Source: a virus
IMG/VR virus record: IMGVR_UViG_3300042505_000659
Coordinates: 1 to 28,430 of that record
Direction: 5' to 3' (one strand)
DNA: 28,430 bases
Of this stretch, positions 1-28,430 are shown piece by piece (the stretch's first letter is position 1; every line of letters begins with the position of its first letter). A program made the translations under genes and the position numbers. The notes under the pieces are model-generated. The model was not told the origin of the DNA, ran no database searches, and was given only the letters and a program-made list of their open reading frames with translations.

Positions 1-1802
1 GAAATGTTTATTGGTTTATTAAATGTCCAATTATCTATATTAAAATATTCTTGTAATTCGGTTAAACAATTGGTCAATACTTCTCTTTTATTATAGTTTG
101 AATAACAAATTATTTCAAAATCTATTCCTATGTTTATAATAAAACCATCTATGATATTAACACCATCGGTTAACATTCTATATTCGGAAATATAAGTTTT
201 TAAGTTTTCTTTAACCGCTCTATTTAAGTTGGTTAATTTTTTATTAGAATCATACCCTAAGATGTATAGATTGATTGCAAACGGATTATTTACTTCCGAA
301 ATTGATGTTTTCTTTTGTGTAAGGTATTTAACCAATTCTTTTTGAATATTTTCTCTACTACTATCTTTAAGACTATCTACTAAATTTACAAACTCAGCTA
401 TATTTTTAGGATTGGCAAGGATAGATGAAGGACTATTATTGTCAATTTCACCATCTGCACTTACATATGCTTTAGTTACACTACCATATCTTTCAGGCAT
501 CGATAATGCTCTTACTATATAATCCTCTCTGGTAACTGCTCTATTTTGAGAACCAAAAGTTGCTAATGCATTTTGTCTAATTTCCTCTATTGTTTCCACA
601 CCTCTACCACCAGCTGCAGGTTCTAAGTTCTCAACTGCAACAGATTGTTTCATTGAGTTATATAAAACTTCATTGTCAACTGCCAATAAATCTTCATCAT
701 ATTCTATTCTAGAAATACTAGTTAAGTCACCCGTATTTATATTAGATTCTACACCACCACCGACTAAATATTTTATAGTTAATGTTTTATTTACTGGTGC
801 AATTCCAAATGTGTTTGTTTTTAAAAAATTAGATGGGTCTATACCTTGATTTAATCTTTGAATAGAATTAGCTAATCCTAATCCTACATTTTTTGGATTT
901 GGTAAAATGATTTCATCATTCATTGTAACATCACCACTTCCAAATTCTAAATCCAATGTATTGTCCGAATTTACCTTAACGGAAAATCTACGAGGTACTT
1001 TTTGTACTTCTAAAATATATGGTACAACTGAGGATGATGTAAAGAACTCACTATTTGATTCAATATTTGGTTTTTCAACAAAAATACTTTCTTGTGCTAA
1101 ATAAGGTACTTCGTAATATTTTAAATTATTTTCGTCTGCAACCGATGTTATACCAATTATATTAGTATCACTCAATGTTGTTGTAGGATAATCCGTTGAA
1201 TCACCAAATGTCTTAGTAGTAGTTACTTCTTGTGCAGATATTGCTTTAATTCTTTTTGTTAATAGGTAAAAAGTTGGATTACCGGTTGCGTCTCTTTCAA
1301 ACACATCAATTTCTCTATCATTTGTATTTGAAAAATCCAAAGAATCCGTTGTTCTAAATACTATATTTGAATTGGAGGTAGATGCAACTTCCATTCCATC
1401 TTTTATTCTTAAACAATAACTTTCGTCTGGAATAACAGTTGAACCTGAGTTTTTAGACGGAATCAATTGATATAACGTCAATGTCGTTACTGCAGGAGAT
1501 GATGTTTTTGGTTTATATCCCATTGTTTGTGCTAATGCAACAACATTTTTTCTTTCCGTTGCATTTGCCAACATTGATTCTTTTAATTGAACATCTTGAT
1601 AGAAAGATAATACATCTCCTATAACAGCAGCTTGTTCCAAAAACACCATACCAGGTGATGCTTCATTGAAATCGGAATATGTGTTTGGAAAATATGTTTT
1701 AGTATAATCAATTAGGTTTTGTTTTAAAGTATTAAAATCTTTACCTAAATAATTTATATTTTTTTCACTTCCCCAACTTTTCTTAACAGGTTTAATAGCC
1801 AT
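1..1802 (-). CDS. gp6: Baseplate wedge protein, T4 gp6-like (3' end outside window)
   Basis: The frame is open from an ATG at 1802 to the left edge, so only the N-terminal 600 or so residues are present. The N-terminal region carries the pattern typical of T4-like gp6: DYTKTYFPNTYSDF followed by NEASPGMVFLEQAA and GDVLSFYQD. In T4, gp6 forms the inter-wedge ring of the baseplate with gp53 and gp25. The visible C-terminal end reads LQEYFNIDNWTFNKPINI, also a wedge-protein-like pattern. The start lies 3 nt after the stop of the gp25-like gene, which matches the usual 25-6 neighbourhood in T4-like phages. The start is chosen because MAIKPVKKSWG is the first Met in frame and the preceding gene ends immediately before it. 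The family call is by recognition; no search was possible. Confidence 0.9.
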   Translation of the reverse strand, partial: MAIKPVKKSWGSEKNINYLGKDFNTLKQNLIDYTKTYFPNTYSDFNEASPGMVFLEQAAVIGDVLSFYQDVQLKESMLANATERKNVVALAQTMGYKPKTSSPAVTTLTLYQLIPSKNSGSTVIPDESYCLRIKDGMEVASTSNSNIVFRTTDSLDFSNTNDREIDVFERDATGNPTFYLLTKRIKAISAQEVTTTKTFGDSTDYPTTTLSDTNIIGITSVADENNLKYYEVPYLAQESIFVEKPNIESNSEFFTSSSVVPYILEVQKVPRRFSVKVNSDNTLDLEFGSGDVTMNDEIILPNPKNVGLGLANSIQRLNQGIDPSNFLKTNTFGIAPVNKTLTIKYLVGGGVESNINTGDLTSISRIEYDEDLLAVDNEVLYNSMKQSVAVENLEPAAGGRGVETIEEIRQNALATFGSQNRAVTREDYIVRALSMPERYGSVTKAYVSADGEIDNNSPSSILANPKNIAEFVNLVDSLKDSSRENIQKELVKYLTQKKTSISEVNNPFAINLYILGYDSNKKLTNLNRAVKENLKTYISEYRMLTDGVNIIDGFIINIGIDFEIICYSNYNKREVLTNCLTELQEYFNIDNWTFNKPINI

Positions 1803-1805
1803 TTA

Positions 1806-2243
1806 TTAATTATTTATACTAACATTTAGTGTTTCGGTTAATGATGGATTTGACTTTAATGAAAATTTTACTTCTAAAGTAATTCTATTTGCATCTATAT
1901 CATTTTCATCATAATCAAATATTATATTATCTACATTTATATAAGGTAACCAAATATTTACTGCATCTAATATAGAATTTTCAATATCAGTTGCAACAGA
2001 TTCTTCTACAATTTGTTCAAAGATTAAATTATGAATATCACAACCAAAGTCAGGTTGCATTTCTCTTTCACCCTTTTTAGTTAGTATTAAATTTACTAAA
2101 TTATCTTTTGCCTGTGTTAGAGTAGTGTAATTAACGGCAAATATACCATTAGAATTGGATTTTCTACCGAAACCAACCCCTAATGATTTATAATTATTTT
2201 CCGCTAAATCATTTACATTAATTCTACCTAACTCTATTGCCAT
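1806..2243 (-). CDS. gp25: Baseplate wedge subunit, T4 gp25-like
   Basis: 145 residues, close to the usual 130-150 for gp25/GPW-family proteins. The central part shows the family signature: a stretch around residues 40-65 (ALTQAKDNLVNLILTKKGER type) ending in KGEREMQPDFGCDI, followed by a helix with LIFEQ. The C-terminal half is beta-rich. gp25 is part of the conserved wedge core and helps link baseplate and sheath during assembly. It sits between a structural hypothetical gene (4 nt upstream) and the gp6-like gene (3 nt downstream), as expected of a baseplate operon. The TAA stop lies just before the next ATG, suggesting translational coupling. Confidence 0.92.
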   Translation of the reverse strand: MAIELGRINVNDLAENNYKSLGVGFGRKSNSNGIFAVNYTTLTQAKDNLVNLILTKKGEREMQPDFGCDIHNLIFEQIVEESVATDIENSILDAVNIWLPYINVDNIIFDYDENDIDANRITLEVKFSLKSNPSLTETLNVSINN

Positions 2244-2246
2244 TTA

Positions 2247-2747
2247 TTAAAATCTTTTAACTAATTCTGAATAATTTCTAGTCAATGCTTTTATTGTAGC
2301 ATCTTGTAAACCATCACCGGTTGATTCAAAATTTGGAACATTAGATGGTACATTTACCTCTCTAAAATCCATTGTTTCCCATTCACTTTCATCAACTCTT
2401 AATTCTGGTTTAATCATATCCAATACACTTCCAACGGCTTGTGCACTTTCTTTTCTTTGTTCAGAAGTAAATGGTTGAGTCATATTCAAAATCTCATTTA
2501 TCATTGGGTCTTTTGTAAATTCCTTTTTGATTTGAGGTCTTTGTGGTTGTTGCACGGGTTGTTGTCTTTTAACCTGTGTGGGAGTAACTTCTGTCATCTC
2601 TCTCAATGATGGAGTAGATGGTTTCTTTTGTGAGTTCAATGTAACTGCACCAGATTTAATCAATTTTGCCAATTCTTCTTTGACTTGTTGTTTAACTTCG
2701 TTTTTAACAACTTCTTTAATTAAAGTTAATAAAATTTCTGATTTCAT
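2247..2747 (-). CDS. Putative virion-associated protein, function unknown
   Basis: 166 residues. Not recognised as a named family. The N-terminal 33 residues form an amphipathic, Lys/Glu-rich helix, followed by a Pro/Gln/Arg-rich low-complexity linker at about 42-75 (runs such as QQPVQQPQRPQ) and a more ordered C-terminal half ending ALTRNYSELVKRF. The middle linker suggests an extended tether between two structural parts. Location directly upstream of the gp25-like gene makes a role in tail or baseplate assembly likely, but that rests on context only. The start is the only Met with a sensible leader; 48 nt separate it from the upstream 417-residue gene. Confidence 0.7.
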   Translation of the reverse strand: MKSEILLTLIKEVVKNEVKQQVKEELAKLIKSGAVTLNSQKKPSTPSLREMTEVTPTQVKRQQPVQQPQRPQIKKEFTKDPMINEILNMTQPFTSEQRKESAQAVGSVLDMIKPELRVDESEWETMDFREVNVPSNVPNFESTGDGLQDATIKALTRNYSELVKRF

Positions 2748-2795
2748 AGTGATTCTTTTGTATATGTTTTAGTAATAAATATTTGATTTAATAAT

Positions 2796-4049
2796 TTATC
2801 CAATAACTTTATATCCAGTCCAATTTAATATTGCAGGGGCCGGTGGAGCTGGTGGAGTATATTGTGCCAATACTGACATATTACCCGATGTCCCCATTAA
2901 ATGAAACTTAGCTAAATTTATAAATGGGTCTGCAAATGCATTGGTTGGATATGAGAAAAGATAAGTTGGTAATGTAAACCATATATTGGGTATGACTGGT
3001 AATCTATCTAATATAAGTTGTAAAGCCAAATCTCTTAATTCCTCCTCAGTTGGTATTTTTTCTTCTATTTGTTTTTTAATTTCTCTTATATTTGGAATTT
3101 TTGGAATAGAAATATATAAAGACAAATCTATAACAGGTATCAAACCCTCCGCAGTATCCTTAACATACTTTATAACCTCCTCCTTAGTAGGTAATGGTTT
3201 TGGTATGGTATTCTTTGCAAGTTCAATTGCATTAACTATTGGAACAACAAATGGTTGTAATATGATTTCTTCAATCGGTGGTATTATTTGTTTTTTTATT
3301 TCTTCAACTGCCTGTTCTATTAATTTTTCTTTAGCTTCTTCTATTAATTTCTTTTTATTTGGTAATTTTGGAAATGGAAACTTTATAGCTTTTTTAATTT
3401 GAGTGCCAATTGCCGGTTTTTTCTTTTTGGCCTCTTTTAACTTTTTTATTATTTCAATTGCACTTTTAACTATTGGGTTATTTTTGATATCAGGTGCAAC
3501 TACTTCTTTGTTTATTATTTTCATTGCAGTTTCATATAGTGGAATTGTAATAGGTGGTAGTGGTGGAATACCTGGAATGGTAACTGATTGTTTTTTAAGT
3601 TCTTCCTCTAATATTTTTAAAGCTTCAACTTCTGCTTTATTTTTTGCTGCCGAAATTGCAAGTGACGTGGGACTTGGCCCTAAGTTTTGAATCGTACCAG
3701 GTGCAGGTAAGGTCGATGCCCACCCCAATGGTTTTAATATTGGATTTGGTATTGGTGCCATTTCACTTCCCAACCAATATGCATCAAACGCTGCCGGATA
3801 GATTTCCTCTAATATATTAAAATTATCTCCATCACTTTCTTGTCCTTTTTTCATTGCATTTTTGATAACATCGGACATACCTTTTACATTACCATTAACA
3901 ACAGGAACTCCATATATGTTATCACCACCTCTCTTTATACATTGGTCATACTCATTGGCATAGAAATCAGCAAATCCTTCAGTATCAGCAGCAAACCGGC
4001 CGGTAATCATTGATTCTAAAATATTTTTTTTAAATATTAACCAAGACAT
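2796..4049 (-). CDS. Proline/lysine-rich tail or baseplate structural protein, function unknown
   Basis: 417 residues. The N-terminus (MSWLIFKKNILESMITGRF, then GFADFYANEYDQCIKRG) looks like a conserved structural domain of T4-like phages that I can place only as tail or baseplate associated. From about residue 155 to 340 the protein alternates Lys/Glu-rich helices with Pro-rich turns (PGIPPLPPITIP, FPFPKLP). The C-terminus ends in a Pro-rich segment (YTPPAPPAPA) followed by NWTGYKVIG. It overlaps nothing and ends 46 nt before the 166-residue gene; the start is 1 nt from the end of the hub-like gene. Opposite-strand open frames in this gene are by-products of its biased composition. It could be a wedge, tail-completion or neck component. 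Confidence 0.75.
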   Translation of the reverse strand: MSWLIFKKNILESMITGRFAADTEGFADFYANEYDQCIKRGGDNIYGVPVVNGNVKGMSDVIKNAMKKGQESDGDNFNILEEIYPAAFDAYWLGSEMAPIPNPILKPLGWASTLPAPGTIQNLGPSPTSLAISAAKNKAEVEALKILEEELKKQSVTIPGIPPLPPITIPLYETAMKIINKEVVAPDIKNNPIVKSAIEIIKKLKEAKKKKPAIGTQIKKAIKFPFPKLPNKKKLIEEAKEKLIEQAVEEIKKQIIPPIEEIILQPFVVPIVNAIELAKNTIPKPLPTKEEVIKYVKDTAEGLIPVIDLSLYISIPKIPNIREIKKQIEEKIPTEEELRDLALQLILDRLPVIPNIWFTLPTYLFSYPTNAFADPFINLAKFHLMGTSGNMSVLAQYTPPAPPAPAILNWTGYKVIG

Positions 4050-4050
4050 A

Positions 4051-5268
4051 TTACTTACTTAAGAAATTATTAGACGATAACATATCCCTTAATTTGGACT
4101 TAATTACATCAAACTCAAATCTATTAGAAGGGCCTTGAAACGTAGGCCCTACGGGTGTTGCGTATATTTGTCTGTTTATTGCATCAATCAATTCACTAAG
4201 TAATTTAATCAACTCACCACCTAATACCATTTTTTGTACATCTGCTCCTGCATCCCCTGCACCAGTATTCTTACCTAAAAATATTTTACCATTTTCCGAA
4301 TTAAGGAATATTTGATTAGCTCCTTCGGAATGTATTGTTATATTTTGTCTATTGTGTATATAAACTTCCTTTTCGGCATCTATTGAATAATTACCATCGG
4401 TTATTACACCGGTATTTCCTTTACCAAATATAATAAACTCCGATGCTTTTGCAGAAAGAATTACTCTGTCCGAATTTACGAACAATTGATTACCTGTTAA
4501 TTTTTCCGAATTAGGATATTCTTTGAAAGCTACCTTAGTTTTATTTATACTTTCCTTAAATGGTACTTTAATTTTATTAGATGTGAAATATACGGATGTA
4601 CCATCACTATTGATATCTTCATCTATTATCGTTCCTATTTTTGAATTATCAAGTTGTGGATTTTGTTTATTTCTTATAAAAATACCAGGAGATGATGTTT
4701 TACCATCTTCCGTTAAAAAGAATTCACTAAATCTAATCGTATTACCAACTCTACCACTTATTATAGTATCTCCACTTCTTGGTTTTAAGAATTTAATCTT
4801 TTCATTTACTTTATATCGTTTCTCATCTGATTTTTTAGGTGTTCCTGTTTGTCCTGTGGAACCTGTTTTAGTTTCCGTATAGTTTTTGTTTTTACTTTCG
4901 GAATTTCCAGTAGATACATTTTTCTCTCTACCAACTTCCGAAACTAATAACGATTCTCTAAAATTTGGATATTGTGTTGCTGAGTATGGTAACCAATAAT
5001 GTGAATTTCCAATGTTTAATATTAATACAGTTTCACCTATTAGTGGATATGTTATATTATTTTTGTCAAATGGAAATGCATAGTCTTCTTTATTGATAAA
5101 ACTTTCTCTTCTATATTCTATTGCACCTAAAAATCTAACATCGGTATCCGCAAAGTCATTATTATCGTTATATACCGGTACTAATTTTTTATCTAAATCA
5201 TTTTTTATAGATTTATCAGATTCGGTATAAACTCTATATACGGTTGCCAAATAAGTTTCACCAATCAT
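4051..5268 (-). CDS. Baseplate hub / tail spike-like protein (gp5-type OB fold plus beta-helix)
   Basis: 405 residues. The N-terminal 110 residues resemble the OB-fold of gp5/gpV-type hub proteins: a beta-rich stretch with YPLIGETVLILNIGNSHYWL, where the G-E-T-V motif is typical. Residues about 115-155 are a Ser/Thr/Lys-rich linker. The C-terminal half has short beta repeats (VILSAKASEF, VYIHNRQNITIHSEGANQIFLNS) characteristic of a trimeric beta-helix, then a helical end with LGGELIKLLSELIDAIN. The T4 gp5 lysozyme domain is absent, as in many relatives. The gene shares 1 nt with the upstream 134-residue gene and is followed by the 417-residue structural gene. The hub/spike call is a fold-level inference. 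Confidence 0.75.
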   Translation of the reverse strand: MIGETYLATVYRVYTESDKSIKNDLDKKLVPVYNDNNDFADTDVRFLGAIEYRRESFINKEDYAFPFDKNNITYPLIGETVLILNIGNSHYWLPYSATQYPNFRESLLVSEVGREKNVSTGNSESKNKNYTETKTGSTGQTGTPKKSDEKRYKVNEKIKFLKPRSGDTIISGRVGNTIRFSEFFLTEDGKTSSPGIFIRNKQNPQLDNSKIGTIIDEDINSDGTSVYFTSNKIKVPFKESINKTKVAFKEYPNSEKLTGNQLFVNSDRVILSAKASEFIIFGKGNTGVITDGNYSIDAEKEVYIHNRQNITIHSEGANQIFLNSENGKIFLGKNTGAGDAGADVQKMVLGGELIKLLSELIDAINRQIYATPVGPTFQGPSNRFEFDVIKSKLRDMLSSNNFLSK

Positions 5269-5672
5269 TATAATTTAGTTTTAATTTCTTCAATTTCAAT
5301 TTGTAAATCACCCATTCTTTCTTTTGATTTTTCTTCAACTGCATTGATAGTATCTTCCATATCTGCAAGTAATTGTTCTTTTTCATGTTCACTTAACCAA
5401 CCATCTTCTCCAATACCTTTAGCTTCTGCAGCTGCTAATCTTTGTGCAATTGTTGCAAGTTTAATTAAGTGGTCATCGTTTTTAACCGACACCTCAATTA
5501 AATCTTTTATGATAGGTGCAATCACAGTTGCTTCTCCTACATTTTTAATTAGTTTACGAAGGGATTCAATCAACTCGGAAATGTTTTTCTTTTTGTTTAA
5601 CTGATTTTCGTATATATCTTTAAATAATGATGATAAATTTTTACCATCAAATAATTGAAATTCGTTTGCCAT
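5268..5672 (-). CDS. Small helical protein in tail operon, function unknown
   Basis: 134 residues, almost wholly predicted helical and charged, with a Glu/Lys-rich coiled-coil-like C-terminus (SKERMGDLQIEIEEIKTKL). A central segment (AQRLAAAEAKGIGEDGWLSEHEKEQLLADM) suggests a short acidic turn between two helices. No family recognised. Its stop overlaps the hub-like ATG by 1 nt, so it is probably co-translated with the tail genes and may be a tail assembly or chaperone-like factor. A 23-nt gap separates it from the carbamoyltransferase upstream. Confidence 0.7.
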   Translation of the reverse strand: MANEFQLFDGKNLSSLFKDIYENQLNKKKNISELIESLRKLIKNVGEATVIAPIIKDLIEVSVKNDDHLIKLATIAQRLAAAEAKGIGEDGWLSEHEKEQLLADMEDTINAVEEKSKERMGDLQIEIEEIKTKL

Positions 5673-5695
5673 TTTATATGTTTATGTACTAATAA

Positions 5696-7393
5696 TTATT
5701 TACTTATTAAAAACTTACCCAAAACTAAATAATCCATATCACAATTATTAAATGTCCAAATTGCTTTTTGTGGGTCATTTGTCATTGTGTGGTCTTTTAG
5801 GTTAAACGATGTATTCAATAGAATCGGTGTTCCTGTTAGTTTTTCGAACTCCTTTAATAAGTCATAGTAAAGTGGGTTATCTTCTCTTTTAAGTGTCTGT
5901 ATCCTTGCAGAATTGTCAACATGGGTTACTGACGGAATGTTTACATTCTTTTTAACTTTGACAACCTGATTCATATAAGGAACATCTTCTTCTGATACGA
6001 AATACTTTTGATAATCTTCAATTGTTACCGATGGAGCAAATGGTCTAAACATCTCTCTCTTTTTGACTACCTTATTAATTCTATCTCTAATGTCGGATAA
6101 ATGTGGATTACCTAATATAGAACGATTACCTAATGCTCTTGCACCAAATTCGGTTCTACCTTGAAACCAACCCACTATATTACCTTCTTCAATTATTTTT
6201 GCAACCTCTTTACACAATGTCTGTTGGGTATCATGCATTATAACTTTACTTCTATTGTTTTGTAATATAATTTTAAGTAATTCAGGACTACTCCATTCTT
6301 CACCCAAATATGGAGATTGATTATCACCACCTTTTACTTTTGGATTACCGAATGTTTGATGATAATGATATAAACATGCACCAATTGCAGAACCACTATC
6401 CGATGGTGCGAATGGAATCCAAACATTTTTGATATTTGTATGTTTTTTAATTTTACCATTAGCAGTTCCGTTATATGCACACCCGCCACCTAATACTAAA
6501 TTTTCACATTCCCAAATATTAGTAATTCTATTGATAATAAAATATAATGCACCTTCATACCATTGTTGTAATGATGCAGCTAAGTCTTTATGATGTTGTT
6601 CGATTGGTTCGTCTTTAAATCGTGGAGGAAATCCAATTAAATCAATGAGTTTTTGATTAAACATATCATTATCCGATGTATGCCATGTAAAGTAAGACAT
6701 GTCCATCTTTACGATGTCGATTTCACCACCGGTAGTAACAATTTTATCAAATATGTTATTATATTTTTGATTGTCACCATATGGTGCAAGTCCCATTACT
6801 TTATATTCACCTTCATTTGGTTTGAATCCTAAATAAGCAGTAAATGCTGAATAAATTAATCCTAATGAATGTGGAAAGTGTAGGGTTTGTATTTTGTGAA
6901 ATCCCTTCTCATCACACATCGCTGAATATATAGTATGCGACTCACCAACTCCGTCAATTGACAAACCTATTGCTTTATCAAATGGTGATGTATAGTAAGA
7001 TAGTGCCAAATGTGAGTGATGGTGTAGTGAATATAAAATTTCTCCTTCATATCCAATTGATTTTAATATTCCTTTTAAATTACCTTCCGATTGATTCCAT
7101 CTTTTTAAGAATTGTCTCCATTTCATTGGATATCTTAAACCACCCCACTTACCAATTGTTTCTCTAACTCTTTCGAATTTATCGTTTGGACTTTCATACC
7201 AACAAACCATATCAATTTCATCAATTGTTATCTTTGTGTATTCTAAACACCATTGAATTGCCTTAAACGGAAAAGAACTATCATGCTTTTCGCCGGATAG
7301 TTTTTCTTCTTCAATTGCACATATTACTTTACCATCAATAACTAATGCTGCAGCGGAATCATGGTAAAATGCTGATAAACCTAATTGTATCAT
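5696..7393 (-). CDS. Carbamoyltransferase, NodU/TobZ/CmcH family
   Basis: 565 residues, normal length for the family, which transfers a carbamoyl group from carbamoyl phosphate via carbamoyl-AMP to a hydroxyl of a sugar or antibiotic. The N-terminal Kae1-like domain shows GLSAFYHDSAAAL (residues 5-17), the His cluster HHHSH at 124-128 with the following SYYTSPF, IDGVGE at 146-151, and the signature PHSLGLIYSAFTAYLGF continuing to GEYKVMGLAPYG near 195-206. The C-terminal domain has GWFQGRTEFGARALGNRSIL, RPFAPSV, HVDNSARIQT and LLNTSFN. All core motifs look intact, so it should be active. It lies between the late sigma factor (2 nt upstream) and tail genes, so it is probably expressed late and may decorate a virion or host-surface glycan. 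The acceptor cannot be read from sequence. Confidence 0.93.
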   Translation of the reverse strand: MIQLGLSAFYHDSAAALVIDGKVICAIEEEKLSGEKHDSSFPFKAIQWCLEYTKITIDEIDMVCWYESPNDKFERVRETIGKWGGLRYPMKWRQFLKRWNQSEGNLKGILKSIGYEGEILYSLHHHSHLALSYYTSPFDKAIGLSIDGVGESHTIYSAMCDEKGFHKIQTLHFPHSLGLIYSAFTAYLGFKPNEGEYKVMGLAPYGDNQKYNNIFDKIVTTGGEIDIVKMDMSYFTWHTSDNDMFNQKLIDLIGFPPRFKDEPIEQHHKDLAASLQQWYEGALYFIINRITNIWECENLVLGGGCAYNGTANGKIKKHTNIKNVWIPFAPSDSGSAIGACLYHYHQTFGNPKVKGGDNQSPYLGEEWSSPELLKIILQNNRSKVIMHDTQQTLCKEVAKIIEEGNIVGWFQGRTEFGARALGNRSILGNPHLSDIRDRINKVVKKREMFRPFAPSVTIEDYQKYFVSEEDVPYMNQVVKVKKNVNIPSVTHVDNSARIQTLKREDNPLYYDLLKEFEKLTGTPILLNTSFNLKDHTMTNDPQKAIWTFNNCDMDYLVLGKFLISK

Positions 7394-7395
7394 CT

Positions 7396-8094
7396 TTAAA
7401 TTTTTATATCACCATATTTGTCAAATTCATTATATAATTCCATTTGTCTATCTTTCATTTTGTTTACAACTTTAGTTATATAATGTGTAGGGTGGCCCGT
7501 CATTTCTCTAATAAGTAAATATAATGATTTTTTATTAAAGTTTTCTATATAATTTGCTCTTCTAAATAATTCTAATACTGAATCTGCAATCTGTAAATCT
7601 CTTTTCTTTGGGAAATAGTTTTCTAAATGTTTATCCCAATATTGTAACATCCTGACATTAAAGGTTCTAAATTCATCGTTTCGTTCTTCGTCTCTAAAAT
7701 TATTTTCAGTATCAAACGATTCAGGTAAACCAGACATTATATCTGTATCTTTATATCTTTTGTAATTTGCATTATTATTTAAAATAAGATAATTTCTTGC
7801 AACAATAGTAAAATAAGAAAATGCTTTACCCTTTCCAGCTTTATACATATGAATTTTTTCAATCATAAATGTGACAACCTCTGCCATTACATCTTTTGGG
7901 TCATCATCAAAATAAGTAAATTTCCATTTATTATAAACTATCTCTGCAAGTTTGTCAAATGCAGCTGCAATTCTTTCTTTATATAATTTATCTTTTATAT
8001 ATTGGTCATCGGTTAGATTATATTCGATTATAGCATCTTCCGTATCTTTTGTAAAGTATTGACGATTGGGGCCTCTTTTTTTTCTAATTGGCAT
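7396..8094 (-). CDS. gp55: Late-transcription RNA polymerase sigma factor, T4 gp55-like
   Basis: 232 residues, somewhat longer than T4 gp55 (185). The sigma region 2 core is visible: DDPKDVMAEVVTFMIEKIHMY then AGKGKAFSYFTIVARNYLI, with the FSYFT...ARN pattern of the core-binding and -10 recognition helices. The Lys/Arg-rich N-terminus (MPIRKKRGPN) and a helical C-terminus follow. In T4, gp55 directs host RNA polymerase to late TATAAATA promoters together with gp33 and gp45. Its ATG overlaps the end of the 88-residue gene by 11 nt, and the carbamoyltransferase follows after 2 nt. Assignment rests on region 2 similarity and the phage context. Confidence 0.87.
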   Translation of the reverse strand: MPIRKKRGPNRQYFTKDTEDAIIEYNLTDDQYIKDKLYKERIAAAFDKLAEIVYNKWKFTYFDDDPKDVMAEVVTFMIEKIHMYKAGKGKAFSYFTIVARNYLILNNNANYKRYKDTDIMSGLPESFDTENNFRDEERNDEFRTFNVRMLQYWDKHLENYFPKKRDLQIADSVLELFRRANYIENFNKKSLYLLIREMTGHPTHYITKVVNKMKDRQMELYNEFDKYGDIKI

Positions 8095-8350
8095 TTTGTT
8101 GTGTTTTGAATTTTTCGATGGTTTCTTTTATTTGATAAAATATAGAACCTACCTCATCGTCCTTCTCAAACATTTGACGACTATCTATCAATCTTAATGC
8201 TTCCAGTAATGATTCGTTTCTTTCAATTTCGGTTTGTATAAATTTTTGTGTTTCTTCGTATGTATCTTCATATTTTTCTAATTTTTGAAGAAGATTATAA
8301 ACTACATATAGTAATGTAATTATAAGTAATGTAAGTATTGTATATATCAT
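8084..8350 (-). CDS. Small single-pass membrane protein with coiled coil
   Basis: 88 residues. Residues 2-21 are a hydrophobic membrane span (IYTILTLLIITLLYVVYNLL). The rest is a charged helix rich in Glu/Lys that could form a coiled coil, giving an anchored cytoplasmic or periplasmic helix. No family recognised. It overlaps the sigma gene by 11 nt and lies 1 nt from the end of the deformylase gene. The topology resembles small phage membrane factors (spanin-like or antiholin-like), but no lysis gene is visible nearby. Confidence 0.65.
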   Translation of the reverse strand: MIYTILTLLIITLLYVVYNLLQKLEKYEDTYEETQKFIQTEIERNESLLEALRLIDSRQMFEKDDEVGSIFYQIKETIEKFKTQQNAN

Positions 8351-8351
8351 A

Positions 8352-8987
8352 TTAAACTATTTCGTATCCTTGTAAAAATAATTTATTTGCATTTTTGAAT
8401 TTAACTTCGACCATTTCACCTTCTTTTGATTTCATTACAATCTTTTCATTTCTACCAAAGTCTACTTTTTTTACTACCTGTGTATTGTAAACTCTATCTT
8501 TAATTGTAAATCCATCTAAATGGTCTATTTCGTGTTGAACTATGACCGTCATCATTGTTTCTTTGGATATAGACTTATTTTGTTCATCACCATCTGGATT
8601 AATTTCAAATGTTAACTCCCCTAAATTATCGGTTTGTATAATAACTTTAGAAGCACGGATAGTTCTAATTGGTTTTGTAAGTGTTGATGGAATCGATAAA
8701 CAACCTTCAAAGAATAAAAATCCTTCTTTTGATTTTTCTTTAATTATTGGGTTAACTAAAAATAATTCTTCATCACCAAATTTAATTAAACAAGCTCTTT
8801 TCTTAATTCCTAATTGAGTTGCTGATATTCCCAATCCAGGATAATCGGTTAGTCCTTGTTCTAATTGTTTTCTTAACATATCCGCTTCATATTGTTTGAA
8901 TTCTGTTTTAAGGCATGGGGTTTTTAGATACTCCGTAAACTCTTTTGTTGTTAGTCCGTTTGAACCTTTGTCAACTATTAATTTCAT
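8352..8987 (-). CDS. def: Peptide deformylase
   Basis: 211 residues; removes the N-formyl group from nascent proteins. All three metal/catalytic motifs are present: GISATQLG at 53-60 (motif I, GxGxAAxQ type), EGCLSIP at 94-100 (motif II, Cys metal ligand) and QHEIDHLDG at 151-159 (motif III, HExxH). The protein is longer than most phage deformylases because of an N-terminal extension (about 40 residues before motif I) and an extra C-terminal segment after 170. Phage deformylases occur in many marine T4-like genomes, where they are thought to speed host or phage protein maturation. It lies 3 nt after the DUF2061 gene and 1 nt before the 88-residue membrane gene. Confidence 0.95.
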   Translation of the reverse strand: MKLIVDKGSNGLTTKEFTEYLKTPCLKTEFKQYEADMLRKQLEQGLTDYPGLGISATQLGIKKRACLIKFGDEELFLVNPIIKEKSKEGFLFFEGCLSIPSTLTKPIRTIRASKVIIQTDNLGELTFEINPDGDEQNKSISKETMMTVIVQHEIDHLDGFTIKDRVYNTQVVKKVDFGRNEKIVMKSKEGEMVEVKFKNANKLFLQGYEIV

Positions 8988-8990
8988 ATT

Positions 8991-9200
8991 TTATTTTTTT
9001 AATCCATATTTTATCCACTTATACCAAACTCTTTCGTGAATATAGTATTGAATGGGTTTGTAAATCAATTCTGCTACCCCAAATGCCGCTCCAACTTTAA
9101 TTGAACCACTTATCAACCACATTAATAAGAAACCAATTATGGTACTTAAAATACGATATGATATGGTTTTAGCAATGTGCCTCTTACGCTCTACTATCAT
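8991..9200 (-). CDS. DUF2061 small membrane protein
   Basis: 69 residues. It matches the DUF2061 pattern: a basic N-terminus (ERKRHIAKTISYRILST), two hydrophobic segments (IIGFLLMWLISG and VGAAFGVAELIYKPI) and a C-terminal YYIHERVWYKWIKYG. Function unknown. My recollection is that DUF2061 domains occur beside or fused to adenylylsulfate kinase in some bacteria, which would hint at a link to sulfate activation. Here it overlaps the end of the nucleotidyltransferase gene by 17 nt, so the two are translationally coupled. Confidence 0.88.
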   Translation of the reverse strand: MIVERKRHIAKTISYRILSTIIGFLLMWLISGSIKVGAAFGVAELIYKPIQYYIHERVWYKWIKYGLKK

Positions 9201-9579
9201 CTTCGTTATCTATATTGTAAACAATTACATCACCATTTGAGTCAATGTATTTTTTTCTAATTGCTGTTCCACTAATTTGTTCTATTTCTTTTGGTGGTTC
9301 GTGATAGATTACATCATAACCTACACCTCTACCATAATTTACACTCTCAATATCTGGAATAATTGATATCATAATCTTATCCCAATTGTTTGTAAAAAAT
9401 GGTTCTTGTTGTAATTCTTTTAAAACGTCTTGTGCTGATTTTGGATTGTTCTCATCCTGTGAGACATCTCTAATTGCTACCCAACAATTCTTTCCTTTTT
9501 CTAATTGTTGATTGATTAACCACTCATGACCTTTATGCCACGTTTGCCATCTTCCTATAAATAATGCGTATTTTTTCAT
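9184..9579 (-). CDS. Cytidylyltransferase-like nucleotidyltransferase (HxGH type)
   Basis: 131 residues. It has the N-terminal nucleotide-binding signature GRWQTWHKGHEW (HxGH at 15-18) and a C-terminal ISGTAIRKKYID, equivalent to the ISxTxxR loop of the nucleotidylyltransferase superfamily (NMN adenylyltransferase, cytidylyltransferases). IRDVSQDENNPKS in between is typical of phage NadM-like proteins. Substrate uncertain: NMN, a phosphosugar alcohol or another small phosphate. Length is short, so it is a single catalytic domain. The ATG sits about 7 nt downstream of a strong -10 element, which would give a leaderless transcript. It overlaps the DUF2061 gene. Confidence 0.82.
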   Translation of the reverse strand: MKKYALFIGRWQTWHKGHEWLINQQLEKGKNCWVAIRDVSQDENNPKSAQDVLKELQQEPFFTNNWDKIMISIIPDIESVNYGRGVGYDVIYHEPPKEIEQISGTAIRKKYIDSNGDVIVYNIDNEDDSRA

Positions 9580-9585
9580 ATTTGT

Positions 9586-9614
9586 AATATACGAAAATAA
9601 TTTTACAATACCAA
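9586..9614 (-). promoter_or_regulatory. Promoter upstream of nucleotidyltransferase gene
   Basis: On the minus strand TTGGTA (9609-9614) is followed after exactly 17 nt by TATATT (9586-9591), preceded by TCG. The same layout occurs at 12095, 23455 and 28001, all in intergenic positions in front of genes. The -10 ends about 7 nt before the ATG at 9579, so transcription would start at or next to the start codon. Confidence 0.7.
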
Positions 9615-9618
9615 ATAA

Positions 9619-10707
9619 TTAATAAGTTTTGGTATTTTCTTCCTCATTTTTAATTTTTACCAACTCTCTAACTGTTCCACCTTTTGATTTTAACCAATAA
9701 TTAACCGCCTTTGGGTTATTTATCCACAAATTTCTCTTTTGCCATGGAAAATCTGGATGCATATGTTCTTCCCAAGTTAAATGTATTCGTTCTTCTATAA
9801 TTTCAGAAGTAGGTGCACCATCAACCACAACATCAGTAGATTCAACATTTGTATCTTCTTCTTTTTTGTTAGTCTCATTTTCTTTGTTTTCGTTAATAAT
9901 ATCATCTCCGTAAACCTCATATAACCCCATTTTTTGATTATTTTCAATCATTTCACCTAAAATATCTTCTCTTTTTTTCTTTTTAACATCGATTAAACCA
10001 TTGAATGCAATAATTAGAGCTACTGCTAATGGGTCAAATACGATTACAATCAAAAATATGAAGAATTTCACTACATTTTTCAATTCTATACCGAATGCTT
10101 CTGCTACAAACCTAAAACCACCCACCTCTTTTTCCAAATCTATGTTAGAAGTCTTAATTTCATTGATTTTTTCGTTCTCTTTAGCTGTTTGGTCTTGCAA
10201 ATCACTAATTTTTTTGTTAATTTTAGCAATTTCTTTGTCTCTATTGTCTATTGAGCGTAAAAGACGAGAATTTACCTTACCACCATCAATGATTTTACCT
10301 TGATTTTTGTTAAATTCACTAATTTGTGTTGATAATTGTGTAATTTGAGTAGTATTTTGGTCGATTTTGGTAGAGTGTACCATAATTTGCCTATCTACCT
10401 GTTGTAGTTTAAGTGATTGTGCCTGAAAGGCGTTTGATAGGTAACCAAATATACCTGCGGATGTGATTAACATTAGTAATGCAACTGCAGAAACTAAATA
10501 CCACTTATTAAATCCCTTAATTTCACCCCACATTTGTTTTAGGTAAGTCGCTGCTACTAATTTAGCAAACTCCAAAGCACCGGCCATTACCATTACTGCG
10601 GTTGATGCTCCACTAAATAGAACACCCAATCCGGTAACCGAAAAGAACGCTGCACAACCGGCTATAATTAGTGCAGAAAATCCGACTAAATATTTAAGCC
10701 AATTCAT
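9619..10707 (-). CDS. Multi-pass membrane protein with central coiled coil
   Basis: 362 residues. Hydrophobic spans lie at about 2-24, 27-55, 70-91 and 210-238. Between the third and fourth, residues 97-196 form a long Gln/Lys/Glu/Asn-rich coiled coil. After the last span comes a basic, then strongly acidic Asn/Glu-rich linker (260-300) and a C-terminal globular part with HLTWEEHMHPDFPWQKRN. The 2+1+coil+1 layout would place the coiled coil on one side of the membrane and the tail in the cytoplasm. Family unnamed to me; similar proteins occur as conserved membrane proteins in T4-like phages. It abuts the 58-residue gene (TAA followed directly by ATG). Possible roles are superinfection exclusion or membrane reorganisation, both speculative. 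Confidence 0.75.
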   Translation of the reverse strand: MNWLKYLVGFSALIIAGCAAFFSVTGLGVLFSGASTAVMVMAGALEFAKLVAATYLKQMWGEIKGFNKWYLVSAVALLMLITSAGIFGYLSNAFQAQSLKLQQVDRQIMVHSTKIDQNTTQITQLSTQISEFNKNQGKIIDGGKVNSRLLRSIDNRDKEIAKINKKISDLQDQTAKENEKINEIKTSNIDLEKEVGGFRFVAEAFGIELKNVVKFFIFLIVIVFDPLAVALIIAFNGLIDVKKKKREDILGEMIENNQKMGLYEVYGDDIINENKENETNKKEEDTNVESTDVVVDGAPTSEIIEERIHLTWEEHMHPDFPWQKRNLWINNPKAVNYWLKSKGGTVRELVKIKNEEENTKTY

Positions 10708-10884
10708 TTATCTATTTATTCTTGTTAATTCGGAAATACGCTCTACTACCTTTCTTGCATCTTCTAAAGTAGTATGAGCTTCTGATGGTGACATCGTTTG
10801 TGCACCAGTAATTCCATTTTGCAAAATCCTTAACTTGCCGTCTAAAGATTCCAATAACATTTGTATTTTTTCGTTGTATATCAT
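10708..10884 (-). CDS. 58-residue helical protein, function unknown
   Basis: A short open frame starts at an ATG at 10884 (MIYNEKIQMLLESLDGKLR) and ends with TAA immediately before the ATG of the membrane protein, so coupling is likely. It is mostly helical; a C-terminal half of SPSEAHTTLEDARKVVERIS looks well folded. Codon use matches neighbours, and it fills an otherwise empty gap between a promoter/terminator pair and the next gene. No family recognised. Confidence 0.7.
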   Translation of the reverse strand: MIYNEKIQMLLESLDGKLRILQNGITGAQTMSPSEAHTTLEDARKVVERISELTRINR

Positions 10885-10907
10885 AATAATAAGTATTTAT
10901 TTGTAAT

Positions 10908-10940
10908 AAAAAAGGTAGAAGTGTTTAATCTCCTACCTTT
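10908..10940 (-). terminator. Intrinsic terminator after hsp20
   Basis: Minus-strand hairpin AAAGGTAGGAG / CTTCTACCTTT (11 bp including one G-T pair, 8-nt loop) runs into six Ts (10908-10913). It lies 24 nt downstream of the Hsp20 stop. A promoter-like element ends at 10943, so the predicted start of the next transcript falls inside this hairpin. Confidence 0.8.
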
Positions 10941-10941
10941 C

Positions 10942-10972
10942 TAATATACGAAAAATAACTGAATTAACCTAA
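10942..10972 (-). promoter_or_regulatory. Promoter-like element between hsp20 and the 58-residue gene
   Basis: The minus strand has TTCGTATATTA at the -10 end, identical to the copy at 9585, and TTAGGT at the -35 end with 18 nt between TTAGGT and TATATT. Total length equals the other copies (31 nt). It overlaps the Hsp20 stop codon. The -35 is weaker than in the four best copies, hence the lower confidence. Confidence 0.5.
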
Positions 10973-11341
10973 TTTTAAGGTTAATTTTTTTGGTTTGGAC
11001 TCTTCCTTTCTTTCAATAGTAATTAAGAGAATACCATTTTTAATCTCAGCTTTTGCTTTTTTACCATCAAAGTTTTTACCTACTTGGATTCGTTCTTCAA
11101 TGTCTGAAACCAATTGATTGAAAGGGTTTTCTTTGTCCTCTCCTATCTTTTTAGCTTTGATTTCAATTTTGTCCTCAAAACAATTGATTTCAATATCTTT
11201 TGGGTCATGCCCTAATACTGATAATGCAATTGTTGCAGATTCATCTTTAATGTCTACTGCGAATTTGTTTGGAACATAGGTTGTTGTTTTTGGTTCATTA
11301 AAGAACTCTTCGAATAATTTACTGTAATCAATTGTGTACAT
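10964..11341 (-). CDS. hsp20: Small heat-shock protein, Hsp20/alpha-crystallin family
   Basis: 125 residues, within the family range. The alpha-crystallin domain spans about 22-118: FAVDIKDESATIALSVLGHD, then EINCFEDKIEIKAKK, and the closing motif GILLITIERKE with the G-I-L-x-I-x-I core. It acts as an ATP-independent holdase for unfolding proteins. Hsp20 genes are a hallmark of marine T4-like phages, where they are often found near tail or assembly genes. The N-terminal arm (MYTIDYSKLFEEFFNE) is short. It has its own promoter-like sequence upstream and a terminator downstream, so it appears to be a single-gene unit. Confidence 0.93.
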   Translation of the reverse strand: MYTIDYSKLFEEFFNEPKTTTYVPNKFAVDIKDESATIALSVLGHDPKDIEINCFEDKIEIKAKKIGEDKENPFNQLVSDIEERIQVGKNFDGKKAKAEIKNGILLITIERKEESKPKKLTLKLG

Positions 11342-11364
11342 AATAAATGTTTTTTGTTAATAAT

Positions 11365-11392
11365 ATTCTATATAGTCCAAATACTATACCAA
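11365..11392 (-). promoter_or_regulatory. Possible promoter of hsp20
   Basis: Minus strand TTGGTA (11387-11392) is followed by TAGAAT (11365-11370) with 16 nt spacing, about 24 nt before the ATG. The -35 equals that of the stronger elements; the -10 and spacing differ. Confidence 0.4.
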
Positions 11393-11416
11393 TAAACTAT
11401 TTTTGACATTTTGTCA

Positions 11417-12064
11417 TTAAATTACGTTATTTTGTCTTTCTATTACAGTAGACATCCAATCCGCCCAATGCATGATATATGGTAATTTATACTTAGGTGC
11501 TTTTTTAGAATCATGTCCTGTAAGATATTTTTGATTATCTTCATCGAACATACCATCTGTTAATTTGATTCCAAAATATTCTATTTCATTATATTGAATA
11601 CCATAGTGATTAAGAGTAAAAAATGTTCTATCCGTTAAAGACATATATGTTATATCATCATTTCTTTTAAATAAAGTACCATAATTTTTTACATGCCATT
11701 CCGAATCGTTTGGTAAATAATGCAACTCACCTTTAGTACCTAATTTTCCTAAATCATGATGTAAGCATGTAAATATCAATTCTTCTTCGGTGAAATCTAT
11801 CATACCACCTTGCATTACGAACAGGTCTCTCATTTTAAGAGTGTTCTTACATACATTAAAGATGTGGTCTATATACCCACCTATATATGCGTTATGATAG
11901 TGTTTTGAGCCAGATGCGGCAGATAGTGTAAGGTTAATACCCAATTCTTCTTCGGAATACATATGGAGTAATTTCTCCAATCTATCCCCTTTAAAATACT
12001 TCTTAATTATACCTATAAATCGGTCATAATTTGCTTTTAATTCTTGTTCTGTCTTTTGTTTCAT
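11417..12064 (-). CDS. HD-superfamily phosphohydrolase-like protein
   Basis: 215 residues. HD-type metal-binding residues are visible: HNAYIGGYIDHIFNV (His57 and His67 region), LHHDLGKLG (His102-His103-Asp104) and a C-terminal MHWADWMST with a candidate Asp ligand. These fit the H...HD...D arrangement of HD-domain phosphohydrolases acting on nucleotides or cyclic nucleotides. The substrate cannot be predicted. Such HD proteins are common in T4-like phages of aquatic bacteria. It follows its own promoter (12095-12123) by about 24 nt of leader and precedes hsp20 after 75 nt. Confidence 0.8.
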   Translation of the reverse strand: MKQKTEQELKANYDRFIGIIKKYFKGDRLEKLLHMYSEEELGINLTLSAASGSKHYHNAYIGGYIDHIFNVCKNTLKMRDLFVMQGGMIDFTEEELIFTCLHHDLGKLGTKGELHYLPNDSEWHVKNYGTLFKRNDDITYMSLTDRTFFTLNHYGIQYNEIEYFGIKLTDGMFDEDNQKYLTGHDSKKAPKYKLPYIMHWADWMSTVIERQNNVI

Positions 12065-12094
12065 AATTTAGAGTTTAATTGTTTATAATACTCT

Positions 12095-12123
12095 AATATA
12101 CGACAAATTTTTGACATTACCAA
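12095..12123 (-). promoter_or_regulatory. Promoter upstream of HD-domain gene
   Basis: Minus strand TTGGTA (12118-12123), 17-nt spacer ATGTCAAAAATTTGTCG, TATATT (12095-12100). The spacer and both boxes are identical to the copy at 28001. It starts right after the stop codon of the SGNH gene at 12126 and would give a leader of about 24 nt before the ATG at 12064. Confidence 0.8.
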
Positions 12124-12125
12124 AT

Positions 12126-12923
12126 TTATATTAATTTACTTTCTGTTTTTCCTGGTAAATATGTTGGAAATTTCATAGAAATATAATCAAATAATATGTT
12201 AGCATAATAATGGTGATGTTCAGGCCCAGGATGTAAATCATCAGAACCTAAATCCATTTTATTTAAATTATCTAAAGCGGTGAATCTATTAAATTCTTGA
12301 TAATCACGTGATGCACGTTTACCATCCCATATCCAATTACATTTTTTTGATTCCAAAAATAATTTTATTAACATATGGTTTTTATACCAATTTATAAAAT
12401 CTGAATTGTCGTTTTGTAAAATATCTAAACTATTTTGAATGGATTTTCCTTCTTCCGTTTCTAATAACTTACCCCAAATTTTAGTTGGTATATATGGTTC
12501 AATACCACTATTATTAGTATAAATTTCTCTTCTATGTGGAAACGTATACATTATTAAAACTAAATCAGGTTTAATTAAATCATAATAACTCATTAAACAT
12601 CTACATATAAAATCGTTACTTCTTCCTCCTGTTCCAAAATTTAAATTCACTCCATTTTCAATACGAGTGCAAAATTGTGCAGGCCATGTTTCGTTGTCAT
12701 TTACACCAACCCCCTCAGTAATTGAACAACCTAATGACATTACTTTAAACCCCTCTTTTTTTATACTATCACCTCTGAATCCCAATTCATTATATGTATA
12801 TACACATTTGCCCGTATCGTCTCCACCCGATGTAGTGTATGTTTGATTTACTCTTTCTCTTAATGAATATTTGTAAGATGAAATTTCAAACCCTTCGGGA
12901 TTCCAGTATTCTAATGGATTCAT
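12126..12923 (-). CDS. SGNH/GDSL-type hydrolase (longest of three)
   Basis: 265 residues. Catalytic blocks are visible: GCSITEG with the nucleophile Ser67 (block I), GTGGRSND around 97-104 giving the Gly and Asn of blocks II/III, and DDLHPGPEHHHY with Asp228/229 and His231 (block V). SGNH enzymes remove or transfer acyl groups on glycans, lipids or small molecules. The N-terminal 55 residues (NPEGFEISSYKYS and NELGFRGD) resemble the lead-in of bacterial SGNH proteins that act on saccharides. It is the last gene of the island; its ATG overlaps the stop of the upstream oxygenase (ATGA, 4 nt). A promoter follows immediately downstream. Confidence 0.82.
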   Translation of the reverse strand: MNPLEYWNPEGFEISSYKYSLRERVNQTYTTSGGDDTGKCVYTYNELGFRGDSIKKEGFKVMSLGCSITEGVGVNDNETWPAQFCTRIENGVNLNFGTGGRSNDFICRCLMSYYDLIKPDLVLIMYTFPHRREIYTNNSGIEPYIPTKIWGKLLETEEGKSIQNSLDILQNDNSDFINWYKNHMLIKLFLESKKCNWIWDGKRASRDYQEFNRFTALDNLNKMDLGSDDLHPGPEHHHYYANILFDYISMKFPTYLPGKTESKLI

Positions 12924-13567
12924 ATTAAGCTATTTGTTTTTATATCAACTATTGAAATATTACCTGAAACTGATATTCTTTCAATTCCTTTAGTGTAAAA
13001 TGGTGAAACGTAGTGCATTAAATACGATGGAAATATAAACATTTCACCTGTTATCGGTATGTGTGTTATAGTATCTTTTGGTGACAATATTTTTTTAATA
13101 AAAGTATTGATATTATAATCTGTATCAATATCATCAGCTAAACCATAAAAAAATTGTACTGAACCTGGAACTAATTCTTCATATAATGGTTTTTCCATTT
13201 GTATTTCTTTGGGAAAATCTAAATATATTATAAATGATATTTGACCCCCACTATGTCGGTGAGGTGGGTTATGTTCGGATTCAATTTGTCTATTAATCCA
13301 CAATGTATTCAAAATAGATTTATATTTTGATTTTATTAAATTTTTCTCATTAGAAACACTTTGAATATAATCATCAATATACTCCATAATTTTTGGTTCA
13401 AATTTTTTTCTTAATTCTATTGAATAATGTTTTTCATTTTCAATATGACCAACAAGACTTTTTCTTGCGTTTGTTGTTTGAATTATTCCTGTTTCTAACA
13501 ATTCCAAACGTAGTTCTTCGTTTATAATAGTTTTTCCTAATAATGGGCCGAATTGATAAAATTCCAT
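12920..13567 (-). CDS. 2-oxoglutarate/Fe(II) oxygenase, 2OG-FeII_Oxy_5-like
   Basis: 215 residues. The double-stranded beta-helix motif PPHRHSGGQISFIIYLDFP supplies His103 and His105 as candidate iron ligands, and GEMFIFPSYLMHYVSPF supplies the distal His185. The 2-oxoglutarate-binding Arg is probably R197 in GIERISVSGN. This pattern is that of the phage/cyanobacterial family PF13759 rather than classical prolyl 4-hydroxylase. It hydroxylates an unknown substrate using O2 and 2-oxoglutarate. Overlaps the next gene by 4 nt; 5 nt after the upstream oxygenase. The same family recurs at 17718. Confidence 0.83.
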   Translation of the reverse strand: MEFYQFGPLLGKTIINEELRLELLETGIIQTTNARKSLVGHIENEKHYSIELRKKFEPKIMEYIDDYIQSVSNEKNLIKSKYKSILNTLWINRQIESEHNPPHRHSGGQISFIIYLDFPKEIQMEKPLYEELVPGSVQFFYGLADDIDTDYNINTFIKKILSPKDTITHIPITGEMFIFPSYLMHYVSPFYTKGIERISVSGNISIVDIKTNSLI

Positions 13568-13572
13568 ATTTC

Positions 13573-14073
13573 TTATATTAATTTATTTGTTTCTATTTTT
13601 ATATGTTCATTTTGTAAAAACCATAATAAAGAATATCGTTCACCTTCTAAAATTGATGTTATTTCGTGGTCTATTTTTACATCAAATAAATATGTATTTC
13701 CAATAACTTTATCCAATGTAATTTCATTTGGGTTGTATAATTTAAAATCACCTCCTTCAAAGTCATCATTTAATAAAACTCCCACTGCATATAATCTATT
13801 ATTTCTAATATCATTATGTTTTCCAAACCAATCACCTTTTACAAATTTATGAAAATGTATTGTTTTTTTTATTGTTCCGATTTTAATGTTTGTTTCTTTT
13901 TCCACAAAATTCGTCAATTTATCAAATAACCAAATAGTATTTTTATTATATTCTATGCTCGTTGATTCATATATTCTATCTTTATAGTTCCAATTTTGTT
14001 TTTTTGATTTTGTTATATCAATAATAGATTGACACTCTTGTTGATTAAATAATATTTTTTGTATTAAAATCAT
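13573..14073 (-). CDS. 2-oxoglutarate/Fe(II) oxygenase, prolyl 4-hydroxylase-like
   Basis: 166 residues. Iron ligands H86-x-D88 (GKHNDIR) and H136 (KIDHEI), with the 2-oxoglutarate-binding Arg146 in LEGERYSLLWF. The shared core LLNDDFEGGDFKLYNP follows the family pattern LNDxFxGGE. All catalytic positions are intact. The protein lacks any signal peptide, so it acts in the host cytoplasm. One of five paralogs of this subtype in the island; overlaps the upstream SGNH gene by 1 nt (TAATG). Confidence 0.85.
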   Translation of the reverse strand: MILIQKILFNQQECQSIIDITKSKKQNWNYKDRIYESTSIEYNKNTIWLFDKLTNFVEKETNIKIGTIKKTIHFHKFVKGDWFGKHNDIRNNRLYAVGVLLNDDFEGGDFKLYNPNEITLDKVIGNTYLFDVKIDHEITSILEGERYSLLWFLQNEHIKIETNKLI

Positions 14074-14699
14074 TATAACATTTTATTTTTCTTTTTAAAT
14101 TTACTTATAAATAAATCGGATAGTTGTAGATGTCCATTTTCACTAAAATGCCAATCATTTAATTCTCCGTTTGTTTCTGTAACTATGGTTTCAAATTTAG
14201 ATAAAAACATACAATCTAATCGTTGGTCGAATGGTGTCCAATGAATAATGTTTTTATTTAAATTGTTTAATAATTTAATCCAACTATTTACTTCATTGCA
14301 ATATCTTATATCATCTCTGTTTAAAAGAATCTCAATAAGAGTAGATTCGGATATTTTTGTTTTGTCAATTTCTTTAGTTGAAAATTTATCATTATTTGGT
14401 AAAATTGTTATCCAATCATTAGAAACTAACCTAAATCTCAACGGAGATGACCATCCAATTATTACTAAATCGTTTTTTTTAATATTTTTTACGTTATCAC
14501 AAAATTTTTGTAATATAGAATAATTGTCCGATGCATTCTCAGCTAGATTAATTAATTCTAAATTTAATTTTTGTGAAATGATTTCACCAAACCCCTTTGG
14601 TGTATAACCTTTCCAATTTACATAAGGATTTGTCCAATTAGATTCAAATGAAAATCCAGCAGAAAAACTATCTCCAAATATATAAAGTTTTTGTGACAT
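14073..14699 (-). CDS. SGNH/GDSL-type hydrolase
   Basis: 208 residues, compact single domain. Block I is IFGDSFSAGF with Ser11 as nucleophile; an Asn-containing block (LAENASDNYS) follows near 52-61; GWSS lies near 82-85; block V is LNDWHFSENGH with Asp182 and His184. It begins directly at the catalytic motif, with no secretion signal, so the substrate is probably cytoplasmic or phage-borne. The 1-nt overlap with the downstream oxygenase suggests coupled expression. Confidence 0.8.
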   Translation of the reverse strand: MSQKLYIFGDSFSAGFSFESNWTNPYVNWKGYTPKGFGEIISQKLNLELINLAENASDNYSILQKFCDNVKNIKKNDLVIIGWSSPLRFRLVSNDWITILPNNDKFSTKEIDKTKISESTLIEILLNRDDIRYCNEVNSWIKLLNNLNKNIIHWTPFDQRLDCMFLSKFETIVTETNGELNDWHFSENGHLQLSDLFISKFKKKNKML

Positions 14700-14728
14700 T
14701 TAAATAATATTTTTTTGTTTTCTTTTTG

Positions 14729-15301
14729 TTATAATAGTGTTTTTTTAAAATTTTCAATAGGTCGTAATTTAAACCAACCAACCAATGAATATCTATTACC
14801 ATCGATAATTGGTGCAACTCTATGTGTTGTTGATGATAAAAATACAAATAAATTACCAATACCTCTTTCAAATGTAATGATAGTTTCGTTTCCTTCAAAA
14901 TCAGATTCTTTAAGTTGTAATTCTCCCCCATCATATTCATTATTTAATTGAATAACTAATGAACAATATCTTTCGGAAAATACATCTGGTGTACTATCTT
15001 CATGCCAAACATAGTGGCCGTCTTTTTGATATTCGGTAAATTGTATTTTTTCATTTTCAAAATCCAATTCGTATCCTTTCATTTTTATTTTTTCAGATAA
15101 AACCGATTGTAATTTTTCTTTTATTTGTGGAAAACTTTTTAACTCAAAAAATAATATATTAGAATCTCTTTTTGTTTTATCAATTTGTGAGTCAATACCC
15201 ATTCTACCAGGACATAATTCTGCATTTGATTTCATTGTTTCTAATAAGATATTACAATGTTCTTTTGTGAGAAATTCTTTTATTGTTGTATATTTAAACA
15301 T
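14729..15301 (-). CDS. 2-oxoglutarate/Fe(II) oxygenase, prolyl 4-hydroxylase-like
   Basis: 190 residues. Ligands H100-x-D102 (YVWHEDS) and H160 (SSTTHRVAP), Arg170 in IDGNRYSLVGWF. The core IQLNNEYDGGELQL is closely related to the other paralogs in this island. The N-terminal 80 residues (IKEFLTKEHCNILLETM) form the usual helical support. The 29-nt gap to the SGNH gene downstream is A/T-rich. The substrate is unknown; the family includes free-proline, peptidyl-proline and other hydroxylases. Confidence 0.86.
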   Translation of the reverse strand: MFKYTTIKEFLTKEHCNILLETMKSNAELCPGRMGIDSQIDKTKRDSNILFFELKSFPQIKEKLQSVLSEKIKMKGYELDFENEKIQFTEYQKDGHYVWHEDSTPDVFSERYCSLVIQLNNEYDGGELQLKESDFEGNETIITFERGIGNLFVFLSSTTHRVAPIIDGNRYSLVGWFKLRPIENFKKTLL

Positions 15302-15314
15302 CTTCTATTTTATT

Positions 15315-15389
15315 TTAGGAAATAATATATTTTAATCTGATATAGATTTCTTCACTCAAAAAGTTTTTATATTTTGTTATGTTTTGCAT
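15315..15389 (-). pseudogene. Possible remnant of an oxygenase N-terminus (24 codons)
   Basis: A short frame starts at an ATG at 15389 (MQNITKYKNFLSEEIYIRL) and stops after 24 codons. Its first 15 residues resemble the N-terminal helix of the downstream oxygenase (MFKYTTIKEFLTKEHCNIL): a hydrophobic-K-x-FL-S/T-x-E pattern at the same distance from Met. I read it as a decayed fragment of a duplicated gene, or a very small gene of its own. The similarity is short, so confidence is low. Confidence 0.3.
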
Positions 15390-15404
15390 AATTAATTAAA
15401 TAAT

Positions 15405-15992
15405 TTATATTAGATGCATTTTTTCTAATATATCTTTTTTCAATATAGTTAAAACAATTGACCATCTTTCACCATCAACTATTTCTTTTATTTCATGTAA
15501 GGTTGTAGCATCATATGCAATCGCATTGCCCACTTCTTTACTTAACAAAATTTCTTTATTGTTTTCATCGTAACAAATATATTCACCACCACTATAATTG
15601 TCATTTAATTGTATTCCTAAATTCCATCTTCTATTTGGAAAATTACTATTAAAATCCATATGTTTCATAAAAGAATCACCTTTTGAATATTTATGTAGAG
15701 AACATACAATTGGTGTATTATCGGGATTACGTTCAACTTTTGAAACGTTTGAAAACCAATTAAAAAGTTTTTCAAACATCCACTCCGATTCACTATCATT
15801 TACTATATCCCAAACATTAAAAAATTTACCCAATTTTTTACCATTTTCCATTTTTGCAAATTCGTTAATTCTTCTATTGGCTAAATCTAATCTATATTCT
15901 AATTTTCTAAATGGTAAATCGGTATATATTTTTGTATATGATAATATTTTATCACATTCTTCTTTTGTAAATATTTTTTCTTGATAAATCAT
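15405..15992 (-). CDS. 2-oxoglutarate/Fe(II) oxygenase, prolyl 4-hydroxylase-like
   Basis: 195 residues. Ligands H111-x-D113 (FMKHMDF) and H166 (TTLHEIKEI), Arg176 in VDGERWSIVLT. Core IQLNDNYSGGEYICYD. A residue pattern before the first ligand (LHKYSKGDSF) is shared with the paralog at 13573 (FHKFVKGDWF). All catalytic positions are kept. The longer N-terminal part (LEYRLDLANRRINEF) may help bind the substrate. It lies 10 nt from the next upstream gene. Confidence 0.86.
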   Translation of the reverse strand: MIYQEKIFTKEECDKILSYTKIYTDLPFRKLEYRLDLANRRINEFAKMENGKKLGKFFNVWDIVNDSESEWMFEKLFNWFSNVSKVERNPDNTPIVCSLHKYSKGDSFMKHMDFNSNFPNRRWNLGIQLNDNYSGGEYICYDENNKEILLSKEVGNAIAYDATTLHEIKEIVDGERWSIVLTILKKDILEKMHLI

Positions 15993-16002
15993 ATTAATTT
16001 AA

Positions 16003-16479
16003 TTATATAATATTTTTTACTTTTTTACTAACCCATACCACCATCATCTCTCTACGGCCTGCTTTTATCTCTTTAACTTCATGATATTCTTTCTGTCCAT
16101 CGAATACTACCACATCTCCTTTTTTAAAGGGAATTAAATTGTCATTAACATATAACTCCCCTCCTTCGAAACTATCATTTAACATAATCAAATACGTTTT
16201 ATTTGCTTTAATATCTAGATGTTTTTTGGCATAATAACCGGATTCATATTTAATATAGTGTAATGAATATATTATTTCATCTTCTTCTAATGTTACATAT
16301 TTTAATAATGTATCAACTAATATCTTATTAGTTAAATCACAATAAAATATTTCTTTTAAATGAATTACATTTTTAAAATCGTGATATGATTTTATTTTTT
16401 TATTTTCATTTCCAAAATTATAATTTTTTAACATTATATCAATGTCATCATAATTAATTTTATTTTTAAATATATTCAT
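16003..16479 (-). CDS. 2-oxoglutarate/Fe(II) oxygenase, prolyl 4-hydroxylase-like (short form)
   Basis: 158 residues, the shortest paralog. Ligands H87-x-D89 (AKKHLDI) and H133 (QKEYHEVKEI), with Arg142/143 in IKAGRREMMVVW as candidate 2-oxoglutarate contact. Core LNDSFEGGELYVND. The missing length is in the N-terminal helical part, so the catalytic barrel is complete. Gap of 6 nt to the sulfotransferase-like gene upstream, so the two are probably co-translated. Confidence 0.85.
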   Translation of the reverse strand: MNIFKNKINYDDIDIMLKNYNFGNENKKIKSYHDFKNVIHLKEIFYCDLTNKILVDTLLKYVTLEEDEIIYSLHYIKYESGYYAKKHLDIKANKTYLIMLNDSFEGGELYVNDNLIPFKKGDVVVFDGQKEYHEVKEIKAGRREMMVVWVSKKVKNII

Positions 16480-16485
16480 TGTGTA

Positions 16486-17043
16486 CTAAATAAGTGTTTT
16501 TGTTTTATTAATTCTATATTTGTTACCAATTGGAAATCCTATATTTTTAACTTCTTCTATATTAAGATAATTAACAATTTTTTTAAATCCATTATTATAA
16601 TATAATTCTTCGTAAGAAATTGTAAAAAAATCTTTATTAACATATTTTTCTTTAAATTCAGATTTTAATATCTTAAAATATTCTGTTTTTTCTTTGGTAA
16701 TTGAATTTTCTGATGTTTTATAAACATATGGTAGATGCCAGTTATCCGTATTTACCGCATTTAAAAATGATTCCAATTGTTCTTGTGTATTTTCTCTATA
16801 TAGTACGATAATTTTATCAGATATACTTAATAATGAATTCCAGTTTATACCAGAATAATATATTTCTTTAATACAAAGATGTTTAGTTTTATATTTATAA
16901 TCTTTTGGGTCAATATTATTTTGAAACCAATTGGCCTCGGGGTTTGTTGGTTCTAATAGTGTAGTAAAGTTTTTGTTAAAACGAAACCAATTCGTAAGAT
17001 TTGTTGAACCACTTCTCGGTTCTGCTAAAATTGTTATTATCAT
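16486..17043 (-). CDS. Sulfotransferase-like protein
   Basis: 185 residues. The N-terminal P-loop-like 5'-phosphosulfate-binding motif AEPRSGSTNLTNWF (residues 7-20) is characteristic of PAPS-dependent sulfotransferases. The 3'-phosphate-binding region is probably IIVLYRENTQEQLESFLNA, with the Arg and Ser of the R...S motif. It would move a sulfuryl group from PAPS to a hydroxyl or amine. It is shorter than typical sulfotransferases (250-300), so the acceptor-binding part is reduced. No PAPS-forming enzyme is visible in the window, so PAPS would come from the host. Confidence 0.78.
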   Translation of the reverse strand: MIITILAEPRSGSTNLTNWFRFNKNFTTLLEPTNPEANWFQNNIDPKDYKYKTKHLCIKEIYYSGINWNSLLSISDKIIVLYRENTQEQLESFLNAVNTDNWHLPYVYKTSENSITKEKTEYFKILKSEFKEKYVNKDFFTISYEELYYNNGFKKIVNYLNIEEVKNIGFPIGNKYRINKTKTLI

Positions 17044-17044
17044 A

Positions 17045-17698
17045 TTAAATTAATTCGGGTTTTATAAATAATTTTTTATATAAAAATTCACTAAATATTT
17101 TATGACTTTTAAAACTAAAGTGTAAATCTTTTATTTCACCACGTGTATGTTGGTGTATTGTTTCCATTGATTTTCTTAAATCACCATCAACATCCCAAAC
17201 TAAAATTTTATTTATTTTATTTTTAAATTGTTGTTCAATAAATTTAAATCTTTTATTTTGTCTTTGTTTGAATAATAGATTATCCGAAAATAAAATTCCA
17301 TAATTAAAAATTGTCTCAATTTCTAATTTATTTTCAACCGATTCATTTTTTTTTAAATTGGTATTAATCAAATTCAAATCTTCGGCACAATATGTATCAA
17401 ATGTATTACTATTTAATTTGGGTATATCGAATCTTTGATAAAATGATTTTTGAATTATTACTAAATCATCCGGTTTTATCATATAAAAATTATCAATTAT
17501 AGAATCTATTATAAAATCATTACTTACACCACATTTACCTAAATTTTTAACTTCTATATTTAACATTTTACCCAATAAGTTAGGCCACACATCATCCGAT
17601 TCGCTTCTATAATTATAATAATATTCATTTAATGGGCCATCAGGTCTACAACCATGGCCAAAAGTAAAACTATCTCCAAACGTCCAAAGAGTTCTCAT
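17045..17698 (-). CDS. SGNH/GDSL-type hydrolase
   Basis: 217 residues. Block I FGDSFTFGHG with Ser10; CGVSNDF near 58-64 supplies the Gly and Asn of blocks II/III; block V KDLHFSFKSH with Asp191 and His193. It resembles the enzyme at 14073 (same spacing from Met to Ser, similar block V) but diverges strongly in the middle. No signal peptide. It sits 1 nt from the sulfotransferase-like gene and 19 nt downstream of an Oxy_5-like oxygenase. Confidence 0.8.
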   Translation of the reverse strand: MRTLWTFGDSFTFGHGCRPDGPLNEYYYNYRSESDDVWPNLLGKMLNIEVKNLGKCGVSNDFIIDSIIDNFYMIKPDDLVIIQKSFYQRFDIPKLNSNTFDTYCAEDLNLINTNLKKNESVENKLEIETIFNYGILFSDNLLFKQRQNKRFKFIEQQFKNKINKILVWDVDGDLRKSMETIHQHTRGEIKDLHFSFKSHKIFSEFLYKKLFIKPELI

Positions 17699-17717
17699 AA
17701 TTGATGATATTTTTATA

Positions 17718-18305
17718 TTAAAGTATTGTTTTTTTTTCCTTTAAAATTGGAAAATCAAATAATACATTTCCTGCAATTACAATTCTGTCGATAGTAGAAT
17801 TAATTGAGGTTTCAGGTCTATGATGTACATCTGCAGGGAAAATAACAAGTTCATTTTCTTCTGGTAAAAACATCCTTTGTACATTATCTTCTTTATCCAT
17901 AAAAAATAATTTACCGTCGTTCCCAGTTAAATTATTTGGCATTTGTACATAATAAGTGAATGTGCAATTGCTTTCTATTGATTTTTTTATATTTGGGGCA
18001 AATATTGTGTGGTTATGATAATGAGATTGTGTATTCTCATTTCTTGAAATAAAAATCCAAGGGTATAAACAATAATCAACTTCTTCAACTTTTTTATCTT
18101 TTTTAAATAATTCTATACATTTCTTAACACCATAATTTAAAATAAAATCAATTTCTTTACATGATAATACTATGTTGGTTTGAATGCCTGGAGATATATG
18201 TGATGGTTCATGATAAAATAATGATACGTTTTGATGTATTTTTTTTATCAAAATTTCTTTTTCATATGGATATTTTATTTTTTCTCTATATATTTTATCA
18301 ATCAT
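17718..18305 (-). CDS. 2-oxoglutarate/Fe(II) oxygenase, 2OG-FeII_Oxy_5-like
   Basis: 195 residues. SHYHNH at 94-99 offers the first two iron ligands (His95, His97 or His99), and FPADVHHRPETS gives the distal His161/162; Arg174 in TIDRIVIAGN is the likely 2-oxoglutarate contact. TYYVQMPNNLTGNDGKLFF corresponds to the YL-x-P...G segment of the family. Same subtype as the gene at 12920. Its start overlaps the stop of the upstream paralog by 4 nt. Confidence 0.8.
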   Translation of the reverse strand: MIDKIYREKIKYPYEKEILIKKIHQNVSLFYHEPSHISPGIQTNIVLSCKEIDFILNYGVKKCIELFKKDKKVEEVDYCLYPWIFISRNENTQSHYHNHTIFAPNIKKSIESNCTFTYYVQMPNNLTGNDGKLFFMDKEDNVQRMFLPEENELVIFPADVHHRPETSINSTIDRIVIAGNVLFDFPILKEKKTIL

Positions 18306-18916
18306 AGTAAACTAATTATATTTTTTGTTTTAAGATTTGTTTCATAAATCCACCCACTTATAGAATATCTTTTATAATTTTTATCAATAATTTCATCTAC
18401 ACAATGTAAATCTTTTATATTTTCAACATCAAAGAGATTTAAACTATTAAATTTGGGTAATAATTTGTATGTAATATTATTTTTATCATCTATGAAGTTT
18501 AAACACCCACCCTTTCCCCCATCTACATCTTTTGTTAAATTGTAAACAAAAGCATATTTTCTACCTAATGCATCGTCATTATGTGGAGATAAAAAATGGC
18601 CATATGTATATTTTGAGACAAATACACTCTGTGCTGTAAAAAACTTGTCTTCTAATAATTTACTAATTTCTAATTCTAAATTTAATAGAAAAAATAAGTT
18701 TTGTATAAATTCTTTGTTTTCAATACTACTATACCAATATGAAAATTCACCTTCTTTAAATTTTGATTTTTCATATTCATAAGATTTTTTATGTTTTGAA
18801 TTTGTAATCCAATCAGTTTGAGAATCGATTATATCATATACATTATTTGCAACACCATCAGATAAAAAATTTTCTATTTGTATTGGTTTTTTTTTTAATT
18901 CTTCAATATACCCCAT
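18302..18916 (-). CDS. 2-oxoglutarate/Fe(II) oxygenase, prolyl 4-hydroxylase-like
   Basis: 204 residues. Ligands H112-x-D114 (LSPHNDDALGR) and H171 (KDLHCVDEI), Arg183 in YKRYSISGWI. The LND-GGE core is altered here to YNLTKDVDGGKGGCLNF, so this is the most divergent of the five paralogs. The N-terminus (PIQIENFLSDGVANNVYD) is the standard helical cap. The substrate is unknown. Stop and next start overlap by 4 nt (ATGA). Confidence 0.83.
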   Translation of the reverse strand: MGYIEELKKKPIQIENFLSDGVANNVYDIIDSQTDWITNSKHKKSYEYEKSKFKEGEFSYWYSSIENKEFIQNLFFLLNLELEISKLLEDKFFTAQSVFVSKYTYGHFLSPHNDDALGRKYAFVYNLTKDVDGGKGGCLNFIDDKNNITYKLLPKFNSLNLFDVENIKDLHCVDEIIDKNYKRYSISGWIYETNLKTKNIISLL

Positions 18917-18927
18917 AACACTTAATT

Positions 18928-19617
18928 TTATACTAAATTACCTTTTTTTACAAATCTTGATTCAAATGTATCCCACAAAAAAGTTTTTAGTTCATCATTA
19001 ATTTCTATTTTATTTTTTATTTTTTTAGTATCATTCATTTTGATAATTTCTAATTTTACTCCAAATCTATTGTTTATAAAATTAATAAATTTATCAATTT
19101 CGGTTATATCAAATTCGTATGTACATTTTTCATTTTCTTTCCAATATTTTTGGGAATTAAAAATATATAAAGTCTCAGGTAGATTTTTATTTATTTTTAT
19201 AAATAAACTGTTATAATAGTTTTGTACTTTAGATTGGTTTTCAGAATATATAGCATTTGCAAAATCATTATTAAAATGTTTGTATATAAATTCATTATCA
19301 ACATCTTCCCAATTACAAATTAATTCATTATTATGTTGTATTCTAGAAGAATAGAAAAAAAATTCAAATGCACTTAATAATCTATCTAACCAATTTCTTG
19401 TTATACAAATAGTATCTTTATGACCAAAATAATCTATACAATCTTTTTTTCTACTATGAAAATGAGGGATAATTTTATTTTTAGATTCGTCTATTAAATG
19501 TGTTCCATTTATAATTTTTTTTATATTTAAAGATGAATTATAAAGTGAGTTTTCAATTGAAACTGATGCACATCTTGGAATTGATATCCAAATTAATTCA
19601 TTGTTAATAAGAAACAT
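18928..19617 (-). CDS. Sulfotransferase-like protein (Sulfotransfer_2 type)
   Basis: 229 residues. WISIPRCASVSIENSL at 10-25 matches the 5'-PSB pattern of Golgi-type/Sulfotransfer_2 enzymes (IPKCASTSL type), and ITRNWLDRLLSAFEFFF near 73-89 matches the 3'-phosphate-binding RxxxxRxxSxF segment. HFHSRKKDC lies between, where catalytic His residues are often found. It should use PAPS to sulfate a carbohydrate or protein acceptor. The C-terminal half is Asn/Lys-rich and poorly conserved. It is distinct in type from the gene at 16486. Confidence 0.75.
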   Translation of the reverse strand: MFLINNELIWISIPRCASVSIENSLYNSSLNIKKIINGTHLIDESKNKIIPHFHSRKKDCIDYFGHKDTICITRNWLDRLLSAFEFFFYSSRIQHNNELICNWEDVDNEFIYKHFNNDFANAIYSENQSKVQNYYNSLFIKINKNLPETLYIFNSQKYWKENEKCTYEFDITEIDKFINFINNRFGVKLEIIKMNDTKKIKNKIEINDELKTFLWDTFESRFVKKGNLV

Positions 19618-19628
19618 TTAAATTTAAT

Positions 19629-19892
19629 TTAGATTATATTTTTTTGTTTATTTTCTGAAAAGTATTTAAAATCAACATCGTCCCATTTTCCTTTAGGACA
19701 TGCATTTTGTTTTTCTGAAAATATTTTTTTTGAAAGTGGGCAACCACAGGCCGAACAAATAGGTTTTTTAATTACATATTTTTTATATTCACATGTATCA
19801 CATATGTTAGCTCTATTTAATGCAAGTGTTTTTTGTTCTTCATTTGGATTAAATGAAATAATCCATGCATTAATTATCTCTGCAATTTTCAT
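19629..19892 (-). CDS. Small zinc-ribbon protein (DUF6171-like)
   Basis: 87 residues. Six cysteines in two clusters: C31-x2-C34 (ICDTC) and C46-x2-C49-x-C51 (ICSACGC), then C65 in ACPKGKW. The order RxxICxxC, ICxxCGCPLxxK, CPxGKW is typical of small zinc-ribbon proteins often found next to glycosyltransferase or surface-polysaccharide genes in bacteria and aquatic phages. The N-terminal 25 residues form a helix. Its role may be to bind a nucleic acid or partner protein. It follows the 25-codon ORF and precedes the second sulfotransferase-like gene. Confidence 0.72.
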   Translation of the reverse strand: MKIAEIINAWIISFNPNEEQKTLALNRANICDTCEYKKYVIKKPICSACGCPLSKKIFSEKQNACPKGKWDDVDFKYFSENKQKNII

Positions 19893-19909
19893 AACCTATT
19901 TAATAAAAT

Positions 19910-19987
19910 TTAAGAATTTGAAGTTACAATTAATGAACCTATTTGTGTCATTATTGTATTGATTGTGGTAATTTCTTGTGTTGTCAT
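19910..19987 (-). CDS. Possible 25-residue peptide between Hint-like and zinc-ribbon genes
   Basis: An ATG at 19987 opens a 25-codon frame (MTTQEITTINTIMTQIGSLI, then VTSNS). It is Thr/Ile-rich with no Cys, and lies 22 nt downstream of the 502-residue gene and 17 nt before the zinc-ribbon gene. It fills the only sizeable gap in that part of the island. I cannot distinguish a real micro-gene from chance; the tight packing and hydroxyl-rich content (Thr and Ser make 9 of 25) make it worth recording as a possible modified peptide. Confidence 0.4.
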   Translation of the reverse strand: MTTQEITTINTIMTQIGSLIVTSNS

Positions 19988-20009
19988 ATTTTAAGTATTT
20001 TTAATTATA

Positions 20010-21518
20010 TTATAATGGTAAACAAACCAAACTTGGTGAATAACAAGGGCCCCCACCATTGTAGGTACAAACTTCATACATTTTGTCGCATCCACCTGCT
20101 CCATATCCCTGTTGATTACAAGGTTGACAAGTATAGTTATGTTCAATTGCTACAAACATACCATCATTTGTTTTGGTTAGGAATAAATGTTCATCTTGAA
20201 CAGTTATTGTCCATCCGTCAAACCCATTAACACTATTCGTTATATTTGTAACGGTTTTTTCTACCACACTTACTGTTTCTAAATCATCTGTCTGAACTAA
20301 AAGAATTTTATCACCAATTTGTAACATATCTAATGTAGTATCTTGCAAATTTAAAGCAGTCCATTTAACAATATCTCCTCTTTTTATTAGATATTGTGAT
20401 ATTGATGTATCTTCCCACGTTGTATTATCATCAAATGTAATAGTTGTCATTGGTGACAAAACATTTGATTTTTGTTTACCTAAAACTACATTTGTTGAAA
20501 ATGTTGAGTTTGATAAAAATTCAGTAAAATTAACACTATATCCTCTAAGTTCATCTGATTCTGTTAAGTTTGGTTGATTTTCGTATAACTTTATTGTTTT
20601 TACCACGTCTCCAACTTGTAATTCTAATCCTGTCTTATATGTACCATCTGCCATCATAACCAAATCATCATTCATTAATTTTGGTTTATTAATAGTTTGA
20701 GTATTCGTTATATATGATTTTCTGAAATTAGGATTTACTTCAAACGTTTCAGTATCGTAAGTAACATCTTCAAATAATTGAACATTACCATGTTTAGTAT
20801 ATGCTCCAATTGCAATTGATTCTAATGTAGGTGGATATAATAGATTATATGAACGAACTGCCGTTACAGTATTATTTTCAATTTTTTCAGCGTTAAAATA
20901 ATACTCCATTAAAAAATATTCATTAGTTACATTTTGTAATACTACATCTAATTGTTCTTGAGTTGCAACTTTAAAAAATTTAGGATATTCGTTTCTATCA
21001 TATACTGGATATTTTGCTTTTAAAACAAAATTTGGGTGAACTCCATTGTCGTTAAATGTTGTAATGTTTGACACTAATTGGTTTGACTCATCCATATAAG
21101 CAAATTGACAACCAAATTCGGTAGATTGTATTAACTTTAAAAAGTTTACCTTATCTTTACAATAAGTTTCATCTACAATTGCGGTTACATCATATGCACT
21201 TCTTATGATTAAATGAGTTTCCGAATCCTCTACATATGGGATGGTAATATTATTTGCAACCTCACTAAATACATATTCTATGTTTAGTGTCACACATAAT
21301 TCTTGTAATTTTTTCTCAAATTGTATTATTCCACCAATATATGTTACTTTCGTAAAATTATTAGAAGTTATAAAGTTGGATAATTCGTTTAAGTTTAATG
21401 CGTTATCAATTTCGGTTTGAGTCATTCGATTCATACCTGCATTGGTGTTTATTTCAATTGGTTTTAAATTACCTAATGAATTATATACTAAATCGGTTCC
21501 TAATAATACTGTTCTCAT
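20010..21518 (-). CDS. ATP-grasp-like protein with degenerate Hint domain and Cys-rich tail
   Basis: 502 residues in three parts. Residues 1-270 include LKPIEINTNAGMNRM (ExN motif at 22-24) and LIIRSAYDVTAIVDETYCKDK at 103-123, which resemble ATP-grasp segments, though the ExN motif is unusually N-terminal. Residues about 279-463 look like a Hint (intein/hedgehog) fold: MMADGTYKTG...LQVGDVVKTI, LQIGDKILLV, and the end motif AIEHN at 457-461. The Cys expected at the domain start is replaced (Lys280 region) and the TxxH block-B His is absent (TSISQ), so splicing is unlikely. Residues 464-502 contain six cysteines (464, 467, 477, 484, 492, 499) among Gly, Tyr and Pro, suggesting a disulfide knot, metal site or modification substrate. 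It lies directly downstream of the radical SAM gene. The ATP-grasp call is tentative; the Hint call is firmer. Confidence 0.65.
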   Translation of the reverse strand: MRTVLLGTDLVYNSLGNLKPIEINTNAGMNRMTQTEIDNALNLNELSNFITSNNFTKVTYIGGIIQFEKKLQELCVTLNIEYVFSEVANNITIPYVEDSETHLIIRSAYDVTAIVDETYCKDKVNFLKLIQSTEFGCQFAYMDESNQLVSNITTFNDNGVHPNFVLKAKYPVYDRNEYPKFFKVATQEQLDVVLQNVTNEYFLMEYYFNAEKIENNTVTAVRSYNLLYPPTLESIAIGAYTKHGNVQLFEDVTYDTETFEVNPNFRKSYITNTQTINKPKLMNDDLVMMADGTYKTGLELQVGDVVKTIKLYENQPNLTESDELRGYSVNFTEFLSNSTFSTNVVLGKQKSNVLSPMTTITFDDNTTWEDTSISQYLIKRGDIVKWTALNLQDTTLDMLQIGDKILLVQTDDLETVSVVEKTVTNITNSVNGFDGWTITVQDEHLFLTKTNDGMFVAIEHNYTCQPCNQQGYGAGGCDKMYEVCTYNGGGPCYSPSLVCLPL

Positions 21519-21634
21519 ATTGTTTTGTTTGTTTTTATTCCCATATAAATATAATTATTATTTGTTTTTAATTTATGTATACTAAAGATACGTTTAATTT
21601 ATTTTTTTCCTTATATTATTAATCTAATTTCCTA

Positions 21635-23434
21635 TTATATTAAATTTTTTCCATATTGAGGTTTTGGAATATCGTTTAAGTCTTCGAATAATATAATAGG
21701 TTCTTCAATCTTTATAATCTCCTCCGTTGGTATAATATTCGATTGTTTTTCTTTTTCTTGTTCTTCTTTTAATTCCAAATACAAACCTCTATTATAAATA
21801 GAATATGGTATACCTATTCTTTTAAATGTCTCCTCAGCTTGTTCAATTCTTCTTAATCTATCCATTGGAGTATTCCACTTTGTTGTAAAGTTAACTCCGT
21901 TGTGATATTCTAAATATTGTTTTTCATCATCTCTCCATTTTACTAACAAGGTTTGATGTAATAAAAATACAGAACATGTTACTACTTCTGCCATACAATC
22001 TCTAAATTCTTCTACAAAGTCTAAAGTTTTTTGAAAATCTTCATCCGACTCATTTAGATATCCTACAATGATTTGCATACCAAACAATAAAGGAAATTCT
22101 AATTCAGTTCCCTTATTTTCTTCATTCACTTTTCTTACATTTTCAAAGATTTCTCTCACACCTTGAACATCGGTGTATTTTTTCATATGTTTAAGAACAG
22201 GTTCGGAATAAGATTCAAATCCTGTAATAAACTTTGTTAGTCCTGCTCTACGATATAATCTTATAGTTTCTATATCTCTCATTTGAGATTGTAGTCTAAC
22301 ATTACCACCAATATTAATATCCAAACCTCTTTCTATAATTTTTTCACATAATTCCTTTAACCACTTCGGATTACCATTAATAATTGAATCATGACAAAAG
22401 AAATATTTCTTTCCTTTTGCAACCCATCCTTCTAATTCCTCTAATACATTTTCAACAGTTCTATATCTGTATTCGGGTATATAATCAGGCACCGAACAAA
22501 ACGAACAACGATACGGGCAACCTCTACTCATTGTAATAGGTTTAGTGTCTTGATAAACTGACTTATAATAAAAATTATCTTCTAAAGATGAATAGTCCGG
22601 AATAGGTAATGCATCCATTGGAATATTTGCTCTCATTTTATTATGAATGAAAATACCATTACAATTCCAAATTAATCCAGGTATAGACATTAAGGACTCC
22701 TCACTCCAATCGGACTTAAGTATTTCTACAAATGTCATCTCACCATCACCTCTACTGATTGCATCAATGAAATTATATTCGTTTGTTTTATAATTTGCAT
22801 TAGGCAATCTACCAAAGTCTAATACTTCAACACCATTACCACCTAATAAGATTTTAACTTCAGGATATTTTTCTTTAACTAATTTTGCAATTGCAAGTGT
22901 TGCATCTATATTACCATCGATAATACTAAATCCTAAAAACTTGGGTTTTGCTTTTTCTAAATATCTGCCTACGAATCCGTATGCAATATCATATGTTTCC
23001 TGAAAATTATATAATAGATGGAACTGACTTTGCTTTGAGTATGTATTGAATAGATTAAAAAACTCACCCTGTTTATCCGGTGGGTTTAAAAAGAAATAAT
23101 CAATTACTGGGTCTATGATTGCAACTCTTAATTCGGGTTCATATTTGTCTATCCAAGACTTTAAACCAACTATACCAGAATAATATCCACTTTCATTGAT
23201 ATTGGGAACTTGCATTAATAAACAATCTTGTTCTTCAATGTCTTGAAAATGGAATTTGTGTTCCATCTCCAACGTTTTACCCTTTTCTGCAAAAACAGTT
23301 TGACGCATATATTGTAGTAAATCGACTTTAATATCGAATACCTCAACACCACTTTTCATTTGGTCATCTACTCTATTCTCAACTTTTTGAATTTGACTTT
23401 CAATATCAGGACTAATGATTTCGTCAATTTGCAT
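21635..23434 (-). CDS. Cobalamin-binding-domain radical SAM protein
   Basis: 599 residues. The N-terminal part (about 75-240) has the Rossmann-like B12-binding fold pattern seen in this family (KYPEVKILLGGNGVEV; ISRGDGEMTFVEIL). The radical SAM cluster motif CxxxCxxC is in TMSRGCPYRCSFCSV with Cys306, Cys310 and Cys313, followed by RYRTVENVLEEL. The C-terminal third holds the rest of the barrel plus a Glu/Lys-rich tail. Such enzymes methylate or rearrange unreactive carbons in natural products, peptides, lipids or RNA. It is the first gene of the modification island, 14 nt after a promoter and 116 nt before the ATP-grasp/Hint gene. The substrate is unknown. Confidence 0.9.
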   Translation of the reverse strand: MQIDEIISPDIESQIQKVENRVDDQMKSGVEVFDIKVDLLQYMRQTVFAEKGKTLEMEHKFHFQDIEEQDCLLMQVPNINESGYYSGIVGLKSWIDKYEPELRVAIIDPVIDYFFLNPPDKQGEFFNLFNTYSKQSQFHLLYNFQETYDIAYGFVGRYLEKAKPKFLGFSIIDGNIDATLAIAKLVKEKYPEVKILLGGNGVEVLDFGRLPNANYKTNEYNFIDAISRGDGEMTFVEILKSDWSEESLMSIPGLIWNCNGIFIHNKMRANIPMDALPIPDYSSLEDNFYYKSVYQDTKPITMSRGCPYRCSFCSVPDYIPEYRYRTVENVLEELEGWVAKGKKYFFCHDSIINGNPKWLKELCEKIIERGLDINIGGNVRLQSQMRDIETIRLYRRAGLTKFITGFESYSEPVLKHMKKYTDVQGVREIFENVRKVNEENKGTELEFPLLFGMQIIVGYLNESDEDFQKTLDFVEEFRDCMAEVVTCSVFLLHQTLLVKWRDDEKQYLEYHNGVNFTTKWNTPMDRLRRIEQAEETFKRIGIPYSIYNRGLYLELKEEQEKEKQSNIIPTEEIIKIEEPIILFEDLNDIPKPQYGKNLI

Positions 23435-23454
23435 GAATATAAATTTTATCTATT

Positions 23455-23483
23455 AATGTACACATAATTATTGATATTACCAA
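23455..23483 (-). promoter_or_regulatory. Promoter of the radical SAM gene and modification island
   Basis: Minus strand TTGGTA (23478-23483), 17-nt spacer, TACATT (23455-23460). The spacer begins ATATCAA, close to ATGTCAA of the copies at 12095 and 28001. Expected start about 23448, giving a leader of about 14 nt before the ATG at 23434. Confidence 0.7.
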
Positions 23484-23492
23484 AAATAAGTC

Positions 23493-23578
23493 GGTGGGGG
23501 GGTGTGGGGGTAAAGTCGTTTTTTAAGAAAATTTTTGGAATAAGAATATCTTACCTCTATTGATAGTATACCTCTATT
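23493..23578. other. G-tract and short direct repeat upstream of the radical SAM promoter
   Basis: The plus strand has G7 (23496-23502), TGT, G5 (23506-23510), a striking run in an AT-rich genome and just upstream of the radical SAM promoter. A 10-nt repeat TACCTCTATT occurs twice nearby (23552-23561 and 23569-23578). No gene is seen between 23435 and 23573. The G-run could form a structured DNA or RNA element or block polymerase. Only two G-tracts are present, so a canonical intramolecular quadruplex needs both to be split. Confidence 0.4.
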
Positions 23579-23729
23579 TATCGTTTCTATACCACTTCCT
23601 TCTCTCCACATACCAAAATGGAAACTTACACACCCAATATAATATAAACCCACAGGCAGCGATTAAAATCAACGGAGAGAGGATTATAACCGTAACTATG
23701 TTTGATATCCATTTAATGAGAGAGACCAT
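23574..23729 (-). CDS. 51-residue membrane protein
   Basis: ATG at 23729 opens MVSLIKWISNIVTVIILSPL, continuing into a hydrophobic span to about residue 35 (CGFILYWVCKFPFWYV) and a basic C-terminus ERRKWYRNDK. It overlaps the end of the upstream 90-residue membrane gene by 17 nt, a typical phage arrangement. One or two membrane spans, C-terminus probably cytoplasmic by the positive-inside rule. No family recognised. The stop is about 90 nt before the G-tract. Confidence 0.6.
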   Translation of the reverse strand: MVSLIKWISNIVTVIILSPLILIAACGFILYWVCKFPFWYVERRKWYRNDK

Positions 23730-23985
23730 TTCCGTAAATTGATGTGTAAATACCTACTAAACCAACCAAACACCAAAATGCATTTAGGATAATGTATGCA
23801 CGATTGTCTCTTTCCCATGCAGCATAAGTTAAAATGACAGCATCAATAGTATTCCATATCCACATATAAAGGAAAGGAGTTTGCGGGCCCATGATAGAAA
23901 GAGTACCAAATGCAATGATTCTCATTACTACTCCGATATTTTCCATCCATTTGATTGTGTTTTCACTTAGTAACTTTAACTTCAT
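23713..23985 (-). CDS. Small three-span membrane protein
   Basis: 90 residues. Hydrophobic segments at about 18-37, 39-56 and 65-83, with the pattern WNTIDAVILTYAAWERDNRA followed by LNAFWCLVGLVGIYTS. The N-W...N...W..VG..G pattern resembles the small CBU_0592-type membrane protein family and similar conserved phage membrane proteins; the match is from memory. Function unknown. It lies 8 nt after the 341-residue gene and overlaps the 51-residue gene. Confidence 0.7.
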   Translation of the reverse strand: MKLKLLSENTIKWMENIGVVMRIIAFGTLSIMGPQTPFLYMWIWNTIDAVILTYAAWERDNRAYIILNAFWCLVGLVGIYTSIYGNGLSH

Positions 23986-23993
23986 ATAACTTA

Positions 23994-25019
23994 TTATTTA
24001 ATTTTTATGTTTTTAATTTGTTCTTGTAGTTCTACTACCTTACGAGCAAGATACCCTTGATTTTGTGCATCCGTAGTTTGGCCTTGTTGTATTTGTTTTT
24101 CTACATTTGCTCTATCTTCTTTTGCCTTTCTCTCTATATCGGACAAACCTTTATCTAATTCTTTTTTAGCATCATCTAAATCAGTCTTGATAGTATTAAT
24201 AGGATTAGTTTCAACGGATATCAATCTACTACTTTCAGTTTTCTTAACACTATGATTGTCTTCGTCACTATCGGACTCTGCAATAAGGTCTTTTTGAATT
24301 ATACCATAGATATTAGGAGTAGGTATTATACCATCAAAGAAAGTACTCTTAATACGATTAAAATCTTTTCTGAGTAAATCTAATTGTTTATCTAACTCTA
24401 TAAGGAAGGTTTGTAGTTTGAGTGGGTCGAAAATAGTTTTTTCTTGGTCGGTTACTACTGCAATAGGTACAAACGTATAGTGAGGGTTTAATTCTTTATC
24501 TACCATCTTTTCGTAGTCTACCACCTCAAATTTATCGGATGGCCTTTCACTCACCTTATCTAATGTATAATTGATTTGGTCTATCAACTTCTTTGGTATA
24601 CCTTCTACTAATCCATTATCTACATCATCAATATAAGATACATCTACAACACCTGCCTGTCTATTCTGTAAATCTCTACTCGTTATACTCTTTTGTAGTT
24701 GGGTTACGTCCAATTCAATAATCTTAATTGTTTTACCCATACCTACTTCTTTATCCTTTACCTTTAACTTGCCATTCTCTACGATATCATAGTGTGGGTT
24801 CTTTGAATCTTTTATATCATTAAGGGTTTTTAAGGAACATAGATAGTCTCCTCCTATCTTTACTATAATACCATTTCCTTTAATAACTGGTTTAAGATTA
24901 TTAAATGGTATACCGATGGGTAGATATATAGGTTTGATAGCAGTAGAAGCTGAAATTTTCCAATTCTTGCCATCGGTTGTATATCTTTCGGGGTTTTGTG
25001 TTATAGGTTTAATACTCAT
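23994..25019 (-). CDS. Hypothetical protein with beta-rich N-terminus and coiled-coil C-terminus
   Basis: 341 residues. The first 150 residues are beta-rich and repetitive (GIPFNNLKPVIKGNGIIVKI type), followed by mixed structure, and a C-terminal coiled coil from about 285 (DLDDAKKELDKGLSDIERKA). A Ser/Asp/Glu-rich stretch at about 248-262 (AESDSDEDNHSVKK) is disordered. No family recognised; the layout suits a virion or scaffold-like structural protein. The ATG overlaps the end of the 106-residue gene by 11 nt. Confidence 0.7.
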   Translation of the reverse strand: MSIKPITQNPERYTTDGKNWKISASTAIKPIYLPIGIPFNNLKPVIKGNGIIVKIGGDYLCSLKTLNDIKDSKNPHYDIVENGKLKVKDKEVGMGKTIKIIELDVTQLQKSITSRDLQNRQAGVVDVSYIDDVDNGLVEGIPKKLIDQINYTLDKVSERPSDKFEVVDYEKMVDKELNPHYTFVPIAVVTDQEKTIFDPLKLQTFLIELDKQLDLLRKDFNRIKSTFFDGIIPTPNIYGIIQKDLIAESDSDEDNHSVKKTESSRLISVETNPINTIKTDLDDAKKELDKGLSDIERKAKEDRANVEKQIQQGQTTDAQNQGYLARKVVELQEQIKNIKIK

Positions 25020-25329
25020 CGATGTAATCTAAATCTTTTGTTATTTCTTTATATGCCTTTCTATATAATCTTAAGTCGTCTTGTATCTTACTCTTTCTTT
25101 TTGTTTTAATATCCCAAATAGTCATTTGTAGTTCTTTATATAAACCTAAGTCAACTACATCTATTATTATATTATTGATTTCTAATTCTTTTTTATATCT
25201 GTCGAATGCTAAATCATCTTTAATTTCTTCTTTATATTCGGTTAGAGGTTGCATTTTAAATATCTTTGCAACTCCAATTGATGTACCAAAATCTTGTGCT
25301 GCTCTGTCAAATACTTCTTCTTTTAACAT
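25009..25329 (-). CDS. Hypothetical 106-residue protein
   Basis: Charged, mixed alpha/beta protein with a basic helical C-terminal half (WDIKTKRKSKIQDDLRLYRK). No known motif seen. Start at MLKEEVFDRAAQDFG, 9 nt after the previous gene; stop overlaps the next gene by 11 nt. Codon use matches neighbours. Confidence 0.65.
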   Translation of the reverse strand: MLKEEVFDRAAQDFGTSIGVAKIFKMQPLTEYKEEIKDDLAFDRYKKELEINNIIIDVVDLGLYKELQMTIWDIKTKRKSKIQDDLRLYRKAYKEITKDLDYIDEY

Positions 25330-25338
25330 AGATTAAGT

Positions 25339-25548
25339 TTAATAAGGTTTGTTATCTCTTTTAATGGGTATTACTACTTTCTTTTGCATTACTGTAGACA
25401 TATGTGGTGTAAGATTAATTCCTAAAGCTCTATCACTTCCCCATCCCTGATTACCACAACGAGTTATAAAGTCCTCATCGTTTTCTCCATCAAGTCTTTC
25501 ACATCTACCTTCTAACACTTTAACCAATACCTCTTTTAACTTAATCAT
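25339..25548 (-). CDS. Hypothetical 69-residue protein with MIKLK N-terminus
   Basis: Starts MIKLKEVLVKVLEGRCE, very similar in layout to the N-terminus of the neighbour at 25541 (MIKLKSLLREVKE). The short amphipathic helix ending in a Glu, shared by two otherwise unrelated neighbours, is like the capsid-targeting peptides of T4 internal head proteins. The remainder (residues 20-69) has two Cys and a basic end. Overlaps the upstream gene by 8 nt. Confidence 0.65.
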   Translation of the reverse strand: MIKLKEVLVKVLEGRCERLDGENDEDFITRCGNQGWGSDRALGINLTPHMSTVMQKKVVIPIKRDNKPY

Positions 25549-25873
25549 TTTTATTACCTTTATCTCTAATTAATAATTCACCCAATACCTCTAAACGGCC
25601 TACTTCTCTTTGAAAGTCCATTTGTTCCATATTCATTGATATCTTCTTATATGTTTCGTTAAATTCTTTAATAGCTGATTCTTTATCGAACTTACCTTCT
25701 TCCGCCTTTTTATAGTAAGGTGCTTTAACTTTAAAGTGTTCATAGGTTAATAAAGACAATCCACCCTTCTCCGATGCATTAGATGCAATTTTAGATGCAC
25801 CCTTACCACGTGTTGTTGCAAAGGTTTCGAATGTTTCTTTCACTTCTCTTAATAGACTCTTTAACTTAATCAT
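25541..25873 (-). CDS. Hypothetical 110-residue protein with MIKLK N-terminus
   Basis: I use the ATG at 25873, giving MIKLKSLLREVKETFE, rather than the frame start at 25894, because the downstream neighbour begins with the same MIKLK motif. Residues 15-35 are Thr/Gly/Lys/Ala-rich (ATTRGKGASKIASNASEKGG) and the rest is helical. The Glu after the first helix fits a possible T4-type prohead-protease site. It stands first after a terminator, so its promoter must lie in 25874-25911. Confidence 0.65.
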   Translation of the reverse strand: MIKLKSLLREVKETFETFATTRGKGASKIASNASEKGGLSLLTYEHFKVKAPYYKKAEEGKFDKESAIKEFNETYKKISMNMEQMDFQREVGRLEVLGELLIRDKGNKND

Positions 25874-25911
25874 TTCTGTATGTTTGTAGTACACATAAAT
25901 ATCTTTGAATT

Positions 25912-25940
25912 AAAAAACCCCCTACATTTTAAGTAGAGGG
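25912..25940 (-). terminator. Intrinsic terminator after the 36-residue gene
   Basis: Minus-strand stem CCCTCTAC / GTAGGGGG (8 bp, one G-T pair) followed by TTTTTT (25912-25917). It begins 7 nt after the stop of the 36-residue membrane gene at 25948. Confidence 0.85.
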
Positions 25941-25947
25941 TCTCAGT

Positions 25948-26058
25948 TTATAATTTAATAAACCTTTTGAAAAAAGTAATTGCGTAAGGTAAAACTTTCC
26001 ACCCTACTAATACACCTACCCAAAAAGGATAGTGTAAAACGAAATCTAATACTTCCAT
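25948..26058 (-). CDS. 36-residue single-pass membrane protein
   Basis: ATG at 26058: MEVLDFVLHYPFWVGVLVGW, then KVLPYAITFFKRFIKL. Most of the length is hydrophobic, with a basic C-terminal amphipathic end. An intrinsic terminator starts 7 nt after its stop, which supports a real transcription unit ending here. The small size and topology fit a phage membrane peptide of unknown role (for example holin-like or exclusion), but this is inference. Confidence 0.55.
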   Translation of the reverse strand: MEVLDFVLHYPFWVGVLVGWKVLPYAITFFKRFIKL

Positions 26059-26192
26059 ATTTAATTTAGTTTGGTTAAAAAATAAGTCAACTAATTCCGA
26101 TATCGTATAAATAAGTATCACTTAGGTAAAAGAAAAACACTTATTTTCACTTTGTGTGTATCATACATCATGTCAAAATAACTCGTATAGGG

Positions 26193-26361
26193 AAAAAATT
26201 GGACCCCGGTGTTTTCACCTATCCGACCCGGTTTTACAAAACTCGCTTTTCCTCAGCGACATGAAACTGTTTCCATTCTAGCTCCGAAAAAAAATAATAA
26301 GCACAAGAATCCCGCAACGATGTTACTCATTGCGGGGTCGTGAGGATAACCACTCCCTCAC
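26193..26361 (-). ncRNA. Candidate structured noncoding RNA
   Basis: No open frame of note occupies 26059-26403. On the minus strand the segment contains, in order, GTGAGG/CCTCAC (26340-26361), CCCGCAA/TTGCGGG (26311-26336), GAAAC/GTTTC (26263-26273), CGCT/AGCG (26244-26258), GTTTT/AAAAC (26231-26242) and GGTG/CACC (26208-26219), then TTTTTT at 26193-26198. GC content is clearly above the genome average. Six successive stem-loops and a terminal T-run suggest a small structured RNA. The type is not recognised. An upstream gene starts outside this region, at 26610. Confidence 0.45.
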
Positions 26362-26403
26362 TCTTGCTAAAATAAAAAAAATGAAAACATTAGAACTCCA
26401 ACT

Positions 26404-26610
26404 CTAATTCCTTTTACTTATGTAGCGAGTGTACTTTGTATACTGCGACATTAACTCATTTGCTTTAAGTCTTTGTTCACTTACTACTTCTACTCTGCTA
26501 CCTATGTTTAATTCTTTACACCATTCTATAAATTTATTATCACTCATAGTTTGGTTTCTTAATTTCTCTATTGTATTATACTTCTCTATGTCTATACTAT
26601 TACTATTCAT
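26404..26610 (-). CDS. Hypothetical 68-residue protein
   Basis: Helical protein beginning MNSNSIDIEKYNTIEKLRN with a basic end (YTKYTRYISKRN). No motif recognised. It precedes the hairpin-rich segment; upstream 51-nt gap to the next gene carries no clear element. The real start could also be the Met at position 22 (MSDNKFIEW). Confidence 0.5.
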   Translation of the reverse strand: MNSNSIDIEKYNTIEKLRNQTMSDNKFIEWCKELNIGSRVEVVSEQRLKANELMSQYTKYTRYISKRN

Positions 26611-26661
26611 TATATTACTATTGTTTATTTAACTGAATTTATTTTTATTAAGATTGTCCGA

Positions 26662-26892
26662 TTAAGCTTTCGCTTTCGCAGGATGTAGTTCAAAGATTTG
26701 TTTTAAGTATTCATCTTCGTTCTCCATATCTTCTGCACTCATCTCATTGTATCTTTCGAGTAAAGCAATTGCGGACCGGATTTGTCCTAATTCCTCACTC
26801 GCTTTCCATTTAGGTTTTCCATCTTGCAAACCTTTAATCTTTTTCATCAAAACTACTTCATCTTGTTTCAATTTCATTATTGGGTATTCCAT
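26662..26892 (-). CDS. Hypothetical 76-residue helical protein
   Basis: Two predicted helices with the turn KPKWKASEELGQIRSAIALL and an acidic segment EDMENEDEYLKQ. A second Met at residue 6 (MKLKQDEV) is a possible start. Overlaps the zincin gene by 16 nt, so both are probably translated from one mRNA. No family recognised. Confidence 0.6.
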   Translation of the reverse strand: MEYPIMKLKQDEVVLMKKIKGLQDGKPKWKASEELGQIRSAIALLERYNEMSAEDMENEDEYLKQIFELHPAKAKA

Positions 26893-27296
26893 TTGTCTTT
26901 TTGTTTTAATCGTTTTTTAATATGTGACCAACATACTTTTGTATATTTGTCCTCATTCCTTCGTGCTTCCCTTTCATATGGGTTTCTACTATATGTTCCG
27001 GGGTATCTATCGTATTTTGTAAGTATCGGTTGTAATTGATGTGTCCATTCGTGAATACACGTTCCAATCAATTCCCTGATGTCTAAATTGTTATTGTAAT
27101 AAATGTAAATTTCGTTATCGGTCGCATCGTATTGTCCGCAGTCATCATCCCATCCTTTCACTACATACCAAATTGGTTGATATTTTTTTCTATTATTTAC
27201 TCCCATATGTCTGCGACACCATCGTAAACATATATTTGCAATTGAGACAACTTCTTTCCTTCCTAAACTTTCAATCTTTGTGTTTAGATAAATCAT
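26877..27296 (-). CDS. HExxH zinc metallopeptidase-like protein
   Basis: 139 residues. LIGTCIHEWTHQLQP carries HExxH at 82-86 (His82, Glu83, His86), and NPYEREARRNEDKY further on gives a Glu near 108-110 as a likely third ligand, as in gluzincin-type or SprT-like proteins. Phage proteins of this type are thought to act as small peptidases or structural zincins; no catalytic activity is proven. YDATDNEIYIYYN before the motif is the beta-strand edge seen in this fold. A terminator precedes it and its stop overlaps the next gene. Confidence 0.72.
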   Translation of the reverse strand: MIYLNTKIESLGRKEVVSIANICLRWCRRHMGVNNRKKYQPIWYVVKGWDDDCGQYDATDNEIYIYYNNNLDIRELIGTCIHEWTHQLQPILTKYDRYPGTYSRNPYEREARRNEDKYTKVCWSHIKKRLKQKDKWNTQ

Positions 27297-27314
27297 TCTA
27301 TTGTTTTATGTTAT

Positions 27315-27345
27315 AAAAAAAGTGGTACTCTCGGTGTACCACTTT
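27315..27345 (-). terminator. Intrinsic terminator upstream of zincin gene
   Basis: Minus-strand stem AAAGTGGTAC / GTACCACTTT with loop ACCGAGA, then a T-run ending near 27315. It follows the tRNA-like and repeat region and would end the transcript reading through it. Confidence 0.85.
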
Positions 27346-27350
27346 GTAAC

Positions 27351-27420
27351 TATCAAAGTTTTTCTTTGTAAAGTAAATCGGAGAATAACCATTTGTAAAG
27401 TAACCGAGATAACTTTGATA
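27351..27420. repeat. Inverted and direct repeats next to the tRNA-like sequence
   Basis: TATCAAAGTT (27351-27360) and AACTTTGATA (27411-27420) form a perfect 10-nt inverted repeat. Between them TTTGTAAAGTAA occurs twice (27365 and 27392), followed by ATCGGAG and CCGAG. The RNA could form a long stem enclosing a tandem repeat. Confidence 0.6.
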
Positions 27421-27423
27421 TAG

Positions 27424-27522
27424 AGCGGTGAGCTAGAATTGAACTAACTCCTTTAGTCTGGAGGACTATCGTGCTACCCGCGGGCTTTTACGTCCGTGTG
27501 GATACCATTACACCTTCACCGC
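27424..27522 (-). tRNA. tRNA-Gly-like gene with about 25-30 nt extra sequence
   Basis: On the minus strand the acceptor arms GCGGTGA and TCACCGC (7 bp), discriminator T, and the T-arm GTTAG-TTCAATT-CTAGC are fully tRNA-like. A D-arm GTG-TAATGGTATC-CAC is also present. The anticodon stem is best read as TAGT / ACTA around CCTCCAG, giving anticodon TCC (Gly), with discriminator U73 and G1-C72/C2-G71, as expected of glycine tRNA. Between D-arm and anticodon arm lie about 28 unexplained bases, and position 33 is C, not U. The 99-nt length and odd middle make function uncertain: it may be intron-containing, decayed or structurally novel. Confidence 0.55.
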
Positions 27523-27535
27523 TTCATTAGGACGA

Positions 27536-27575
27536 GGAATCTTTACAACCATAAGAATATGGAATCTTTACAACC
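27536..27575. repeat. 15-nt direct repeat upstream of tRNA-like gene
   Basis: GGAATCTTTACAACC occurs at 27536-27550 and again at 27561-27575, period 25 nt, in the gap between the lipoprotein-like gene and the tRNA-like gene. It may be a processing or binding site; no further copy was noticed in the window. Confidence 0.7.
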
Positions 27576-27585
27576 TCGAACTAAA

Positions 27586-27888
27586 TTATTTTACTACTGA
27601 TGTAGTGTCTACTGTTTGTGTCGCAGTTGAATCAACTACCACTGCAGTTGAATCAGTTTTCACTTCAGTTGAAGCTGAACCACAACTCGCTAAACCAATA
27701 ACTAACAATAAAGACATCGCACCTACTTTCGCAGTTGACAAAATAGATGATAATCTTTTCGCATTATATAATGCTTTTGTAGTAAAGAAATCTCTCTTTT
27801 GTTCACTCAAAGTCGTACTCGCTTCGTTTAAGTTGTTTACTAATTCAGTTACTTGATAATTCACTTTTGTACTAATTTTCTTAGCCAT
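27586..27888 (-). CDS. Putative small lipoprotein or membrane-anchored protein
   Basis: 100 residues. Hydrophobic segment AMSLLLVIGLASCGS at 57-71 ends in a lipobox-like LASC, with Cys about residue 69. The tail (residues 70-100) is Ser/Thr/Val/Asp-rich, as in surface-exposed or exclusion lipoproteins. The N-terminal 56 residues before the span are unusually long for a signal peptide, so either a later start is used or it is a membrane protein with a cytoplasmic domain. A promoter lies about 106 nt upstream of the start. Could serve in superinfection exclusion; not shown. Confidence 0.55.
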   Translation of the reverse strand: MAKKISTKVNYQVTELVNNLNEASTTLSEQKRDFFTTKALYNAKRLSSILSTAKVGAMSLLLVIGLASCGSASTEVKTDSTAVVVDSTATQTVDTTSVVK

Positions 27889-28000
27889 ATTGTTTTTTGG
27901 TTCCCTTTAATTATTAATTGTTCAAAGTCCAATTAGGCGGGTTCCTTTTACCTAATCTTCATTTGTATCTTTATTTCGTTAATGTCTCTTTGTTATATAC

Positions 28001-28029
28001 AATATACGACAAATTTTTGACATTACCAA
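28001..28029 (-). promoter_or_regulatory. Promoter upstream of lipoprotein-like gene
   Basis: Minus strand TTGGTA (28024-28029), 17-nt spacer ATGTCAAAAATTTGTCG, TATATT (28001-28006). Boxes and spacer equal those at 12095. Predicted start about 27994 gives a leader of about 106 nt before the ATG at 27888, longer than at the other copies. Confidence 0.8.
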
Positions 28030-28032
28030 ATC

Positions 28033-28401
28033 TTATTTTAATCTATTCACATATTTGTTTGCAAAATAGTCTCTTACCAACATCGCTTGTTGTCCTAGTG
28101 TTTTTCTTTCATCATTATAATTCCAACCAATCGCATCGGGACCCGATGTTAATGCTTTTGTATACCTACTGATATTATCACTACGATAGTATCCCGATTG
28201 TACCAATCTTTCAATTATATAATTTTGTAATTCCTTTGATATTTGTTCGCAAGTCATAAACTTTTCGGGTTCATTTGCAAATATCAATTCAGCAACTAAC
28301 ATTAGTCGGCTTGTGATATGTTTTTTGTTTGTCTTTTTATCAGTGTACTCCCATTGGTCAATCACTTTGACAATCGGTTGATTTAAATTTTTACTCTTCA
28401 T
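28033..28401 (-). CDS. Hypothetical 122-residue protein
   Basis: Starts MKSKNLNQPIVKVIDQWEY. Residues 28-70 (KHITSRLMLVAELIFANEPE and MTCEQISKELQNYIIERL) look helical and might form a helix-turn-helix-like unit, but no specific family is recognised. The C-terminal part is RYTKALTSGPDAIGWNY followed by a basic tail. It is the first complete gene at the right edge; the promoter for the next gene begins just after its stop. Confidence 0.6.
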   Translation of the reverse strand: MKSKNLNQPIVKVIDQWEYTDKKTNKKHITSRLMLVAELIFANEPEKFMTCEQISKELQNYIIERLVQSGYYRSDNISRYTKALTSGPDAIGWNYNDERKTLGQQAMLVRDYFANKYVNRLK

Positions 28402-28430
28402 TTGTTTTGTTTTTTGTTTATAATTTATTT

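Follow-up and report, generated by a model that had tools for sequence, protein, structure and literature searches.

Between two small genes of the window (the whole stretch of DNA analysed here, in itself a virus record of 28,430 bases) lies a hairpin-rich noncoding stretch which is real, and which comprises two units on the minus strand, D1 and D2 (Table 1). D1, whose RNA structure is read from its homologues, is most likely the terminator of an upstream SprT-like protease operon. D2 is certainly a conserved noncoding element and is likely, though not proven, to be an RNA; it is unusually conserved and matches no Rfam family. Our best reading, which is tentative, makes D1 a branched intrinsic terminator and D2 a phage small RNA in its own right, belonging to a new family and possessing a terminator of its own. 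The initial annotation had treated 26193-26361 as a single segment; its noncoding character is upheld, and the two units that it actually contains both overrun the ends originally drawn.

Table 1. Positions of the two units, their parts and their neighbours in the window
Feature	Position	Strand	Basis or remark
D1, three-way-junction RNA with U-rich tail	26301..26368	-	folding and compensatory changes in homologues
D1 P1	26367-26362 with 26308-26303	-	
D1 P2	26361-26356 with 26345-26340	-	
D1 P3	26336-26327 with 26320-26311	-	
D2, conserved 87-nt element (alignment columns 1-87)	26184..26270	-	gap-free alignment of 43 rows; divergent copies via covariance model R2
D2 box A (columns 1-16), about GARTTWCRTGTARCT	26255..26270	-	alignment
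D2 variable segment, fixed length of 26 nt	26229..26254	-	may form a small hairpin (window CGCT/AGCG)
D2 box B: core GGTCGGA-9-ATACCGGGG (window ACACCGGGG) and terminal hairpin	26200..26228	-	
T6 run beyond the D2 hairpin	26193..26198	-	T74-T76 invariant in three alignments
D3: conserved TTTTGAYAT, then a short inverted repeat whose arms vary (TGTAT-G-ATACA in the window)	26157..26178	-	
TATTTATA, late-promoter-like motif	26106..26113	-	downstream of D2-D3, ahead of the next gene
68-aa ORF, upstream neighbour	26404..26610	-	no Pfam or PHROG match
Metalloprotease ORF, anchor for the locus collection	26877..27296	-	PHROG 87 metallo-protease, E 3e-5; no Pfam match
36-aa membrane-like ORF, downstream neighbour	25948..26058	-	

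Genomic setting and composition

All open reading frames of at least 139 aa in the window are on the minus strand, and they include genes for gp25- and gp6-type baseplate wedge proteins, which identify a T4-type phage. Six annotated phage records contain a match to the ORF at 7396-8094, which we take to be gp55-like: four are of Flavobacterium phage immuto, one is of Microcystis phage Mel-JY01 and one is of an uncultured phage. The host is presumably a member of the Bacteroidetes. The noncoding segment lies in the gap between the 68-aa and 36-aa ORFs, and an ORF similar to the former lies upstream of the element among the loci listed. Further upstream is the metalloprotease ORF, presumably SprT-like, in which HEWTH is invariant among 19 aligned relatives. 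The segment is probably the boundary between this protease operon and the next operon, which is probably late. In sense orientation, the motif TATTTATA precedes ORFs in four related contigs, and in G001 and G003, two of these contigs, it ranks with the most enriched intergenic 8-mers; a motif like it stands ahead of the baseplate hub gene in phage immuto; by analogy with T4 we read it as a predicted late promoter of the downstream genes.

The elevated GC content noted initially is borne out, 26181-26350 having 44% GC, the highest of 333 windows (170 nt, step 85), against 28-29% in the flanking 200-nt windows (25900-26199, 26400-26599). The folding energy is likewise extreme: 26181-26350 has the lowest plus-strand minimum free energy (MFE) of the 333 windows (-44.8, z -4.96) and, as minus-strand RNA, the second lowest (-49.4, z -1.76), and the overlapping 26266-26435 gives -46.3 (z -3.57) as minus-strand RNA. 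When 26193-26380 was compared with dinucleotide shuffles, 6 of 200 folded as well on the minus strand (-53.0 kcal/mol, z -2.14) and none of 200 on the plus strand (-43.1 kcal/mol, z -3.25). Since the fold exceeds chance on both strands, single-sequence folding of the segment cannot pick the strand. The minus-strand T6 is present at 26198-26193, as described. Likewise, the reported lack of a coding frame agrees with stops in 37/43, 28/43 and 43/43 rows in the three minus-strand frames of D2, and with ATG-initiated ORFs of at least 30 codons reaching the core in only 3 of 45 elements. A coding role for D1-D2 was rejected: ORFs traverse them in some loci, but the frames differ and stops are frequent in every frame. 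The successive inverted repeats of the initial annotation fared less well, for only some are conserved; the hairpin GGTG-AAAA-CACC in the core is confined to the window among 43 aligned rows, and the long pairing of the U-rich flank in the window's MFE structure is absent, by eye, from the relatives read.

Other structured stretches occur in the window. The lowest plus-strand z of the 333 windows (-6.54) belongs to 27201-27370, and 14111-14280, inside ORFs, is also low (-5.34). Minus-strand sequence at 27424-27523 resembles a tRNA-Gly(TCC) gene, seemingly with an insertion of about 26 nt in the D-loop, and scores 21.7 bits, below threshold, with the tRNA-Sec model; similar sequence stands at this position in many of 35 loci. 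ARAGORN did not call this gene in the window, and called tRNA-Gly there in L019, L037, L041, L044 and L046 among 30 loci scanned. At default settings it found no tRNA or tmRNA anywhere in the window, and lowered thresholds gave unconvincing candidates only; in a relative of 238 kb (G001), it predicts a tmRNA (L083, 18753-19123) and 26 tRNAs in two 20-kb stretches (L083 and L084). Between the tRNA-like and protease genes (27316-27420, minus strand) are a long closing stem, repeated TACTTTACAAA, a terminator-like hairpin and GGTTATTCTC, the last also found in several relatives.

Comparison with known families was negative. Rfam 15 gave no match at the gathering threshold in the whole window; at E <=10, all matches in 25900-27600 were below threshold, and at E <=1 the element had no match in any of 9 homologous loci. 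A SAM riboswitch (RF00162), the sole weak match over D1 (26275-26373), was dismissed at 14.6 bits (E 8.8) against a gathering score of 44.4. Among the papers listed from an open-access library, none describes the element in its title or in the first lines of its abstract, which is not proof of absence.

D1, a branched hairpin at the probable end of the protease operon

In D1, P1 joins the U-rich tail to an A-rich 5' strand, P2 forms a side arm, bearing a GNRA loop in some rows, and P3 is a stem of about 10 bp. P3 coincides with a terminator-like scan match (26336-26311) and, at -16.4 kcal/mol, supplies the stable GC-rich hairpin that precedes the U-tract in an intrinsic terminator; the tail in the window, ATTCTTGTGC, passes the terminator scan, though interrupted. 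In combining a hairpin and a U-rich tract at the end of an operon, D1 is like an intrinsic (Rho-independent) terminator, but it is unlike one in having the side arm P2 and in pairing part of its tail within P1.

Folded singly, 39 distinct D1 homologues have a mean z of -5.0 on the minus strand and -4.2 on the plus strand, with mean energies of -26.0 and -22.4 kcal/mol respectively. P1 is absent from the MFE structure in 12 of 41 rows, for some of which the parser picked other hairpins. An alignment of 20 rows from one subtype, built without structure, pairs in 98.2% of cells and contains 19 double-change cells (0/500 shuffles) in 4 pairs (22/500). Fifteen rows aligned by a covariance model have double changes in 17 of 22 pairs and in 60 cells (0/500 shuffles each), although this alignment leans to structure, three of its rows come from phages that the model already contained, and the match of L035 (E 0.83) could be due to chance. 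The initial annotation had guessed at a phage small RNA or cis-regulatory structure and had named covariation across related phages as a check: the stems of D1 type bear this out through compensatory changes, whereas D2 keeps sequence and spacing and offers modest evidence of pairing. If D1 is an operon terminator, as is most likely, it is a more commonplace feature than a small RNA.

Two P2 subtypes do not align with each other, and for this reason MAFFT and RNAalifold returned no structure from mixed D1 types; the mixed alignment was replaced by the one-subtype alignment and the covariance model, which missed most loci of the other subtype. The model (R1), built on another subtype than the window's (P2 GTGAGG/CCTCAC), does not reach the window's D1 at E <=1, nor L003, L007, L014, L024, L025, L029, L030, L033 and L043, each of which has D1 by eye; it finds L078, whose D1 is near that of the window in subtype, at E 0.045. 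The subtypes, TCC..GGATGA and GTGAG..CTCAC, differ between otherwise close phages (L003, L004, L007, L011, L078 and the window), as if exchanged by recombination. A D1-like tail, searched as any of six tail patterns, lies 57-136 nt upstream of the D2 core in 45 of 45 elements (two from one contig), and the D1 copies of L014, L024, L194, L195 and L201 are plain hairpins with T5-T7 tails. TGC follows the tail in 41 of 41 rows, but the pattern that selected these rows itself terminates in TGC; among the divergent copies read, those with a D1-like hairpin have TGC too, by eye.

D2, a conserved single-copy element

Relatives were collected as fifty SprT-like protease loci. D2 lies past the protease gene in 42 of the 50, 37 being recognised by the core pattern and five more by model R2, one of these five cut by a contig end. 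In seven of the eight loci lacking D2, the contig stops no more than 544 nt from the protease match and so could not show it; in the eighth (L050), the downstream DNA is present and D2 is absent from it. A few loci carry identical elements (for example L022 = L036; L023 = L051), and a further pattern added divergent copies, of which those read with enough sequence have a protease ORF upstream. The distance from box A to the core is 26 nt in 33 of 33 contigs in a search that allowed 16-36 nt, and the spacer is 27 nt in 2 of 33 rows of a later divergent alignment (A7). Over 404 distant pairs, identity is 0.865 in the core and 0.766 in box A; for the same pairs it is lower in the spacer (0.452) and in the 76-aa ORF alongside (0.545).

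With model R2 (E <=0.1), each of five IMG/VR records of 67-238 kb contains one D2. In the record to which L050 belongs (G012), its coordinates are 64005-64092, which places it between genes for an AAA ATPase and thymidylate synthase, some 15.6 kb away from the protease gene. This copy has no match to the D1 model; by eye, it is followed by D3 and preceded, at about 250 nt, by a hairpin with a T-run. Its position apart from the protease operon, a single case, is the main reason for considering D2 a separate module. D2 is also present without a D1-model match in L028, L193 and L201, the latter two having a hairpin there by eye. The 238-kb contig contains no second close copy of box A, the core, part of D1, D3 or the late stretch (mismatch limit about 28%). 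Beyond these relatives, two DNA patterns had no match in a collection of bacterial and archaeal species genomes, R2 had none in Microcystis phage Mel-JY01, and an R2 match in Flavobacterium phage immuto 3-5A (20.7 bits, E 0.045) proved on reading to be an ordinary terminator. Another module, TCGATAGTTATAAA, stands between D1 and D2 in L014, L029, L030 and L033, and downstream of D3 in L025, L026, L042 and L043 (cut by the alignment end in L043), with no second close copy in G001.

Pairing within D2 is less securely indicated than its sequence. The spacer of 37 representatives folds better than column shuffles on the minus strand (z -5.3, 0/150) but not on the plus strand (z -0.9, 22/150). Against shuffles of each row the effect is weak, with a mean z of -0.90 and 18 of 30 rows on the minus strand, compared with -0.36 and 15 of 30 on the plus; permuting the two sides of the spacer hairpin gives P 0.06, and 12 divergent copies show no gain over column shuffles (z -0.17, 88/200). 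The terminal hairpin has no double changes in the close set and folds no better than its column-shuffled versions, which we count against the small RNA. With divergent rows it has double changes in 4 of 8 pairs, in 7 cells (2/500) or 12 cells (6/500), its covariation score being within the shuffles (175/500, 311/500), as is the number of pairs with double changes in the divergent set (149/500). Some changes keep pairs on the minus strand only: U.G in 18 rows exchanges with U-A in 9, and G.U in 11 rows with G-C in 13. The hairpin is weak in most copies, its median over 43 rows being -6.0 kcal/mol, whereas two other terminator-like hairpins in the window reach -12.2 and -12.5, and it is frequently separated from the T-run by a few nucleotides; in L191, L194 and L195, CCGG-TCGG..CCGA-GC-CCGG stands immediately 5' of T6. 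The pairing evidence in D2 is weak; an RNA is favoured, with a DNA site as a serious rival. Over 24 distinct rows, the inverted repeat of D3 exceeds column shuffles on the minus strand (z -4.9, 0/400) as well as on the plus (z -7.7, 0/400), and may therefore be DNA or RNA.

Function of D2 and rival readings

On our preferred reading, D1 would end the upstream transcript, and D2 would be a small RNA of about 75-90 nt, composed of a 5' box that is conserved, a spacer constant in length but not in sequence, and, at the 3' side, a hairpin and U-run that end the RNA. The conservation, fixed spacing, single copy and portability of D2 are observed, unlike its transcription, a 3' end at the T-run and action in trans on a target or protein, which we infer. 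D2 would most likely act by binding, either via box A or via the conserved box B loop, since these parts stay constant and the spacer can vary. Inspection by eye of the sequence upstream of D2 showed no conserved promoter, and this too counts against a small RNA. An antisense seed was considered and is not supported: box A is similar to the complement of start regions like ACATGAAA, but no start site recurred among the matches checked. Five phage sequences have 48 to 423 antisense matches of at least 9 nt per sequence, and the best 12 of each included no convincing target, one recurring in 3 of 5 and lying inside a gene. Phage T4 RNAs C and D are encoded near tRNA genes and have no known function; compared by description only, they are like the proposed D2 RNA in being small phage RNAs but differ in phage lineage and host.

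The serious rival to a D2 small RNA is that D2-D3 is a DNA site, either a replication origin or the binding site of a phage regulator, in which the hairpin would be incidental or else a structure of the DNA itself. We consider this somewhat unlikely. It would suit an element that conserves sequence and spacing instead of pairing, that is single-copy and portable, and whose D3 repeat is supported on both strands; against it stand the constant T-run after the D2 hairpin in minus-strand orientation and the G.U changes that keep pairs on that strand only, and the 238-kb contig has no skew switch in 10-kb bins, although such phages need not show one. It is unlikely, too, that D1 and D2 are nothing more than two intrinsic terminators in tandem, insulating the late operon from read-through, with D2 having no further function. 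Both have a hairpin and, after it, a U-rich tract at an operon boundary, with the late-promoter-like motif downstream. However, a terminator needs neither the conserved loop, nor box A upstream, nor a fixed spacer; moreover, the D2 hairpin is weak, and D2 occurs elsewhere without a D1 match, albeit with the upstream hairpin and T-run of G012.

Two further proposals would have D2 act on transcription or replication. Distinctly unlikely, in our estimation, is an autonomous nucleic-acid device formed by D2-D3, present once per genome and moved as a unit, which might for example reprogram RNA polymerase at the late-gene switch or prime replication, and whose class would not have been described before. 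Quite improbable is action in cis on RNA polymerase in the manner of the HK022 put RNA, with D2 as a nascent RNA, about 70 nt in length and bearing two hairpins, altering termination at or beyond the boundary. As outlined in PMC9378689, put RNA is phage-borne, about 70 nt long and folded into two stem-loops, and effects antitermination via the beta' zinc-binding domain, suppressing termination (PMC9378689). Compared with that outline, D2 is of similar size, may have two hairpins at a fixed total length, and lies just ahead of a new gene block; but its first hairpin, at z -5.3 in close relatives, falls to z -0.2 in 12 divergent copies and is unproven, and D2 itself ends in a U-run.

A noncoding element that is single-copy, movable and better conserved than the adjoining gene points to a function that these phages do not easily lose. 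Finding the function of D2 would show how this phage group stages its gene expression or its replication, and D2 provides a new family to look for in metatranscriptomes.
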